A stretch of 64,000 nt of DNA from Terriglobia bacterium. Lineage in GTDB: Bacteria; Acidobacteriota; Terriglobia; Bryobacterales; Bryobacteraceae. The position numbers and the translations under genes are program-made. A model generated the notes under the pieces. The model worked only from the letters and a program-made list of their open reading frames with translations, did no database searches and was not told the DNA's origin. The DNA lies in contig JAIQFN010000001.1 in NCBI GenBank assembly GCA_020073265.1, positions 62,001-126,000 on the forward strand. Direction: 5' to 3'. Positions 1-64,000 of this stretch are shown piece by piece (the stretch's first letter is position 1; every line of letters begins with the position of its first letter).

Positions 1-1366
1 GAGAATCGCCCCAAAGAAACACGAGCGGCCCGGATTTTCCGCGATCGAGACAGGTGTCGGCAAACGTACTCTCGGTCTCCTGCATCCTCAGCCAGCAACT
101 GCCATATCGAGCGTCGCGCCAAAGATCGGTGTCCAGGTGTTCATACTTCAAAAGAAGCTGGGGGCCGCGCGCCCGCATCCGGGACTCCAGCCCTCGCTTT
201 TCCAACGTCCCGAACCCGGCGCATCCTATCGCCACCATGAGCACTGCCAGACCTGCGACGGTCGCCGCGCCGTGCTTACCCGAGCGAATCGGTTTCTCAA
301 TCAGCCGGTAGGTCAACCACGCTGCCAACAAGCTCGCGGCCAGCGCGCCAATTCGCGCCAGACGCGAAGGCTCGCCGCTACCGAGTATCCGCATGAACGA
401 CAGGACCGGCCAATGCCAGAGGTAAAACGGATAACTCACCAGGCCGATGGCGACCAGCGCGCGGTTCGCGAGTACCCGGCGGTTCAGCCACGCATCCGGG
501 CCGGCGGAGATCAGCAGAAAAGTCCCGGACGCCGGAAAAACCGCCCACCAACCCGGAAACGCCAGGCCGGTGTTCAGTGCAAAGACACTGATCCCGATCA
601 GGACCAAGCCAACCCACGGACTGAGAGTACGCACCCACGCAGCCTCGCGCCACCCGGCGCTTCCCCTCAGCGCGACATAGGCCAGCGCGCTGCCCGTCAT
701 GAGTTCCCAGAATCGCGCCAACGGAGAATAGAACGCCGCCACCGCATCGGATCGAACCGTGTACACATTCAGAAAGAACGACACCGCGAGCACCGGCAGC
801 GTGATAGCAAAGAAATTCAGCCGCGCCTTCCACGCAATGTAAAGCAGCAACGGCCACACCAAATAGAACTGCTCTTCAATTCCCAGCGACCACACATGCA
901 GCAGCGGTTTGAGCTCGGCCGCTTTGTCGAAATATCCGGCCTCTTTCCAGAACACGAAGTTCGAAATGAACCCCGCGCCGCCGGCGATGTGCTTGCCGAG
1001 CTGCTCGTATTCGCGCGGCAGCAGCGTAAACCAGCCGACTGCGAAACATGCCGCCAGCACCAGAATGAGCGCGGGAAAGATGCGCCGGATGCGCCTTGCG
1101 TAAAAGTGCCGGAAGCTGAACGCGCCTTTCCCGAGATCGCCCAGGATAATGCTGGAAATCAGGTACCCGGAAATGACAAAGAAAATGTCCACGCCGGCAA
1201 AACCACCGGTAACAACCCGTGGAAATGCGTGGTACACGACCACCGACAGCACGGCCAGCGCCCGCAGGCCATCGATATCCGCGCGATACTTGAGGACGGC
1301 CGGGTCCTTGGCGGCAAGCCTGCCTGCCAATTTCCCTGGCTGCGGCAACCCGACGGCCGCATCCAC
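1..1366 (-). CDS. Acyltransferase-3 (OafA-type) membrane O-acyltransferase with SGNH domain, partial
   Basis: Membrane O-acyltransferase that probably acetylates a surface polysaccharide or lipid. The minus-strand frame is open from about 1405 to the left window edge, so the C-terminus is missing. Visible family motifs in order are D-I-D-G-L-R-A-L-A-V near the start, Y-H-A-F-P, G-V-D-I-F-F-V-I-S-G-Y-L-I-S, and S-Y-P-F-Y-L-W-H-W-P, all typical of acyltransferase family 3, with many hydrophobic helices between them. At the edge the sequence reads V-F-L-W-G-D-S, the Gly-Asp-Ser block that opens the SGNH hydrolase domain of two-domain members. The GTG at 1366 is the first reasonable start after the upstream stop; a CTG about 30 bases further upstream is possible. 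Family assignment is firm, substrate unknown. Confidence 0.85.
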   Translation of the reverse strand, partial: MDAAVGLPQPGKLAGRLAAKDPAVLKYRADIDGLRALAVLSVVVYHAFPRVVTGGFAGVDIFFVISGYLISSIILGDLGKGAFSFRHFYARRIRRIFPALILVLAACFAVGWFTLLPREYEQLGKHIAGGAGFISNFVFWKEAGYFDKAAELKPLLHVWSLGIEEQFYLVWPLLLYIAWKARLNFFAITLPVLAVSFFLNVYTVRSDAVAAFYSPLARFWELMTGSALAYVALRGSAGWREAAWVRTLSPWVGLVLIGISVFALNTGLAFPGWWAVFPASGTFLLISAGPDAWLNRRVLANRALVAIGLVSYPFYLWHWPVLSFMRILGSGEPSRLARIGALAASLLAAWLTYRLIEKPIRSGKHGAATVAGLAVLMVAIGCAGFGTLEKRGLESRMRARGPQLLLKYEHLDTDLWRDARYGSCWLRMQETESTFADTCLDRGKSGPLVFLWGDS

Positions 1367-1476
1367 GGTTCCTCGGTTGTTCAGCCGGACTATCTCCGCT
1401 GAAGTTTACTTTCGTTCTCCGGAATTTCGATTGTGCCACAACCGTCGTCTTGGGCTGCGGGTTCCTTCTCAGCCGC

Positions 1477-2091
1477 TCACTCCACTACGCAGTAACAGTA
1501 CAGGAATTGCTGCGTCGCGCCGAAAGGCGTCCGATGCAATTCCTGGCAGCTCTCCACCAGATGAAAGCGCCTGCCGAACTGCTGGTGCAGCGCCTCGGCA
1601 TCGTACCTGACGACGTCCAGTCCGCTGCATTTCTTCGGACCTTCCGGGCCGAACGTGCTCACAATTACATGGCCGCCTGGCTTGACGGCCTGCGCGACCC
1701 TTTGGACATAAGCGCGTCGATCCGACTCGGCCGTAAGAAAGTGAAACACCGCGCGATCGTGCCACACCTCATAGCGGCGCGGCTCAAGATCGACCCGCGT
1801 TACATCCGCCTCGATCCAGTGAACCCGTTCCGCGTCCGCTCCCAAGCGCTGCCTGGTCACTTCCAAAGCCGTCGCCGAGATATCCAGAACCGTCACATCC
1901 TGGTATCCCCGCGCGAGCAGATCGTCGACCAGCGTGGATTCCCCGCCCCCCACATCGATCATGGCCGCCGATTTTCCAGAGGCCGCCCGCTCGATCAGCC
2001 CCAGCGACGTCTCCAGATGCGGACGATACCAGCTAACGGCGTCCGGCGCCTTGCTTCCGAAGACCGTCTCCCAATGCGCTTGTGTATCCAT
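1477..2091 (-). CDS. Class I SAM-dependent methyltransferase
   Basis: Small soluble methyltransferase of 204 residues. The SAM-binding motif I is seen as M-I-D-V-G-G-G-E-S at about residues 44-52, the acidic end of strand 2 as V-T-V-L-D at about 66-70, and the adenine-side motif E-A-D-V near 95. The later segment V-K-P-G-G-H-V-I-V-S-T-F is the usual post-motif III strand. The substrate is not evident. It is transcribed in the same direction as the acyltransferase downstream, with about 110 bases between them, and the opposite way to the ABC ATPase at 2187. The 95 bases between the two divergent starts should hold both promoters. Confidence 0.85.
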   Translation of the reverse strand: MDTQAHWETVFGSKAPDAVSWYRPHLETSLGLIERAASGKSAAMIDVGGGESTLVDDLLARGYQDVTVLDISATALEVTRQRLGADAERVHWIEADVTRVDLEPRRYEVWHDRAVFHFLTAESDRRAYVQRVAQAVKPGGHVIVSTFGPEGPKKCSGLDVVRYDAEALHQQFGRRFHLVESCQELHRTPFGATQQFLYCYCVVE

Positions 2092-2186
2092 GCCCGCTCT
2101 CAGTGTAACCAGGATTAGCTCGAGCCGCGGCTTTCTGATCCTACCTGCGCGCCACAGTGCTAGCCTAAGAGTAGAGGGACCAAGTA

Positions 2187-2954
2187 TTGAACCAGACCGG
2201 TGACGCCGCTCGCATCCGGGGCGTCAACCTGACCAAAAAGTTCCGATCCGGAGAACAGGAATTGGTCGTGTTTTCCGATCTGGACTTCGCGGTGATGCCC
2301 GGCGAACGGCTGGCCCTGGTGGGAGAGTCGGGCGCGGGTAAGAGTACGCTCTTGTATCTATTGGGAGGTCTGGACAGACCTTCGAAAGGTACGATATACT
2401 TCGGGCACAAGGACATTTCCAGCCTCTCGGACGCCGAGCTAGCGGAGTTTCGCAACCGGGAGGTGGGTTTTGTATGGCAGAACCATTCGCTGCTGCCGGA
2501 GTTTACGGCGCTCGAAAACGTGATGATGCCGTTGCTGATCCGGGGCGCTAGCGTTGCCGATGCAGCACCTGTTTCGCTGGCGAGGTTAGATGAAGTCGGC
2601 TTACAAAACCGTGCCTCACATCGCGCCGGAGAATTATCCGGCGGAGAACAGCAGCGCGTTGCTCTGGCCCGGGCCCTGGCCGGCAACCCCAGCCTCCTGC
2701 TGGCCGACGAACCCACTGGCAACCTGGATTTCCGGACGGGTGAAATGATTATCTCCCTGCTGGAGAACTTGCACCGTTCCCACCAACTCACCTCCATCTT
2801 CGTTACCCACAACCTCTCCCTGGCTGCCCGGTGCGACCGCATTCTGCAATTGGATAAAGGACTTCTTACTCCCTGGACCGGTGACCGGCTCCCGCTCTGT
2901 CGCGAGGGCTCCGAACAACCGATAATGGGAAGAGACGGCGGAAATTATGTTTGA
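2187..2954 (+). CDS. ABC transporter ATP-binding protein, LolD/MacB-like
   Basis: ATPase subunit of a LolD/FtsE/MacB-type ABC transporter, a family that drives lipoprotein release or peptide export through a partner permease. Walker A G-E-S-G-A-G-K-S lies at about residues 46-53, the signature L-S-G-G-E-Q at about 150-155, Walker B L-L-L-A-D-E-P at about 170-176 and the H-loop V-T-H near 209. The start is TTG at 2187, preceded by a GAGGGA ribosome-binding sequence at suitable spacing. No permease gene is adjacent. Instead the last eight bases overlap the clpC start, so the two are probably translationally coupled. Whether it is a true LolD or another subfamily member cannot be decided by eye. 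Confidence 0.85.
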   Translation: MNQTGDAARIRGVNLTKKFRSGEQELVVFSDLDFAVMPGERLALVGESGAGKSTLLYLLGGLDRPSKGTIYFGHKDISSLSDAELAEFRNREVGFVWQNHSLLPEFTALENVMMPLLIRGASVADAAPVSLARLDEVGLQNRASHRAGELSGGEQQRVALARALAGNPSLLLADEPTGNLDFRTGEMIISLLENLHRSHQLTSIFVTHNLSLAARCDRILQLDKGLLTPWTGDRLPLCREGSEQPIMGRDGGNYV

Positions 2955-5433
2955 ACGTTATACCGAAAAAGCGCGCCGAGTCATCTTCTTTGCACGCTAC
3001 GAGGCCAGCCAGTTTGGCAGCCCCTACATCGAGACCGAACACCTTTTGCTGGGTCTCTTGCGGGAGGACAAGGCGCTGGCCAATCGCTTCCTGCGCTCGC
3101 ACGCGGCCATCGAGTCGATTCGCAAGCAGATTGAAGCGCACACCACCATCCGGGAAAAGGTCTCCACCTCGGTCGACCTGCCCCTGAGCCACGAGTGCAA
3201 GCGCGTGCTGGCTTATGGCGCCGAAGAAGCCGAGCGCTTGAACCACAAGCACATCGGCACCGAACATCTGCTGCTCGGCCTGCTGCGCGAAGAGAAGTGC
3301 TTCGCCGCCGAGATCCTGCACGAGCGCGGCCTCCGCCTGTCGCAGGTGCGCGAGGAGATCCAGCGTTCGTCGTCGGAAAAAGTAGCCTCCAACCGCCCGA
3401 AGGAATCGTCGCTCTTGAACGAGTTCAGCCGCGACCTGACGCAGGCCGCCATGGACGGCTCGCTCGACCCGCTGATCGGGCGCGATTATGAGCTGGAGCG
3501 CGTGGTTCAGATCCTGTGCCGCCGCACCAAGAACAATCCCGTGCTGATCGGCGAGCCCGGCGTCGGCAAAACCGCCATCGTGGAGGGCTTGGCCCAGCGT
3601 ATCGCCGATGGCGACGTGCCCTCGTTCCTTTCCGACAAGCGCATCCTGGCTTTGGACCTTTCCCTGATCGTCGCCGGCACCAAGTACCGCGGCCAGTTCG
3701 AAGAGCGCCTCAAGACCATCATGAAGGAGCTGATGGAAAACCAGAACGCCATCATCTTCATCGATGAGCTGCACACGCTGGTGGGCGCCGGATCGGCCGA
3801 AGGGTCGCTCGACGCCGCCAACATCTTGAAGCCCGCCCTGTCGCGCGGCGAGATCCAGTGCATCGGCGCCACCACGCCCGGCGAATACCGCAAGTCCATC
3901 GAAAAGGACCGCTCGCTCGAGCGCCGCTTCCAGGCCGTCAAGGTTCCACCGCCCACCGAATCGGACGCCGTCCGCATTCTGTTCGGAATCAAGGAGCGCT
4001 ACGAGAAGTTCCACGCCGTGGCCTACACCGACGAAGCCATCGAGTCCGCCGTGCATGCCTCCACGCGTTTCATTCCGGATCGCTTCCTGCCCGACAAAGC
4101 CATCGACCTGATCGATGAAGCCGGCGCGCGCGTCAAGCTGCGCCAGACCACGCTGCCCGGCGAGGTGGCCGACATCCAGAAGCGCATCAAGTTCATCGTG
4201 CATCGCATGGAAAACGCCATCGCCAACCACGAGTTCGAAAAAGCCCGCTTCTACTCGGACGAAGAGCGCAAGGAGCGCGAGAACCTGCGCCAGCTTCGCG
4301 AGAAATACAACCTGGACGACACCTCCACCGGCGTCGTCACCAAGGACGACATCGAAGACGTTGTGGCGCGCTGGACCGGCGTCCCCATGACCGCCATCCG
4401 CGAGGAGGAAGTCAGCAAGCTCATCCGCATCGAAGAAGAGCTGCACAAGCGCGTCATCAGCCAGGAGAAAGCCATCTCCGCGCTGGCCCGCGCCATTCGC
4501 CGTTCGCGCGCCGGTTTGAAATCTCCCAAACGGCCGTCCGGCTCGTTCCTGTTCTTGGGACCCACGGGCGTCGGCAAGACCGAAGTCGCGCGCGCCCTGG
4601 CCGAGTTTCTGTTCGGAAGCGAAAAATCGCTCATCCGCTTCGACATGTCCGAGTTCATGGAAAAGCACTCGGTCTCCAAGCTGATCGGTTCGCCTCCCGG
4701 CTACGTGGGCTACGAAGAGGGCGGCCAGTTGACCGAGCGGGTCAAGCGCGCTCCGTACTCCATCATCTTGCTGGACGAGATCGAGAAGGCCCACCCGGAT
4801 GTCTACAACATCCTGCTGCAGGTCTTCGAAGACGGCCAGTTGACCGACGGCCTGGGCAATACCGTCGACTTCAAGAACACCATCATCATCATGACGTCCA
4901 ACCTGGGCGCGCGCTTCTTGGATAAGAAATCGCAGATCGGGTTTTCGGCGCCTTCCAACAGTGGAGTTCCGCCGAAAGTAGAGGACCAGGTGATGGCCGA
5001 AGTGAAGAAGGCCTTCAATCCGGAATTCCTGAATCGCCTGGATGAAGTGATCCTGTTCACCTCGCTCACCGATGACGATCTGCTGAAGATTATCAGCCTC
5101 TTGGTCGAGCAGATCAACATCAACCTGGTGGCCAAGCAGATCAAGATCCGGGTGAACGAGGACGCCGCCCGCTATATTCTCGAGAAGACCCTGACCGACC
5201 GCAGCTACGGCGCGCGGCCGCTGCGCCGGGCCCTCCAGAAATACATCGAGGATCCGCTGTCGGAAGCACTCATTCAGGGCACGCTGCCGCGCCCGTCCGA
5301 GCTGGAAGTCTATCTCGGCGACACCGGCATCTATTGCCGTCCGGTTGGCGGCGAACTCCAGGAGCAGCCCGTCGGCGCTCCCGGCGAAGAAGAAAAACCG
5401 CCGGTTCCCGGCACCCCGCTCTACATGTTCTAA
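2947..5433 (+). CDS. clpC: ATP-dependent Clp protease ATP-binding subunit ClpC
   Basis: Hsp100 unfoldase that feeds substrates to ClpP. The 828-residue protein shows the full ClpC order: two N-terminal Clp repeats beginning [10 protein letters not shown], first AAA+ domain with Walker A G-E-P-G-V-G-K-T at about 202-209 and Walker B I-I-F-I-D-E, a middle region with a UVR-like stretch around 435-450, second AAA+ domain with Walker A G-P-T-G-V-G-K-T at about 538-545, and the C-terminal D2-small domain. The middle domain is the short ClpC type, not the long ClpB coiled coil. The ATG at 2947 overlaps the upstream ABC ATPase stop by eight bases. No clpP, mcsA/mcsB or ctsR is adjacent. Identification is secure. 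Confidence 0.95.
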
Positions 5434-5436
5434 GCA

Positions 5437-5703
5437 ATGGCTGCAGGATGAAACGAGCGTCTGGACCGCATCGAGAATGCGCTGGCGCTGAGTCGGGTTG
5501 GTCACGCCCATTTTCGCGAACAGTATAAACTGCTGCTGAGCGCTCAAGTTCAGATGCACGGTGGTATGGAGGAGCTTCGCAGCGGTCTTGACGCGCTTCG
5601 CGGCGAAGTGGCCACGCTGGCCTCCGAGTTCAGGGGATTCGCGGCCAGCGTCGAGTCCATGCGCCAGGATTTTGACGAGCCACTCAAGCGGCTCGGCGGT
5701 TGA
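5437..5703 (+). pseudogene. Small coiled-coil protein with disrupted start
   Basis: Just after clpC an ATG at 5437 reads four codons and then hits TGA at 5449-5451; the same frame then runs open for 83 codons to TGA at 5701. The open part encodes a heptad-patterned helical protein beginning N-E-R-L-D-R-I-E-N-A-L-A-L-S and ending E-P-L-K-R-L-G-G, which looks like real coding sequence. Removing one A from the AAA at 5451-5453 would let the ATG at 5448 read M-N-E-R-L-D-R in frame, so a one-base insertion is the simplest explanation. In-frame ATGs at 5554 and 5566 could give a 49- or 45-residue product. It is either a recent frameshift, a sequencing error, or a gene with a non-standard start. Confidence 0.5.
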
Positions 5704-5709
5704 AACTTC

Positions 5710-6651
5710 CTACAGCTTCGTGATCTTGATCGATCCGTTGCTGGTCTCCAGATCCACCAGCGACCCGCCGCGCCCGATAGTTCCTTCCAGATCCCCACGC
5801 CCGCGATCCCTGTCGCTGCGCAGCTCATCGAAATCCGAGCTGACCTGGAAGTGACGCGAGCTGTGCGCACGCACCCGAGCGTTCACCTCCGCCGGAAGCC
5901 GCAGCAGGATGGACGAATTGCTGGTGGACACGTGCACATCCGGCAGTTGCCGGGCGTCCAGCGTCAGCTCGATATGCCCGTTCGAGGAACGCGCCCGCAC
6001 CGGCCAGGTCGTCTCCGGATCCTTCAACCGCGCCACGATCCGCCCGTTGGAAGTGCTCGCTTCGAACCCGCCGCGCGAGGTCTCGGCGCGAATCGAGCCG
6101 TTGGAGGTGTGAAAATTCGCGCTGCCTGTCACATCCTCCGCCTCGATGCTGCCGTTCGAAGTGTGAGCTTCCACGTCGCCCTTAATCCGCACCAGCCGTA
6201 TCCCGCCGTTCGACGTGCGAAGCCGCGCGTTGCCTTCCACGTCGTTCACATCCAGCTTGCCGTTGGACGTCGAAATCAGATCCAGCACCGCCTTGCGCGG
6301 CACCCGGATCGAAAAGCGAACGCCGCAGTTCCGGAAAACATCCGAGGGCCGCACCGCGCGAACATGCACCGAGCCGGATGTCGCATCCACGTCGATCTTG
6401 ATATCGTCGAGCAGATCCTTATGGCTTGCGTACTTGGTTCCGTTGACCTCGACCGAATTCTGGTCCCACCCCACCACTTCAATCGACCCGTTGAACGACT
6501 CCACCGAGACCCGCCCGCCCGCGTCCATCGGATGGGTGGAATGAAAGTCCTTCTTATAGGCGTCCGACGGCCCAAAATCGCCGACATAGACGCAGCCGGA
6601 CAAAAGCACCATCCCAGCCAGAGAAGGCAGGCATCGAGCAAACCGTTTCAT
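5710..6651 (-). CDS. DUF4097-family beta-repeat lipoprotein
   Basis: Exported lipoprotein of 313 residues. The N-terminus has a signal peptide ending in the lipobox L-L-S-G-C, with Cys20 as the lipidation site. The rest is a repeated beta-strand solenoid in which T-S-N-G-S-I or a close variant recurs about seven times (for example G-K-L-D-V, G-S-I-E-A, G-S-I-R-A, G-R-I-V-A), the pattern of DUF4097 'putative adhesin' proteins. Function in this family is not established; a structural or surface role is likely. The gene ends seven bases from the small coiled-coil frame that converges on it. The ATG at 6651 is supported by the signal peptide. Confidence 0.8.
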   Translation of the reverse strand: MKRFARCLPSLAGMVLLSGCVYVGDFGPSDAYKKDFHSTHPMDAGGRVSVESFNGSIEVVGWDQNSVEVNGTKYASHKDLLDDIKIDVDATSGSVHVRAVRPSDVFRNCGVRFSIRVPRKAVLDLISTSNGKLDVNDVEGNARLRTSNGGIRLVRIKGDVEAHTSNGSIEAEDVTGSANFHTSNGSIRAETSRGGFEASTSNGRIVARLKDPETTWPVRARSSNGHIELTLDARQLPDVHVSTSNSSILLRLPAEVNARVRAHSSRHFQVSSDFDELRSDRDRGRGDLEGTIGRGGSLVDLETSNGSIKITKL

Positions 6652-6716
6652 CGATCACCTCTTTGCGCTTTCTCCATGTTACGCAACCCCGTGCCCAAAA
6701 GTTCCACAATAAGCCC

Positions 6717-7718
6717 ATGCGATGCCTCCCGCTTCTGCTGGCCTCCTGCTCGGCACTGGCTCAAACTTGGATCAGTCACCCCAGCGGTGTGACAGCGGCG
6801 CTTCGGGGTGTGAGCGCCACCAGCCCCAAGGTGGTGTGGGCCAGCGGCTCGTCCGGCACGTACCTAAAAACAACCGACGGCGGCGCAACCTGGCGGACCG
6901 CGGTAGTCCCCGGCGCCGGCCAACTCGATTTCCGCGACGTCCACGCCCTGGACGCTCAGGCCGCGTTCCTCCTCAGCAGCGGCCCAGGCGACCAATCGCG
7001 CGTATACAAAACCGCTGACGCCGGCCGCCACTGGACCCTCCAGCTCACCAATCCCGACGCCTCCGGCTTCTTCGACGTCTTCGCGTTCTGGGATGCGCGC
7101 AACGGCATCCTGCTCGGCGACCCGGTCGGCGGCGAGTTCGTGATCCTGACCACCGCCGACGGAGGAGCGCACTGGCAGAAGCAGCATACACCGCCGGCGC
7201 TCCCCAAGGAAGGCGCCTTCGCGGCAAGCGGCACCTGTTTGATTGCGGCCGGCAAGACCGAAGCCTGGTTCGCCACCGGAGGGCCCGGCGGCGCCCGCGT
7301 CTTCCATTCCAAAGATCGCGGCCGCACCTGGACCGTCGCCGCTACACCCATCCGCAACGACGCTCCCACCGCCGGCATCTTCTCGCTGGCCTTCCGCGAC
7401 CCACGCCACGGGATCGCAATCGGCGGCGACTACGCTAAGCCCGGCGACGCCTCGCACAACCTCGCCCTCACCTCCGACGGCGGCCGCACCTGGAGAGCGC
7501 CTCGCGCTTCAGCCCCCGCTGGCTACCGGTCCGCGGTAGTGTTCGTGCCGCAGTCGACCAGTTGGATCGCAGTGGGACCTTCCGGCTCCGACCTCTCGCG
7601 CGATGACGGCGATTCGTGGACTCCCCTCGACACCGCTTCCTACAACGCCCTCAGCCTGGCTCCGAACGGCGTGGTTTGGGCCGTCGGTTCCCAGGGTCGG
7701 ATCGCGTCGCTCCGCTAG
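6717..7718 (+). CDS. Secreted Ycf48/BNR-repeat-like beta-propeller protein
   Basis: Predicted secreted protein of 333 residues built of beta-propeller blades. The ATG at 6717 gives an immediate signal peptide (M-R-C-L-P-L-L-L-A-S-C-S-A-L-A-Q), so it is preferred over an in-frame ATG 54 bases upstream. Asp-box-like repeats are visible: T-T-D-G-G-A-T-W, T-A-D-A-G-R-H-W, T-A-D-G-G-A-H-W, S-K-D-R-G-R-T-W, T-S-D-G-G-R-T-W and D-D-G-D-S-W. These are shared by the Ycf48 photosystem assembly factor and by sialidase-like BNR proteins; in a non-phototroph the role is unknown. Its 3' end overlaps the convergent HAD gene by 68 bases. Confidence 0.75.
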   Translation: MRCLPLLLASCSALAQTWISHPSGVTAALRGVSATSPKVVWASGSSGTYLKTTDGGATWRTAVVPGAGQLDFRDVHALDAQAAFLLSSGPGDQSRVYKTADAGRHWTLQLTNPDASGFFDVFAFWDARNGILLGDPVGGEFVILTTADGGAHWQKQHTPPALPKEGAFAASGTCLIAAGKTEAWFATGGPGGARVFHSKDRGRTWTVAATPIRNDAPTAGIFSLAFRDPRHGIAIGGDYAKPGDASHNLALTSDGGRTWRAPRASAPAGYRSAVVFVPQSTSWIAVGPSGSDLSRDDGDSWTPLDTASYNALSLAPNGVVWAVGSQGRIASLR

Positions 7719-8433
7719 TCCCGCGCAGCCACGTCTCCACTTCAATCGACCGCAGGTCCGGCACCAGCACGTCCGGTCCGTGCGACCGCAGCTCCTCTAG
7801 CCCCACCAATCCCGTCGCCACCGCCACCACTCGAATCCCGTTGGCCTGAGCGGCGCGGACGTCGTTGGGATGATCGCCCACCAGCCAGATGCTGCTGCTT
7901 GGCTCGATCCACTGCTCGCGCCGCGCGTGTCGAATGGCCAGCCGCACCAGGCCCGCGCGGTCCTTGGCCAGTTCCGCGAAGGCGCCGTATCGAAAATACC
8001 GCCGCAGCCCGGCGCGTTCCATTTTCCGCCATCCGATGCGCGAGAGATTCCCGGTCACCAGCCCGATCACCGCGCCCCGCCGCTCCAACCGCCGCAACAC
8101 CTGCCGCACGCCCGGGCACACCTTCCTTTCGAGCACCGGCGAGCTTCGCACGTAAATCGACTGCGCGCGCCGCATCACCTCCGGCATGGCCTCGCGAATC
8201 GCTCCCGGCCGCATGCCCGCGCGTGTCATCATCACCGTGAGAATGGCGTGATCCAGCATGCCCGCCACCGGCACGCCTTCGGTCGTCGTCTCCACTCCCA
8301 CCGTGCGCCGGATCGCTTCCACCAGCGCCTCGCGATGGTGCGGACCCGCGCGGCGAATCAACGTGCCGTCGATATCAAAAAGCACCAGTGCGCTGGATCG
8401 CTCCAACCTTTTACTATAACGTTGTGCGCTCAA
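7651..8433 (-). CDS. HAD-family hydrolase (phosphoglycolate phosphatase-like)
   Basis: Haloacid dehalogenase-superfamily phosphatase. Motif I is V-L-F-D-I-D-G-T-L-I near residues 16-25, with the nucleophile and general acid Asp residues. Motif II is the V-T-G-N strand (threonine), motif III the K-D-R-A region, and motif IV G-D-H-P-N-D. A helical cap lies between motifs I and II, as in Gph/PGP-type enzymes. The longest frame starts at a TTG at 8433; a TTG or GTG further in could be the true start. The C-terminal 20 residues are basic and lie antisense to the 3' end of the upstream-coordinate gene, so the genes converge with overlap. The substrate is unknown. Confidence 0.8.
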   Translation of the reverse strand: MSAQRYSKRLERSSALVLFDIDGTLIRRAGPHHREALVEAIRRTVGVETTTEGVPVAGMLDHAILTVMMTRAGMRPGAIREAMPEVMRRAQSIYVRSSPVLERKVCPGVRQVLRRLERRGAVIGLVTGNLSRIGWRKMERAGLRRYFRYGAFAELAKDRAGLVRLAIRHARREQWIEPSSSIWLVGDHPNDVRAAQANGIRVVAVATGLVGLEELRSHGPDVLVPDLRSIEVETWLRGTSGATRSDPGNRRPKPRRSEPG

Positions 8434-8450
8434 TTTTCCGCATTCTTACC

Positions 8451-9878
8451 ATGGCCCTGCTGGGCCTGATCTTCGCCGCCAGCGTGTATCGCGCAGCCAC
8501 CCAGTCGATTACGCACGACGAAGCGCTCACCTACGAACTCTTCGTCGCCCCGCCCTGGACCGTGGTGTTCAACGCCTACGATCCCAACCATCACGTGCTG
8601 CACACCATCCTTTCGAAGATCACGGTCGGCCTGCTGGGTGTGTCGCCGCTCTCCTTGCGCCTGCCGAGCCTGTTGAGCGGACTGCTTTACCTGTACGTCG
8701 TTTTTCGAATCTGCGAGCGCCTGTTCGGAACCGGCTGGTACCTGCTGCTGTCCGCGCTCCTGTTGACGCTCAATCCTTATTTGCTCGACTACCAATCCGC
8801 CGCCCGCGGATACGGCATGGCGGTCGCGTTCTTCCTGCTGGCGCTGTGGGAAATGCTGGAATGGTTTCAGGAGCCACACAACCGGCGGCTCATCCGGGCC
8901 GGCACGGCGCTCGCCTTGTCGGTAGCCGCGAACCTGGTTCTCGCGCCGCCCGCCGCCGGCCTCGCCCTGATGTTCCTGCTGGCCATCTGGAAACAGCGCC
9001 GGGCATTTCAACCCACCGTCACCGTGACGAAGAAGGGCACCAAGAAAGAAGAACCGAATCCGTTTCCGACGCTCGGTCAGGCCCTGCTGCGCTTCGTTCT
9101 GCCGTTCGCCGGCATCGCATTCGTTATTGTCTTCTCTCCGGTAAGCAACGCCACCGGCGACCAGTTCTATGTCGGCGCGGCAACCTTGCGAGCCGGCGCC
9201 GAAAGCCTGGTTCGCAATTCCCTGCCCCTGGCCCCGGAATGGTTGATCGCGACTCTGGCCCTGGGCGTCCTGCCCGCGCTCATCATCGCGTCTGCGATAG
9301 TGGCGTGGCGCGCCTTCTCGCGCTGGACCTCGGCGAACCTCTTGGAACGGTCGTTGATCCTTACAACCGGCGCCATGCTGGTGGCATTTCTGGGCGTCGT
9401 CGCTGCGCACCTGGCTCTCAATGTTCCTTATCCGGAAAGCCGCACCGGCATCTACTGGATCCCTCTGCTCACGTTTTCAGGATTGGCGCTCGCCAAAATG
9501 TGGGAACGCGTCAGCATCCTGCTCGCAGTCCCGATGGCCGCCACGATCGCCGTCTATGCTGCCGAATTCAGAGTCAGCTATTACACCGACTGGCCGTACA
9601 ACCAGGATTCGAAGACCATCGCCAACCTCATTCGCGAACACCAGCCGGCCGCGAATCGCAAGATTCTGGTGGAGGGCAGTTGGCAACTGGAGCCGAGCGT
9701 CAACTTCTATCGCGTCAGCGATCATCTGGATTGGATGGCCGAGATGGAGAGAGGAACGCCCAAGCCCGGCGCCGATTTCTACGTGCTCCTCAAGCAGGAC
9801 TCGCACTACCTGAGCGATCTGCATCTGAAGGTTCTGTATCAGGGCAAGCAGTCCGAAACCATCCTGGCGCAGCCTTGA
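8451..9878 (+). CDS. Polytopic membrane glycosyltransferase-like protein (GT39/RgtA type)
   Basis: Integral membrane protein of about 475 residues with roughly ten hydrophobic helices and an early S-I-T-H-D-E-A-L-T-Y-E segment. An acidic D-E in the first periplasmic loop is characteristic of GT-C glycosyltransferases that use polyprenyl-phosphate sugars (PMT/RgtA/ArnT group). The acceptor is unknown. The frame is open from 8388, but the ATG at 8451 begins just before the first membrane helix and leaves room for a TATAAC -10-like element at 8415-8420. The start region overlaps or abuts the divergent HAD gene. A lysine-rich insertion (T-K-K-G-T-K-K-E-E) sits between helices in the middle. Confidence 0.7.
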   Translation: MALLGLIFAASVYRAATQSITHDEALTYELFVAPPWTVVFNAYDPNHHVLHTILSKITVGLLGVSPLSLRLPSLLSGLLYLYVVFRICERLFGTGWYLLLSALLLTLNPYLLDYQSAARGYGMAVAFFLLALWEMLEWFQEPHNRRLIRAGTALALSVAANLVLAPPAAGLALMFLLAIWKQRRAFQPTVTVTKKGTKKEEPNPFPTLGQALLRFVLPFAGIAFVIVFSPVSNATGDQFYVGAATLRAGAESLVRNSLPLAPEWLIATLALGVLPALIIASAIVAWRAFSRWTSANLLERSLILTTGAMLVAFLGVVAAHLALNVPYPESRTGIYWIPLLTFSGLALAKMWERVSILLAVPMAATIAVYAAEFRVSYYTDWPYNQDSKTIANLIREHQPAANRKILVEGSWQLEPSVNFYRVSDHLDWMAEMERGTPKPGADFYVLLKQDSHYLSDLHLKVLYQGKQSETILAQP

Positions 9879-9902
9879 CACTGCCTGCGTTACGATACGA
9901 GC

Positions 9903-10451
9903 ATGGATCTCGACTTCCCCCACGGCAAGAAGCTCCGCCTGGTGGTGGGCGACATCACGAAAATCCGCGTGGACGCCATCGTCAACGCCGCCAATTCAGG
10001 TTTGCACGGCGGCGGCGGTGTGGACGGCGCCATCCATCGCGCCGGCGGTCCCACCCTCATGCGGGAACTCGACGTCATTCGTGCCGCTCAAGGCGGATGC
10101 CCAACCGGCAGCGCGGTAGTCACCACCGCCGGCGCGCTTCCGGCCAAGTTCGTGTTCCACGCCGTCGGCCCCATTTATCGCGATGGCAGTCACGGCGAAC
10201 CCGACGAGCTGGCCAGTTGCTATCGCACCTGCCTGGAACTGGCCGAGCAGCACGGCGTCCGAATCATCAGCTTTCCAGCCATCAGCACCGGCGTTTACGG
10301 TTACCCGGTGGAAGAGGCCGCCGGAATCGCGCTGGATACCGTCGCCAAACATCTCGAGAATCCCGCGTCCGGAGTGCATGAAGTGCTGCTGGTGTTGTTC
10401 GACCAGGGATCCTACGAAGTCCACTCCAAGATGGCCGCCCGCCGGCCTTAA
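9903..10451 (+). CDS. Macro-domain protein, O-acetyl-ADP-ribose deacetylase type
   Basis: Single macro domain of 182 residues that should hydrolyse ADP-ribose esters such as O-acetyl-ADP-ribose or mono-ADP-ribosylated protein side chains. Diagnostic segments are G-D-I-T-K-I-R-V-D-A-I-V-N-A-A-N at about 17-32, the glycine-rich G-G-G-G-V-D-G-A-I-H at about 37-46 and the second loop S-T-G-V-Y-G-Y-P at about 127-134, all typical of the MacroD/YmdB class. There is no clear Shine-Dalgarno; a TACGAT hexamer lies six bases before the ATG. The stop is nine bases from the left direct repeat of the DarTG cassette, which itself encodes a different macro domain (DarG). Confidence 0.9.
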   Translation: MDLDFPHGKKLRLVVGDITKIRVDAIVNAANSGLHGGGGVDGAIHRAGGPTLMRELDVIRAAQGGCPTGSAVVTTAGALPAKFVFHAVGPIYRDGSHGEPDELASCYRTCLELAEQHGVRIISFPAISTGVYGYPVEEAAGIALDTVAKHLENPASGVHEVLLVLFDQGSYEVHSKMAARRP

Positions 10452-10459
10452 GGCGCGCT

Positions 10460-10565
10460 CCTACTGCTTCAGGAAATGCTGTATCGACTTGGCCGCCTGC
10501 CGGATGCGATGCTCGTTCTCCACCAGCGCGAACCGCACGTGGCCTTCCCCCAGCGGCCCGAAGCC
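10460..10565. repeat. 106-bp direct repeat, left copy (duplicated 3' end of the alaC-like gene)
   Basis: These 106 bases are identical, base for base, to 12752-12857, which is the last part of the aminotransferase gene at 12753-13937 including its stop. Read on the minus strand this copy encodes the same last 34 residues and the same TAG. The identity breaks sharply on both sides. The two copies bracket the DarT/DarG genes in direct orientation, as an integration or recombination duplication would. Confidence 0.97.
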
Positions 10566-10574
10566 CCGATCAGG

Positions 10575-10634
10575 GTGGTGAGCGATATCACAATCTGTGT
10601 CGACGGTATCGTGAACGCCGCAGTAGCACGATAA
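10575..10634 (+). pseudogene. Relic of a second macro-domain gene (N-terminal motif only)
   Basis: Translation from 10575 gives V-V-S-D-I-T-I-C-V-D-G-I-V-N-A-A and a stop at 10632. This matches the diagnostic start of a macro domain, V-V-G-D-I-T-K-I-R-V-D-A-I-V-N-A-A, in the gene at 9903. The DNA aligns with 9941-9990 with scattered substitutions and one codon-length gap, so it is a diverged fragment and not part of the perfect duplication. Nothing further of the domain was found downstream. Confidence 0.5.
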
Positions 10635-10959
10635 TGTGAACAGGTTGTTTTCACCGACTTGCCGCACGAACCGAGTCTGGTGAGAGACTCTTATGTATTG
10701 GCAAGCTTTCGTCTCGCAGTTACGAGCGGGTTACATTCCGAATTCTGATAGGCTGAAATGACAGCCGCAGTTGGTGCTCTTGCTTGTTCTGCGGCACGCC
10801 TAACTGATTGGCTGCGGGCGACGCTGATGCCATCAATCGAGGAAGCGATGTACACTATTCGCAACGCATCTTTCATGCGAATCGTCAGTTCTGGCCGAGC
10901 CACTGCGCGCTCACGGACGTCCGAACTGATCAGTCAGGTACTGACATGGCATCACCTGT
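10635..10959. other. Leader region of the DarTG cassette, no convincing gene
   Basis: About 325 bases between the macro relic and darT. Short frames exist on both strands (for example plus 10758-11018 and minus 10691-10903), but neither shows a recognisable motif or a good start context. The region probably carries the darT promoter. No transposase or recombinase remnant was identified. Confidence 0.4.
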
Positions 10960-11604
10960 ATGGCGTTGACATTGAGTCAGCAGAACGCCCTGATCTTCCG
11001 GATTACGCACCGGGATAATGTGCCATGGATACTGGACAACGGAATGCACGCTCGAAACGGGAACAAGTTCGATCCGAACTGTCGAAATATCGGGAATGTC
11101 GATCTAATCGACAAGCGCGCGAAGCGGTTGGTCCCCGTTCCGCCTGGTGGCACGCTCAGTGATTACGTGCCGTTTTACTTCACGCCGTATTCCATCATGA
11201 TGTACAACATCAAGACAGGTCACGGTGGTGTGAAGCAGGTCGCAAACGAAGATATTGTGATCTTCGTCTCATCGCTCCACCACATCGCTGCCCAGGGCAT
11301 TCGTTTCGTTTTCACGAACCAGCACGCCTATCCATCCATGGCGGACTATTTTACGGATTTGGCTGAACTCAAGCGGATTGATTGGCCACTGCTACAGAGC
11401 CGCAATTTCAAGCATGACCCCGACGATCCAGGAAAGAAGGAGCGCTACCAAGCGGAAGCTTTGCTATGGAAACACGTACCGCTTAATGCGTTGCAGGGCA
11501 TATGTTGCTACACATCTGCTGTCGAGCAGCAAGTCAAGGCAGAGATCGAGCAGCGCAGGTTGTCGTTGAAAGTCGGAGTTCAACCAAGCTGGTATTTCCG
11601 ATGA
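10960..11604 (+). CDS. darT: DarT toxin, ssDNA ADP-ribosyltransferase
   Basis: Toxin of the DarTG system, which attaches ADP-ribose from NAD to bases in single-stranded DNA and blocks replication. The 214-residue protein has the family order: F-R-I-T-H-R-D-N with conserved Arg14 and His17 for NAD binding, I-L-D-N-G at about 24-28, a D-K-R-A-K-R segment near 51-56, and the catalytic-type Glu166 in Y-Q-A-E-A-L-L (matching the Q-A-E-F-L-V context of characterised DarT). The ATG at 10960 puts the first motif at the usual distance from the N-terminus. The TGA overlaps the darG ATG as ATGA, implying coupled translation. All key residues are present, so the toxin looks functional. Confidence 0.9.
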   Translation: MALTLSQQNALIFRITHRDNVPWILDNGMHARNGNKFDPNCRNIGNVDLIDKRAKRLVPVPPGGTLSDYVPFYFTPYSIMMYNIKTGHGGVKQVANEDIVIFVSSLHHIAAQGIRFVFTNQHAYPSMADYFTDLAELKRIDWPLLQSRNFKHDPDDPGKKERYQAEALLWKHVPLNALQGICCYTSAVEQQVKAEIEQRRLSLKVGVQPSWYFR

Positions 11605-12683
11605 TCAAGTTTCTCCAAGGTAATTTGCTCGACGCTCGTACGGAAGCGATAGTCAATACCGTTAATACCGTCGGAGTGATGGGGAAAGGCATCGCGTTGA
11701 TGTTCAAAGAAGCTTTCCCTGACAACTTCCGCGCCTACGATGAGGCAGTGAAACGTAAAGAGGTTCGGATCGGCCATATGTTTGTCACTGAGAACCGGGC
11801 TCTCGATGGACCTAAGTGGTTGATCAACTTTCCCACGAAGAAACACTGGCGTCAACCGTCTAAGTTGGAGTGGATTGTAGATGGCCTGAAGGACTTGCGC
11901 CGATTCGTAGAACAGGAGGGCATCCAGTCAATCGCGCTGCCGCCCCTAGGCTGCGGGAACGGCGGACTCGACTGGAGCGACGTTCGGCCGGAGATAGAAC
12001 GTGCGTTCGCGCAACTGACCGACGTTGAGGTCTGGGTATATGAACCGACTTTGAAGTACCAAAACGTCGCGAAGCGAACTGGCGTTATGAAGCTGACACC
12101 GGCGCGCGCTCTCGTTGCCGACATGATCCGCCGATACTGGGTGCTTGGGATCGAATGCACCTATCTGGAGGTCCAAAAGCTATGCTGGTTCCTCGAACGC
12201 ACGATTAAGGAGTTAGGGCTTGACGATCCGCTTGATCTTAGATTCGTCGCCGACAAGTATGGGCCTTACTCGGACCGTCTTCGACATCTCCTCAATGGAC
12301 TCGACGGAAGCTATCTTCATTGTGACAAACGTCTGAGCGATGCTGGTCCGTCGGACACCATATGGTTCGACGAGGAACGGCGGCCGTATGTCGATCTCTT
12401 CCTAAGGCAAGAGAGTTCGCGTTCATTGCGCGCCATATTAGACCGCACTGCCGAGCGCATTGACGGGTTCGAGTCTCCTTTGGGTATGGAACTCCTATCT
12501 ACAGTAGACTGGCTGATCGAGCGCGAACATTGTGGCCGCACTATCTCGGCTATTCGCGATGGGTTAAGCCGATGGCCGGCAGGACCAGAGGCTGCCGAGC
12601 GGAAACTGAAACTATTCGATGACCGCCTGATCAGACTCGCCCTAGAACGCCTAGCGCCGCCGTCTCAAATACCGGCGGACTAA
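11601..12683 (+). CDS. darG: DarG antitoxin, macro-domain DNA ADP-ribosyl glycohydrolase
   Basis: Antitoxin partner of DarT. The N-terminal macro domain (about 1-155) removes ADP-ribose from DNA: G-N-L-L-D-A-R-T-E-A-I-V-N-T-V-N at 7-22, G-V-M-G-K-G-I-A at 25-32, and N-F-P-T-K-K-H-W with Lys80, the position reported as catalytic in Thermus DarG, then P-L-G-C-G-N-G-G-L near 116-124. The C-terminal half (about 165-360) is the extended domain that binds and neutralises DarT directly; it includes a helical region rich in Leu and Trp. The ATG at 11601 overlaps the darT stop by four bases; the frame is open further upstream, but only inside darT. Confidence 0.92.
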   Translation: MIKFLQGNLLDARTEAIVNTVNTVGVMGKGIALMFKEAFPDNFRAYDEAVKRKEVRIGHMFVTENRALDGPKWLINFPTKKHWRQPSKLEWIVDGLKDLRRFVEQEGIQSIALPPLGCGNGGLDWSDVRPEIERAFAQLTDVEVWVYEPTLKYQNVAKRTGVMKLTPARALVADMIRRYWVLGIECTYLEVQKLCWFLERTIKELGLDDPLDLRFVADKYGPYSDRLRHLLNGLDGSYLHCDKRLSDAGPSDTIWFDEERRPYVDLFLRQESSRSLRAILDRTAERIDGFESPLGMELLSTVDWLIEREHCGRTISAIRDGLSRWPAGPEAAERKLKLFDDRLIRLALERLAPPSQIPAD

Positions 12684-12751
12684 TTGTCTCTGGGTGACCA
12701 TGACTCTCCGACGCCTGAGGGAAAGCGTCTGGCGGCCTGCGTCGAGCACCG

Positions 12752-12857
12752 CCTACTGCTTCAGGAAATGCTGTATCGACTTGGCCGCCTGCCGGATGCG
12801 ATGCTCGTTCTCCACCAGCGCGAACCGCACGTGGCCTTCCCCCAGCGGCCCGAAGCC
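12752..12857. repeat. 106-bp direct repeat, right copy (within alaC-like gene)
   Basis: Right partner of the repeat at 10460-10565, with no mismatch over 106 bases. It covers the last 34 codons and stop of the aminotransferase gene plus one base. Between darG and this repeat lie 68 bases with a weak GACGC/GCGTC hairpin and no gene. Confidence 0.97.
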
Positions 12858-13937
12858 AATCCCCGGCGACACCGCAACCAGCGCCTTCGCCATAAGCAAC
12901 TTCGAAAATTCGAGCGACCCCAGCGCGCGATGCTGCTCCGGAATGGGCGCCCATACGAACATCGATCCGCGCGGCGGCTCCACCGGCCATCCGGCGCGCT
13001 GCAGCCCCTTCACCAGCTCGTCGCGCCGCTTCTGATACGTTGCGCAAATCTTGTGCGTCTCTTTGGCGCATTCGCGCAGCGCGATGATGGAAGCGATCTG
13101 GATGGGCTGAAAAATCCCGTAATCCAGATAGCTCTTGATGCGCGCCAGCGCCGCGATCAGCTTGCGGTTCCCCAGGCAATAGCCCACGCGCCAGCCAGCC
13201 ATGTTGAAGCTCTTCGACATCGAGTAGATCTCGACGCCGATCTCCTTGGCCCCATCCACCTCCAGCAGACTGGGCGCGCGGTAACCGTCGAAGCAGATGT
13301 CGGCATACGCGAAGTCGTGAACGATCCAGGTGCCATGCCGCTCGGCCAGCCCAACCACATCCTTGAAAAACTGCAAGTCCACGCACTGCGTCGTCGGATT
13401 ATGCGGAAACGAGATCAGGATCATCTTCGGTTTGCGCGACGACGTCTTGTAAAGATGCTCCAGGCCGTTCAGGAAAGTCGCCGGGTCCGGCATCGGCAGC
13501 ATGCAGGCGTGGCCCTCGGCCATGATCACACCGTACTGATGGATCGGATACGCCGGGTTCGGCGACACCACCGCATCGTTGGGACCAATCACCGCGAACA
13601 GCAGGTGCGCCAGCGCGTCCTTGGCGCCCACCGTGACGATCGCCTCCGATTCCGGATCCAGTTCCACGCCGTAGCGCGCGCGATAATGCTTCACGATCTC
13701 CAGCCGCAGTTGCGGAATCCCGCGCGACATCGAGTAGCGGTGATTGCGCGGATTGCGCACCGCTTCGATCAGTTTCTTGACCACCGGCTCGGGCGTCTCG
13801 CCGTCCGGGTTGCCCATCCCGAGATCCACCACGTCCTGCTGGGCCGCGCGTGCCTTGGCCTTCATCTCGTTGATGACGGCGAACACATAGGGCGGCAGCT
13901 TCTGGATGCGATAGAATTCGTCTGAGACTGAGGCCAT
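12753..13937 (-). CDS. alaC: PLP-dependent aminotransferase, AlaC-like
   Basis: Fold-type I aminotransferase of 394 residues that probably makes alanine from pyruvate and glutamate. Visible landmarks are G-N-P-D-G near 42-46, the V-T-V-G-A-K-D-A segment, S-P-N-P-A-Y-P-I-H, I-S-F-P-H-N-P-T-T-Q with the conserved Asn, D-F-A-Y-A-D and the PLP-lysine motif S-M-S-K-S-F-N-M-A-G-W-R-V-G. The late R-F-A-L-V-E-N-E segment is typical of AlaC/AlaA-like enzymes. Its last 34 codons are duplicated across the DarTG cassette at 10460, so the gene itself remains intact. The ATG at 13937 is close to the divergent YkgJ gene at 13954. Substrate specificity is inferred from family resemblance only. Confidence 0.85.
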   Translation of the reverse strand: MASVSDEFYRIQKLPPYVFAVINEMKAKARAAQQDVVDLGMGNPDGETPEPVVKKLIEAVRNPRNHRYSMSRGIPQLRLEIVKHYRARYGVELDPESEAIVTVGAKDALAHLLFAVIGPNDAVVSPNPAYPIHQYGVIMAEGHACMLPMPDPATFLNGLEHLYKTSSRKPKMILISFPHNPTTQCVDLQFFKDVVGLAERHGTWIVHDFAYADICFDGYRAPSLLEVDGAKEIGVEIYSMSKSFNMAGWRVGYCLGNRKLIAALARIKSYLDYGIFQPIQIASIIALRECAKETHKICATYQKRRDELVKGLQRAGWPVEPPRGSMFVWAPIPEQHRALGSLEFSKLLMAKALVAVSPGIGFGPLGEGHVRFALVENEHRIRQAAKSIQHFLKQ

Positions 13938-13953
13938 AATCTATTGTAAAGCG

Positions 13954-14454
13954 ATGCTCACCGATTTGGTCCAGATCCAACGCCTCGGCCACCAGAAGCT
14001 GAAGGAGAATCAGCGCTTCCGCGTTTACTTGAAAACGCACAACTATTCCGACCGGCGCCTGCGCCGGCTGGCCGAACAGATCGAGTCGCAGATCGATTGC
14101 ACCCAATGCGCCAACTGCTGCCGCGTCGCTGAAGCCGGCATCAAGGACCGCGACATCGAAACGCTGGTCAAGTTTCTCGGCGTCTCGCCCGATGAGTTCC
14201 GCCGCGACTATACGCAACGCAACCAGGACGACGAGCTGATCCTCAAACGCACCGAAGCGGGCTGCGTCTTCCTCAAGGACAACCTGTGCACTGTCTACGA
14301 AGCCCGTCCGCGGAGCTGCGCCACCTTTCCGAACCTGGTGCGCGGCGATGGGTCCATCGACAGCCGCATGTGGCGGCTCATCGACCGCGCCGCCTACTGC
14401 CCCATCGTCTACAACTGGATGGAAGCGGTCAAGCAGGAAATGGGCTTTCGCTGA
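13954..14454 (+). CDS. YkgJ-family cysteine cluster protein
   Basis: Small protein of 166 residues with the Zn/Fe-binding cysteine cluster of the YkgJ (UPF0153) family. The cluster is C-T-Q-C-A-N-C-C at about 49-56, then C-V-F-L-K-D-N-L-C-T-V-Y-E-A-R-P-R-S-C-A-T-F-P, and a final C-P-I-V near the C-terminus. The role is not established; members are thought to bind metal. It starts 16 bases from the divergent aminotransferase start, and a TATTGT hexamer lies six bases before the ATG with no Shine-Dalgarno, suggesting a very short leader. It ends 12 bases from the convergent methyltransferase. Confidence 0.85.
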   Translation: MLTDLVQIQRLGHQKLKENQRFRVYLKTHNYSDRRLRRLAEQIESQIDCTQCANCCRVAEAGIKDRDIETLVKFLGVSPDEFRRDYTQRNQDDELILKRTEAGCVFLKDNLCTVYEARPRSCATFPNLVRGDGSIDSRMWRLIDRAAYCPIVYNWMEAVKQEMGFR

Positions 14455-14466
14455 ACGAGCGCCCTG

Positions 14467-15255
14467 TTACAGCGTTCCGTAGTAGAGATTGGTTCGGTAC
14501 AGAAAACTGACGCGCCCATTCACCGCGTGCGCATCGAACAGGCGATCGAGTCCCGCCGTCATCGGCTCGTAACCGGTATCGCCGGCCCGCGGCGCGTAGG
14601 ACGATGAGCGCAGGCGCCCGCGAACTCCGTCCAGATCGAACTCCTGAACGTTCGGAAACATCGCCAGCTTCCAATTGCCGTGACCGAAGAACGCCGCGAT
14701 TCGCTCAGCGTCGATCTGGCGATGATCCACTTTGGCGTATTCGGGCGCGTAGCGGTGCAGCAGGTCCTCGTAGCCCTCGAGAAAATCGCCGATCACTTCG
14801 CGTTCGTTCCAAACCAGCACCACCCATCGCGGAGACCGCAATATCCGCTGGAACTCGCGCCGCGCTGCACCCGCATCGAACCAGTGAAAAGCCTGGCCCG
14901 CGCTCACCAAATCGACGCTCGTATCCGGAAGCCCCGTCCGCTCGGCGCGCGCATCGATGCTGGTGAACCGCTCATACTCAGCTAGAAACGCCTCGCCCGC
15001 GTTGCGCATCTCCGCATTGGGTTCCACCCCGATCACGCGGCATCCGAAGTCCAGTAACAACTTCGCCAGCAATCCAGTGCCGGAACCAACATCAGCGACC
15101 GTCGAATCGGCGCTAAGCCCGCGCTCGCGCGCGAGCAAGGGCACAATCTCCGCCGGGTACGAAGGGCGATAACGAACGTAGTCGTCTACGCGCGATGAAA
15201 ACCGCCGGGTAGGATCGAGACCCGCCACTCTCTGGTAATTAGCAAATTCGCACAT
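14467..15255 (-). CDS. Class I SAM-dependent methyltransferase (UbiE/Tam-like)
   Basis: Soluble methyltransferase of 262 residues. Motif I is V-A-D-V-G-S-G-T-G at about 53-61, the following acidic strand is V-I-G-V-E-P-N at about 73-79, and the family-specific G-Q-A-F-H-W-F-D segment lies around 117-124, as in trans-aconitate methyltransferase-like enzymes (Methyltransf_11). The N-terminal F-S-S-R-V-D-D-Y-V-R-Y-R-P-S-Y-P is also typical of this group. The substrate is unknown. The gene shares orientation with the aminotransferase class V gene and is separated from it by a paired-hairpin repeat. Confidence 0.85.
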   Translation of the reverse strand: MCEFANYQRVAGLDPTRRFSSRVDDYVRYRPSYPAEIVPLLARERGLSADSTVADVGSGTGLLAKLLLDFGCRVIGVEPNAEMRNAGEAFLAEYERFTSIDARAERTGLPDTSVDLVSAGQAFHWFDAGAARREFQRILRSPRWVVLVWNEREVIGDFLEGYEDLLHRYAPEYAKVDHRQIDAERIAAFFGHGNWKLAMFPNVQEFDLDGVRGRLRSSSYAPRAGDTGYEPMTAGLDRLFDAHAVNGRVSFLYRTNLYYGTL

Positions 15256-15268
15256 AGTTCCTCAGGCT

Positions 15269-15343
15269 GTGGGGCGGCCAATCTTGGCCGCAGCCGGCTT
15301 TCAGCCGGCCCAGGATTGGCCGACCGGAAAGCCGGCTGCAGCG
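15269..15343 (-). repeat. Paired-hairpin intergenic repeat, type A (copy 1)
   Basis: Read on the minus strand this contains an A-G-C-C-G-G-C-T stem with a short GAA-type loop, followed by the stem GGCCA-AGAT-TGGCC and the end GCCCCAC, the same design as copies at 49104-49146 and 58975-59016. A second, partial copy of the stems precedes it, so the element is compound. It lies between two minus-strand genes and contains no gene; translated peptides such as P-I-L-A-A-A-G-F are artefacts. Confidence 0.8.
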
Positions 15344-15349
15344 GCCATC

Positions 15350-16609
15350 TTAGGATGCCAGCGCCTTAACTGCCGCCACGGCCCGGTCGATCTCTTCGCG
15401 CGAATTGTAGATGTGCGGAGAAAAACGCAAGCCTTTGGAATCGCCGGCGGTCGTCATGGCGATCGCGATCCGGTTGCGTTCCCACAGCGTGTCGTACGCG
15501 CGCTGCAGCGGAACGCCCGCAATCTCGAACTTGATCACACCGGCCGAAAGCTCCGGCTCGCGATTGGTCTTCATCCGGATGCTTGGAATCTGCGCCAGCC
15601 GGTCCTTCATGTATCCCGACAGCATCCGCATGCGCGCTTCAACTCTGTCCACTCCGATGAGCGTCAGGAAATCCACGGCCGACTCCACCGCCACCAGCCT
15701 GGGATCGTCGCGCTGGCCGTAGACTTCCAGCTTCCTCGCGCCCCTGATCTGATCCGACCAGCCCACCGTCACCACCGACGGCCAGACTTGCGCGACCCGC
15801 TCGGAACGCACGAACAGAATCCCGGCCTCCAGCGGACCCATCAGCCACTTGTGCGTGCTGGCCGAATAGGAATCGCACCCGATGTCCTTCAGGTTGACGT
15901 CCAACCCGCCGAAGCTCTGCGCGCCGTCCAGGTGTACCCAGATACCCCGACGCCGGCCAAGTTCCGCGATCTCACGCGCGGGAAACATCATGCCCGCGAA
16001 ACTCGACACGTGCGTAATCGCGATCACCTTGGTGCGCGGCGTGATGGCCCGCTCGATTTGCGAAATCAACTCGTCGCGGCTCGCCACCGGCACGCGCACC
16101 GGCAGAGTCTTCACTACGAACCCTTCGCGCCTGGCTCGCACCTTCCAGGAATCGTCGTTCGAGGCGTGGTTCTGATCGTTGCTCACGACTTCATCGCCGG
16201 CCTTCAGGTCCAGGCCCTGCACGATGATGCTGTTGCTCTCGCTGGTATTGCGCGTGATCGCGATCTCGTCCGCCGACACGCGCAGCAGCGCCCCGATCTT
16301 GGAACGCAGCCGCTCGCGCAGCCCGTCGTACTTCGCCCGATTCTGAAAAGAAGGATTGGATTGGAAGTCGCGCAGGAATTCCGCGTAGCGGTCCAGCACC
16401 GGCCGCGAAGCCGGGCACACGTTGGCGGCGTTCAGGTAAATCAGATTCTCGTCGAGCGGAAACTGGCGCTTGACCAGCGACCAGTAGGCTTCGTTGTTCG
16501 CATCCGGAGCAGGCGCCGCCCTCAGAGCGCTGGAAAACGCCGTCCAGGAAGCCGGAAGAGCGGCCAGCGCGGGAATGGAGCGGATGAAATTGCGTCGCGA
16601 GCTGTCCAT
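15350..16609 (-). CDS. Tat-exported class V aminotransferase-like protein
   Basis: PLP enzyme of the class V aminotransferase/cysteine desulfurase fold (isopenicillin N epimerase-like). The ATG at 16609 gives S-S-R-R-N-F-I-R-S and a hydrophobic stretch, a twin-arginine signal, so the enzyme is probably exported folded; the frame extends upstream but only into less likely sequence. Landmarks are N-A-A-N-V-C-P, T-R-N-T-S-E-S, D-G-A-Q-S-F-G with the PLP-binding Asp, and the lysine motif S-A-S-T-H-K-W-L-M-G-P. Export of such enzymes by twin arginine is seen in acidobacterial relatives. The substrate is not known. Confidence 0.8.
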   Translation of the reverse strand: MDSSRRNFIRSIPALAALPASWTAFSSALRAAPAPDANNEAYWSLVKRQFPLDENLIYLNAANVCPASRPVLDRYAEFLRDFQSNPSFQNRAKYDGLRERLRSKIGALLRVSADEIAITRNTSESNSIIVQGLDLKAGDEVVSNDQNHASNDDSWKVRARREGFVVKTLPVRVPVASRDELISQIERAITPRTKVIAITHVSSFAGMMFPAREIAELGRRRGIWVHLDGAQSFGGLDVNLKDIGCDSYSASTHKWLMGPLEAGILFVRSERVAQVWPSVVTVGWSDQIRGARKLEVYGQRDDPRLVAVESAVDFLTLIGVDRVEARMRMLSGYMKDRLAQIPSIRMKTNREPELSAGVIKFEIAGVPLQRAYDTLWERNRIAIAMTTAGDSKGLRFSPHIYNSREEIDRAVAAVKALAS

Positions 16610-16646
16610 GGCACGATTGTACTCCTCAAAAGCGTCGAGGACGGCG

Positions 16647-17147
16647 TCATAGTCCCCAGGCCTGCGCCTGGACATGAGTGAAGTTGTACGCATCGATACC
16701 CTCGCGCTGCAGAGCTAGGTACAAATCCAGGTCGTCCGTTAGCACCGCGCATTGGTATTCCTGAGCCACACTTGCTATCGCTGCGTCAACCAGCCCCAGA
16801 GCCTGGTAGTTCAAATTTCCTGCAGCCCGTGCACTCGCCATTTCGGGCTCTGTAAGAATCGTCAGCATCTGTCTCTGCACGTCACGGGCGCGAATACGTT
16901 CAGGACCATTGAGGTCGGTCAGGTTGCTCACTTCGGCCATGACATGAGCCACCGTGTACAGAGGCTGGAAGGGGTGAATTACGTCGAGCAGAAGCTCGTA
17001 GTCCGATCGGCTGTACTTCCTTGTCCGCTTAAAGGTCGCTATGCGATTGGCATTGACGCTGCCGACGATAAGCAGCACGAGTAAATTTGTATCTACAAGC
17101 ACTCCCGACCGAGCCTGTCCGCCCGTCGCGAATTTCTCTGCTGTCAT
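16647..17147 (-). CDS. PIN-domain protein, VapC-like
   Basis: Probable ribonuclease of 166 residues. The PIN acidic residues are seen as V-L-V-D-T-N at about 16-21 (Asp19), H-V-M-A-E-V-S-N with Glu in the middle, G-L-V-D-A-A-I near 125-131, and V-L-T-D-D-L-D-L at about 143-150. It is longer than a typical VapC and contains a helical insertion with K-R-T-R-K-Y. The start overlaps the stop of the small gene at 17144-17389 as ATGA, so the two form an operon like a toxin-antitoxin pair. Whether it acts as a toxin is not shown. Confidence 0.75.
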   Translation of the reverse strand: MTAEKFATGGQARSGVLVDTNLLVLLIVGSVNANRIATFKRTRKYSRSDYELLLDVIHPFQPLYTVAHVMAEVSNLTDLNGPERIRARDVQRQMLTILTEPEMASARAAGNLNYQALGLVDAAIASVAQEYQCAVLTDDLDLYLALQREGIDAYNFTHVQAQAWGL

Positions 17148-17389
17148 TGAACCACTGGCTCACGCAACTTCATCGCGACCAGCTCACCGGTGTCGGCATC
17201 GATCAGAAAGCGTTTGTATTGAGCCCTAAAGAATGCGGCCGGACTGCGAGGCACGTTCAACGTGATGCTCCAGACTTCATGCCCTTGATAGCTTTCGCGT
17301 TCGATTTCCTCGAGACTTGCAGCACCCGGGCCGAGCATTTCAATCGCCTGTTGCATTGCGAGCTCGACCGCCTTCTTAGCGTCAATCAT
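17144..17389 (-). CDS. Small protein upstream of PIN gene, possible antitoxin
   Basis: 81-residue acidic protein, M-I-D-A-K-K-A-V-E-L-A at the start, followed by an amphipathic helix and a beta-rich half (V-W-S-I-T-L-N-V-P-R, K-R-F-L-I-D-A-D-T-G-E-L-V-A-M-K). The D-A-D-T-G-E-L-V end resembles the last strand of PepSY-like folds. It overlaps the PIN gene by four bases and comes first, the order usual for antitoxin genes. No DNA-binding motif is visible. The function is inferred only from its position. Confidence 0.6.
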   Translation of the reverse strand: MIDAKKAVELAMQQAIEMLGPGAASLEEIERESYQGHEVWSITLNVPRSPAAFFRAQYKRFLIDADTGELVAMKLREPVVQ

Positions 17390-17470
17390 AGGACGTTCTG
17401 CACCATCGAGAGTTCGCGGACAGGCCTTATCGGCGACACTTCTAGCTTAATCGAAGACGACTCTGACAGT

Positions 17471-18499
17471 TCATTCCCGGTCGGCTCTCGCCGCCTGATC
17501 CTTCGCCCGTCCACCCTTCAGGATCAGTTCCACCGCCTCATTCCCCTCGTGACAGGCGTACTCATAAATCCGATACCCATCGTCCCTGGCCAGCGGGAGC
17601 GCGACTTTCCACGGCCGGGTATACATGTTCGGATCTTCGATCGTCACTTCGTAGTTGATCGTATCGGCGTCGGTGCGCGTGAAGCGCTCCACCACGTGCA
17701 GCGCCTCGCTCTGAGAAACGCCCTTGACGCGCCCCGTTGCGGCGCTGGTCGCGATCCAACCCTTGTTGTTGTAGTTGGTGGTGTCCACCACCAGCGTGTC
17801 GCCCTCCCAGTGCCCGCGCGAGTCGCCATCCCAAAACCGCACGTTGGCCGGCGGATGCGGACTTCCGTCCACTGGAATGATCCGCGCATTGTGAATCATC
17901 TCCGACATGATCATGACGAACCCGGGCGTCTGGATGATCTGGTACGCATTGTTATAACCGGCTGGAAACATACCCGCAGGTACGCCGCGCGTGATGCAGC
18001 GGTCCCACACACTCATGTACTCGTAGGAGTCGCTCTCGTGTGCGCGGGCATAATCGCGCTTCGCCTCCGCCGCCTTGGTCAGCGGCACGCGCCCGTCCGG
18101 CGGCTCCACCACCAGCGACGTCTGGTGCGTCTTTACCACCTTGGTGCCCGAATCCATCCACAGCTTGTTGTAGTCGCCCACGTCGCCATCCCTGGGAGGA
18201 CGATCAACCCGGTTCTGGCGCGCCTGCTCTTCCATCCTGGCCGCTTCCTCGTCCGTGAGAAACGCTTTGTTCCCCAGCGCCACGGGCCGCTCGAAGGGCG
18301 TGATGGTAGCGCCGCTCCAGACGCCCTGGAGATCCGGCTGGCCGTCCGAGGTGCGCTTCGTCCAGGCGCCATCGGACGAAGCTTTGGACGCAGCTGGCCG
18401 CTTCTCCGCCGCCAACAATGTCTGAGCGGCAACGTGCAGCGGCGCCAACGACGCCGTGGCGAATAGAGCCGTCACAGGAACGAGAAATCGGTGGTTCAT
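17471..18499 (-). CDS. Secreted protein of unknown function, 'DGQPDLQGVW' family
   Basis: Predicted secreted protein of 342 residues with an N-terminal signal peptide (hydrophobic A-L-F-A-T-A-S-L-A-P-L-H-V-A-A-Q). The segment D-G-Q-P-D-L-Q-G-V-W at about 52-61 and later W-E-G-D-T-L-V-V-D-T-T and the repeated W/Y-rich beta strands mark a family very abundant in acidobacteria, in which no function has been demonstrated. The C-terminus is charged. It is transcribed divergently from the MBL-fold gene at 18605 with about 105 bases between them. Confidence 0.75.
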   Translation of the reverse strand: MNHRFLVPVTALFATASLAPLHVAAQTLLAAEKRPAASKASSDGAWTKRTSDGQPDLQGVWSGATITPFERPVALGNKAFLTDEEAARMEEQARQNRVDRPPRDGDVGDYNKLWMDSGTKVVKTHQTSLVVEPPDGRVPLTKAAEAKRDYARAHESDSYEYMSVWDRCITRGVPAGMFPAGYNNAYQIIQTPGFVMIMSEMIHNARIIPVDGSPHPPANVRFWDGDSRGHWEGDTLVVDTTNYNNKGWIATSAATGRVKGVSQSEALHVVERFTRTDADTINYEVTIEDPNMYTRPWKVALPLARDDGYRIYEYACHEGNEAVELILKGGRAKDQAARADRE

Positions 18500-18604
18500 C
18501 TTGAGCCCCCTTCCATCTACTCTACGCCCGATGCCGCCGCCCGCGCAGAATCCGAGAGACGCCTTGCGCTTCGCTTCCCAGGCGAGTACGATACGACGTT
18601 AGCT

Positions 18605-19330
18605 ATGCCCATTCGTCCGGCCATCGCAGCGTGGCTCGCGGTTCTGACTCTGCTTCCAGCTCAAGCCGCCGACAAGCTCCCGGCTCGCGGAGGCGACATC
18701 GAAATCACGCCCATCACCCACGCCAGCGTCCAGCTAGAGTATTCGGGCAAGGTGATTCAAGTCGATCCGTGGTCGCGAGGCGACTACACGCACGCCAAAC
18801 CGGCCGACCTGATCCTCGTCACCGGCATCGAGAACGATCATTTCGATCTCGACGCGATCCGCAGTATCCGCAAGCCAGGCGCTCCCGTAGTGATCCCAGC
18901 GGCCGGCCTGGACAAACTCCCCGACGGCACTGCGCTCGCCAACGGCGAGGCGAAAATCGCAGCCGGCATCCGAGTCGAGGCGGTGGCTTCATACGACCTC
19001 ATACCAGGCGATCCGTTCCATCCGAGGGGCCGCGGCAACGGCTACATTGTCACGCTGGGCGACAAACGCATCTACTTTTCAGGAGTGACCGAGTGCGTCC
19101 CCGAAGTGCAGGCGCTGCGAGATATCGACGTGGCCTTCCTGTGCTTCAATTCGCCTCGCGGCAGGATGACTCCGGCCGCCGCCGCCGCTTGTGTGGCCAG
19201 CTTCAAACCTAAGATCGTGTACCCGTATCACTACCGCGACGGCAAAGTGCAGGACTTCAAAGCAGCTCTGCAAAGCCAGCCCGTCGAAGTCCGCCTGTCC
19301 GACTGGTATCCGGCGAACGCCGCAAAGTAG
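18605..19330 (+). CDS. Exported MBL-fold metal-dependent hydrolase, UlaG-like
   Basis: Metallo-beta-lactamase-fold protein of 241 residues with a signal peptide (A-W-L-A-V-L-T-L-L-P-A-Q-A-A). The fold appears as I-T-H-A-S-V-Q-L-E-Y, V-D-P-W-S-R-G-D-Y, L-V-T-G-I-E-N-D-H-F-D, and Y-P-Y-H-Y near the C-terminus. The standard T-H-x-H-x-D-H motif is reduced: only N-D-H-F-D remains, so it resembles divergent UlaG-like (lactonase_2) members that keep fewer metal ligands. Activity is therefore uncertain. The ATG at 18605 is preferred because the signal peptide starts there, although the frame is open from 18491. Confidence 0.75.
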   Translation: MPIRPAIAAWLAVLTLLPAQAADKLPARGGDIEITPITHASVQLEYSGKVIQVDPWSRGDYTHAKPADLILVTGIENDHFDLDAIRSIRKPGAPVVIPAAGLDKLPDGTALANGEAKIAAGIRVEAVASYDLIPGDPFHPRGRGNGYIVTLGDKRIYFSGVTECVPEVQALRDIDVAFLCFNSPRGRMTPAAAAACVASFKPKIVYPYHYRDGKVQDFKAALQSQPVEVRLSDWYPANAAK

Positions 19331-19418
19331 CGAGCCTGGCGTTTTGCCGTCGCTGCGTTCCAACTCGCGAGACTTGTGTCCTTACAGCCCTTAGCTGAAC
19401 GCGTGGTACCTTTGGAAC

Positions 19419-19670
19419 ATGAGCGCTGCGACCGTGCTCGACGGTCTTCTTGAACCCTTGAGCCGCTGTCTGGACGCTGAGTCTTCGCGGCGCGTCGTCG
19501 AGTTGCGTGTCCCGGCCTCGGTTCAGGATCATATTGATTCTCTCGCTAAGCGGGCCAACGAGGGCTTGCTTACCGACGACGAGCGCACCGAATATGAGGC
19601 TTTGATCAATGCCGCGGACTTCATCGCGATCCTGAAACTCAAGGCCCATCGGCATCTTCACCCACAATAG
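19419..19670 (+). CDS. Small protein paired with HNH endonuclease
   Basis: 83-residue helical protein, beginning M-S-A-A-T-V-L-D-G-L-L-E-P-L-S-R-C-L-D and containing the segment L-A-K-R-A-N-E-G-L-L-T-D-D-E-R-T-E-Y-E. The same arrangement, a short protein with 'A-N-E-G-x-L-T-x-E-E-R-x-E-Y' placed directly before an HNH endonuclease gene, recurs in other bacteria such as cyanobacteria. It ends nine bases before the HNH start, so the two are co-transcribed. An antitoxin or accessory role is possible but not shown. Confidence 0.7.
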   Translation: MSAATVLDGLLEPLSRCLDAESSRRVVELRVPASVQDHIDSLAKRANEGLLTDDERTEYEALINAADFIAILKLKAHRHLHPQ

Positions 19671-19679
19671 TCGACACCG

Positions 19680-20078
19680 ATGGATGCAGCCCTTCGGGAG
19701 GTCGTGCGGCGTCGGGCTGGCGAAGCGTGCGAGTATTGCCTGCTCTCCCAGCGATACAGCGAAATCAGACACCACGTCGAACACGTCGTTGCCAGACAGC
19801 ATGGTGGATCCGACGATGTCGGCAACCTGGCGTTGGCCTGCCATCGCTGCAATCTCAGCAAGGGCCCCAACCTGACCGGGGTCGACCCTCTGACGCGCGA
19901 AGTAGTGCGCTTGTTTCATCCTCGTCAAGATCGCTGGGCCGAGCATTTCGTCGTGCGAGGCATACGCATCGAGGGGATCACAGCGCTAGGTCGCGCCACC
20001 GTGCAGGTTCTCGCAATGAATGACGCGCGCCGTCTGGAGTTAAGGGCGGAGCTTCTGGCACGCACGGAACCGTCTTGA
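19680..20078 (+). CDS. HNH endonuclease
   Basis: 132-residue nuclease of the HNH superfamily. The zinc pairs C-E-Y-C at 17-20 and C-H-R-C at 54-57 bracket the catalytic H-H-V-E-H-V-V-A-R-Q-H-G-G segment (about 31-43) and the Asn in G-N-L-A-L-A-C. This is the compact free-standing HNH type with no extra specificity domain. Its gene ends about ten bases from the point where the opposing DUF4159 gene loses its family sequence, so the pair may have arrived by insertion there. Confidence 0.85.
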   Translation: MDAALREVVRRRAGEACEYCLLSQRYSEIRHHVEHVVARQHGGSDDVGNLALACHRCNLSKGPNLTGVDPLTREVVRLFHPRQDRWAEHFVVRGIRIEGITALGRATVQVLAMNDARRLELRAELLARTEPS

Positions 20079-20507
20079 TGATCCCAACCTCTGGTATTGC
20101 TCCTCTGTCAGGTTCCATTGATTCGGCCCCACCGAATACAGCCAGGGCCAGTTGAAAACGTCGTCGCCGTCGTCCAGGTTCACCGGCTGCTCAACGGATC
20201 GAACGTTCACGCGCGTCAGCCGGCGCAGCGCCAGCGTAAAGTGGCGATCCGATCGCGGATAGTCGTTGGTCCACGCGCTGCGGCCCTGCCTCCAGTCGTA
20301 ACGCCACAGCCGCCCGAAGATTCCCCAACTCCCCTGCGGATACATCATGCGCGCAAAAACGAATTCGGTCTTCTCGCGCGCGTCCGGCGGCATCGGAAAG
20401 TCGTTGTACTCTTGCCCCGGATACTCGCGAAAAGGCGCCTGAAACGCATACAATCCAGCCACGATCGCCAGGCTCAGGACCAGCGCGAGCAGGCGTTTCC
20501 GGTTCAC
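20040..20507 (-). pseudogene. Truncated DUF4159 protein gene
   Basis: The first 140 or so residues match the start of DUF4159 proteins: signal-like N-terminus, F-P-M-P-P-D-A-R-E-K-T-E-F-V-F-A-R, D-Y-P-R-S-D-R-H-F, R-R-L-T-R-V-N-V-R-S-V-E-Q, and L-D-D-G-D-D-V-F-N-W-P-W-L-Y. Family proteins then continue for about another 80-100 residues with a glycine-rich fold. Here the resemblance stops after L-T-E-E-Q-Y-Q-R-L and the frame runs 15 more residues into sequence antisense to the HNH gene end. The missing part was not found nearby. The GTG start is at 20507. Confidence 0.8.
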
Positions 20508-20513
20508 ACGATC

Positions 20514-21332
20514 ATGCTACCATCGGGTACTCAATTGGTGAACAAGCGCCAGGATCTCGACCTGCTCCAAGGCTGCTGGACCGTCATCGCGATGGAGTTG
20601 GATGGCGAAAAAACAGCCGCGGCCATGCTTGCCGATGCGTGCATCGAGATCCAAGGCGACCGCTTCACCAGCACCGGCATGGGCGCTGTGTACCAAGGAA
20701 CGCTCTTGCTCGACACGTCGGCGAACCCCTGGCGCATCGACATGAAGTTCGACGCGGGACCCGAAAAAGGCAACACCAATCTGGGTATCTACGAACTGGA
20801 TGGCGATACCTGGAAGCTCTGCCTCGCCACGCGCGGCCGAGTGCGTCCGTCCAGGTTCGCTTCAACCGGCGGCAGCGGCTTCGCGCTCGAGGTCCTCGCC
20901 CGAGGCAAGGAGCTCGTCACTCGCACTCCGCCCGCCTCCACAAAAGCCGCGGCTTCATCGGCGAGCACTGCGCCGATCACCGAACTCGAAGGCGACTGGC
21001 AGATGGCGTCAGGCATCTTCGATGGCAAGCCGATGGACCAATCGCTCGTCGAATGGGTCAAGCGAAATACCACGGGCAACCTAACCACCGTGATCGCGGG
21101 ACCGAACGTCATGCTGAAAGCCGAGTTCACAACCGATCCCTCCAAATCGCCGAAGGCCATCGACTACTTCAACCTGGCCGGCTCGAACAAAGGCAAAACG
21201 CAGCTGGGCATCTACCAAATCGAAGGCGAGCTCTTGAAGGTTCACATCGCCGCGCCCGGCGCCCCGCGCCCCAAGACATTTGAGCCGGCGAAAGTTAAGG
21301 GTGACACGCTAACGGTGTGGAAACGCGCCTGA
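20514..21332 (+). CDS. TIGR03067 double-domain protein
   Basis: Protein of 272 residues with two copies of the TIGR03067 domain, a family known mainly from planctomycetes and acidobacteria. Copy 1 (about 10-130) has L-L-Q-G-C-W-T-V, G-D-R-F-T-S-T, G-T-L-L-L-D-T, G-N-T-N-L-G-I-Y-E-L-D-G-D-T-W-K-L-C-L-A. Copy 2 (about 155-272) repeats the plan with L-E-G-D-W-Q-M and G-K-T-Q-L-G-I-Y-Q-I-E-G-E-L-L-K-V-H-I-A. A low-complexity Ala/Ser linker joins them. The function is unknown; the fold is beta-rich. No signal peptide is evident with the ATG at 20514; a GTG 24 bases on is an alternative. It is divergent from the DUF4159 remnant. Confidence 0.8.
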   Translation: MLPSGTQLVNKRQDLDLLQGCWTVIAMELDGEKTAAAMLADACIEIQGDRFTSTGMGAVYQGTLLLDTSANPWRIDMKFDAGPEKGNTNLGIYELDGDTWKLCLATRGRVRPSRFASTGGSGFALEVLARGKELVTRTPPASTKAAASSASTAPITELEGDWQMASGIFDGKPMDQSLVEWVKRNTTGNLTTVIAGPNVMLKAEFTTDPSKSPKAIDYFNLAGSNKGKTQLGIYQIEGELLKVHIAAPGAPRPKTFEPAKVKGDTLTVWKRA

Positions 21333-21356
21333 CGGTTCCTGCGATATCCTGAGAAC

Positions 21357-22229
21357 ATGCTGAAAAAACTGGTGCGGGTTGCGCCTCTACTGGCGCTGTT
21401 TCTGCTTCCACTCCTCCACGCCGAGGACGCATTCTTCGACTCCGATGGCGTGCGCATCCACTACATCGTCGAAGGCTCCGGCGAGCCGGTGCTCCTCATT
21501 CACGGCTACACCTCCAGCGCCGCCGGCAACTGGGCCGCTCCCGGTGTCATCAAAGGCCTGGTCGCCGACCACTACCAGGTGATCGCCATCGACAATCGCG
21601 GCCACGGGCAGAGCGAGAAGCCGCACGACCCGGCCATGTACGGGCCTAAGATGATCCACGATTCACTCCATCTGCTTGACCATCTCAAAATCCAAAAGGC
21701 TCACATTGTCGGCTACTCGATGGGCGGGTTCTTCACCCTCGACCTGCTGTGCGACCACCCCGAACGCTTCCTCACCGCGACGCTCGGAGGCGCGGGCTTC
21801 GATGCTCCAGCCAACGTGACGGACCTCGCCGAGTCGCTCGAACAAGGGAAAGGATTCGGACCGCTCATGGTCGCGCTCACCCCTCCCGGCCAACAGCCCC
21901 CGCCGCCCGAGCAGATGGCATCCATCAACAAGATGCTGCTGGCGATCAACGATCCGCTGGCGCTGGCTGCTGTGGTGCGCGCAGGCTTGCCTCAGGTGAG
22001 CGAAGCCCAGGTCAAAGCCAACAAGGTTCCAACACTGGCATTGGTCGGCTCGCTCGATCCGCTCAAGGCCGGCGTCGATCATCTCGAAGCGATGAACATG
22101 CCCAACCTCAAGGTTGTCGTGGTTCCTGGTGCGACGCATATGACGGCCTTCGCGAGTCCCGTCTTTATCCAGAACTTGAAGAGCTTTCTGGAGGAGCATC
22201 CCGCGAAGGCGCGAGCCGCGACGAATTAG
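21357..22229 (+). CDS. Secreted alpha/beta hydrolase
   Basis: Alpha/beta-fold hydrolase of 290 residues with a signal peptide (L-L-A-L-F-L-L-P-L-L-H-A). Oxyanion H-G-Y at about 50-52, D-N-R-G-H-G-Q-S in the usual position, nucleophile elbow G-Y-S-M-G-G at about 120-125 (Ser), acid probably Asp in G-S-L-D-P, and catalytic His in P-G-A-T-H-M near the end. It is most likely an esterase or lactonase of the periplasm; the substrate is unknown. A TATCCT hexamer lies six bases before the ATG and there is no Shine-Dalgarno. It converges with the glycine-zipper gene, their stop codons overlapping. Confidence 0.85.
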   Translation: MLKKLVRVAPLLALFLLPLLHAEDAFFDSDGVRIHYIVEGSGEPVLLIHGYTSSAAGNWAAPGVIKGLVADHYQVIAIDNRGHGQSEKPHDPAMYGPKMIHDSLHLLDHLKIQKAHIVGYSMGGFFTLDLLCDHPERFLTATLGGAGFDAPANVTDLAESLEQGKGFGPLMVALTPPGQQPPPPEQMASINKMLLAINDPLALAAVVRAGLPQVSEAQVKANKVPTLALVGSLDPLKAGVDHLEAMNMPNLKVVVVPGATHMTAFASPVFIQNLKSFLEEHPAKARAATN

Positions 22230-23206
22230 TCCAATCGCTCCGTGATGGTAACCGGGTCCTGAACCCGGAAGCTGACGCGCGTCTCCACCGGAATCTCCAC
22301 TGACTTTCCGCTGGTGATAAGCACCGTGCCCGCACCCGCCGCGGCGCCTGCTCCGGCTCCGATGGCCGCACCCTTGCCACCGCCCGCAATCGCTCCGATC
22401 GCTGCGCCGATTGCGCTCCCTGCCGCAACTTTCGCCAAGTCGCTGCCGGTGCTGGAACCCGCGCTGTCTTTCTGATAGGCCGCCGTGCGAATGCGGATGC
22501 GCTGGCCGTCGGTGGTGGATATCTTCACCAACTCGATGCCCAGGTGCGACGCACGCCCCCCTCTTCCGGAGGGCGCCGCTTCCACTACCCTGCCCTCGAC
22601 GCGCGCGCCGCGCTCCGCGATGATGAAGCCGTCGATCACCAGCGGCTGTTCGAGCGTCGCGAAAAAGCTGTCGCCGATTTCATTGCGCGACGCCGAAAGG
22701 CTCTCGCCGATTCGCACCGTGAGCGTCGTCCCAGCCGCGAGCACCACGGTGTTCGGAACCCGTTGCGCGGGATCGGGCGCTGGCTTCGGGGTTGGGGCTT
22801 CGGCCCGTGGAGGTGCGGGCTGTGCGACAGGTTCGGGCGCGAGTGGAGGCGGAGCAGCTTGCGGAGGCTCGACCGGGGCCGGTGGCGGAACCACATCCGG
22901 TACAGGCGCATCCACCGGCTTTGGCGGAGCCTGATTTTTCGCAACCGTGGCTGGCTTCTCCCGGCGCACCGGCGGCGGCATGGGCGACGGTTTCTCGCGA
23001 ACCGATGGCGCAGGTGGCGGAGCAGGCTTTTCGGGCGGTGCCGGCACGCTGGTCGCCGGCGCAGGCGGATGAACCGCCGCTACCGGAACCGGCGACTGCT
23101 CGGGAGTTGACGGCTTCACCGGCGTGGCGGGCTTCACCGCCATGTACACGATTCCGGAAGCCATTAGCGCACCAGCCGCGAAGGCCGATACAATCTTCCA
23201 ATTCAT
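22226..23206 (-). CDS. Proline-rich membrane-anchored protein with C-terminal glycine zipper
   Basis: 326-residue protein. An N-terminal helix (I-V-S-A-F-A-A-G-A-L-M-A-S-G) anchors it, then about 120 residues are rich in Pro, Ala and charged residues, a periplasm-spanning type linker. The C-terminal half has beta strands (T-T-L-T-V-R-I, R-G-A-R-V-E-G-R-V) followed by a glycine zipper: G-S-A-I-G-A-A-I-G-A-I-A-G-G-G-K-G-A-A-I-G-A. The same C-terminal design occurs in the protein at 39978-40604. The function is unknown; an envelope role is likely. The ATG at 23206 is preferred; one 15 bases upstream is in frame. Confidence 0.7.
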   Translation of the reverse strand: MNWKIVSAFAAGALMASGIVYMAVKPATPVKPSTPEQSPVPVAAVHPPAPATSVPAPPEKPAPPPAPSVREKPSPMPPPVRREKPATVAKNQAPPKPVDAPVPDVVPPPAPVEPPQAAPPPLAPEPVAQPAPPRAEAPTPKPAPDPAQRVPNTVVLAAGTTLTVRIGESLSASRNEIGDSFFATLEQPLVIDGFIIAERGARVEGRVVEAAPSGRGGRASHLGIELVKISTTDGQRIRIRTAAYQKDSAGSSTGSDLAKVAAGSAIGAAIGAIAGGGKGAAIGAGAGAAAGAGTVLITSGKSVEIPVETRVSFRVQDPVTITERLD

Positions 23207-23283
23207 GCGCAATCCCCTCACAAACCTTAAACGTGCCGCGCCGCGTTTACGTTTCCTAACCTCACCCGTTAAAATGGGTTCAG

Positions 23284-24297
23284 ATGAGTTTTCCCGCGGA
23301 ATTCAGGATCGGAGGTGTGCGGATCGCCCCGGCCACGGTGCTCGCGCCGATGGCGGGCGTCACCGACACCGTCTTCCGCCGCCTGATCCGCAACCAGGGC
23401 GGATGCGGGCTCATCATGACCGAGTTCACCAGCTCGCACGGCGTGATCCATGCCCTCCGCGCCACCAAGCCGACCCGCACCTTCCGCTACCTGTACTTCG
23501 AACCGGAGGAACATCCCATCTCCGCGCAATTGTTTGGCTCCGATCCGCAGGTGATGGCCGACGCCGCCAAGGCCTGCGAGGATTTCGGCTTCGATATCGT
23601 GGACATCAACTTCGGCTGCCCGGTGAACAAGGTGGTCAAGTGCAACGGCGGCTCCGGGCTGCTCCGGGATCTGCCGCTGGTCGAAGAGATCCTGCGAAAG
23701 GTTCGCGCCGCGATCTCGATCCCGCTGACCATGAAATTCCGCGCCGGCTGGAACGACCAGGAACTGGTGGCGGTCCGAATGGCCAGGCTGGCCGAGGACT
23801 GCGGGCTGCAGGCGGTGGCACTGCATCCCCGCACGCGCGAGCAAGGCTACAGCGGCAAAGCCGACTGGACACGCATCGGCGAAGTGAAAGCCGCGGTCAG
23901 CCGCATTCCGGTGATCGGCAACGGCGACATCGTCACGCCCGAGGACGCGGTGCGAATGATCCAGGAGACCGGCTGCGACGCCGTCATGATCGGCCGCACG
24001 GCATCTTCGAATCCGTGGATCTTCCGCCAGATCCGGCAATACGTGGAGACCGGAAGCTACGAGCATCCGCCCGAACGGCAGCGCTACGACATCATGCGCA
24101 CTTACTACGCGATGCTGTGCGAGCGTGCCGCGCCCGACACGGTCGGAAAGATGAAGCAGTTCGCAACTTACTTCACGCATGGCGTCCGCAATGGCTCGAA
24201 GCTTCGCGTCGAGATCTACAAAGCCACCGAGGCCGCGCCAATCCTGGACCTGGTGGATGCTTTCTTCCAACACGAACTCGCCCAAGTGACCGCCTGA
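23284..24297 (+). CDS. dusB: tRNA-dihydrouridine synthase
   Basis: FMN-dependent enzyme that reduces uridine to dihydrouridine in tRNA. Family features: A-P-M-A-G-V-T-D at about 20-27, I-N-F-G-C-P-V-N-K-V-V near 115-125 with the catalytic Cys, G-S-G-L-L-R-D, M-K-F-R-A-G-W, and H-P-R-T-R-E-Q-G-Y-S-G. G-R-T-A-S-S-N-P-W-I-F closes the barrel. Length 337 is normal for DusB. A TAAAAT hexamer (23270-23275) sits eight bases before the ATG, with a TTTACG -35-like element 18 bases further up, so the transcript probably has almost no leader. rnhA follows after seven bases and is probably co-transcribed. Confidence 0.92.
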   Translation: MSFPAEFRIGGVRIAPATVLAPMAGVTDTVFRRLIRNQGGCGLIMTEFTSSHGVIHALRATKPTRTFRYLYFEPEEHPISAQLFGSDPQVMADAAKACEDFGFDIVDINFGCPVNKVVKCNGGSGLLRDLPLVEEILRKVRAAISIPLTMKFRAGWNDQELVAVRMARLAEDCGLQAVALHPRTREQGYSGKADWTRIGEVKAAVSRIPVIGNGDIVTPEDAVRMIQETGCDAVMIGRTASSNPWIFRQIRQYVETGSYEHPPERQRYDIMRTYYAMLCERAAPDTVGKMKQFATYFTHGVRNGSKLRVEIYKATEAAPILDLVDAFFQHELAQVTA

Positions 24298-24304
24298 CCA
24301 TCCA

Positions 24305-24748
24305 ATGAAGAAAGTCCAGATCATCACGGACGGCTCGTGTATCGGTAATCCGGGCCCGGGCGGCTGGGCATGCATTCTGCGCCACGGCGGCAAAGAGCGC
24401 GAGTTGTACGGCTCCGAATCCCAGACCACCAACAACCGTATGGAGCTCAAGGCCGCGGTGGAGGGATTGCGAGCGTTGAAGGAACCCTGCGATGTCGAAA
24501 TTGTGACGGACTCCAACTACGTCAAGCACGGCATCACCGACTGGATTCATCGCTGGAAAATGAACGGCTGGAGGACCGGCGGAAAGAAAGCCGTCGCGAA
24601 CCAGGATCTTTGGCACGAGCTGGATGAACAGGCATCCAGGCACCACATCAAGTGGTCGTGGACCAAAGGCCATGCTTCGCATGCGGACAATAATCGTTGC
24701 GACGAGCTGGCGCAGGCGGCCGCGCGCGGACAGCTTTCGAGCGGGTAG
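24305..24748 (+). CDS. rnhA: Ribonuclease HI
   Basis: 147-residue nuclease that cuts the RNA strand of RNA-DNA hybrids. Catalytic acids are visible as I-T-D-G-S-C-I-G-N-P-G (Asp), R-M-E-L-K-A (Glu) and V-T-D-S-N-Y-V (Asp), and the late His/Asp in K-G-H-A-S-H-A-D-N-N-R-C-D-E-L-A. The W-I-H-R-W-K-M-N-G-W segment is the substrate-binding helix of the Escherichia coli type. It lies seven bases after dusB. A paired-hairpin repeat follows the stop. Confidence 0.95.
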   Translation: MKKVQIITDGSCIGNPGPGGWACILRHGGKERELYGSESQTTNNRMELKAAVEGLRALKEPCDVEIVTDSNYVKHGITDWIHRWKMNGWRTGGKKAVANQDLWHELDEQASRHHIKWSWTKGHASHADNNRCDELAQAAARGQLSSG

Positions 24749-24760
24749 ACTGTCTCCGGG

Positions 24761-24805
24761 CGTCGACACGAGTGTCGACGCGGCACGCAGGAGTGCGTGC
24801 GCCAC
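24761..24805 (+). repeat. Paired-hairpin intergenic repeat, type B (copy 1)
   Basis: 45-bp element: stem GTCGACA, loop CGAG, stem TGTCGAC; then stem GCACGCA, loop GGAG, stem TGCGTGC; then GCCAC. The copy at 56611-56655 is identical at 40 of 45 positions, and four of the five changes are two compensating base-pair swaps in the first stem. It lies between rnhA and the TonB-like gene. Confidence 0.9.
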
Positions 24806-24857
24806 CCAAGAAAACCATTCACTTCGAATATGGTGAACCGTTTGCATCGCAGCATGC

Positions 24858-25586
24858 ATGCGGATACTCAAGTCGCAATCTCTGTCGTTCATACTCCACG
24901 TCGTTTCGCTGGGCATTCTGCTCTTTCTGACTTCGCGGTCTATCGCGCCGCCGAAGCCGGCCACGACCGCGCGTGACGCTGTTCCGCTCGTGTTGCCCAT
25001 GCAGCTGGTCGTCCACGCCGGCGGCAGCAATCAGACTGAGCTGCCGGCCCGGCACGGATCGCCGCCGCCCACTGCGCGCCGCACTTTCATTCCGCCGGTC
25101 AGCCGGCCCGACCCGAAGCTGGCGATGCCGATCACGGCCGCGTTCGACTCGCCGACCATCGTGATCGACGCGGAGGCGATCGGCGATCCATCCAGCAAAC
25201 TGCTGGCCGGAGCGTTGGGGCGTGACGGCCACAACGGAATCGGCGTGGGCTGCTGCGCGGGTATTGGTCCGGGAACTTCCGGGCGGCCCGGCATCAGCTC
25301 CAGTTCATCCCGCGGCCGGATCACGCCGCCGCAGCTCATCTACAAAGTCGAACCAGAGTTCTCCGAAGAGGCGCGCAAGGCCAAGTACCAGGGCATGGTA
25401 GTACTCGCGATCGATGTCGACGCCAGCGGGCGAGCGATCAATTTTCGGATCCTGCGAGGACTCGGCCTGGGACTCGATGAAAAGGCCATTGAAGCCGTAT
25501 CGCGCTGGCGTTTCCGGCCAGGGCTATTGGACGGCAAACCGACCACCACGTCGGCCACCGTGGAAGTCAGCTTTCATCTGCTATAA
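24858..25586 (+). CDS. TonB-family energy transducer
   Basis: 242-residue protein with one N-terminal membrane helix (L-S-F-I-L-H-V-V-S-L-G-I-L-L-F-L), a proline-rich periplasmic middle, and a C-terminal TonB domain: P-P-Q-L-I-Y-K-V-E-P-E-F-S-E-E-A-R-K-A-K-Y-Q-G, then V-V-L-A-I-D-V-D-A-S-G-R-A, A-I-E-A-V-S-R-W-R-F-R-P-G, and V-E-V-S-F-H-L. Such proteins couple the proton-motive force to outer-membrane receptors. An internal G-G-V-G-C-C-A-G-like stretch is unusual. No ExbB/ExbD is nearby. The gene is convergent with leuS. Confidence 0.85.
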   Translation: MRILKSQSLSFILHVVSLGILLFLTSRSIAPPKPATTARDAVPLVLPMQLVVHAGGSNQTELPARHGSPPPTARRTFIPPVSRPDPKLAMPITAAFDSPTIVIDAEAIGDPSSKLLAGALGRDGHNGIGVGCCAGIGPGTSGRPGISSSSSRGRITPPQLIYKVEPEFSEEARKAKYQGMVVLAIDVDASGRAINFRILRGLGLGLDEKAIEAVSRWRFRPGLLDGKPTTTSATVEVSFHLL

Positions 25587-25640
25587 CCCCGACCCACGCT
25601 AATTCCTCGATAGACGGATTGCCCCCCCTCAGGCCATCCT

Positions 25641-25708
25641 GGATGCAACGTAACGGTGGCGCTGCATCCCCAGAGCTTCGATTACCTGGTTCACGCTCCC
25701 AGGTGATT
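25641..25708. terminator. Two stem-loops between convergent tonB-like gene and leuS
   Basis: Hairpin 1: GGATGCA at 25641-25647 pairs with TGCATCC at 25663-25669. Hairpin 2: GATTACCTGG at 25680-25689 pairs with CCAGGTGATT at 25699-25708, one G-T and one mismatch. They lie between two converging genes, as a two-way terminator would, but there is no T-run, so Rho-independent action is uncertain. Confidence 0.45.
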
Positions 25709-25754
25709 GGAGTCTAGCAGCGCCGCCGTGTTTCGCTCAGGGCCCTGGCGAGTA

Positions 25755-28196
25755 TTACTTCACGACGATGTTGACCAGCTTGTCTGGGACGACAATCACT
25801 TTGACAACCTGCTTGCCGTCCAGCAGGGTTTGGACTTTGGCGTCGCCGAGCGCGAGCTTCTCCAAAGTTTCGCGCGGCGTTCCGAAGGCCACGTAGATCC
25901 GGCCGCGCAGCTTGCCGTTGACCTGAATCACGACTTCGGCTTCCTCTTCGCGCGCGAGCTCGGCATCGTAGGCCGGCCAGGGATGATTGAACACCGGACC
26001 CTGGCGGCCCTGCTCTTCCCACAACTCTTCGGCCAGGTACGGCGCGAAAGGCTCGAGCATTAGAGCCATCTTCTCGAGCACTTCGGCCATCACCGGTGCG
26101 GAGATCTGTTTCTCCATGCTCTGGAGATTGTTCATGAGTTCCATCAGCGCCGCGATGGAGGTGTTGAAGTGCCAGCGGCTCTCGAAATCCTCGGTGACTT
26201 TGCGCAGCGTCTGGTGCAACTTGCGCAGGATTTTCTTGTCGGCTTCGCCGGGCGCGGGCTGGGCGTTTCCGATGTTGCGCGTGACGAAGCGGTAGACGCG
26301 CGAGAGGAAACCGTAGGCGCCGTTGGCGCCCGAGTCGGTCCAGTCCATCTCCTTTTCCGGTGGAGCGGCGAAGAGCTCGAAGACGCGGCCGGTATCGGCG
26401 CCGAACTTTTCGACCATCTCGTCGAGGCTGACGACGTTGCCGCGCGACTTCGACATCTTCGCGCCGTCCTTGATCACCATTCCCTGGTTGAACATTCGCG
26501 TGGCGGGCTCGCCATTCGAGATGAGCCCGAGGTCGCGCATGACTTTGGTCCAGAAGCGCGAATAAATCAAATGCAGGATGGCATGTTCTATCCCGCCGAT
26601 GTATTGATCGATGGGGAACCAGTAGGCGATCTTTTTCGAATCGAACGGCGCGGTGGAGTTGTGCGGATCGCAGTAGCGGTAGAAGTACCAGGATGAATCG
26701 ACGAAGGTGTCCATGGTGTCGCTTTCGCGGCGCGCGGGGCCGGAACATTTCGGACACTTGACGTTCATGAACTCGGGGACGTTCTCGAGCGGCGAGCGTC
26801 CTTTGCCGGTGATCGCGATGCTAAGCGGGAGCACGACCGGAAGATCTTTTTCCGGCACCGGAACGATGCCGCACTTCTCGCAGTAGATGACCGGGATGGG
26901 CGTGCCCCAGTAGCGCTGCCGCGAGATGCCCCAGTCCTTGATGCGGAACGTCACGGCGGGTTTGCCGAAGTTTTCCTTTTCGGCTTTGGCGCTCATGACG
27001 CGGCGCGCTTCTTCGCTCGCGAGTCCGGAGTACGGTCCGGAGTTTTCGAGGATGCCGTCGTCGGGGAAGGATTCCTTCAGCGTCGCGGCGTCGGCGAGCG
27101 TGCCGTCGACCGGGCGGATCACCGGCCGGATCGGGATGCCGTACTGCTTGCAGAATTCGAAGTCGCGCTCATCGTGCGCGGGGACGGCCATGATGGCGCC
27201 GGTACCGTAACCCATCAAGACGAAGTTGCCGATCCAGATGGGAATTTTCCCGTTGCTATACGGGTTCACCGCATAGTGGCCAGTGAAAATACCTTCCTTT
27301 TCGATGTCGCCGGGGCCTTTGGCGGCGCGCGCATCGATCATGCGCTTGACCTCGGCTTTCGCGGCGGCGCCGGTGAGCTCAGCGACCAACGGGTGCTCGG
27401 GCGCAAGGATGACGCAGGTTGCGCCATAGATGGTGTCGACGCGCGTAGTGAAGACGCGGATGGGCGTGCCGGCCGGGTCGAGATGAAAATCGATCTCGGC
27501 GCCTTCGGACCGGCCGATCCAGTTGCGCTGCATTAATAGGACGCGCTCGGGCCATCCGGCTTCGAGTTCGGCCATCGAGTTGAGCAGCTCGTCGGCGTAG
27601 TGGGTGATGCGCAAGAACCACTGCTCGATGGCGCGCTGCTCTACGGGAGTCGACTCGTGACGCCAGCAGCAGCCGTCGACCACCTGTTCGTTGGCGAGCA
27701 CGGTGCCGCACTCGTCGCACCAGTTGACCAGCGAGCGTTTGCGGTAGGCGAGGCCGCGCTCGAGCATCTTCAAGAAGAACCACTGGTTCCAGCGATAGTA
27801 TTCGGGATCGCAGGTGGTGACTTCGCGCGACCAGTCGTAGGAAAAGCCCATGCGGCGGTGCTGGCGCTTCATGTTCTCGATGTTGAACCGGGTCCACTCG
27901 TAGGGATCGCGCTTGTTGGCGATGGCGGCGTTTTCGGCGGGCAGACCGAAGGCGTCCCAACCCATGGGGTGCAGGACGTTGAAGCCACGCATGCGTTTGT
28001 AGCGCGCGAGGGCGTCGCCGATGGCGTAATTGCGCAGGTGACCGATGTGGAGCTGGCCGCTCGGGTAGGGCAACATTTCGAGCACGTAGAACTTGGGCTT
28101 GGAGGAATTCTCTTCGGCCTGGAAGAGGGCGGAGTTTTTCCAGCGGTCGGACCACTTGAGTTCGATCTGTTGCGCGTCGTATGACTTTTCCGGCAT
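25755..28196 (-). CDS. leuS: Leucyl-tRNA synthetase
   Basis: Class Ia synthetase charging tRNA-Leu, 813 residues. The N-terminus E-K-S-Y-D-A-Q-Q-I-E-L-K-W-S-D-R-W begins in the usual place from the ATG at 28196; an upstream ATG at 28214 would add six residues and has a closer GAGG. The HIGH motif is Q-L-H-I-G-H-L-R-N-Y near residue 42-51, the editing domain includes T-R-V-D-T-I-Y-G-A-T and A-H-D-E-R-D, and KMSKS is G-A-K-M-S-K-S-R-G-N. The C-terminal anticodon domain and small extension are complete. Identification is secure. Confidence 0.96.
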   Translation of the reverse strand: MPEKSYDAQQIELKWSDRWKNSALFQAEENSSKPKFYVLEMLPYPSGQLHIGHLRNYAIGDALARYKRMRGFNVLHPMGWDAFGLPAENAAIANKRDPYEWTRFNIENMKRQHRRMGFSYDWSREVTTCDPEYYRWNQWFFLKMLERGLAYRKRSLVNWCDECGTVLANEQVVDGCCWRHESTPVEQRAIEQWFLRITHYADELLNSMAELEAGWPERVLLMQRNWIGRSEGAEIDFHLDPAGTPIRVFTTRVDTIYGATCVILAPEHPLVAELTGAAAKAEVKRMIDARAAKGPGDIEKEGIFTGHYAVNPYSNGKIPIWIGNFVLMGYGTGAIMAVPAHDERDFEFCKQYGIPIRPVIRPVDGTLADAATLKESFPDDGILENSGPYSGLASEEARRVMSAKAEKENFGKPAVTFRIKDWGISRQRYWGTPIPVIYCEKCGIVPVPEKDLPVVLPLSIAITGKGRSPLENVPEFMNVKCPKCSGPARRESDTMDTFVDSSWYFYRYCDPHNSTAPFDSKKIAYWFPIDQYIGGIEHAILHLIYSRFWTKVMRDLGLISNGEPATRMFNQGMVIKDGAKMSKSRGNVVSLDEMVEKFGADTGRVFELFAAPPEKEMDWTDSGANGAYGFLSRVYRFVTRNIGNAQPAPGEADKKILRKLHQTLRKVTEDFESRWHFNTSIAALMELMNNLQSMEKQISAPVMAEVLEKMALMLEPFAPYLAEELWEEQGRQGPVFNHPWPAYDAELAREEEAEVVIQVNGKLRGRIYVAFGTPRETLEKLALGDAKVQTLLDGKQVVKVIVVPDKLVNIVVK

Positions 28197-28658
28197 AGCG
28201 TCGGGCGAATGCATGCGCCTCAACCGGGCGGCCTCCCGGGCGTTCGGCGTTGGTGGAGGGAGGCTCAGAGTTTCGAATGATTGAGGGATGCGGCGAAACC
28301 CTACCATTCCAATATAGCGGTGTTGGGCGTGCGGGTGTGGCGGCGGGCACACTCACGGCGAGGTGGTGGTGGGGAAAGCGGGGATGTTTTGTCCGCGCGG
28401 CGGTTTTTTTCGCGGCGGGCGGGATGGTGAAATTGTGAAAAACGAACCCAAGTGGGCGGGAGGCGGGGTGAAAACGAGAGCTGGGGTGGATGGGGGCGAG
28501 CATGGCGACAGGTTCCGGATCGAGGCTAGCATACAGCGCGATCCGTGATCTTTCACGCGTTTCGCAACGCGTTGAATTCTGGCGACAAAATCATAGGCGG
28601 ACACAGTCATCATCGATTGTCGGTCAGACGAGTTTCGTCCTTCGTCCGGCGTAGGGAG
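28197..28658. other. Region upstream of leuS, no supported gene
   Basis: About 460 bases, strikingly G-rich on the plus strand (28360-28510). It should hold the leuS promoter; a TATATT at about 28308-28313 on the minus strand is the best -10 candidate but has no good -35. A minus-strand frame starting at 28613 begins M-M-T-V-S-A-Y-D-F-V-A-R-I-Q-R-V-A-K-R-V-K but loses coding character after 25 codons; it may be the remnant of another gene. Confidence 0.4.
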
Positions 28659-28975
28659 CTAAAGTATGATACTTGAGGTTAATCGTGGATTCGGCGGTAC
28701 ATAGCTGGGACCAGTGCGCGCTCTGGGAAATTTTGTCGAAAAGAGATAAGCGCGCGTTGTGGCGTCGAGTTTTCGGCTGCGCTGCTCCCACTCCTGGAGC
28801 GTTCGCGGATAGATGCAGAAGGCGGGCGCGAACTCGGCTTGTGACATTTTGGCCTGGGAGCGGATGCGCTTCACGTCGACTTGGTCGGGCAGTACGACGC
28901 GGCGGGCAGAGAGTGGCGGTTCGCTCTTTTGGTGGGCCAGGATTTCTTTGGCTCCGCAAGCGGATCTCTGAGAGT
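28659..28975 (-). pseudogene. Decayed HigA-type antitoxin, copy 1
   Basis: In pieces across frames this encodes G-A-K-E-I-L-A-H-Q, A-R-R-V-V-L-P-D-Q-V-D-V-K-R-I-R-S-Q, K-M-S-Q-A-E-F-A, R-T-L-Q-E-W-E-Q and D-A-T-T-R-A-Y-L, the helix-turn-helix core of the HigA/XRE antitoxin family. It closely parallels copy 2 at 29589-29915. After A-Y-L the sequence no longer matches the family, and the upstream part is out of frame near 28960, so it is a relic. No toxin gene adjoins it. Confidence 0.75.
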
Positions 28976-29005
28976 TAAACTAGAAACGAGAGGAAGGAGT
29001 TCGTC

Positions 29006-29191
29006 GTGGACGCTTTGGCAGAGAAGCTGGACGCGCGTTTGCGCGAGTGGAAGCCGGAGACGGCGGCCGAAGCACGGGAGCGCATCGCGGAAGTCATCGA
29101 CCTCGCCGACCACGACGTCCTCGATCTAGCTCGCTCGCGAGCCGCCGAACAGGAGGTCCTCGACCTGCTCGATGATGACCCAACCCGGTGA
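29006..29191 (+). CDS. Small antitoxin-like protein upstream of MazF remnant
   Basis: 61-residue acidic helical protein: L-A-E-K-L-D-A-R-L-R-E-W, then A-A-E-A-R-E-R-I-A-E-V-I-D-L-A-D-H-D-V-L-D-L-A-R-S-R, ending E-Q-E-V-L-D-L-L-D-D. A GTG start follows an AGGAAGGAG Shine-Dalgarno at good spacing. It overlaps the start of the MazF-like frame by 17 bases, the normal antitoxin-first order. No DNA-binding fold is obvious; the toxin-binding helix may be all that is present. The gene itself appears intact. Confidence 0.7.
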   Translation: MDALAEKLDARLREWKPETAAEARERIAEVIDLADHDVLDLARSRAAEQEVLDLLDDDPTR

Positions 29192-29503
29192 GGTGTGGCT
29201 GGTGGACCTTGGTCTCACCGCAACGACACGGCGGTCGTGATTGTTTCGCGCCAGGATCCGAACCCGCCGCGGGCTCTTGTCCTTTATGTTCCGCTGACCA
29301 CCCAGAACAGGCACAGCTCGTACGAGGTGCCATTGGGCCGGTTGTCGTTCCTCGATCGGGAATCTGTGGCAAACGTTCAGGGACTTGGTTCGATAGCGAG
29401 CGTACGGCTCGAGCGGAGGATCGGCAAGGTGACCAGTGAAGCAATGGCAAGGCTGAAGAGCGCCCTAGCTTTTGCGTTCGACATTGAATTGATGTCCCGG
29501 TGA
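29175..29503 (+). pseudogene. Frameshifted MazF/PemK-type toxin
   Basis: From ATG 29175 the sequence reads M-T-Q-P-G-E-V-W-L-V-D-L-G-L-T-A, the classic MazF start, then ends at TGA 29238-29240. One frame over, the protein continues A-V-V-I-V-S-R-Q-D, then Y-V-P-L-T-T-Q-N-R, Y-E-V-P-L and G-L-G-S-I-A-S-V to a stop at 29501. Family proteins read T-R-P-V-V-I-V-S-R here, so one C seems lost from a GGCCGG-like run near 29230. The rest is well preserved, so the frameshift is recent or a sequencing error. If real, the RNase is inactive while its antitoxin remains. Confidence 0.85.
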
Positions 29504-29588
29504 GGCCGAGAGAATGACACACTGTTTAAGGACTGGGATGTGGTAGCCGGATCATCCGGATTCATCGCATAAGAGGCGCCTCCATGCC

Positions 29589-29915
29589 TCACGACGCCAG
29601 TGCGTCCAACACCGCCTTTGCGATTCTTGGCGATGACCGCGAGAAAAGCGCGAGTGGTGGCGTCGGGTTTTCGGCGGCCCTGCTCCCATTCCTGGAGCGT
29701 TCGCGGATTGATGCAGAAGGCGCGCGCGAACTCGGCTTGCGACATTTTGTCTTGGGAGCGGATGCGCTTCACGTCGACTTCAGCGGGCAGCACGACCCGG
29801 CGCGCAGGAAGTTCGATCTCGGCCTTGACGTCGGCCAGAATTTCCTTGGCGCTTCTTCCAGCGTCAGACCGAGCTTGGTTCGCTTCCGGGCTGTGGTGTT
29901 CGACTTCCCGTCATA
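29589..29915 (-). pseudogene. Frameshifted HigA-type antitoxin, copy 2
   Basis: Reassembled over frames this gives K-R-T-K-L-G-L-T-L-E-E, A-K-E-I-L-A-D-V-K-A-E-I-E-L-P-A-R-R-V-V, D-V-K-R-I-R-S-Q-D-K-M-S-Q-A-E-F-A, I-N-P-R-T-L-Q-E-W-E-Q-G-R-R-K-P-D-A-T-T-R and A-V-I-A-K-N, then A-V-L-D-A-L-A-S and stop only if one A is removed near 29632. A second frame change lies near 29855 after L-T-L-E-E. The helix-turn-helix core itself is perfect and open from 29793. Two frame breaks in a 100-residue gene point to decay. Confidence 0.8.
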
Positions 29916-30045
29916 GTGATGGCCGTCCCTTCGCTGTTTTCTTGACCTGAGTCGCGAGTTTTACGAGCACGTTCTGATCGGCCGGCGAAAGCCGCCGCTC
30001 CTGCCATGGCCGCGACGCGCGCAGCGAGCCTTGCGAAGGCCCCGG
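29911..30045 (-). pseudogene. Relic of HigB/RelE-type toxin
   Basis: Directly upstream of antitoxin copy 2. One frame shows G-L-R-K-A-R-C-A-R-R-G-H-G-R-S-G-G-F-R, the G-x-R-K-x-R-x-A-x-x-G-x-G-x-S-G-G-x-R core of RelE/HigB toxins; the next frame shows S-P-A-D-Q-N-V-L-V-K-L-A-T-Q-V-K-K-T-A-K, the usual C-terminal helix, ending at TGA 29911-29913. The strand between (V-I-Y-Y and following) is missing, so an internal deletion has removed the middle. The N-terminus was not recognised. Confidence 0.65.
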
Positions 30046-30209
30046 CTCCTGGGGTCAAGGGAAAGCGATGCGTGACGATTTTTCGTTTGCACCATCCACT
30101 TCGCGCGCGGAAATTCGCATGTACTGATTGAGGCGCTTGCGGGCAAGCCTTTATGCGCACCCGCAATGAGCTTCTCGAGTGAATTTTCTTGTAAAGGAAG
30201 GACACAGCT

Positions 30210-30803
30210 ATGACGACACAAATCAAGATTCTGATCCACAAATCGACCCTGGGCATCCTGAGTTTGGCGCTGCTGAGCGGTTTGACCGCAACCAGGCCGG
30301 TGCTCGCAGCGGACGGTGCCGCGACCAACGACTCGGAGCACTCGCATGCCGCTCACGATAGCGCCGCGCCGGCCAAACTCGTTGAACTGGTTCGCAACGC
30401 CACGCGGCAATTCATCGACGTCAACGCAGCCAGAGCCGCCAACTACATGCCGTTCCTGGGCTGCGTCAGCGGTCCCGATCAAGGGGCCATGGGCATACAC
30501 TACGTCAACGGCGATCTGGTGGGCGACAACGAGATTGATGCCACGCGGCCGGAAGCGCTGATCTACGAGCCGTCGGGGGACGGTCTGAAGCTGGTGGGCG
30601 TCGAGTTCATCGTGGACGCGGCCACCTGGATGGCGCTGCACAACAGTCCGCCGGTGCTGGAGGGTCAGACGTTCCAGTACGTCAGCAGCCCGAACCGGTT
30701 CGGCCTGCCCGCATTTTTCGAGCTGCACGTGTGAGCCTGGCGGGACAACCCGAACGGCGCCTTCGTGGACTGGAACACGCGGGTGACCTGCGAAGGTCAG
30801 TAG
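30210..30803 (+). pseudogene. Secreted protein with premature TGA near the C-terminus
   Basis: Signal peptide (I-L-S-L-A-L-L-S-G-L), a His-rich A-H-D segment, then a conserved-looking globular part with V-R-N-A-T-R-Q-F, L-G-C-V-S-G-P, G-I-H-Y-V-N and E-A-L-I-Y-E-P. The frame stops at TGA 30732-30734 after F-E-L-H-V, but the next 22 codons still read A-W-R-D-N-P-N-G-A-F-V-D-W-N-T-R-V-T-C-E-G-Q before TAG. Related secreted proteins read H-V-W-A-W-R-x-N-P-N-G here, so a TGG tryptophan codon seems to have become TGA. The product may still fold as a 174-residue protein. A strong AAGGAAGGA ribosome-binding site precedes the ATG. Function unknown. Confidence 0.65.
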
Positions 30804-30891
30804 AGCGATGCCGGCGGCGGCTCACGCGACGGCTCCGTTGATCGGGCGCACGCAGGGATCGTGCCGCTAGGCCGTCGCCGTGAGCCGTCGT

Positions 30892-30922
30892 CGAAAACCA
30901 GGAAACGTTCCGTCTGTCCCCC
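30892..30922. repeat. 31-bp direct repeat, left of vapBC
   Basis: Identical to 31698-31728. It ends GTTCCGTCTGTCCCCC and is followed by two T-runs that lead straight to the vapC stop. Translations of it (G-D-R-R-N-V-S-W-F) are artefacts that turn up in many environmental genomes, suggesting a widespread dispersed repeat. Confidence 0.9.
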
Positions 30923-30940
30923 CTTTTTTCCCCCTTTTTT

Positions 30941-31355
30941 TCAAGGGCGGGTGAGCGGAAGTATGCGGAATCGGCGGCGGCCTTCGATTCGATAGGTTTC
31001 GAAGTCGGCGTGATCCACTGTGAAGATGGTTGGTAGAGACTCCCGCCTGGCGAGGTGGACGAGAGTGGCATCCGCGAAGTCCATGGGACGATCCCAGTAT
31101 CGCGACATCAACTCCCGGAGTTGCGGGAGCTCGGAATCCTCGATCGCAGCCATGACCAGCGCGCCGGAGCGCAGGAATTTCCAGGCAGCCTCCATTTCGA
31201 TGCGGCTGTCGCCCACCAGATGGAACAATTCGGTCAGGACGGCTTCGGAGGTAACCAGAGGCAGATGGAGCTGCTGAAATGTTTCGGCGCAGACGCGGTG
31301 CCAGCGATCGGTCCGGTCCAACAGCGCCAGAATAGCGCCGGTATCGATCAGAGCA

Positions 31356-31366
<11 letters not shown>
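30941..31366 (-). CDS. VapC-type PIN-domain toxin
   Basis: 141-residue ribonuclease. The PIN acids are seen in N-A-L-I-D-T-G-A-I-L-A-L (Asp7), S-E-A-V-L-T-E-L (Glu), D-F-A-D-A-T-L-V (Asp) and F-T-V-D-H-A-D-F. The ATG at 31366 overlaps the end of the antitoxin gene by 11 bases; the frame extends further but only antisense-like. The stop lies just beyond two T-runs at 30924-30941, which may end the transcript on the other strand. All four acidic positions are present, so it looks active. Confidence 0.85.
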
Positions 31367-34507
<3,141 letters not shown>

Positions 34508-34635
34508 GCGAAGTTCTCCTTCTTGCCAGCCTCGGCCCTGTGCGGGCCCGCAGGCTCACGAAAAACATATCGGGCATAGACGGGGAAGCCTTAGAGGATT
34601 ACATGCCACCCGGGAAGACCGTGGGCCGGAACGGT

Positions 34636-35367
34636 TTACACCAGGCAGGTGACGATGGCTCGTCCCTTGGCGGCGGCGTCGGAGTAGAAATCGCGCAGAC
34701 GGCGGAGAGCGTCCAGCACCGATTCGGCATCCGACGGTCGCCAGCCCGGATAGATCTTAAGCTGGGACATCTGCGCGGCGTCGAAGCGGGCGGCCGCCTG
34801 CGCTTCCACTTCCGGACGGCTCAGGGCCTGGCCGAGCTCGGCCACTTGCGCCGCGGTGAAATAGCGCGCGGGACCGTAGCCGGAAAAGCCCTCGTCGTCA
34901 TCGCCGAGATCGAGACCGCCCAGCACCGGCTGGCTGAGCAATACTGCACCCGGCTCGACTTCGCCGCACAGCAGGTAGTGCACGCCGTGCCAGGCCTTGT
35001 CGAGCGACAGAACGGTGCGCCCGCCGGCCGGGGATGCGGGAGCGGCACGGCGAGCCGCCATGTGTTGCTGGAGAAGTTTCAACATATCGTCGCCGCCCTG
35101 GCCGGCGGCGAGAGACGCCATGCTGCGCCCCAGGCGTTCTTCCACCTGCTGGCGCATTTGCGGATCGAACCGTGCCAGCGTCGCGGCGAGCATCTGCGGG
35201 CCCGCGGCGCGCACGCGATCCTGCATTTTCCCCGCCAGGTTCAGGAGCGCATCCGCGGCCGGCGCCAGGGATTGGTCGGCGAACAGCGCCTCCGCCAAAG
35301 ACGGATCGGCCTGGATCCTGGCCAGTTCGGCTTCGTCGACCTGAACGAACGTGGCGCTCATGGACAC
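34636..35367 (-). CDS. YfbM/DUF1877-family protein
   Basis: 243-residue cytoplasmic protein. The core of the DUF1877/YfbM family is seen as L-S-L-D-K-A-W-H-G-V-H-Y-L-L-C-G, then D-D-D-E-G-F-S-G-Y-G-P-A-R-Y-F-T-A-A-Q-V-A-E and L-K-I-Y-P-G-W. The N-terminal 100 residues are helical, rich in Ala and Gln, longer than in the E. coli protein. The function of the family is unknown. It lies between the chemoreceptor and a small membrane protein. Confidence 0.8.
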   Translation of the reverse strand: MSMSATFVQVDEAELARIQADPSLAEALFADQSLAPAADALLNLAGKMQDRVRAAGPQMLAATLARFDPQMRQQVEERLGRSMASLAAGQGGDDMLKLLQQHMAARRAAPASPAGGRTVLSLDKAWHGVHYLLCGEVEPGAVLLSQPVLGGLDLGDDDEGFSGYGPARYFTAAQVAELGQALSRPEVEAQAAARFDAAQMSQLKIYPGWRPSDAESVLDALRRLRDFYSDAAAKGRAIVTCLV

Positions 35368-35477
35368 GGCGGCACCTCCTCACTCATTGTACGCAGGCCG
35401 ATGCGAGCGGACTATAGAATGCGGTAGCACGCGACGATGGAATGGGTGCACGAAAAGGGAGGCTCGGGATTGCTCTG

Positions 35478-35927
35478 ATGAACTCCGGCACGATGCCCAA
35501 GTGGCAACAGAGACTTCACCAGGGTGCGTTCGGAGTGATGTGTCTGCTGCTCGGGGCCTTCGGTGTGCTCAGCGCGCGCTTTCTCTTTCCCGCCGGAGGA
35601 GTGCGGCCCAGCCAGGGTCTGGTAGTCAGCAGCCTGGTGATGGTCGCGGTGGCCGGGTCGGGAATTGTATTGCAGGTGCGGACTCGGCGGCGGCTGGTCA
35701 AGGAGTTCAGCTACGATGGCCGCGCGCTGCGGTTTTCGACGCTAGGAACAGTGGAGATGCAGGTTCGGGACCTGTCTGAGATCGCCGAGGTTGGCAAGTG
35801 GCGGGGACGCGGAGGCCCGCTCGGCTATCGGCTGCGCTTCCGCGATGGCGCGAAGCTCTACCTGCAGAACGGTGTGTCGAATGCCGTAGCGGCAGCCGAG
35901 CAGATCCGTCGCGACCGTCGAATGTAG
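35478..35927 (+). CDS. Two-helix membrane protein with PH-like domain
   Basis: About 149 residues: two hydrophobic helices (G-V-M-C-L-L-L-G-A-F-G-V-L and L-V-V-S-S-L-V-M-V-A-V-A-G-S-G-I-V-L) followed by a short beta-rich cytosolic domain (F-S-Y-D-G-R-A-L-R-F-S-T, G-Y-R-L-R-F-R-D-G-A-K-L-Y-L-Q). The layout resembles small bacterial PH-domain membrane proteins. An upstream in-frame ATG at 35442 would add 12 residues; the GGGAGG between them could serve either, so the start is uncertain. The function is unknown. Confidence 0.6.
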   Translation: MNSGTMPKWQQRLHQGAFGVMCLLLGAFGVLSARFLFPAGGVRPSQGLVVSSLVMVAVAGSGIVLQVRTRRRLVKEFSYDGRALRFSTLGTVEMQVRDLSEIAEVGKWRGRGGPLGYRLRFRDGAKLYLQNGVSNAVAAAEQIRRDRRM

Positions 35928-35974
35928 AGCACGTCGATCCAGCCGGACGCCGGATTTTTCCGCGTCGGACCTCT

Positions 35975-36292
35975 TCAGCTGATCAAGTTATAAATCAAGC
36001 CGAAAGGATCTTTGACGTAGCATCTCGGAAAATCGGGCTCGTCCTTGACGATCTCGCAACCATTCTTCACCAGCCGGAGCTTGGCTGCTTCGACATTGTC
36101 GACCGTGACTTCCAACACCGGGCCGAGAGCTGGACCTCGCTCGATGAATAAGTTGATGTGCTGGCCATGGAGACTGATCATGTTGGGCGTCTCGCCGGTG
36201 ATTTCGAACCCGAGCTGTTGGACGTAGAAGAGTGCCGCGGCCTTGGGATCTTGCGCCTGAATCAGAATGTCCGCACCGAATCGGTTTGCCAT
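35975..36292 (-). CDS. VOC-superfamily (glyoxalase-like) protein
   Basis: 105-residue single-module vicinal-oxygen-chelate protein: I-L-I-Q-A-Q-D-P-K-A-A-A-L-F-Y at the first strand-helix, L-G-F-E-I-T-G-E-T, L-F-I-E-R-G and the C-terminal D-P-F-G-L-I-Y-N-L, the usual metal-ligand region. The ATG at 36292 gives the standard start M-A-N-R-F. The frame remains open upstream through a fragment of another VOC protein. Substrate unknown; it could be an antibiotic-resistance-like or catabolic dioxygenase relative. Confidence 0.75.
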   Translation of the reverse strand: MANRFGADILIQAQDPKAAALFYVQQLGFEITGETPNMISLHGQHINLFIERGPALGPVLEVTVDNVEAAKLRLVKNGCEIVKDEPDFPRCYVKDPFGLIYNLIS

Positions 36293-36430
36293 GGTTGGTT
36301 CTCTCGCCGCGCGATACCAAACTGCCTTTTTCTCAGGATACTCGAAATTGAACATCCAATTGATGCCGAACTGATCCGTGAGTACTCCGAAGCTGGCGCT
36401 ATGACGCGCAAGCCGCTTCAGATCCAAGTT
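36293..36430 (-). pseudogene. 3' fragment of a PhnB-like VOC gene
   Basis: Just upstream of and in frame with the VOC gene, codons read S-F-G-V-L-T-D-Q-F-G-I-N-W-M-F-N-F-E-Y-P-E, which is the C-terminal signature of PhnB/YjdN-like VOC proteins (F-G-x-L-T-D-x-F-G-x-x-W-M). The first two thirds of such a protein are absent upstream. It is best seen as the tail of a deleted neighbour, not as an extension of the downstream protein. Confidence 0.65.
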
Positions 36431-36472
36431 TGCTTGGACTGCTGTAGGACAGCGTGTGGAAAGCTGGTACGC

Positions 36473-37357
36473 CTATTGTGTGACGTGCGGCTGGGCGGCC
36501 GGCAGCAGGTGGCTTATTTTTTCTTCCTGCTCCGGATGCTCGGACTCGGCGTGGTCGACACCCTTGGCGGTGATGGAATAGCGCGCGTTGTCGCTGCGCG
36601 TGATCAGGCCGTTTTCCTTCAGGTACCACAGGCTGAATTCCAGGTGTTCGCGCGGGCATCCCAGCAGATCCTCGAGCTCGAAGAGCGTCATGGTGGGGTG
36701 GGTGGCCTGGTTTCTGCGGGCGGTATAGAGCAGCTCGAGAATTCCTTTGCGCTTGGCTTTTTCGGCAGCCTTGCCGGTTACGGCCTTACCCTGGTCGAAA
36801 ATCTGCCAGCGCAGCAGGCGATGGGCCTGATAGTTGACGTCGTAGGCGGCGCGTTTTTCCGGATCGCTGAGCACTTTGTAGGCCTCCGCTACGGCGCGGA
36901 AGGCGGTCTCATCGCCGGTAGTGGTGTTATCGGGATGATAACGCTGCGCCAGCAGACGGAAGACGCGGTGAATCATGTCCGGGTCCGCCTTGGGGCTCAC
37001 TTGCAGGATCTCGTAGTAGTCGGGAACGGCATCAGTGGGCTGCTCGGCCGGGGCCTCGCGCCTTTCCTCATACACCAGGCCCGCGCGGTAACCGTCGCCG
37101 ACGGAAGTGCAGACGGCCACGCGCGCCTTGCCCTTGCCGTTCAAACCCAGGCTGGCCGGACCTTTTATCCCGACCAGCTCGTCTTCGCGAAGCCAAAACG
37201 GCAACTCGACGCCGATGCTGTTTTCACTGACGTCCACCACCCTGGCGCGGACCTCGCCCGAGCGTCCGGGAACGTTTTCGAGCATGACCCACATGGGCTC
37301 AGTGCCTCGCAGCACTTTTTCGCGGGGTTTACGACGTCGTTCGGACTGTTGCGACAT
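36473..37357 (-). CDS. PilZ-DnaJ fusion protein with C-terminal winged-helix-like region
   Basis: 294 residues in three parts. Residues about 1-95 are PilZ-like: R-R-K-P-R-E near the start, then V-D-V-S-E-N-S-I-G-V-E-L, the second c-di-GMP-binding-like motif. Residues about 110-180 form a J domain with D-Y-Y-E-I-L-Q-V, the obligatory H-P-D in Q-R-Y-H-P-D-N-T, and D-P-E-K-R-A-A-Y-D. Residues about 205-275 are helical with T-L-F-E-L-E-D-L-L-G and L-K-E-N-G-L-I-T-R-S-D, resembling a winged helix. A PilZ-J-domain protein would link c-di-GMP to a DnaK-type chaperone; no direct evidence. Confidence 0.75.
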   Translation of the reverse strand: MSQQSERRRKPREKVLRGTEPMWVMLENVPGRSGEVRARVVDVSENSIGVELPFWLREDELVGIKGPASLGLNGKGKARVAVCTSVGDGYRAGLVYEERREAPAEQPTDAVPDYYEILQVSPKADPDMIHRVFRLLAQRYHPDNTTTGDETAFRAVAEAYKVLSDPEKRAAYDVNYQAHRLLRWQIFDQGKAVTGKAAEKAKRKGILELLYTARRNQATHPTMTLFELEDLLGCPREHLEFSLWYLKENGLITRSDNARYSITAKGVDHAESEHPEQEEKISHLLPAAQPHVTQ

Positions 37358-37411
37358 AAGGTCGTGTCCCTCTCTTAATCGGCAGTTCGGAGGTAGAATC
37401 TTAGGCTGGAG

Positions 37412-37585
37412 ATGGGCGACGTGAACCCTGACATTCCGCGCGAAGAGATCGAGCGTTTACAGCCAGTTGTGGACGCTGTGCTGGCCGAGCTGCGGCAGCG
37501 GACAGGACGGCTGACACCCCAGGATGTCATGTCACTGACATATGATTTGGATCCCCGCCTGCCCGAAGTCGAGGCGGACCGTTGA
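37412..37585 (+). CDS. 57-residue protein upstream of amidase
   Basis: Small acidic helical protein: M-G-D-V-N-P-D-I-P-R-E-E-I-E-R-L-Q, then V-V-D-A-V-L-A-E-L-R-Q-R-T-G-R-L-T-P-Q, ending L-P-E-V-E-A-D-R. Its stop overlaps the TTG start of the amidase (TTGA at 37582-37585), so it is translated with it. It is too short for common gene cut-offs but has clear coding character. By position it may be an accessory of the amidase, loosely like the role of GatC beside GatA, though no GatC motif is seen. Confidence 0.65.
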   Translation: MGDVNPDIPREEIERLQPVVDAVLAELRQRTGRLTPQDVMSLTYDLDPRLPEVEADR

Positions 37586-38907
37586 CCATCCGGGAGGCAG
37601 CGGCCGATCTCAGGGCGGGCCGGGTCTCGTGCCTGGAACTCGCCGACCAATGCCTGTCGCAGATTGCCCGGCTTAATCCCAAGCTGAACGCCTTCGTGAC
37701 TGTGACCGGGGAGCAGGCGCGCGCACGGGCGCTGGAACTGGACCGGGAGCTGGCGGCCGGGCGCGATCGCGGGCCGCTGCACGGCATTCCGATCGCGCAT
37801 AAGGACCTGATCCGGACCAAAGGCGTGCGGACCATGTCGGGATCGAAGCTGTTCGCCGATTTCGTGCCCGGCTCGGATGCGGCAGTGGTTAAGAAGCTGG
37901 ATGCGGCCGGCGCGGTGATGCTCGGCAAGACCGGGCTGCACGAGCTGGCGTACGGCATCACGTCGGACAATCCGCATTTCGGCACGATTCGAAACCCGCG
38001 CGATGCGGAACGGTCGCCCGGCGGGTCGAGCGGAGGATCGGGCGTGGCGGTCGCGACTGGAATGGCGTACATGGCGACGGGGACCGACACGGGCGGGTCC
38101 ATCCGCATTCCGGCTTCGTTCTGCGGCGTGGTGGGGCTGAAGCCGACATACGGAGTGGTGGACTTGAGCGGCATCCAGCCACTGGGGTTCAGCCTGGATC
38201 ACGCCGGTCCGCTGACGCGAACGGTGGCGGATGCGCGCGTGACGTTCGAGGCGATGGCGGGCGCTGGGCGGCGGCGCGCGGCGCCGGTGGATGTCCGGAA
38301 CATCCGCATCGGGTTGCCGGAGAACTTCTACTTCGATCGCGCTTCGGGCGAGGTGAAGGATGCGGTGCGTCTAGCCGCGCGAGAGGCCGAACGATTGGGC
38401 GCGCGCGTAACGCAGGTCCAGGTGCCGGACATGGACGGTTTGAACGCGGCCGGCCGGGTGATTCTGCTGGCCGAAGCTTCCGCGCTGTACGAGCCGTATC
38501 GGGCGAGGCGCGGCGATTTCGGCTCCGACGTGCTGGCGCTGCTCGACCAGGGCCGCCTGGTTCCGGCCACCGATTACGTTAACGCGCAACGTCTGCGACG
38601 GACGCTGGTGGACGACTTCCGCGCGCTGTTCAGCGAAATCGACTGCCTGTTTACGCCTGCTACTCCGATCACCGCGCCGCGCATCGGTCAAATGCAAGTC
38701 GAGCTGGATGGCGAACTGGTGGACACGCGCATCGCGACCACGCGGCTCTCGCGCGGGATCAACGTGCTCGGTTTTCCGTCGCTGGCGATGCCCTGCGGAG
38801 AATCCAGCGAAGGTCTTCCGATCGGCTTGCAGATAGTCGCGCGGCCGTTCGAGGAAGACCTGCTGCTTTCGCTCGGCGAAGCGCTGGAAGCTGGCTTGGC
38901 GCGCTGA
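37582..38907 (+). CDS. Amidase-signature family hydrolase (GatA-like)
   Basis: 441-residue Ser-Ser-Lys amidase. The catalytic Lys is in P-I-A-H-K-D near 73, and the signature S-P-G-G-S-S-G-G-S and D-T-G-G-S-I-R-I-P-A-S near 150 and 175 carry the cis-Ser and nucleophile Ser. Length and pattern resemble GatA and general amidases. No gatB or gatC lies alongside, so a role in tRNA amidation is not implied; it may hydrolyse small amides. The TTG start overlaps the upstream small gene. Confidence 0.85.
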   Translation: MTIREAAADLRAGRVSCLELADQCLSQIARLNPKLNAFVTVTGEQARARALELDRELAAGRDRGPLHGIPIAHKDLIRTKGVRTMSGSKLFADFVPGSDAAVVKKLDAAGAVMLGKTGLHELAYGITSDNPHFGTIRNPRDAERSPGGSSGGSGVAVATGMAYMATGTDTGGSIRIPASFCGVVGLKPTYGVVDLSGIQPLGFSLDHAGPLTRTVADARVTFEAMAGAGRRRAAPVDVRNIRIGLPENFYFDRASGEVKDAVRLAAREAERLGARVTQVQVPDMDGLNAAGRVILLAEASALYEPYRARRGDFGSDVLALLDQGRLVPATDYVNAQRLRRTLVDDFRALFSEIDCLFTPATPITAPRIGQMQVELDGELVDTRIATTRLSRGINVLGFPSLAMPCGESSEGLPIGLQIVARPFEEDLLLSLGEALEAGLAR

Positions 38908-38995
38908 CGCGGCAGCAATCGAGCGGTGCCATGGATCGGACTGGCATACGCTCCCCTAGATCGCATGGCATATGCTCCGTCATGTATCGAAGGGA

Positions 38996-39024
38996 TTTAG
39001 ATTCCTAAAACTGACCGGTATAAT
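38996..39024 (+). promoter_or_regulatory. Promoter of heme-binding-type gene
   Basis: TTTAGA at 38996-39001, 17-bp spacer, TATAAT at 39019-39024: the best sigma-70-type promoter in the window. The transcript would have a leader of about 50 bases with an AAGGAGG site before the ATG at 39079. Confidence 0.7.
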
Positions 39025-39078
39025 CGACCTGACTCAGGACGTCTCTCTCACACCAAGGATGAATTCAAGGAGGATGTT

Positions 39079-39894
39079 ATGAAAAATACGACAAACATTT
39101 GGCGACTGGTACTGGCGGTTTTCGTTTTGATTTGGGGCACCGTGCTGGCCGCCGACGATGGAGGACCGGACAACCGCAACGCTTGCAAGGACGTTCCCAG
39201 TTTCACCGCGTTGAGGACCGCGCTCAAGAGTGTCGCTCCGGGCGCGAATGGCGGACTCGGCAACAACATGTGGGCAACGGTGGTGAATCGCGACGGAGTG
39301 GTTTGCGCGGTGGTGTTCACCGGCGCCGATCGCGCATCGCAATGGCCCGGCAGCCGCGTGATCTCGGCGCAGAAGGCCAACACGGCTAATGCGTTCAGCC
39401 TGACGAAATTCGCGCTGTCGACGGCCAACCTGTGGGCAGCCACGCAACCGGGCGGAACCCTTTTTGGATTGCAGGAAAGCAATCCGGTGGACACGGGCGC
39501 GGCCTATGGCGGCAACTCGAGCAACTATGGACAACCCAACGATCCGCTGGTCGGACAGAAGATTGGCGGAATTAACGTGTTCGGCGGCGGGCTGGCGCTT
39601 TACGATAAGACCGGCGTGCTGGTGGGCGGATTGGGCGTCAGCGGCGATACTTCCTGCACCGACCACATCGTGGCGTGGAAGACGCGATTCGCTCTGAATT
39701 TCGACAACGTGCCGGCGGGCGTCAGCAGCACAGGCGACGACAACATGGTGAACGATTTGGATCCGCTGCTGTCCGGCCACACCACCGCTCCCAGCGCCGG
39801 TGGATTCGGGCATCCAACCTGCGACGCGACGGCCACCAGCATCACGGCGCAGCTACCGGCACCCGGGCATTTCCCTGTCGGTCCGAATCCGTAG
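39079..39894 (+). CDS. Secreted GlcG/HbpS-family heme-binding-like protein
   Basis: 271-residue exported protein. The signal peptide is R-L-V-L-A-V-F-V-L-I-W-G-T-V-L-A-A. The body matches the GlcG/HbpS fold: W-A-T-V-V-N-R-D-G-V-V-C-A-V-V, S-R-V-I-S-A-Q-K-A-N-T-A-N, G-G-G-L-A-L-Y and G-V-L-V-G-G-L-G-V-S-G-D-T-S-C-T-D-H, followed by a C-terminal extension rich in Gly, Pro and Thr. Relatives bind heme or unknown metabolites. It is served by a strong promoter and Shine-Dalgarno. Confidence 0.8.
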   Translation: MKNTTNIWRLVLAVFVLIWGTVLAADDGGPDNRNACKDVPSFTALRTALKSVAPGANGGLGNNMWATVVNRDGVVCAVVFTGADRASQWPGSRVISAQKANTANAFSLTKFALSTANLWAATQPGGTLFGLQESNPVDTGAAYGGNSSNYGQPNDPLVGQKIGGINVFGGGLALYDKTGVLVGGLGVSGDTSCTDHIVAWKTRFALNFDNVPAGVSSTGDDNMVNDLDPLLSGHTTAPSAGGFGHPTCDATATSITAQLPAPGHFPVGPNP

Positions 39895-39977
39895 GAACTG
39901 CCGCAAACCCGCGCGTCACGTAACAAGGTTACTGTGGCCGCGGTCCCGGGATTGCTCGACAGGTTGCGGAGGATTCT

Positions 39978-40604
39978 ATGCGACACGCAATCCGGGCAAT
40001 CCCGGCAATCCTGCTTGGACTGCAGGTGCCGGCCGTGGCGGCGGAAATCGACAAGTTACCGCAAGGAACCGAGATTACCGTCCGCACTGAAGAATCGATC
40101 AAGCTGCATCGCTGGGACAGCGGTAGGATTTACCAGGCCGAGGTGGCGCGTAACGTTTATGCAACCGACGGCGACCTGGCATTCCCCCGTGGGGCACCGG
40201 CCGAATTGATCGTGCGTCAGGTTGGTCCTGATGAGATGGTGGTAGACCTGGAATCGGTAACCGCGAACGGGCGGCGGTTTGTCATGGATGCCACCAGTCA
40301 AGGCTACGCCGGCGGAGAGCGCGAGGGGGTTGGCGCCAATCGCCGGACGGGCAAGTTCGTGGGCGGCGGCGCGATTATCGGAAGCATCATCGGCGCGATC
40401 GCGGGCGGTGGCAAGGGCGCAGCCATCGGGGCTGCCGCGGGAGCCGCCAGCGGCGCCGGCGCACAGGTACTCACACGCGGGCGGGAGATTCGCGTACCGT
40501 CGGAATCGCTGCTGACGTTTCGCCTGGAGCGGCCGCTACGCTACGTCGAACGCCTGGACGAAGGCTACGACCGCGACGGCCACCACTATCACGACAACCG
40601 CTAG
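39978..40604 (+). CDS. Exported glycine-zipper protein
   Basis: 208 residues: signal peptide (A-I-L-L-G-L-Q-V-P-A-V-A-A), a beta-rich domain (T-E-I-T-V-R-T-E-E-S-I, G-A-P-A-E-L-I-V-R), then a glycine zipper G-A-I-I-G-S-I-I-G-A-I-A-G-G-G-K-G-A-A-I-G-A and a C-terminal strand V-P-S-E-S-L-L-T-F-R-L-E-R-P-L. The last 90 residues parallel those of the protein at 22226-23206 (I-A-G-G-G-K-G-A-A-I-G-A; V-S-F-R-V-Q), so the two are paralogues. An envelope role is likely. It converges on the beta-lactamase-like remnant with a four-base overlap. Confidence 0.75.
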   Translation: MRHAIRAIPAILLGLQVPAVAAEIDKLPQGTEITVRTEESIKLHRWDSGRIYQAEVARNVYATDGDLAFPRGAPAELIVRQVGPDEMVVDLESVTANGRRFVMDATSQGYAGGEREGVGANRRTGKFVGGGAIIGSIIGAIAGGGKGAAIGAAAGAASGAGAQVLTRGREIRVPSESLLTFRLERPLRYVERLDEGYDRDGHHYHDNR

Positions 40605-40939
40605 TCTCCGGTCCCGGTAGTTCTTGAACTAGTGCCGGCGGTGCGGGAAGCCAGGGCCTGAAACTGCGTGATGGCGCCGAAGACTCCGATGCCGATGCCT
40701 TGAGCGAACTGCTCCAGCTCGACGATGTTGTGCGCCAGGAAGACCAGGACGGAGTTGTCGCTGGGATCGGCCCGCCACCAGCCGCCGAACGCGCCCGGCA
40801 GCCTGGCCTCCACGTCCCGCCAGCCAACGCACGCGTTTTGGACTACCGTGCCGTCGCGCCAGATCAGCGTGGCCGCGCCAGCGGGTTCGTCCGCGTTGAC
40901 GAGCGCTCCGATGGCGTTCTCGATCGCGTCTGTATTCAT
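40601..40939 (-). pseudogene. Internally deleted beta-lactamase-like serine hydrolase
   Basis: 112 residues whose first 45 resemble the N-terminus of class C beta-lactamase-like hydrolases (A-G-A-A-T-L-I-W-R-D-G-T-V-V, G-W-R-D-V-E-A) and whose next 50 resemble their C-terminus (F-G-G-W-W-R-A-D-P-S-D-N-S-V-L-V-F-L-A-H-N). The S-x-x-K, Y-x-N and intervening 200 or more residues are absent, so an in-frame deletion has joined the ends at about Leu-Pro/Gly-Ala. It cannot be an active enzyme. The ATG is at 40939. Confidence 0.65.
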
Positions 40940-41048
40940 TTCAGCCCCCGGCTGCCGCACCAAAAGATAGTTTCATTATCCAATGAACCCGTGGGCGCTT
41001 CTGGCGCGTGGGAAGACCGGCCAAAATGGATGTGATAGATTGGCGGGT

Positions 41049-41573
41049 ATGACCAACGACCAAGCTGAGTTTCTCCTCAACCAGGTTTATCTGCCTATGA
41101 TTCAGAACGAGCGCAAGGCTACGCGCCGGGTGATCGAAGCCGTCCCCGCGGACAAGGGAAGCTGGAAGCCGGATCCCAAGTCCATGGGCGCGCTGGAGCT
41201 GGCCTGGCACATCGCCTCGAGCGAATGCTTTTTCCTGAACGGAGTGGCGAACGGGAAATTCGATTTCGGCGGCGGCGCGATGCCCGAGTCCATCAAGACT
41301 TCGGCGGATGTTCTGAAGTGGTACGACGAAAACATCGCCAAGGCGACGGCGGCGGTGGCTTCGGCGAAGGGCGGCGCGCTCACGCAGGTGATCGACTTTC
41401 ACGGCGTGTTCCAGTTTCCGGCCATCGCTTATGTGGGCCTGATGAGCAACCATTCGATCCATCATCGCGGGCAGCTAGCAGCGTATCTGCGGCCGATGGG
41501 GTCGAAGGTGCCGGCGATCTACGGCGGCAGCGCGGATGAGCCGCTGGAGTTGCCGACGGCGGCGAAGGCGTAA
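41049..41573 (+). CDS. DinB-family protein
   Basis: 174-residue four-helix protein of the DinB/YfiT superfamily. Metal-ligand histidines are seen in L-A-W-H-I-A-S-S-E near 57 and S-N-H-S-I-H-H-R-G-Q-L near 141-148, the standard H...H-x-x-x-H arrangement. Members often act as thiol-dependent transferases or nucleases; the substrate here is unknown. The ATG at 41049 is preferred; upstream codons in frame lack DinB features. Confidence 0.85.
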   Translation: MTNDQAEFLLNQVYLPMIQNERKATRRVIEAVPADKGSWKPDPKSMGALELAWHIASSECFFLNGVANGKFDFGGGAMPESIKTSADVLKWYDENIAKATAAVASAKGGALTQVIDFHGVFQFPAIAYVGLMSNHSIHHRGQLAAYLRPMGSKVPAIYGGSADEPLELPTAAKA

Positions 41574-41612
41574 GTCGAGACTGCGCGGCGCCGCAGCGAC
41601 GCCTGCGCCACG

Positions 41613-42386
41613 TCAACGTTTCCGGTGGAACACGAAGAGCCGGCTGGGCTCGTCTTCCGGCACCAGCAGCAGTTGATCGCCGTGAATCGCCATGGCTTCA
41701 CGCGTGAAAGGCTGCCGGCGATCGGTCTGGCCCACCGGAAGCCGGCGCGAGAGCCGCAGCGAAGGATACTCCAGCCAATCGATGGCCCCGCTGCGATCAG
41801 CTAGCAGGCCGGACGCCACGATGTAAGGCGGATCGAATTTCATGTCCTGGTAGGCGGCTCCATTGGCGTTCGCGATCTTGCGGATCAGATTCCCCTGGTG
41901 ATCCCAGACGTAAAACTCCCGGCTATCCCAGTTGCCTCCGATCAGGTACTCAGGGGTGACGGCGATGCAACCGATGTGATCGGCGACGCGGAACTGAAGC
42001 TCGACGTCCAGGCTCTTCTTGTTCCGCCTTTGAATGACGCTGGTGCTGTCGCGACGGTATTCGGCGACCGGAATCCAAAGCGACGACTCATCGGAAGCCA
42101 TCCCGCCGGCATGAAAGCGCGCGTCGTCCTGGATCTCGATGCTCCGCAGCGCGTGGCCGGAATCCAGAGCGAACTCGCGCAGAAAGCCTTTGCGATTCCT
42201 GGAGTCAACCGAGGTGAGCCATAGGTTGACGGCATCGAAATCGATCCCCTGGACGTGGTTGGTCGGCCCTTGGAGATCGATGGTGCGGGCCAGTTCCCAT
42301 TCGGCGAACGCTGTGGACTGAGCAGAAGAAGTTGCCAAGGACCCGCTAAGGATGAGCAGGCTGAACTGGCCGAGTCCGCGGCGCAT
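41613..42386 (-). CDS. Secreted beta-propeller-like protein, DUF6454-like
   Basis: 257-residue secreted protein. The ATG at 42386 precedes a signal peptide (F-S-L-L-I-L-S-G-S-L-A-T-S-S-A-Q); the frame extends 66 codons further without coding character. The mature part has regular W-and-D-rich strands (H-V-Q-G-I-D-F-D, L-W-I-P-V-A-E-Y, L-I-G-G-N-W-D-S-R, Y-Q-D-M-K-F) that suggest a propeller. The W-E-L and T-N-H-V-Q-G-I starts resemble DUF6454 proteins, but this was not checked. Function unknown. Confidence 0.55.
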   Translation of the reverse strand: MRRGLGQFSLLILSGSLATSSAQSTAFAEWELARTIDLQGPTNHVQGIDFDAVNLWLTSVDSRNRKGFLREFALDSGHALRSIEIQDDARFHAGGMASDESSLWIPVAEYRRDSTSVIQRRNKKSLDVELQFRVADHIGCIAVTPEYLIGGNWDSREFYVWDHQGNLIRKIANANGAAYQDMKFDPPYIVASGLLADRSGAIDWLEYPSLRLSRRLPVGQTDRRQPFTREAMAIHGDQLLLVPEDEPSRLFVFHRKR

Positions 42387-42587
42387 GCTTCGAGAATACA
42401 GCTTTGCTGGCCCGAGACGTTTGTCCGGATGCAGCCGGGTTGGTTCATGGGCGACGGGCAGGTTGGGAGAACGCGAATGGATCGCTGCTTGGGGAGTGTA
42501 GGGTTTCTTGAGAATGCACTGTGTTTCCGCACTTTCGCACGACACGCCGCCGAATGGAGTCACGACGGAGTCACGAAACAGCAAGGA

Positions 42588-43385
42588 TTAGCGGCCCGCC
42601 CAGCTCTGTCGCCTTGCGTCGAAACCTTTCTGGAATGCCTTGATCTGCATATGAAATTGCAGCGCGCTTCGCTGGTGGAAATCGTCTCGATCCAACTCCG
42701 TTAGTTCCTCTGCGGACATCCCCTGGTTACTAAGAAAGCTGTGCACAATTTCGGCATCTTCGTCCGTTGCTATGGCTCCAACGTCTGTACCCAGCAGGAA
42801 CGCATTGGCGTGCTCGAGGTCTTCTAATTCGGCAGCAAATACCTCGTCGCTGAAGATGCGATCGCTTCCAGCTTCATAGTAGCTAAGCAGCACTTTCAGA
42901 TCATCGAGGTCCTTCCGTCGACGATAGGGATCTTCCATGTGCGCCACCATCTTCAGCAGCGCAACTACGGGTGGCGGGGCCACTTTGAACCGAACATCGG
43001 GAGCAAATGAGATCAACACTGATCGAGCAAAGACGTGCTCGAATCCGACTAGACTCATTGCAAACTGACTCTCGGGCCAAACGATTCGCTTGGCGGCCCG
43101 CAGATTCGGGCCAGCAGGCATTAGATCAATTAATGACCCGCTTGGTCCGCGCCAGCGATGTTCTCTGCCCGGCTCCTGAGTCCACCCACGCGTCTTGAGT
43201 TGGGTCGAAAAAACTGCGAAGTCTTCGAGGTCAAGAGCCACCACGAGATCGACGTCCCGTGTGAATCGTCCGAGGTCAATGAAGCAGAGGAGCGCAGCAG
43301 CCCCGATGATTGTGACGGCGGCCGCAAACGATTCGGCAACAACATGCAGTTGCGCGACATCTGTCATCTGCTCCTTGGTTAGCAT
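42588..43385 (-). CDS. AbiEii-type nucleotidyltransferase toxin
   Basis: 265-residue nucleotidyltransferase that would form the toxin of an AbiE abortive-infection/type IV toxin-antitoxin system. After V-T-I-I-G-A-A-A-L-L the motif D-L-G-R-F-T-R-D-V-D-L-V-V-A gives the G-x-x-x-x-R-D-x-D acid pair of the AbiEii family; K-M-V-A-H and R-R-K-D-L-D-D-L-K-V-L-L supply the later conserved Lys and Asp. The ATG at 43385 is four bases after the stop of the antitoxin gene, so the two form an operon. GC is lower than in flanking genes. All nucleotidyltransferase residues I can see are present. Confidence 0.8.
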   Translation of the reverse strand: MLTKEQMTDVAQLHVVAESFAAAVTIIGAAALLCFIDLGRFTRDVDLVVALDLEDFAVFSTQLKTRGWTQEPGREHRWRGPSGSLIDLMPAGPNLRAAKRIVWPESQFAMSLVGFEHVFARSVLISFAPDVRFKVAPPPVVALLKMVAHMEDPYRRRKDLDDLKVLLSYYEAGSDRIFSDEVFAAELEDLEHANAFLLGTDVGAIATDEDAEIVHSFLSNQGMSAEELTELDRDDFHQRSALQFHMQIKAFQKGFDARRQSWAGR

Positions 43386-43389
43386 GCGA

Positions 43390-44427
43390 CTAGGCCAAGA
43401 ACTTAGCCCGAAACTCGTCGGCCGCCTCGAGAGCACGGGGATCTTTGCTGTTCAAGAGCTCTGCATAGATGAGCCACGGCGGTGCGAGCATATGACCTTC
43501 TCGCTCCTCCCAGAAGACAAGATCTCCGAATGCGCTTAGAATCGTTATCGGACCTTCGCGATCAGGGAGCAACCGGAGTTGGTGTGCGATTGCTCGGGTC
43601 GACGGTTTGAGAAACAATGTTACTTCAGTTCCTCGATAGAAGTGCTGGAGGAGATCAGCCGCTGGGCCACCAGTAAGTGAATATCGGACGCCCGGTGGAA
43701 CCTCCTCGCGAAGACGAGATAGAAAGGATTCTGCCGTCTTTTCTGCCGCGCGAAACGTGCCCAGCGTGAGTTTCGGGCGGAGCACTTGTGCGTAGCCCAA
43801 TATTAGGCGGTCGGCCAGCAAGCTTGTTGGCCCGAGCTGGTACCGTCTGCCCGCACGCGCGAGCAAGCCTTCTGTGATCATTTGACGTCGGGCTTGCGCA
43901 GCCTTGCTCTTACTAATTCCGGCTGCTGGTTCTAGTCGGCGTACTGACCAGTTGACAGACTCCGTATGGGTGACGAATTGAAAGAGTAACTGGAGTTGTG
44001 CGGGGCTAGCTGAGCGTCGTTGGGATACTGGCTCTTGCGATGGAATGCCGATGGCCGTCCAGTTATAAGCATCCCCGAGCTCCAGGTGAACGTTGCCAGC
44101 ATCGTCCACGAAATTCACTCTAGCGTTGATGAGGGCTTCTGCGGCCTGGCGAGGGATGTGACGGGCCAGAAGGATGATACCTTGCTTCTGATTCGTTCGA
44201 AGGTGGCTCAGCCACGCGAGCATGTGGCTAACGGTGGAACGAGACAGATAGGATCGCTTCTCTTCAACCAAGAGCTGAAATCGACCATGCGGAGTCGTGA
44301 TCACAAGTTTCCCGTCGTATCCCGATTCACGGCCCTCTTGGATGCGCGTATACTTAAGGTGCTTGACGAACGGCAGATGCCGAAGACGGTCGAAGATCTC
44401 AAGCTCTTGATAAGATTGTCGCACCAT
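43390..44427 (-). CDS. AbiEi-type antitoxin and transcriptional regulator
   Basis: 345-residue partner of the nucleotidyltransferase. The central part reads L-Q-L-L-F-Q-F-V-T-H, A-A-G-I-S-K-S-K-A-A-Q-A-R-R-Q-M, E-G-L-L-A-R-A-G-R-R-Y-Q-L, a winged helix-turn-helix. The C-terminal half has V-R-Y-S-L-T-G-G-P-A-A-D-L-L and the strand-helix pattern of the AbiEi C-terminal domain that binds the toxin. The N-terminal 110 residues have a K-L-V-I-T-T-P-x-G-x-F-x-L-L-V-E-E-K restriction-like E-x-K, which is unusual. The ATG at 44427 sits just after a nested dyad operator, so it probably represses its own operon. Confidence 0.75.
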   Translation of the reverse strand: MVRQSYQELEIFDRLRHLPFVKHLKYTRIQEGRESGYDGKLVITTPHGRFQLLVEEKRSYLSRSTVSHMLAWLSHLRTNQKQGIILLARHIPRQAAEALINARVNFVDDAGNVHLELGDAYNWTAIGIPSQEPVSQRRSASPAQLQLLFQFVTHTESVNWSVRRLEPAAGISKSKAAQARRQMITEGLLARAGRRYQLGPTSLLADRLILGYAQVLRPKLTLGTFRAAEKTAESFLSRLREEVPPGVRYSLTGGPAADLLQHFYRGTEVTLFLKPSTRAIAHQLRLLPDREGPITILSAFGDLVFWEEREGHMLAPPWLIYAELLNSKDPRALEAADEFRAKFLA

Positions 44428-44429
44428 TC

Positions 44430-44480
44430 GTCCACGATATTAACATGTCCACAAATAGTGGACAAGAGGAATATGTGGAC
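44430..44480. promoter_or_regulatory. Nested dyad operator for the AbiE operon
   Basis: Four 6-bp boxes are arranged with exact symmetry about 44455: GTCCAC at 44430 and 44447, GTGGAC at 44458 and 44475. The inner pair makes the 19-bp palindrome TGTCCACAAATAGTGGACA (44446-44464). Spacing between outer and inner box is 11 bases on both sides. It covers the promoter and touches the antitoxin start. Confidence 0.8.
44437..44465 (-). promoter_or_regulatory. Promoter of the AbiE operon
   Basis: On the minus strand TTGTCC (44465-44460), a 17-bp spacer and TAATAT (44442-44437). The -10 lies nine bases from the ATG at 44427 and no Shine-Dalgarno is present, so the mRNA is probably leaderless or nearly so. 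The operator boxes overlap both hexamers. Confidence 0.65.
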
Positions 44481-44603
44481 AGCTAGACATCGGGCGTCTT
44501 GGGGGATGGACGCCGAAGTTGGGCCCCCTCGACAATTAGTGATTGGAAGCCATCTCACCCCATTTGAATTGACTTTCGCGATGGCGTTGCCGACAATTGT
44601 GCC

Positions 44604-45155
44604 GTGCGATGCCTTCTGGCCCTCGTATTCGCTCTGGCGCTAGTCGGCCAGGCTCCTTCCGCGAGCCACGCGCAGTGGGTGTCCGGAGAGATCGCGTATC
44701 GGGTGACGGTGGTTCCGGATGGGTCCCCCGGTGCGCGAATCGGATTGCGGATTGGGGATGTTCTGGCCGAGCCGGGTCCGCTGCCGGCGCGCTTGCGGGA
44801 GGCTCCCACGGAGGGCGTGGAAATTCCCCTTTTTCGCCTGGAAGAGGGCCAGTACCGGCGAACGAAGATCCGGGTGACCTTCAGGGCCGTCGAGGAGAAG
44901 CGGCTGGGCCTTACTGGAGACCTCGGTTTTCTGGTGACGGCTGTCGAACCGGGGTCGCTGGGAGCGCGCGCGGAGCTCCGGCCGGGCGATTTCATTCCCA
45001 AGATCAACGACACCTTCGTGCACAGCGTCGAAGACCTGAAGCTGGTGGATCAGGCTTACGACCAGGGGACAGAAGTGCTCATCCACTTTACGCGTTGGTT
45101 GCCGGAGACCAACTCGTTCCAGAACGCGGTGTCGCGGCGCAAGTTCCAAAAGTAG
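44604..45155 (+). CDS. Secreted PDZ-domain protein
   Basis: 183-residue exported protein with signal peptide (L-L-A-L-V-F-A-L-A-L-V-G-Q-A-P-S-A-S-H-A). Two PDZ-like units: G-A-R-I-G-L-R-I-G-D-V-L near 44-55, and L-G-F-L-V-T-A-V-E-P-G-S-L-G-A-R-A-E-L-R-P-G-D-F-I near 105-130. No protease domain is attached. It may be a regulator or scaffold in the periplasm. Another PDZ protein, the HtrA-like protease, is encoded 2.4 kb downstream. Confidence 0.75.
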   Translation: MRCLLALVFALALVGQAPSASHAQWVSGEIAYRVTVVPDGSPGARIGLRIGDVLAEPGPLPARLREAPTEGVEIPLFRLEEGQYRRTKIRVTFRAVEEKRLGLTGDLGFLVTAVEPGSLGARAELRPGDFIPKINDTFVHSVEDLKLVDQAYDQGTEVLIHFTRWLPETNSFQNAVSRRKFQK

Positions 45156-45207
45156 GCGCCGAGCCGGCGCTTGCTAATCGCTGCAAAGGCAATCGCCACC
45201 GCGCGAC

Positions 45208-46527
45208 TTGGTAAACTGGCATTTGGCAGCGTCCACCAAGTCGGCGGCTGTGTCCGGCGAGTCTCCCCCGCTCGCTAAGCTGCTGGCCGAGGCCGCGGAC
45301 TCGCCTGCCCTGCGCGACGCGCTGCAGTGGTTCGTGCGCGAAAAGCAGTGGATCAACGAACAGCACCTGCAGCTTTGCCGCGTGCCGGCGCCCACCTTCT
45401 TCGAGCAGCGGCGGGCGGAGTGGATGCTGGCGCAGTTCCGCTCGATCGGCTGCGTGGCACGCATCGACCGGGCCGGCAACGTGATCGCGCATCCGGTGGA
45501 AAACCGCGAGGGTCCCTACATCGCGCTGACCGCGCACCTGGACACGGTGCTGTCGCCTCGCAACAACGAAGACGTGTTCGTGGCGCCGGACGGGCGGCTG
45601 AACGGCCCGGGCGTTTCCGACAACGGCGCGGGGCTGGCGGCGCTGCTGGCGATCGCGCGCCTCCTGGCCGCTTCGCCGGATCTCGAAGATATTTTCCACC
45701 GCCTGGTTCTGATCGCCAACGTGGGCGAAGAAGGCGAGGGCAACCTGAGCGGGATGCGCTACCTGTGCCGCCAGTCCTCCACCGGGAGCCGCATCCAGGC
45801 CTTCGTGATTCTGGACGGCCCCAACAACGACCACATCACCTCGCAGGCCCTGGCCAGCCGCCGCTTCGACATCAGCGTCACCGGACCGGGCGGGCATAGC
45901 TGGAGCGACTACGGCATCGCGAATCCGGTGCACGCGCTTTCACGGGCCATCGCTTATTTCACCGAGCATCGACTGCCGGGTAACGGCAGCCCGCGCTCGT
46001 CCTACAATTTCGGGATCATCGAGGGCGGCTCCAGCATCAACTCCATCCCGACGCAGGCGCGCACCAAGGTGGACGTCCGGTCGGAGAGCTCGGCCAAGCT
46101 GGAAGAGATCGCGAACCTGTTGACCAGCTCGGTGGAGCGGGCGCTGGAATCGGAAAACGATCGCGCCAGCGGCGGCAAGGTGGTAGGCAAGATCAAAGAG
46201 ATCGGGTCGCGGCCGGCCGGCGGTCTCGCCGACGACGCTTATATTCTGAGATGCGTGCGGGCGGTGGACGCGCACCTGGGCATCCGGTCGCATCTGGACT
46301 GCGCCTCGACCGACGCCAACATCCCGCTCTCCATGGGGCTGGCGGCCATATCCATCGGCGCCGGCGGACAGGGCGGCGGGGCGCACACGCCGCGCGAATG
46401 GTTCCATCCCGAGGGCCGTGAATTGGGCCTGAAGCGAATCCTGCTGACGCTCGCGCTGTTGCTCGGCGACTCCCCGGCCGCCGCCGCGGACTTCGCGCGG
46501 TCATCCGGCTCCCGGAACGGAGGATGA
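45208..46527 (+). CDS. M20-family metallopeptidase
   Basis: Zinc exopeptidase of the M20 family (PepT/DapE/ArgE group), about 430 residues. Metal and catalytic signatures: A-L-T-A-H-L-D-T-V-L near 110-119 (His, Asp), G-V-S-D-N-G-A-G near 135-142, V-G-E-E-G-E-G-N near 172-179 (the general base Glu), and the C-terminal H near T-P-R-E-W-F-H-P-E-G. A dimerisation-domain insertion lies between. The longest frame begins at TTG 45208; later TTG or GTG codons are possible. Its stop overlaps the EamA start (ATGA). Confidence 0.85.
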   Translation: MVNWHLAASTKSAAVSGESPPLAKLLAEAADSPALRDALQWFVREKQWINEQHLQLCRVPAPTFFEQRRAEWMLAQFRSIGCVARIDRAGNVIAHPVENREGPYIALTAHLDTVLSPRNNEDVFVAPDGRLNGPGVSDNGAGLAALLAIARLLAASPDLEDIFHRLVLIANVGEEGEGNLSGMRYLCRQSSTGSRIQAFVILDGPNNDHITSQALASRRFDISVTGPGGHSWSDYGIANPVHALSRAIAYFTEHRLPGNGSPRSSYNFGIIEGGSSINSIPTQARTKVDVRSESSAKLEEIANLLTSSVERALESENDRASGGKVVGKIKEIGSRPAGGLADDAYILRCVRAVDAHLGIRSHLDCASTDANIPLSMGLAAISIGAGGQGGGAHTPREWFHPEGRELGLKRILLTLALLLGDSPAAAADFARSSGSRNGG

Positions 46528-47420
46528 AGGGCGGCAAACCGCCCGGCTGGTTCGTCGACCTCAGCTTAGTCGGCATCGCGCTCATCTGGGGCGCCACTTT
46601 CGTGCTGGTGAAGCGCGCTCTCGCCGACGTTTCCACGCTGCTGTTCCTGACGCTGCGGTTCCTGGCGGCCACCGCCGCGCTGGTGTTCGTGTTTCGCAAG
46701 CAGTTCGCGAGCGCCGACCTGGCGAGAAGCCTGCGCGGAGGAGCGCTGGCCGGCGTGTTCCTGTTCAGCGGCTACGTGCTGCAGACTTTCGGCCTCAAGT
46801 ACACCTCGGCGTCGAAGACCGGCTTCATCACCGGCCTTTATATTCCGCTGGTCCCGCTGGTCGGCGGTCTGGTTTATAAGAAGATGCCGCAGTGGGCCGA
46901 GCTGGCCGGCGTCGCGACCGCGTTTACCGGCCTGGCGCTGATGACCATCGAGCGCGACATCCTGGACATCGGCTTCGGCGACTTGCTGGTGGCCGGATGC
47001 GCGGTGGCGTACGCGTTCCACATCGTGATCCTGGGCCGCTTCGCCGGAACCGCCAACGCCGGGCTGCTGGTGGTGGCGCAGATCGCGACCGCGGCGGTGT
47101 TGAGCTCGGCGACATTCTGGTGGGCCGAGCCGGTGCAAGTGAAGTGGTCGGCCAGCGTGTGGATCGCGCTGGCGGTCACCAGCCTGCTGGCCACGGCGCT
47201 GGCGTTCTCGGTGCAGACCTGGGCGCAGCGCTGGTCGAGTCCCACGCGGACCGCGCTGATCTTCTCGATGGAACCGGTTTTCGCCTGGGCCACGTCGTAC
47301 TTAGTTGCAGGCGAAGTGCTTTCTCGCCGCGGCGTGGGAGGCGCGGTTTTGATCCTGGCGGGCATTCTGCTGGTGGAGTTAAAACCGCGGCGCATTTCGG
47401 GCCAACAGCTGGAAACGTGA
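46524..47420 (+). CDS. EamA/DMT-family transporter
   Basis: 298-residue membrane protein with about ten hydrophobic helices in two EamA repeats. The first repeat starts V-G-I-A-L-I-W-G-A-T-F-V-L-V-K and R-F-L-A-A-T-A-A-L, the usual drug/metabolite exporter start; the second begins around L-V-A-G-C-A-V-A-Y-A-F-H. P-x-E-P-V-F near the end (S-M-E-P-V-F-A-W) is diagnostic. The substrate is unknown, perhaps amino acids given the upstream peptidase. It overlaps that gene by four bases. Confidence 0.88.
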   Translation: MKGGKPPGWFVDLSLVGIALIWGATFVLVKRALADVSTLLFLTLRFLAATAALVFVFRKQFASADLARSLRGGALAGVFLFSGYVLQTFGLKYTSASKTGFITGLYIPLVPLVGGLVYKKMPQWAELAGVATAFTGLALMTIERDILDIGFGDLLVAGCAVAYAFHIVILGRFAGTANAGLLVVAQIATAAVLSSATFWWAEPVQVKWSASVWIALAVTSLLATALAFSVQTWAQRWSSPTRTALIFSMEPVFAWATSYLVAGEVLSRRGVGGAVLILAGILLVELKPRRISGQQLET

Positions 47421-47485
47421 AACAGGAAGCGAGTATAGTGGTTATAGGAAGTTTCGCGTCGGTTAAGAAAGGCGAAGACAAGACC

Positions 47486-49093
47486 ATGCGGTGGTACAAG
47501 GCAATGCGGCAGCAGAAATTGCTGTCAGTCAGTCTCCTGCTCATCACACTTTCCATCGGAATTGTGATTGGAACGCTGCTGAACACGGGCGTGCACGCAG
47601 CTCGAGGCCAGGTGGCCGCACCCGACGCCACTCCGCTGGTGGTGCCCAATCCGGTCCAGCTTGGCAACGAGTTCAGCAAGCTTGCCAAGAAGCTGGAGCC
47701 GTCGGTGGTTTACATCACCGCGGACTACACGCCCAAGGTGGCCACCGAGAATCCGCACAAGCGCGGCGAGCAGAAGGAGCCTGGAGACGGCAATGACGAC
47801 GGCCTGGATCTGTTCCGCCGCTTCTTCCGCAACGGCCCGTCGGACAGCGACGTTCCTCCGCGCGCCTTCCGCCAGGAGCAATCCGGCACCGGCTTCATCG
47901 TCGACAAGAACGGATACATCATCACCAATCACCATGTGATCGCGAAAGTGGACCACATCAAGGTGAAGCTGCACACCGACGACACCGAATACCGCGCCCG
48001 GGTTGTGGGCATCGATCCGGAGACGGATCTGGCGGTCATCAAGATCGATCCGAAGCAGCAGCTTACGCCGGTGAGCATCGGCAATTCCGACTCGGTGCAG
48101 GTGGGCGATTGGGCGGTGGCCATCGGCTCGCCGTTTGGGCTGGAAGCTTCCGTGACGGCCGGGATTGTGAGCGCGCTGGGGCGCGACATCGGCGGCCAGT
48201 TACAGTTGCAGCGCTTCATTCAAACCGACGCGGCCATCAATCCGGGCAACAGCGGCGGCCCGCTGCTCAACATTCAAGGACAAGTGATCGGCGTCAACAC
48301 CATGATCGCGACCCAGAGCGGCGGCTACCAGGGAATCGGTTTCGCGCTGCCCATTAACATGGTGGCGCGGGTTTACAACGACATTATCCGCACCGGGCGG
48401 GTGACGCGCGGCTCCATCGGCGTGAGCTGGTCGAAAACCGACAAGCCGGAGCTGTTCAAGGCGCTGGGCACCAACCAAGGCGTCCTGGTGGGTTCGGTGC
48501 AAAAGGGCGGACCATCGGAAAAGGCCGGCATCAAGGCCGAAGACATCATCATTGCGATGAACGGCAAGCCGGTGAAAGACGGCGACGACCTGGTGTCTCG
48601 CGTGGCCGATACTCCGGTGGGTACTCAGGTCACTTTGACGGTGGACCGCAACGGCAAGCACGACGACTTCAAGGTCACCATCCTGGATCGCGCCGAGGTA
48701 TTCAAGGACAATCCCCAATTCGCCGAACTGCGAAACAACAGCGAGGAGCCTGCTCCCAAGGCCGAGGACTCGCAGTATAAGTTCGGCATCAAGCTGCATT
48801 CGCTCACCGACGCCGAGCGGACCAGCATCGGGATCGAAGGCAAGAACGGCCTGTTGATCCGCGGCGTGGATGAGGGATCGTTCGCCGAGGACATCGGCCT
48901 GTTCGAGAACGACGTGATTCTAGCCATCAACCGGCAGCCGGTGTCGACGGTGGAGGATGTGCAGCGGGTGCAAGGCACGCTGAAACCCGGAGACGCCGTC
49001 GCGTTCCGGATCATGCGACAGAACCCGGCTGGCCGGGGCGGCGCACAGAAGTACACGACCTTCTTCGTGTCCGGCACGCTGCCGCAGCGCTAG
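47486..49093 (+). CDS. HtrA/DegP-type periplasmic serine protease
   Basis: Envelope quality-control protease of 535 residues. An N-terminal membrane or signal helix (L-L-S-V-S-L-L-L-I-T-L-S-I-G-I-V-I-G) is followed by a trypsin-like domain with catalytic His150 (T-N-H-H-V-I), Asp181 (E-T-D-L-A-V) and Ser256 (P-G-N-S-G-G-P-L), and two PDZ domains at about 330-420 and 435-535. A disordered acidic R-G-E-Q-K-E-P-G stretch sits before the protease domain. The ATG at 47486 is preferred from the signal sequence; the frame runs far upstream but only as an overlap of the EamA gene. Confidence 0.92.
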   Translation: MRWYKAMRQQKLLSVSLLLITLSIGIVIGTLLNTGVHAARGQVAAPDATPLVVPNPVQLGNEFSKLAKKLEPSVVYITADYTPKVATENPHKRGEQKEPGDGNDDGLDLFRRFFRNGPSDSDVPPRAFRQEQSGTGFIVDKNGYIITNHHVIAKVDHIKVKLHTDDTEYRARVVGIDPETDLAVIKIDPKQQLTPVSIGNSDSVQVGDWAVAIGSPFGLEASVTAGIVSALGRDIGGQLQLQRFIQTDAAINPGNSGGPLLNIQGQVIGVNTMIATQSGGYQGIGFALPINMVARVYNDIIRTGRVTRGSIGVSWSKTDKPELFKALGTNQGVLVGSVQKGGPSEKAGIKAEDIIIAMNGKPVKDGDDLVSRVADTPVGTQVTLTVDRNGKHDDFKVTILDRAEVFKDNPQFAELRNNSEEPAPKAEDSQYKFGIKLHSLTDAERTSIGIEGKNGLLIRGVDEGSFAEDIGLFENDVILAINRQPVSTVEDVQRVQGTLKPGDAVAFRIMRQNPAGRGGAQKYTTFFVSGTLPQR

Positions 49094-49103
49094 GTGAGGC
49101 AGC

Positions 49104-49146
49104 GCCGCCGGCTAAAGCCGGCTGCGGGCAGGAATGCCCGCCCCAC
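49104..49146 (+). repeat. Paired-hairpin intergenic repeat, type A (copy 2)
   Basis: GCCGGC-TAAA-GCCGGC stem-loop, TGC, then GGGCA-GGAA-TGCCC stem-loop and GCCCCAC. Same plan as 58975-59016 with the stems changed in a paired way. It lies between the HtrA stop and the end of a small membrane-protein gene. Confidence 0.85.
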
Positions 49147-49147
49147 A

Positions 49148-49297
49148 TTACTTCCAGTTCAGCAGGCGTTCGGTCAGCTTCCGCATGCGTGTGCGCGCCT
49201 TGCGGTTGTGGTTGATCCAGAGCGTGCTGAGAAGTAGAAACACCAGCAACGCCAGCATGCCGGCCACCGCGCCCAGGTCTCCATTTAGAGAACTCAT
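49148..49297 (-). CDS. 49-residue single-span membrane protein
   Basis: Short protein M-S-S-L-N-G-D-L-G-A-V-A-G-M-L-A-L-L-V followed by F-L-L-L-S-T-L-W-I-N-H-N-R-K-A-R-T-R-M-R-K: one hydrophobic helix then a basic cytoplasmic tail. Such small proteins with a positive tail are often misses in annotation. The ATG at 49297 is favoured over longer frames that begin in non-coding-like sequence. Function unknown. Confidence 0.5.
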   Translation of the reverse strand: MSSLNGDLGAVAGMLALLVFLLLSTLWINHNRKARTRMRKLTERLLNWK

Positions 49298-49476
49298 GGG
49301 CCAACATTCGGCCGGGGCGCGGCCGGTCTTGAGGGGCATTGCGCGTAAGAGGGCCGGCAATGTTGCCTTAGGGCTTCTCAAATAGACCCTTGTCAAACAG
49401 CCGGAGCTGCGGGAAGACGCTCGGGGGAGAGGCGGAACCTGGCTAGGGGATTTGACGTATGATCTGCGGAGGTCCT

Positions 49477-50610
49477 ATGCGAGCCGTCTTTGTATTCATA
49501 GCGGCATCGATCGCCGCGACCGGGCCGGCCTGGGCGCAGCCGGGCGTCATCCTGAGCCACAACTTCGAAAACGATACCGCGGCCTGGTCGGCCATGGGAC
49601 CCGGCGCGGCTGTGCGAGTGGTGCGAGAGGCCGGTCTCAACGGCAGCACTGGGGCTTTGTCGCTGACCTACCAGCCCGGCGCGGGGAAGATCGCGGGCGC
49701 GGTGCTGCCGGTGTCCGGCCAGCTTGCGCGCATGCAGCGGATCCGGTTTTCGGTGCGCAGCGATCACGACACTGCGGTGGCGCTGCTGCTTAGCGAAAAG
49801 AAGCCCGGCGGCGGAGACTACACGGCCTGGTTTTGGGCCCCGGCCGGCGTCTGGCAACCGGTGGAATTGACTCCGTCGGATTTCACCTCGAACTCCGGAC
49901 CCAACGACGCGGTGGACCCGGACGGCAAGCTGGATGTTGACCAGGTACAGGGCATCGCGCTGTTCGACCTGGCCAGCGTTTTTTCGTCGATGCCGGCGCG
50001 TCCGGACTTCCCCGTGGCGGTGTCGCGTCCGGCCGGGTCCCACACCCTGCTCTTGTCTGGTTTCCAGGTGCTGGCCAGCGGCGCAGGCGAGCGAGGGGCG
50101 GCGACGCGGGCGCTGGCGATCGACACTTTCGATCGGGGATTTCTGGAATGGATCACGCTGGGCGGCATGACGCTGCAGTTGAGCGCCAAGGCGAATCCGT
50201 TGGGGATGCCGGCGCTGGAGGCAGCTTACGAGCAGACCGAGGGCCGCTTCGCCCTGCTGGTGCGGCGGCTGTCGAATCTGGATCTCTCCAAGGCCGGACG
50301 CCTGGCGTTTGACATCGCTTCGGAACGCGACGCGGTCCTGGTGGTGTCGCTCGAACTCAGCGAGGCGCGCAAGAGCGACGGGCCGCGCTATAACCTGACC
50401 ATCTTTCCGCCGGCGGATCGCAAGCCGTTTCACGTCAACCTGCGGCTGGCCGACTTCGAGCACGACCCCAATTCGCCGGTGGCGGGACCGGCCCACGTGG
50501 ACGCGTCGCGCTTGAAATCGCTCACCATCACCGACGTCACGGCGGCGAGCGGCGGTGACACAGGTTCGAACCGGATCTGGATCGGGAACGTGCAGGCGCT
50601 GCCCGAGTGA
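49477..50610 (+). CDS. Secreted protein with two carbohydrate-binding-like beta domains
   Basis: About 377 residues with signal peptide (A-V-F-V-F-I-A-A-S-I-A-A-T-G-P-A-W-A-Q). The mature protein has two parallel beta-sandwich units, each opening with a phrase such as L-S-H-N-F-E-N-D-T-A-A-W and I-D-T-F-D-R-G-F-L-E-W, the 'F-E-x-G-x-x-x-W' motif of CBM11/CIA30-like galactose-binding folds, and containing D-V-D-Q-V-Q-G-I-A-L-F-D and S-L-T-I-T-D-V. No catalytic residues are seen. An ATG 18 bases upstream (49459) has an AGGGGA at better spacing, so the start may be there. Function unknown. Confidence 0.65.
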   Translation: MRAVFVFIAASIAATGPAWAQPGVILSHNFENDTAAWSAMGPGAAVRVVREAGLNGSTGALSLTYQPGAGKIAGAVLPVSGQLARMQRIRFSVRSDHDTAVALLLSEKKPGGGDYTAWFWAPAGVWQPVELTPSDFTSNSGPNDAVDPDGKLDVDQVQGIALFDLASVFSSMPARPDFPVAVSRPAGSHTLLLSGFQVLASGAGERGAATRALAIDTFDRGFLEWITLGGMTLQLSAKANPLGMPALEAAYEQTEGRFALLVRRLSNLDLSKAGRLAFDIASERDAVLVVSLELSEARKSDGPRYNLTIFPPADRKPFHVNLRLADFEHDPNSPVAGPAHVDASRLKSLTITDVTAASGGDTGSNRIWIGNVQALPE

Positions 50611-50659
50611 CCGCGCATTTGGATTGCTTGCCAACGCATCTCGCTATACAATGCGTAGA

Positions 50660-52306
50660 ATGACTCAGAGCGTGTGGCGGTTGTGGTCCCTCATTCTTCT
50701 GTTCTCCGCCGCGATTCCGCGGCTTTCGGCGGCTCCCAACATCACCAGCGTGGGGAACGCGGCCAGCAATCTCACTTTCAATGCGCCCATCGCACAAGGC
50801 GCTATCTTCGTCATCAAAGGCAGCGGCCTGGGGCCCGCGAACATCTCCTTCGCTCCGGCGGCGTTTCAGAGCACCAGCTTGAGCGGCACTTCGGTGTCGG
50901 TCACGTCGGGCACGACCACCGTGAAAGCGTTGATGTATTACACCTCAGACGGGCAGGTGGCCGCGCTGCTTCCCTCGAATACGCCCACCGGCGGGGCAAG
51001 CTTTACCCTTACCTACAACGGCCAAACCAGCAACTCGCTGAGTCACGGCGTTTCGCCCAGCAGCGTGGGCATCTTTACCATCGATTCGAGCGGCCAGGGA
51101 CCGGGCATCGTGACCTACGCCGACTACAGCCTGGTTTCGGCCAACAAAGCCACTCCGTGCGGAGGCCCGAACACGGCCTGTGGGGCGGCCAACCCCGGCG
51201 ATACGCTCATTCTGTGGGCCACGGGACTGGGTCCGGTCAATGGAGACGATGCCACCGGCGCGGGACTGGGCCAGAGCATGCCCAACGTTGCGCTTACGCT
51301 GTGGCTGGGCGGAGTGCAGGCGCCGGTGAGCTACCAGGGACGGTCGGGGTGCTGCATCGGAGAGGATCAGATTGTCTTTGCGGTGCCGAATAACGTTCCC
51401 ACCGGATGCAGCGTGCCGCTGGTGGTTCAGGTCGGCACCAATGCCAACACCATCAGCAACACAACCTTCATGCCGGTGGCCAAAGGAAGCCGCGATTGCA
51501 CTCCCCTCAATGCGGCCGAAGCCGCGCTGAGCAATCCCCTGGCGATCCTCACTGGACCGGTCCCTTTTGCCGATATCAGTATGGAAAAGGATGTTGCCAA
51601 TGGCGGAGGCTTCCAGGATCAGGCTTCTGTCGTGATCGGCAAAGCTCCGGTGAGCAATCCGGCTTATGAGCCTTTCTTCTTGTCCTTTAATGATCAGTTG
51701 CCGCCGGGCACCTGCGTGGTCTACAACAGTCTGGATCCGAGTAGCGATCCTCCGCTGGGGCAATTTGTTTTGCTCGACGGCGGTTCCAGTTTCACGGTGA
51801 AGGGGCCGAAAGGCAGCGTGGCGCTCAATGGGAGCACCGGGGATAACGTAACGCTCAGCGCGTCGGGAACGTTTCTGGGCCCGGGTAGCTATACCGTCAC
51901 CGGGACCGGCGGAAAGGACATTGGTTCTTTCAGTGCAACCCTGACGATCCCCGCCACTCCGACATTGACCAGTCCGACGCCCTCGAACAACGCTCCCGTG
52001 ACCCGTTCCAACGGGCTGACAGTCACCTGGACGGGAGGGGATCCGAACGCATATGTTGAAATCCTGGTCACCAGCGCCTTGGATAACACATTCAATCTGG
52101 GCGACACTGCTCGATGCAGGGTGGCCGCCAGTGCGGGAACCTTCACGATTCCGCCCTACGTCATGCTGGCCATTCCAGCGGGCAACTTCGGCGGTTTCCT
52201 GTTTCTGAACTCGGAGGTGGCCGCACCGTTCACTGCCACGGGTCTCACGTTGGGCAACTTCCACACCCGGGGTGTCATCACGAGCTTGGGCTTCGTGTTG
52301 AAGTAG
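50660..52306 (+). CDS. Secreted protein with TIGR03437 domain
   Basis: 548-residue exported protein. Signal peptide W-S-L-I-L-L-F-S-A-A-I-P-R-L-S-A. The region about 20-270 carries the TIGR03437 domain, a C-terminal-type module found in large numbers in Solibacter: I-F-V-I-K-G-S-G-L-G-P, V-A-A-L-L-P-S-N-T-P, A-N-P-G-D-T-L-I-L-W-A-T-G-L-G-P-V and G-E-D-Q-I-V-F-A-V-P-N-N-V-P. The later half is beta-rich with I-P-A-T-P-T-L-T-S-P-T-P and T-V-T-W-T-G-G-D-P. TACAAT lies seven bases before the ATG, with TTGCTT 17 bases further up. Role unknown. Confidence 0.8.
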   Translation: MTQSVWRLWSLILLFSAAIPRLSAAPNITSVGNAASNLTFNAPIAQGAIFVIKGSGLGPANISFAPAAFQSTSLSGTSVSVTSGTTTVKALMYYTSDGQVAALLPSNTPTGGASFTLTYNGQTSNSLSHGVSPSSVGIFTIDSSGQGPGIVTYADYSLVSANKATPCGGPNTACGAANPGDTLILWATGLGPVNGDDATGAGLGQSMPNVALTLWLGGVQAPVSYQGRSGCCIGEDQIVFAVPNNVPTGCSVPLVVQVGTNANTISNTTFMPVAKGSRDCTPLNAAEAALSNPLAILTGPVPFADISMEKDVANGGGFQDQASVVIGKAPVSNPAYEPFFLSFNDQLPPGTCVVYNSLDPSSDPPLGQFVLLDGGSSFTVKGPKGSVALNGSTGDNVTLSASGTFLGPGSYTVTGTGGKDIGSFSATLTIPATPTLTSPTPSNNAPVTRSNGLTVTWTGGDPNAYVEILVTSALDNTFNLGDTARCRVAASAGTFTIPPYVMLAIPAGNFGGFLFLNSEVAAPFTATGLTLGNFHTRGVITSLGFVLK

Positions 52307-52409
52307 CCGGCAGACGGACAGCTTTCGCGCAGAGATACGGGCCGCGGCCCGGCCCTGTTACAATTAGTTAAACATCAGCCGATAGCGTGATTCTTTCGGC
52401 CGGCGACCC

Positions 52410-53342
52410 ATGGACCTCGATCAACTGCGTACGTTTCTCGAGATCGTTCGCTTGAAGAGTTTCTCGAAAGCGGCGCAAACCTGCTTCCGCACCCAGCCGG
52501 CCATCAGCGCCCAGGTCCGCCAGCTCGAGCAGGAGCTGGGCACCGCGCTGTTCGAGCGTCTGGGAACCAAAATCTCGCTGACCATCGCCGGAAAGATCTT
52601 CGCCGAATACGCCGAACAGATCCTGGACCTGCGGCGGCGCGCTCAGGATTCCATTCACGAGCTGGACCGGGTGCCGCGCGGCGAGCTGGTGATCGCCGCC
52701 AACGAAGCCACCTGCATCTACGTGCTGCCGAAAGTCTTCTCGGAGTACATGAAGAATTTTCCGAACGTGCAACTGTCGGTGGAGCGGTCCTATGGATCGC
52801 GCGTCGTGGAAGCGGTGATGGACAATCTGGCCGATTTTGGAATCACGCAGCTTCCGGTTCAGGAGCGCAAGGTCCAGGTGGTGGAGATTCATTCCGACGA
52901 GATCATCCTGCTGCTGCCGGCCAAGCATCCCCTGGCCAACAAGCGCGGCGTCACCGCGCGCGACCTGATCGGCCAGCCGTTGCTGATGCCGAAATCAGGA
53001 ATCACTCGGGCGCGCCTGGATGTGTGGCTGGAGCCGGTGGAGAGCGAAATCCAGATCTCCATGGAACTGGATTCGACCGAGATGATGAAGCGCTTTGTCA
53101 TGGCCGGACTGGGCCTCTCCTTCCTGGCGGCTTCCAATTGCCGCGAGGAAGTGGCGGCGCGCAAGCTGGCCGCGGTGCCGCTGGCGCCCGAACCCATGGC
53201 CCGCAAGGTGGCCTTGATCTACCGCAAGGACAAGGCGCTGTCGAAAGCCGCGCTGGGGTTCATCCAGGTTATACTGGAACACGCAGGGAGTGAGAGCCGC
53301 CCGGCCGAGGTAGGGATAGTGCCGGCGGCCCTTTCGACCTGA
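52410..53342 (+). CDS. LysR-family transcriptional regulator
   Basis: 310-residue regulator. The N-terminal winged helix reads M-D-L-D-Q-L-R-T-F-L-E-I-V-R-L-K-S-F-S-K-A-A, then Q-P-A-I-S-A-Q-V-R-Q-L-E-Q-E-L-G-T-A-L-F-E-R, classic LysR. The effector domain (about 90-295) is complete with the usual V-E-x-G and A-G-L-G-L-S-F-L segments. The regulated gene is not evident; no divergent operon lies upstream. The C-terminus carries a short Glu/Pro extension. Confidence 0.9.
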   Translation: MDLDQLRTFLEIVRLKSFSKAAQTCFRTQPAISAQVRQLEQELGTALFERLGTKISLTIAGKIFAEYAEQILDLRRRAQDSIHELDRVPRGELVIAANEATCIYVLPKVFSEYMKNFPNVQLSVERSYGSRVVEAVMDNLADFGITQLPVQERKVQVVEIHSDEIILLLPAKHPLANKRGVTARDLIGQPLLMPKSGITRARLDVWLEPVESEIQISMELDSTEMMKRFVMAGLGLSFLAASNCREEVAARKLAAVPLAPEPMARKVALIYRKDKALSKAALGFIQVILEHAGSESRPAEVGIVPAALST

Positions 53343-53363
53343 GAGCGCAGAAGGAAACGTCCG

Positions 53364-53720
53364 ATGTCCCGCGTCACGTTGAAGAGTTCGACGATTTTTA
53401 TTTCCGTCGGCAACAAGACGGAAGTGTACCGCTCGGTAAACGACGTTCCTCCCCCGTTGCGCAAGCAACTGGAGCAATCCACCAACGGCATCCATTCGGC
53501 GACCATCCTGATCGCGGACCGCAAGGGCAAAGAAGAGATTGTGCGGGCCGTGCGGGGTTTGCCCTCCAGCCTGCGCTCCCGCCTGGGCGCCTCGCTCGGC
53601 GACGAAGCCCGGGAATCGAGGCGCGGCATCCACTGGCCGGCGCTGTGGCGGAACTGGGTGGAGCTGCTGCTGCCGCCCGCCATCGGGCTGGCGGTGTGGC
53701 TGCTGTTCAGCGCCCGGTAA
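53364..53720 (+). CDS. Hypothetical protein with C-terminal membrane anchor
   Basis: 118-residue protein. A soluble part (I-F-I-S-V-G-N-K-T-E-V-Y-R-S-V-N-D-V-P, L-R-K-Q-L-E-Q-S, A-T-I-L-I-A-D-R-K-G-K-E-E-I) ends in one hydrophobic helix L-L-L-P-P-A-I-G-L-A-V-W-L-L-F. The V-Y-R-S-V-N-D-V-P-P-x-L-R segment recurs in small proteins of acidobacteria. AGAAGGAAA precedes the ATG. It lies 21 bases after the LysR gene. Function not recognised. Confidence 0.7.
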   Translation: MSRVTLKSSTIFISVGNKTEVYRSVNDVPPPLRKQLEQSTNGIHSATILIADRKGKEEIVRAVRGLPSSLRSRLGASLGDEARESRRGIHWPALWRNWVELLLPPAIGLAVWLLFSAR

Positions 53721-53771
53721 ATTTCCTCCTTCCGAATTCAAATTCCTGCGGAGCTCGCCGATGAGCCCGAC

Positions 53772-54113
53772 ATGGAATCTGCGCGCGAGTCACGCGAGCC
53801 GCACGTCCAGTGCTATCAATCTGCGGAGTTGACGCTGTTGGGCGCGGGAGGCTACTCGATCTCCGGCCACGTCATCAACCTCACTGGCCAGAACATGCGG
53901 ATCGTCGTCAACCAGCCAGTGGGAGTTAAAATAGCCGCCAGCATTCGCGTGGGCGACTGGCTGGCGTTCGGTGAAGTGTACTATTGCGAGCTCGAGCATT
54001 CGCACTACGCCGTGGGGCTGCGGCTGGACCAGGTGGTGATGGGCCTGCGCGAACTCGACGCGCTGCGGCGCAATCGTCTGAACGAGCGCGCGGACGCGCT
54101 AGCGCCGCAGTAA
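53772..54113 (+). CDS. PilZ-like small protein
   Basis: 113-residue protein resembling a single PilZ barrel: strands S-A-E-L-T-L-L-G-A-G, I-S-G-H-V-I-N-L-T-G-Q-N-M-R-I, G-D-W-L-A-F-G-E-V-Y-Y-C-E and H-Y-A-V-G-L-R-L-D-Q, with the V-I-N-L-T segment where D/N-x-S-x-x-G is usual. The R-x-x-x-R motif for c-di-GMP is not clear, so ligand binding is doubtful. The ATG at 53772 is convenient but not certain. Confidence 0.55.
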   Translation: MESARESREPHVQCYQSAELTLLGAGGYSISGHVINLTGQNMRIVVNQPVGVKIAASIRVGDWLAFGEVYYCELEHSHYAVGLRLDQVVMGLRELDALRRNRLNERADALAPQ

Positions 54114-54237
54114 ACCACATGCGCAGTAACGTTCCGGTAACGTAAGGCGCGCTCGCGACTGAGTAATCGCTTTATAGACTCGATTAGAGAAACCATGTAC
54201 ATTCCTTCTGAGTCTTTCTGTGGAAGGGGATGCCAAC

Positions 54238-54759
54238 ATGAACTTCAGGAGTCTTTCGACTTTGGGGCGGGTCGCTTTGGCCACCGCGTTCTGCGCTGTG
54301 CCGTTCGTGCAGGCCGCCAACGACAGCTTTTCCGCCGAGCTCAGCGGAGCGAACGAAGTTCCGCCAATCAATAGCGCGGGTACAGCCACGTTTCAGATGA
54401 CGCTGGGCACGCCGATCAACTTCACCATGAAGTTCTCGGGCTTGTCGAGCAATCTGACGCTGTCGCACATCCATTTCGGTCAGCCAGGCGTGGCCGGCGG
54501 CGTCATGATCTTCCTATGCGGTGGAGGGGGACAGCCGGCCTGCCCGGTGGCGACGTCGGGGACCATCACCGGAACCATCACGGCAGCGAACGTGACCGGG
54601 CCCACTGCGCAAGGGATCGCCGCCGCCGACCTGAACTCGGCGCTCGAGGTGATCAAGGACGGGGAAGGGTATGTCAACATGCATACGACCATCTTTGGCG
54701 GCGGCGAGATCCGCGGCCAGCTCCGCAGGGGGCACGGGAAAGACAAGGACGACGACTGA
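54238..54759 (+). CDS. Secreted CHRD-domain protein
   Basis: 173-residue exported protein. After the signal peptide (V-A-L-A-T-A-F-C-A-V-P-F-V-Q-A-A) a single CHRD domain follows: F-S-A-E-L-S-G-A-N-E-V-P-P-I-N-S-A-G-T-A-T-F, L-T-L-S-H-I-H-F-G-Q-P-G-V-A-G, G-E-G-Y-V-N-M-H-T and G-E-I-R-G-Q-L. The end is a K-D-K-D-D-D tail. Bacterial CHRD proteins are extracellular with unknown function. GGAAGGGGA lies eight bases before the ATG at 54238. Confidence 0.85.
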   Translation: MNFRSLSTLGRVALATAFCAVPFVQAANDSFSAELSGANEVPPINSAGTATFQMTLGTPINFTMKFSGLSSNLTLSHIHFGQPGVAGGVMIFLCGGGGQPACPVATSGTITGTITAANVTGPTAQGIAAADLNSALEVIKDGEGYVNMHTTIFGGGEIRGQLRRGHGKDKDDD

Positions 54760-54771
54760 CGGCGTAGGGGT

Positions 54772-55212
54772 CTACTTCGTCTGGACAAATCCGAGCAGTT
54801 TCTGGCGTAGCTTAGCCGCAGTACCGGCGTCCGGAGCGACCACCAGAATGGTATCGTCTCCGGCGATGGTGCCCACCACCTCGGCCCATTCCTGTTTGTC
54901 CAGCGCCACCGCCAGCGCGTTGGCGTTGCCGGGCGAGGTTCGCAGCACCACCAGGTTTTGCGCGGTGCGAACATCCTGCAGGAATTCGCCGGCGATGGTG
55001 GCCACATCCGGGCCGGCGTATGGCGCAGTCAACTGCCGGTAGCCTTGCGGCGTCTTCAGCAGGCCGAGCTCGCGGATGTCGCGCGACAAGGTGACCTGAG
55101 TGGTCTGGATTCCGTAGCTGTTCTTGAGCTCGCTGGCCAAGTCGTCCTGGGTGAGGATGCGCTTGGAGCGGATCAGCTTCAGGATCTGGCCTTGGCGAAA
55201 AGTCTTGTTCAT
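54772..55212 (-). CDS. argR: Arginine repressor ArgR
   Basis: 146-residue transcriptional regulator. The N-terminal winged helix reads R-Q-G-Q-I-L-K-L-I-R-S-K-R-I-L-T-Q-D-D-L-A, and T-Q-V-T-L-S-R-D-I-R-E-L-G is the recognition part. The C-terminal hexamerisation and arginine-binding domain has G-T-I-A-G-D-D-T-I near 119-127, with the Asp pair that binds arginine. The ATG overlaps the argH stop (ATGA), so it is the last gene of argF-argG-argH-argR. It probably binds the boxes upstream of argF and so regulates itself. Confidence 0.92.
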   Translation of the reverse strand: MNKTFRQGQILKLIRSKRILTQDDLASELKNSYGIQTTQVTLSRDIRELGLLKTPQGYRQLTAPYAGPDVATIAGEFLQDVRTAQNLVVLRTSPGNANALAVALDKQEWAEVVGTIAGDDTILVVAPDAGTAAKLRQKLLGFVQTK

Positions 55213-56591
55213 CGGGTCCACTGCTTGAGGCGCGCTTCGGCCTCTTCGAGAGCGCAGGCGACGGCCGCGGGTCCGGTGCCGCCGGGAATTTCGCGCGTCT
55301 TCATGCCTTCGCTGGGATGCAGCAATCGGGCGATACCGGCGGTGAACTCGGGCGCGAAGGCCGTTAGCTGGGCGGGCGTCCAATCGGCCGGCTTCTTGCC
55401 CTGCTTGACGCTTTCGAGCACCAGGCGTCCCACCAACTGGTGGGCTTGATGGAAGGGCGTGCCGGCGCGCGCCAATGCTTCGGCGAGGTCGGTGGCGACG
55501 GTCCAGCTCTCTTCGGCATCCCGCGCGGGTTTGTCCGGATGCAAGCGCGTCGATTCGATCACGGCCTCCATCATTTCGAGCGATGCGCTCAACTGATCGG
55601 CGGCGTCGAACAGCGGCTCCTTGTCCTCCTGCATGTCGCGGTTGTAGGTCATCGGGAGACCCTTCAGCGTGACAAACAACGAATTGAAGGCGCCGAACAC
55701 CCGGCCGGTCTTGCCGCGGATCAGCTCGAGCGAATCGGGATTTTTCTTCTGCGGCATCAGGCTGGAGCCGCTGGTGACGCCGTCTCCGAGTTCCAGCCAG
55801 CCGAACTCTTCGCTGGAATAGAGAATCCAATCCTCGGCCAGCCGGCTCAAGTGCAACATGCTGACGGAGGCGGCGTAGAGGAAGTCGAGCGCGAAGTCGC
55901 GGTCGGCCGAGACGTCCATGCTGTTGCGCGTCACGCCGTCGAATCCCAGTTCACGGGCGATCGCTTCTCGATCGAAAGGAAAGCCGCTGCCGGCGAGCGC
56001 GCCCGACCCCAGCGGCATCACGTTGGCGCGGCGGCGGGCGTTGGCGAGGGACTCGTGGTCGCGCGCGAACATTTCGAAATGGGCCAGCAGGTAGTGTGGC
56101 CACAGCACCGGCTGGGCGCGGCGGGTGTGGGTGTATCCGGGCACGACGGCGTGCGGGTATTTGCGCGCCATGGTGAGCAGCGCGCTCATCACTCGGGTGA
56201 GGCGCTCGAGAATGGAGTCGATCTCCTCGCGCAGCCACAGGCGCACGTCCAGCGACACCTGTTCGTTACGGCTGCGGCCGGTGTGGATCTTGTCGGCCAG
56301 CTCGCCGGTGCGTTCCTTCAGCTTGCGGATGACCAGGGTGTGGACGTCTTCGTCGGTGGCGCCGTCGAAGAAGCCGGGCTGCCGGGCGGCGGCGCGGATT
56401 TCATCGAAGGCTTTCACCAGCGCGGCGCATTCCGTGGCCGTCAGGATTCCGACGCGTTCCAACGCTCGGGCGTAAGCCTGCGAGCCGCGGCAGTCGACGT
56501 CCAGGAGGCGCCGGTCGAAGTGGAGCGAACCGGAGAAGCGCTCGAAGACTTCCGAGGGTCCGCCCTCGAACCGGCCGCCCCAGAGTTTCAT
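55209..56591 (-). CDS. argH: Argininosuccinate lyase
   Basis: Last step of arginine synthesis, splitting argininosuccinate into arginine and fumarate; 460 residues. The start M-K-L-W-G-G-R-F at 56591 is the conserved N-terminus; the frame runs upstream through a repeat giving artefact peptides. The fumarase/aspartase signature is G-S-S-L-M-P-Q-K-K-N-P-D near 273-284, with T-H-T-R-R-A-Q-P near 150. Identity is secure. It follows argG in the operon, separated by a type B repeat, and overlaps argR. Confidence 0.95.
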   Translation of the reverse strand: MKLWGGRFEGGPSEVFERFSGSLHFDRRLLDVDCRGSQAYARALERVGILTATECAALVKAFDEIRAAARQPGFFDGATDEDVHTLVIRKLKERTGELADKIHTGRSRNEQVSLDVRLWLREEIDSILERLTRVMSALLTMARKYPHAVVPGYTHTRRAQPVLWPHYLLAHFEMFARDHESLANARRRANVMPLGSGALAGSGFPFDREAIARELGFDGVTRNSMDVSADRDFALDFLYAASVSMLHLSRLAEDWILYSSEEFGWLELGDGVTSGSSLMPQKKNPDSLELIRGKTGRVFGAFNSLFVTLKGLPMTYNRDMQEDKEPLFDAADQLSASLEMMEAVIESTRLHPDKPARDAEESWTVATDLAEALARAGTPFHQAHQLVGRLVLESVKQGKKPADWTPAQLTAFAPEFTAGIARLLHPSEGMKTREIPGGTGPAAVACALEEAEARLKQWTR

Positions 56592-56610
56592 AGGGTTGTT
56601 GCAGCGCGGG

Positions 56611-56655
56611 CGTTCACACGAGTGTGAACGCGGCACGCACGAGTGCGTGCGCCAC
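56611..56655 (+). repeat. Paired-hairpin intergenic repeat, type B (copy 2)
   Basis: 45 bp: GTTCACA-CGAG-TGTGAAC stem-loop, then GCACGCA-CGAG-TGCGTGC stem-loop and GCCAC. Differs from 24761-24805 by two paired compensatory swaps in stem 1 and one loop base. It lies in the argG-argH gap of the operon, so it would be transcribed as an intra-operon structure. Confidence 0.9.
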
Positions 56656-56667
56656 AATGTGTCATCA

Positions 56668-57879
56668 TCATTGGCCCTGTTTGGCGGCTTGCGCGCGGAC
56701 CCGGATCGGCAGGCCGATCAGGTTGATGAAGCCCTGCGCGTCCTTCTGATCGTATTCGGCGCCCATGGTGAAGCTGGCGATGTTGAGCGAGTACAGCGAA
56801 TAGGGCGACTTGCGGCTCACCGGCTCCAGGTTGCCTTTGTACAGCCGCAGCGTGACTTCGCCGGTGGTGGTCTGGCTGGTGGCTTCGAAGAACGCGTCCA
56901 GCGCCTCGCGCAGCGGAGTGAACCACAGGCCGTTGTAGACCATCTCAGCGTAATCGAGCGAGAGCTTCTGTTTGTAGTGCAGCGTGTTGCGGTCGAGCGT
57001 GAGCGCTTCGAGCTCGCGATGCGCCTGGACGATCAGAGTGCCGCCGGGCGTCTCATAACAACCGCGCGATTTCATTCCGACGAAGCGATTCTCCACCAGG
57101 TCGATACGGCCGATGCCGTGCTCGCCGCCGATCTTGTTCAGCTCTTCGAGCAGCTTCACCGCGGACGCCGCGCGCTTGCCGTTCACCGAGACCGGGCGGC
57201 CTTTTTCAAAACCGATGGTCACTTCGGCCGGCTTGTCGGGAGCGTCTTTGGGGCTGCACGTCAGCATCCAGATCTCATCCGGCGCAGCGTTGGCGGGATC
57301 TTCCAGCGCACCGCCTTCGTGCGAGATGTGCCAGATGTTTCGGTCCCGGCTGTAAATCTTGGTGGTGGTCTGCGAGATGGGGACGTTGTGCTTGGCGGCG
57401 TACTCGATGGCGTCCTCGCGCGAGACGATGTTCCACTCGCGCCACGGTGCGATCACGTTCAGGTGCGGCGCGAGCGCCTTGTAGGTCAGCTCGAAGCGGA
57501 CCTGGTCGTTTCCCTTCCCGGTGCAGCCGTGCGCGACGGCGTCGCATCCGGTGGCCAGCGCCACTTCCACTTGCTTCTTCGCGAGCAACGGCCGCGCCAC
57601 CGAGGTTCCGAGCAGATACTTGTGCTCGTAGACCGCGCCGGCGCGCACCAGCCGCCACAGGTATTCGGTGACGAACTCCTCGCGCATGTCGGCGATGTGG
57701 ACCTCGGATGCGCCGGTCTTGCGGGCCTTCGCCTCCAGGCCCTTCAGCTCATCCTCGCCCTGGCCGATGTCGCCGCACACAGCGACCACTTCGCACTGGT
57801 AGTTTTCCTTGAGCCACGGAATGATGATGGATGTATCGAGGCCGCCGGAGTAGGCCAGGGCCACTTTCTTTGCTGTCAT
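56668..57879 (-). CDS. argG: Argininosuccinate synthase
   Basis: Joins citrulline and aspartate using ATP; 403 residues. The P-loop A-Y-S-G-G-L-D-T-S near 9-17 is the N-type ATP pyrophosphatase motif; G-C-T-G-K-G-N-D-Q-V-R-F near 118-129 and T-S-V-A-R-P-L near 92-98 are standard. The ATG at 57879 follows directly on a heptamer-repeat spacer with no Shine-Dalgarno. Second gene of the arg operon. Confidence 0.95.
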   Translation of the reverse strand: MTAKKVALAYSGGLDTSIIIPWLKENYQCEVVAVCGDIGQGEDELKGLEAKARKTGASEVHIADMREEFVTEYLWRLVRAGAVYEHKYLLGTSVARPLLAKKQVEVALATGCDAVAHGCTGKGNDQVRFELTYKALAPHLNVIAPWREWNIVSREDAIEYAAKHNVPISQTTTKIYSRDRNIWHISHEGGALEDPANAAPDEIWMLTCSPKDAPDKPAEVTIGFEKGRPVSVNGKRAASAVKLLEELNKIGGEHGIGRIDLVENRFVGMKSRGCYETPGGTLIVQAHRELEALTLDRNTLHYKQKLSLDYAEMVYNGLWFTPLREALDAFFEATSQTTTGEVTLRLYKGNLEPVSRKSPYSLYSLNIASFTMGAEYDQKDAQGFINLIGLPIRVRAQAAKQGQ

Positions 57880-57909
57880 AGGTGTTAGGTTTTAGGTGCC
57901 AGGTGTTAG
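57879..57909. repeat. Heptamer tandem repeat between argF and argG
   Basis: Four imperfect heptamers TAGGTGT, TAGGTTT, TAGGTGC, CAGGTGT make up the whole gap between the argF stop (57910-57912) and the argG ATG. No ribosome-binding site is present in them. Confidence 0.75.
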
Positions 57910-58890
57910 CTAGCTGATCAACATCAATAGTAAAGCTTTTTGGACGTGCAGACGGTTTTCCGCCTGGTCGAATACCGCCGATTGCTGCGATTCGATTACT
58001 TCGTCGGTGACTTCTTCGCCGCGCTTGGCGGGCAGGCAATGCAGGAATATCGTTTCGGGACCGGCGTGCTGTTGCCAGAGCGCGCCGTTCACCTGAAATG
58101 GCGCGAAGTGCGCGCGGCGTTGTTCCTTCTCGTGCTCCTGCCCCATGCTGGCCCAAACGTCGGTGTAGACAGCGTGCGCGCCCCGCGTGGCCTGGGCGGG
58201 ATCGTTGGTGATCAGCAGCTCGGCGCCGGCGATCGCAGCCAGGGCCTTGGCCTGCGTCACGATTTCCGGATCGGGTTCGTAACCGGCCGGCGTCGCGATG
58301 GCGAAGTTCATGCCGAGCCGCAGCGCGGAGAGCATCAGCGAATTGGCGACGTTGTTGCCGTCTCCGATGAAGGCCAGCTTGAGCCCGCGTAGGTCGCCGA
58401 ATTTTTCCTGGAGCGTGAAGACGTCGGCCAGCGCCTGGCAGGGATGATAGCGGTCGCTGAGCGCGTTGATCACCGGGATGCTGGCCCAGTGCGCCAGGTC
58501 GTCGATGGTGGTCTGCGAGAAGGTGCGGGCCACGATGCAATTGGTCCAGCGGTCCAGGTTGCGGGCGACGTCGCGAAGCGGCTCGCGGTCGCCGATCGGG
58601 CCGACGCTCAGGACGGCATCGCCGCCGAGCTGCTTGATGGCCAGTTCGAAGGTGAAGCGGGTGCGCAGGGAGGGTTTTTCGAACAGCAGGCTGAGGTAGC
58701 GGCCTGCGAGGGCCTTCGAAAACCGGGCCGGATGCGCTTTCACCTGCTGGGTGAGGTCGAGAAGCGCAAGTAATTCATCCTGGGAGAGATCGAGATCGCG
58801 AGTGAGGTTGCTGGCGCCGATTTTCGGGAGGGTTTTCGGGGCCGGCATTTTCTTGACCGGCTTGAGCGAGGTACCAGCGGAAGGGGGCAT
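57910..58890 (-). CDS. argF: Ornithine carbamoyltransferase
   Basis: Makes citrulline from ornithine and carbamoyl phosphate; about 326 residues from ATG 58890, or 312 from an ATG at 58848. The carbamoyl-phosphate loop is F-E-K-P-S-L-R-T-R-F-T-F-E near 70-82 (S-L-R-T-R in place of S-T-R-T-R, a known variant), with H-P-C-Q-A-L near 150-155, ornithine loop D-V-W-A-S-M-G and C-site H-C-L-P-A-K-R-G. The S-M-G loop supports ornithine rather than acetylornithine. First gene of argF-argG-argH-argR, behind tandem ARG boxes. Confidence 0.93.
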   Translation of the reverse strand: MPPSAGTSLKPVKKMPAPKTLPKIGASNLTRDLDLSQDELLALLDLTQQVKAHPARFSKALAGRYLSLLFEKPSLRTRFTFELAIKQLGGDAVLSVGPIGDREPLRDVARNLDRWTNCIVARTFSQTTIDDLAHWASIPVINALSDRYHPCQALADVFTLQEKFGDLRGLKLAFIGDGNNVANSLMLSALRLGMNFAIATPAGYEPDPEIVTQAKALAAIAGAELLITNDPAQATRGAHAVYTDVWASMGQEHEKEQRRAHFAPFQVNGALWQQHAGPETIFLHCLPAKRGEEVTDEVIESQQSAVFDQAENRLHVQKALLLMLIS

Positions 58891-58917
58891 GGTGGGGTCA
58901 AGGCTCCTGTGGCGCGA

Positions 58918-58953
58918 TCGAATGATTATTCATCCATATGAATAATTACACAT
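58918..58953. promoter_or_regulatory. Tandem ARG-box-like operators upstream of argF
   Basis: Two 16-bp imperfect palindromes, TCGAATGATTATTCAT at 58918-58933 and ATGAATAATTACACAT at 58938-58953, each close to the ArgR consensus A-T-G-A-A-T-A-A-T-T-A-T-T-C-A-T. Centres are 20 bp apart, the same face of the helix. The junction is a perfect inverted repeat, ATTATTCAT-CCAT-ATGAATAAT (58925-58946). It lies 28 bases before argF. Confidence 0.8.
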
Positions 58954-58974
58954 TTCGAGGGTGTTTGTCAATCC

Positions 58975-59016
58975 GAGCCGCCTGAAGGCGGCTGCAGCCA
59001 GGATTGGCTGCCCCAC
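58975..59016 (+). repeat. Paired-hairpin intergenic repeat, type A (copy 3)
   Basis: GCCGCC-TGAA-GGCGGC stem-loop, TGC, then AGCCA-GGAT-TGGCT stem-loop and GCCCCAC. Its last base is shared with the stop codon of the minus-strand gene at 59016-61463. Located between that gene and the ARG boxes. Confidence 0.85.
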
Positions 59017-61463
59017 TACTGGACAATCAGATCGTCGAGGTCTACATGGGCGTCCCTCGCGGCTGGGTTTTTGCGGCCGGTTACCCGGATTTCCAGGGTG
59101 TGCTCGCCGGGGCCGGTCGCGCGGATCGGCGTCGATGATTTCCATGCGATGGCCGGGGAGTAGAGGTCCAGCGTGCCTTGGCTTGCGCCGTCCAGGATGA
59201 TTTCGGCGATGCCGCGGTTGAACGCCTTGGTATACACGTAGCGCGCTTCTTGGCCGGTGAAGCGAAACACCAAGGCCGCGCCCGCCGCGTTGGAATATGT
59301 CAGGGTGCCGTGCGCGGCTTCGGCGAATTGGCCGCGAACCCACAGGCCTTTGTACAGAACGCGGTCGTCCAGATCGTCGTATTCTCCGGGAGGCACGGCG
59401 GGACCGGGTTGATCCCAGCCAGCCGAACACTGGTCCTGCACGCGGCCGGCGTAGAAATTTCCCGATCGCAGCTCGGGGTCGGTGCAGTGTCTCAGAAATC
59501 CTTCGATCGGCGTAGTCTTGATCAGAGCGCCGCTGCCGGGCGACGGCGCGATCACCATGCGTGCTCCGAAATCCTCGACGATCCGCAGGCAATCCGGTGG
59601 GGTTTTCGCTGCCAGCATACGGTCGTAAAACTCGATGTTGTGCCAGGTCGTCGTAACCGCGGAGGCACGCAGCCCCGCGATGGCGTTGGTCTCAAGGAAG
59701 GCAACCGGGACGCCGGGATGAGCCTTGTTGAGATACGCGACCAGATTGCGCTCCGGCGCGTGGGCGGTCACGTATTCCTGGCGGGCGCTTTCGGACAGCG
59801 GGTTCGAAACGAAGTCCTTGAACAGCCAGTTGGAGGACGGGAGAAAGTAGAGGTTCAGGCAGAGCAGGGCGACCGCGAGCGTCATGGCAACCGGATAGAG
59901 GCGCGGGTAATCGCCGCGCAGGGCGGCGAAGGTGGACGCGATGAAGACAGTCGCCAGCGGCAGTGCTGGAAACAGATAGCGCACGCCGGGGTCCGCGATA
60001 AACGTAATGGCGGAGAACACCAGCAGCGTCAGCCCGCTCGAAATCGCCGGGTACGAGCCTTTCCGGCGCAGCAGTAGAATCCCCAGAGGCAGGAACACGA
60101 AATACTGGAAGCCGATTGCGCCATCCTGAACCTCGCGGAACAAGCTGGTGTGGAACGTCAGGTCGTAGAACGTGCGCAGTCCCAGATGCGGCGGCGACGG
60201 TGGCCCGGGGAAGGCTGCTTCCAAACTGGCGAACCGGGATGGAAAAATCCGCGCCAGATACGGAAACACCGGGTTGCCTGTTTTCGCATACGCGGTGAGA
60301 TAAGGCGGCGCGGCGAAGATCACGTAGCATGCCAACGCGAGGGCGCCCGCGCGCACAGGATTAGCGGACGGTTTCCGTTTTGCCGCCAGCGTCCAGAGCG
60401 AGATCAAGCCGAAGGGAGGAAGAAACGCGAGAGCGATGGCTTTGGTCGCCGCGCCGGCGCCGAGCAGCAGCCAGGCCAGGTAGAGATAAGGCTCGCGTCC
60501 GTTTTCACGATACAGGCCGAGCGAGACGAAGGCGCCGAAGCATAGCAAAGCCCAGAGATTCTCGACGAACAGCGATCCGGTGACGAGCTGCACCAGCGGA
60601 GTGGCGGCGAATAGCGCGGCGATGAGCAAGGCGGGCGCCGGCGGCAGCCATTTCCGAATCGTCCGAAGCAGCAGCGCCACGATGCACACGAGCAGCGCCA
60701 GATTGAACAGGCGCGCGGCCGCTTCTCCGCCCAGCAGGTAGCAGAGCGCGAAACACCAACTGGCGCCTTTCGGCATGACGGCCCAGAGCTGCCTGGTGAC
60801 ATCGAAGGTCCACAGGTGAAACATGGCCAGCGACGACGGCACCACCAGGTGCATGGAGAGCGCGTCGGGTCCAACTTCGAGTTCGAGCGCGGCCAGCCAG
60901 TGCAGCAGCAGCACGAATATCAGCGCGCCTGAAGCGAGTTGCTCGGGCCGGGTCAAACGTAGCGGCTTCCTTAAGGATGGGATTCGCGCGAGCCATGCCC
61001 AAGCCGCGCGCGGGCGTGCTAATAGCGGAGCTACGAGCGCGGCCAGGTACACGGCGGGATAGTTCACCGGCACCAGCGCCGCGATGCTGACGGCGAACAT
61101 GTACACGCTCAGGCCCAGTAGCATCGCGAGCCAGGAATCCGAATTCGAAGGCAGCATCCATTCGCCGAGGACCAGGCTGGAGAGGAAAACCAGGATGACA
61201 GCCAGTAGCGCGATGGGGCCGGCGGCCGCGACGGTGAAAGCCAGGACGCCGACTCCGATGACGACCGGAAACAGGCCCGGTTTCCACAGCGAGAACACCG
61301 CGAAAAACAGCGCGTAGGCCGCGGCGAAGATCAGGAATCGCTGCAGGCCGACGTGGCTCCAGATGTACTGCTTGAAAAGCTTGGCTTCCCAGGCGCCATA
61401 AACGGTGAACGCCAGCAGCGCGAGCAGAACCACCCAAAGACCGAGCCTCCGGACCTGCATCAT
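59016..61463 (-). CDS. Large polytopic membrane glycosyltransferase-like protein
   Basis: About 815 residues with roughly 13-14 hydrophobic helices in the first 540 residues, then a soluble periplasmic domain. The N-terminal part resembles GT-C enzymes (long hydrophobic loops, V-G-P-D-A-L-S-M-H near 200 with an acidic residue in an early loop). The C-terminal part (about 610-815) has S-x-x-D-L-D-D-R-V-L-Y-K-G-L-W and G-E-H-T-L-E-I-R-V-T-G, a beta sandwich of carbohydrate-binding type. The ATG at 61463 overlaps the upstream fusion gene stop (ATGA), so both are co-translated. Likely part of surface glycan or glycolipid assembly. Substrate unknown. Confidence 0.7.
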   Translation of the reverse strand: MMQVRRLGLWVVLLALLAFTVYGAWEAKLFKQYIWSHVGLQRFLIFAAAYALFFAVFSLWKPGLFPVVIGVGVLAFTVAAAGPIALLAVILVFLSSLVLGEWMLPSNSDSWLAMLLGLSVYMFAVSIAALVPVNYPAVYLAALVAPLLARPRAAWAWLARIPSLRKPLRLTRPEQLASGALIFVLLLHWLAALELEVGPDALSMHLVVPSSLAMFHLWTFDVTRQLWAVMPKGASWCFALCYLLGGEAAARLFNLALLVCIVALLLRTIRKWLPPAPALLIAALFAATPLVQLVTGSLFVENLWALLCFGAFVSLGLYRENGREPYLYLAWLLLGAGAATKAIALAFLPPFGLISLWTLAAKRKPSANPVRAGALALACYVIFAAPPYLTAYAKTGNPVFPYLARIFPSRFASLEAAFPGPPSPPHLGLRTFYDLTFHTSLFREVQDGAIGFQYFVFLPLGILLLRRKGSYPAISSGLTLLVFSAITFIADPGVRYLFPALPLATVFIASTFAALRGDYPRLYPVAMTLAVALLCLNLYFLPSSNWLFKDFVSNPLSESARQEYVTAHAPERNLVAYLNKAHPGVPVAFLETNAIAGLRASAVTTTWHNIEFYDRMLAAKTPPDCLRIVEDFGARMVIAPSPGSGALIKTTPIEGFLRHCTDPELRSGNFYAGRVQDQCSAGWDQPGPAVPPGEYDDLDDRVLYKGLWVRGQFAEAAHGTLTYSNAAGAALVFRFTGQEARYVYTKAFNRGIAEIILDGASQGTLDLYSPAIAWKSSTPIRATGPGEHTLEIRVTGRKNPAARDAHVDLDDLIVQ

Positions 61464-63145
61464 GCCGAAGCGGCGGCTTCGCGCGGGAGTTCGCGTTTGC
61501 GGACCACCATCAGGTGTTGAGTGTACACCAGCGGCCAGAGCGTCTTTTCGAGCACGACCTCGCCGAAGGGCGCGATTGATTCCAGTACCTCGCCCCGGTG
61601 CAGCGGGCGCTCGTCGGGGAAATTCCACAGGCCGAAGAATTCGGTTACGGCGCGCGCGGCTCGATACAGCGCGGTGGGCGTGGGGAAGGACAGGATCGCG
61701 TAACCGCCCGGCCGGAGCAGCTCGAAGTGCTTGAGCACGGCTTTGCGCGTTCCCTGCGGATCGAAGTGCTCGATCAGCCCGACGCTGAAGACGGCGTCGG
61801 CGCGAAAATCCAGGTGCATGTTCAGCACGTCGGCGCGATGCACGCGCACTTGGGGCGGCTTGTCGGGCCGCGCGCTCAGGATGTTCAAGCCGTGATCGTT
61901 ATTGTCGATGACGTGATAAACCGAGGGCCTGATCTCGGCGACGATTCGATCCAGAAAGCAGCTATTGGCGCCGCCCAGTTCGATGATCACTTCCCCGCCC
62001 GGATGATTGCGGAATTTCCGCAGCGCCGACACCAGCACGCGCGCGGTGTATCTGCGCGTGAATCGGGCGGTGAAAGGGACCGAGCGGTAGTAGAGATTCC
62101 AGTCCGTGGCCGCGGCGCGCGGGCGTTGGGTGAAGACGAAGTCGCGCTGCAATACGAAATTCGCGACGAACAGCAGCGACTCGGCGCTCACCTTGGCGAG
62201 AATCGCGTCGATGGCGAAGAAATAGGTCAGCAGGCGGATGAGCCCGTAGGAGAGCGCGCCGCTCGTAATCACCAGCAGGATGTACTTGGGGAAAAGAATC
62301 CGGTGCCGCTCGTGGGAGAGAAACACGGCCTTGCGAGCCGCGCCGTAGTTGAACAGAACGGCGGCGCCGCGGCTCATCGCCTGGGACGCCAGCACGCTTC
62401 GCGTGGCGCGATAGGCGAAGAAGAACACGATGTTGTCGACCGCCGCGGTGACCAGCGATAGCAGGCTGAAGCGGAACAGCACGAAGTAAATTTTCATCGA
62501 GTCGCGCAGCGGATCGAAGTGGGAAGTGGGATTGCCGGGCGCGTAGATGGTCCGGATCGGTTCTTCAACCACGGTGAGGCCGAGGTGCTTGGCGGCGATC
62601 AGCATGTCCAGCTCGAACTCGTATCGATCCGACCGCAGGTCGCTGGCGTACGGCAGCAATTTGCGGGGCAAGCCGCGCAATCCGGTCTGGCTGTCCTGGA
62701 CGCGCTGGCCCAGGATCGCGCGGGCGAGCGCGCGGGTGCACAGGTTGCCGATCCGGCTGCGAACGGGCACGTGCCGGTCGAATTGCCGGGCGCCCAGGAC
62801 CAGGCAATCCGGGTTCTGTTCGAGCGCGCGGGCGACGCACAGGACATCGGCGGGGTCGTGTTGGCCGTCGGCGTCCGCGGTCACGATGCCGGTGGAGTCC
62901 GGAAAAGTCTCAAGGACATAACGGATGGCGGTTTTCAGCGCGGCACCTTTGCCGAGATTGGTCTCGTGGCGCAGGATGTGAACCGGGGCGAAGGCGGAGC
63001 AGCGCTCAAAGATCTCGGCGTACTCCGGGCCGCTGCCGTCGTCCACGATCACGATGCACGGAACCGCGCGTCCGGCGAGCTGCTCCACCAGGGCCACGAG
63101 TTGCGGTCCAGGTCGAAAAGCCGGAATGACGATCGGCGTGTTCAT
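61460..63145 (-). CDS. GT2-GtrA-methyltransferase fusion protein
   Basis: 561 residues in three modules. About 1-220 is a GT2 (DPM1-like) glycosyltransferase with V-I-P-A-F-R-P-G, V-D-D-G-S-G and D-A-D-G-Q-H-D. About 225-345 is a GtrA-like four-helix membrane domain, L-V-T-A-A-V-D-N-I-V-F-F and F-V-A-N-F-V-L-Q-R-D-F-V-F. About 375-561 is a SAM methyltransferase: V-I-I-E-L-G-G-A-N-S, I-D-N-N-D and V-F-S-V-G-L-I-E-H-F-D. GT2 and GtrA are usually neighbours; fusion with a methyltransferase is unusual. A polyprenyl-phosphate sugar is a likely intermediate. Confidence 0.8.
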   Translation of the reverse strand: MNTPIVIPAFRPGPQLVALVEQLAGRAVPCIVIVDDGSGPEYAEIFERCSAFAPVHILRHETNLGKGAALKTAIRYVLETFPDSTGIVTADADGQHDPADVLCVARALEQNPDCLVLGARQFDRHVPVRSRIGNLCTRALARAILGQRVQDSQTGLRGLPRKLLPYASDLRSDRYEFELDMLIAAKHLGLTVVEEPIRTIYAPGNPTSHFDPLRDSMKIYFVLFRFSLLSLVTAAVDNIVFFFAYRATRSVLASQAMSRGAAVLFNYGAARKAVFLSHERHRILFPKYILLVITSGALSYGLIRLLTYFFAIDAILAKVSAESLLFVANFVLQRDFVFTQRPRAAATDWNLYYRSVPFTARFTRRYTARVLVSALRKFRNHPGGEVIIELGGANSCFLDRIVAEIRPSVYHVIDNNDHGLNILSARPDKPPQVRVHRADVLNMHLDFRADAVFSVGLIEHFDPQGTRKAVLKHFELLRPGGYAILSFPTPTALYRAARAVTEFFGLWNFPDERPLHRGEVLESIAPFGEVVLEKTLWPLVYTQHLMVVRKRELPREAAASA

Positions 63146-63248
63146 CCAAAGCCGCCTACAGTGGTCAGTTTAGCGCTGTAGGGCCGGAGCCCGAGCGATC
63201 CGCGGGAGGCCGCCGGCAAGCAGCAGGTTAAACTATCAACAGCCCTCG

Positions 63249-63995
63249 ATGAAGATCTCGGCTGCGATCATCACCTACAATGAAGAGCGCAACATTGCCC
63301 GGGCGCTGGAGAGCCTGCGGTGCTGCGACGAGATCGTGGTGGTGGACAGCGGGTCCACCGACCGCACCGTGGAGCTGGCGACAAAACTGGGCGCGCGTGT
63401 TCTGGACATGCCCTGGCGCGGTTACGCCGGACAGAAGAACTACGCTTCGGAGTGCTGTCAGTACGATTGGGTTCTTTCGCTCGATGCCGACGAAGCGCTA
63501 AGCGAGGCGCTGGAGGCCGAGCTCTGGCAGATCAAGAAAAACGGTCCGGAGTTCGACGCCTACACCATGCCGCGGCTGGCGCAATACCTGGGCCGCTGGA
63601 TTCTGCACTCGGGCTGGTATCCGGACCGCAAGGTGCGGCTGTTCGACCGGCGGCGCGCCAAGTGGGAGGGCAACTATGTCCACGAGTCGGTGGTTGTCGA
63701 CGGACGCATCGGGCATCTGAATTCGAATATTCTGCACTTCACCTGCAGCTCGCTTTCCGAACACCTCAAGACCATGGACCGCTACACGACGCTCGCAGCC
63801 GAGCAACTGGTGAGCCAGAACACGCCCATCGGCTGGGAGCAACTGGCGCTCGATCCGCCCTGGACATTCTTCAAGACCTACGTGCTGCAGCGCGGCTTTC
63901 TGGACGGCACCGAGGGACTTGCCATCGCATACATGGCGGCGCTCTACAATTTTCTGAAGTACGCCAAGGCCAAGAACATGGGACCTCGAGGGTAG
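63249..63995 (+). CDS. GT2-family glycosyltransferase, WaaE/KdtX-like
   Basis: 248-residue cytoplasmic glycosyltransferase. Typical WaaE-type pattern: I-T-Y-N-E-E-R-N-I at 8-16, E-I-V-V-V-D-S-G-S-T-D-R-T near 29-41, D-W-V-L-S-L-D-A-D-E near 74-83 with the D-A-D metal motif, then L-G-R-W-I-L-H-S-G-W-Y-P-D and L-F-D-R-R-R-A-K-W-E-G-N-Y-V-H-E. This group adds sugars to lipopolysaccharide core. The TAG stop is complete five bases before the window end. Divergent from the GT2-GtrA fusion. Confidence 0.88.
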   Translation: MKISAAIITYNEERNIARALESLRCCDEIVVVDSGSTDRTVELATKLGARVLDMPWRGYAGQKNYASECCQYDWVLSLDADEALSEALEAELWQIKKNGPEFDAYTMPRLAQYLGRWILHSGWYPDRKVRLFDRRRAKWEGNYVHESVVVDGRIGHLNSNILHFTCSSLSEHLKTMDRYTTLAAEQLVSQNTPIGWEQLALDPPWTFFKTYVLQRGFLDGTEGLAIAYMAALYNFLKYAKAKNMGPRG

Positions 63996-64000
63996 GTTGG

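Follow-up and report, generated by a model that had tools for sequence, protein, structure and literature searches.

A nested set of four hexamer boxes, 51 bases in all, lies immediately before an AbiEi-type antitoxin gene in the window (the whole 64,000-nucleotide stretch of Terriglobia bacterium DNA that was analyzed) and appears, from its sequence and that of its relatives, to be the operator of this adjacent antitoxin, very probably its own autoregulatory one. Read on the minus strand toward the antitoxin gene, the order is GTCCAC-11-GTCCAC-5-GTGGAC-11-GTGGAC-2-ATG, with the ATG at 44427, gaps of 11-5-11 bases and a common centre of the four boxes at 44455 (Table 1). An earlier reading of this DNA made from the letters alone (hereafter, the sequence-only reading) had given the box positions, the equal 11-base gaps, the 5-base core and the same centre, all exact as read, and had placed the site against the antitoxin start, from which box 4 (44430-44435) is indeed separated by only two bases.

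We consider it probable that the site is an autorepression operator with one winged helix per box and four protomers, covering promoter and start of an operon with a leaderless mRNA. We infer cooperative binding, repression and a leaderless transcript as follows: each box (TGTnCA core) would be read by one winged helix, and four protomers would occupy the site symmetrically, as a dimer on the inner pair, whose box centres are 12 bases (about one helical turn) apart, plus one protomer on each of the outer boxes, 17 bases away. The filled operator would cover the putative −35 element, spacer, −10 element, transcription start and start codon and so exclude RNA polymerase; on a drop in antitoxin, both genes would be transcribed on one mRNA with little or no leader.

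Table 1 Features of the antitoxin–toxin locus in the window.
Feature	Coordinates	Strand	Remarks
Box 1 (outer, upstream)	44475..44480	-	GTCCAC on minus strand
Box 2 (inner)	44458..44463	-	GTCCAC on minus strand; TTGTCC common to putative −35
Box 3 (inner, inverted)	44447..44452	-	GTGGAC on minus strand; within putative promoter spacer
Box 4 (outer, inverted)	44430..44435	-	GTGGAC on minus strand; at expected transcription start, 2 bases before ATG
Putative −35 TTGTCC	44460..44465	-	4/6 to sigma-70 consensus; outside promoter-scan output
Putative −10 TAATAT	44437..44442	-	4/6 to sigma-70 consensus; between boxes 3 and 4; outside promoter-scan output
Expected transcription start	44427..44432	-	from −10 position and promoter registers across relatives
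AbiEi-type antitoxin gene, 345 aa (P0001)	43390..44427	-	PF09952 over cut-off, residues 203-340
N-terminal PD-(D/E)XK-like domain (tentative), residues 1-126	44050..44427	-	AlphaFold model, Foldseek, fold comparison; D38, E55, K57
MarR-like winged-helix domain (predicted), residues 136-219	43771..44022	-	AlphaFold model and fold comparison
Recognition helix (predicted), residues 173-185	43873..43911	-	first residue K173 covaries with box base 3
C-terminal nucleotidyltransferase-like domain (tentative), residues 229-345	43393..43743	-	AlphaFold model and fold comparison
AbiEii-type toxin gene	42588..43436	-	PF08843 over cut-off; open frame from GTG 43436; ATG 43385 just after antitoxin stop

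The locus and the predicted antitoxin domains

When up to three mismatches are allowed, the 51-base pattern has a single copy in the window and no copy in 100 dinucleotide-preserving shuffles. At up to two mismatches, the inner palindrome by itself is about as frequent as expected (3 in the window vs. 2.94) and is not rare, as a chance arrangement of a common hexamer would have it; thus, the information lies in the four-fold arrangement. Chance is refuted by the shuffles, none of which holds the full pattern, and by the family-wide conservation against controls described below, so that the probability we leave to it is negligible. The exact inner palindrome is present at four places in the genome of origin, with outer boxes only at the copy in the window; because the three other copies are without outer boxes, no regulon is claimed.

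The antitoxin matches PF09952 (AbiEi_2), which we take to correspond to COG4861, at 45.5 bits (curated cut-off, 21), and the adjoining downstream toxin matches PF08843 at 28.5 bits (cut-off, 22.5); the same antitoxin-toxin order is annotated in 9 of 12 plasmid loci. NCBIfam returned no family up to E = 1 for either protein, PADLOC gave weak matches only (AbiEii, 17.3 bits), and a profile search of solved structures yielded no relevant match (best E-values, 0.11 and 0.57).

The AlphaFold model of the antitoxin (mean pLDDT 86.6, pTM 0.67), a monomer that cannot show an oligomer, consists of three parts. For residues 1-126, Foldseek found 2vld (E = 7.7 × 10−3, probability 1.00; no match at E ≤ 0.001) and fold comparison found PaqCI (Z 7.5 over 115 residues), with the motif residues D38, E55 and K57 retained in 91, 79 and 90 of 110 aligned rows, respectively. 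The winged helix (residues 136-219) has its best MarR-type match in 4rgu (Z 9.2, rmsd 2.8, 75 aligned), and residues 229-345 resemble ANT(2'') (4xje, Z 8.6, 117 aligned) and the toxin MenT1 (8rr5, Z 8.1, 111 aligned). Because Z-scores near 8 may reflect common arrangements, the PD-(D/E)XK-like identity of the N-terminal domain and the nucleotidyltransferase-like identity of the C-terminal domain are both tentative. MenT1, which the C-terminal domain resembles, is a toxin of the same superfamily as the toxin in the window, and this likeness suggests that the antitoxin is possibly derived from, or mimics, its toxin. One winged helix per antitoxin chain is predicted, which gives no support to one of the two arrangements proposed in the sequence-only reading, namely, a single dimer whose chains carry two winged helices each.

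The TTGTCC-17-TAATAT promoter of that reading is present; however, each of its hexamers matches the consensus at 4 of 6 positions and it is unreported by the promoter scan (threshold, 9/12). The promoter in the window is weak by consensus. A start at 44427-44432, as expected from the −10 position, would give a leaderless or nearly leaderless mRNA.

Conservation and variation of the layout

An initial scan of genomes that used only P0001 as query gave no relative; matches at E = 10−8 are present in 19 of the 297 genomes of the phylum, including the genome of the window itself. The PF09952 collection covers 26 of 200 genomes of the order and 37 of 396 genomes of the phylum, and was extended by 80 named loci out of 276 relatives and by loci from other phyla. 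With the position of the antitoxin gene in each locus set by HMM, 158 loci with the gene were reduced to 139 distinct ones, 129 of which had the 5-prime end in hand; a set of 166 distinct loci, window included, was obtained after exclusion of duplicates and of loci with an HMM start beyond 60.

Upstream regions of the relatives show the same nested layout with different letters. With the geometry fixed at 17-11-17, 98 of the 129 distinct loci reach a score of 26 of 36 or more, compared to 1, 1, 1, 0 and 0 of 129 when segments of equal length are taken from other parts of these loci. For the inner pair GTnCA-N7-TGnAC, the counts are 137 in 43,203 bases of 5-prime sequence vs. 9 in 585,353 bases elsewhere in the loci, and 117 of the 166 distinct loci have such a pair. 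A looser rule, which asks for GTnC in three of the four boxes and permits eight spacings, captures 110 of 129 loci; this count comes without a separate control, whereas the fixed-geometry and inner-pair tests and the 18-14-18 test below are controlled. The sequence-only reading had named the lack of these boxes upstream of close homologues as grounds for rejection; they are kept, at the same spacing, before the genes of the two best relatives (44% and 41% identity), and the four-box spacing persists in relatives down to ~20-25% identity. The layout is found in hosts that include Gamma-, Beta-, Alpha- and Deltaproteobacteria, Nitrospirae, Eisenbacteria, Chlorobiaceae and Holophagaceae, and it is also carried by plasmids of Diaphorobacter, Fibrella, Spirosoma, Hymenobacter and Synechococcus (by the rule, in 11 of 14 viral and plasmid loci). 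By this comparison of upstream sequences, the four-box layout is a family trait across several bacterial phyla, constant in spacing and changing in letters.

In 99 of the 117 inner-pair loci, an outer box lies 16-18 bases away on both sides; 15 have such a box on one side and 3 on neither. The distance of the upstream box is exactly 17 bases in 107 loci and that of the downstream box in 90, with both at 17 in 85, and an upstream box at 10-15 or 19-25 bases was found in none of the 117. The loci with one outer box or none conform to a different possibility, that the inner palindrome alone is the true high-affinity site and the outer boxes are weak auxiliaries that tune or delay repression, as do the widely different affinities for its four repeats and the negative cooperativity reported for Rv2827c (PMC7319586). 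However, the four boxes in the window are identical and the outer boxes are at exactly 17 bases in most loci, so that we regard such auxiliaries as rather unlikely.

Twenty of the 117 inner-pair loci (for example, L102, L121 and L142) carry two inner pairs, separated by 54-163 bases. Several of these loci have two complete four-box operators in tandem, eight boxes in all; in L132, the boxes are mostly GTTCA in the upstream set and GTCCA in the downstream set.

A second four-box layout, 18-14-18 (TTTTCA/TTTCAG or related), in which every interval is one base longer, was identified at a score of at least 26 in 15 of the 32 loci without a GTnC operator by the rule (control segments, 1, 0, 0, 0 and 1 of 32). 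These loci form a sister group (L036, L037, L041, L042, L049, L077-L079, L083, L084, L199 and L207-L210). The remaining 17 of the 32 loci outside the GTnC rule also miss 18-14-18 at this threshold; among them are cases that look degenerate or relettered (L100, L103, L107, L120 and, with GATCA boxes, L205) and the N-masked L025, and in some (e.g. L043, L054, L197 and L200) no operator was seen. Spacing also varies in smaller groups, by symmetric widening to 18-11-18 in L091, L101 and L111 and by an asymmetric 17-11-16 arrangement in L167, L172, L175-L179, L181, L202 and L203; being asymmetric, the latter group fits perfect symmetry poorly.

The first in-frame start codon begins at the first base of box 4 in 49 of the 101 exact 17-11-17 operators. 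For 44 operators of this class, the best promoter register has the −35 element between boxes 1 and 2 and the −10 element on box 3 (score 7.86 of 12; median over offsets, 3.25). In the class of the window (22 operators, start 51-53 bases from box 1), the best register is 7 bases further on (score 6.41; median, 3.32; offset 18 next, with 6.0), and in the 35 operators belonging to neither class, the best offset is 18 (score 6.4). At offsets 15 and 18, the hexamers share letters with the boxes, so that the window-type register partly rests on the boxes themselves. Start codon and putative promoter slide together, by ~7 bases between the two groups, and the box spacing is constant. Thus, the geometry is apparently fixed by the protein and not simply by the promoter.

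Box letters and the recognition helix

The third base of the box is the letter most closely tied to the protein. Among 103 loci with a clear third base (7 operators of mixed type were left out), the first residue of the predicted recognition helix is the most informative column for this base (excess of 1.03 out of 1.27 bits; next column, 0.75). In the pooled set of 161 distinct rows, H, K or R goes with C in 56 and with T in none of 59 rows (K, 13 C of 13; H, 42 C, 2 A and 1 mixed of 45; R, 1 C). L goes with T in 79 and with C in none of 88 rows (4 A and 5 mixed), a count that includes 15 loci of the 18-14-18 type assigned T by our own register, 13 of them with L, without which L has T in 66 of 75. 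Q goes with A in all 3 rows, and V, I, N and T vary. In the two loci with Y as this residue, box base 2 is A (L205, GATCA; L198, TATCA), one case in each layout. A simple residue-base code was rejected, failing at L190 and L192, which have H yet GTACA boxes (helix context SHGVVQ).

Blind prediction of T from L was correct in 20 of 21 cases in one set and in 6 of 6 in another (26 of 27), a success weaker than apparent because T was commoner in these sets; prediction of C from H was correct in 0 of 2 and 1 of 1 (1 of 3). Tree-controlled C/T tests, on trees built without the helix columns, were not significant: counting supported branches only, there were 3 and 4 independent pairs, each of which agreed with expectation or was undecided (median p = 0.5 and p = 0.25). 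For T vs. the rest there were 6 pairs, on average 4.2 in the expected and 0.3 in the opposite direction (median p = 0.125). Given the small number of independent switches, the dependence of box base 3 on the first helix residue appears as a strong association with little phylogenetic power, not as a proven code.

Within operators, the third base agrees between the inner and the outer pair (CC/CC in 33, TT/TT in 25 and AA/AA in 3 of 96 complete operators), so that all four boxes are seemingly read by the same element; with one winged helix per chain, this suggests four chains per operator. Two protomers could also suffice, one on each 23-base half, if the winged helix read one box and a different domain the other: the half-operator (box-11-box) has the same length as the 23-bp repeats reported for PabiEi and Prv2827c, and the extra N-terminal PD-(D/E)XK-like domain might touch DNA. 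However, both boxes of a half are the same word, with agreeing third bases, which is hard to reconcile with two different reading domains, and the published 23-bp repeat of Streptococcus agalactiae has no second box copy at +17. We therefore judge occupancy by two protomers to be distinctly improbable.

Inverted repeats are common in bacterial DNA, and the boxes might serve another regulator or process, such as an RNA hairpin or a recombination site, with the antitoxin gene as a bystander. The layout, however, travels with the antitoxin family across phyla and plasmids, and its letters change with the recognition helix; in addition, only box 4 could be transcribed from the putative promoter, which makes an RNA hairpin of all four boxes unlikely. 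A bystander role of the antitoxin gene seems highly implausible on these grounds.

Relation to published operators and significance

By its position relative to the ATG and to the putative promoter, the four-box operator proposed here is a set of inverted repeats over an antitoxin-toxin promoter, as in AbiEi operators. The precedent cited in the sequence-only reading, autorepression by AbiEi-type antitoxins, is indeed known at inverted repeats, but in the COG5340 lineage and with a different operator layout. The antitoxins of S. agalactiae, M. tuberculosis (Rv2827c) and S. suis all belong to COG5340 or are described as similar to it. COG5340 and COG4861 antitoxins are reported to share no sequence identity, COG4861-COG4849 being a separate pair (PMC3985639).

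In S. agalactiae AbiEi/AbiEii, a COG5340-COG2253 type IV toxin-antitoxin system, AbiEi alone represses its own operon at two 23-bp inverted repeats, with one monomer proposed per repeat and a start site 26 bases before the ATG (PMC3985639). The window resembles this system in having the antitoxin gene first and the nucleotidyltransferase toxin second, a winged-helix antitoxin and inverted repeats over the promoter. The S. agalactiae operator has two 11-bp boxes 27 apart, one in each of the two 23-bp repeats, which are 3 bases apart, and the gene has a ribosome-binding site (PMC3985639), whereas the window has not this arrangement but four identical 6-bp boxes at 17-11-17 with halves 5 apart, and its start is expected at box 4, with no leader. 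M. tuberculosis Rv2827c binds four 23-bp repeats with negative cooperativity, and there, as proposed for the window, four antitoxin-bound repeats lie over the promoter of a DUF1814 toxin operon; however, that operator spans 131 bp, with 13 bases within pairs, 4 between them and repeats of unequal sequence and affinity (PMC7319586), whereas the 51-bp site of the window, with four identical boxes in strict nested symmetry, contains no such set of 23-bp repeats. Thus, the layout matches neither published type.

AbiEi of a S. suis element binds two palindromes (PMC11062541), and MenA1, another kind of antitoxin paired with a toxin of this superfamily, is described as showing no autoregulation (PMC11375011), so that autorepression is not universal. 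Xre-RES of Pseudomonas putida likewise involves higher-order palindromic DNA in toxin-antitoxin autoregulation, but the protein family is different and the repressor is the 4:2 toxin-antitoxin complex (PMC12204516). MarR-type regulators share with the antitoxin in the window the winged-helix fold (residues 136-219, by the model) and an inner palindrome at dimer-like spacing, whereas the antitoxin has two further domains and its operator two extra flanking boxes. No account of a four-box operator for PF09952 (AbiEi_2) antitoxins was found in the literature searched, which was mainly open-access.

More tentatively, and in our view with somewhat less in favor than against, the entire family may share a rigid four-protomer operator, the geometry of which is constant over phyla, with letters drifting along with the helix residue, a box welded to the leaderless start (the start codon often lying in box 4) and the promoter sliding inside. 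The letters would then follow the scheme K/H, GTCCA; L, GTTCA; Q, GTACA; and Y, xATCA. If this is true, the family would offer a natural, readable specificity code that insulates antitoxin copies from each other.

For PF09952 (AbiEi_2) antitoxins, these observations provide a precise candidate operator, with exact box positions, a proposed stoichiometry and a helix residue that is predicted to determine one base. Searches for 17-11-17 and 18-14-18 patterns could serve to find antitoxin operators and to correct start codons in genomes, and the antitoxin family is a natural set for the study of co-changing repressor and operator letters under a fixed geometry.
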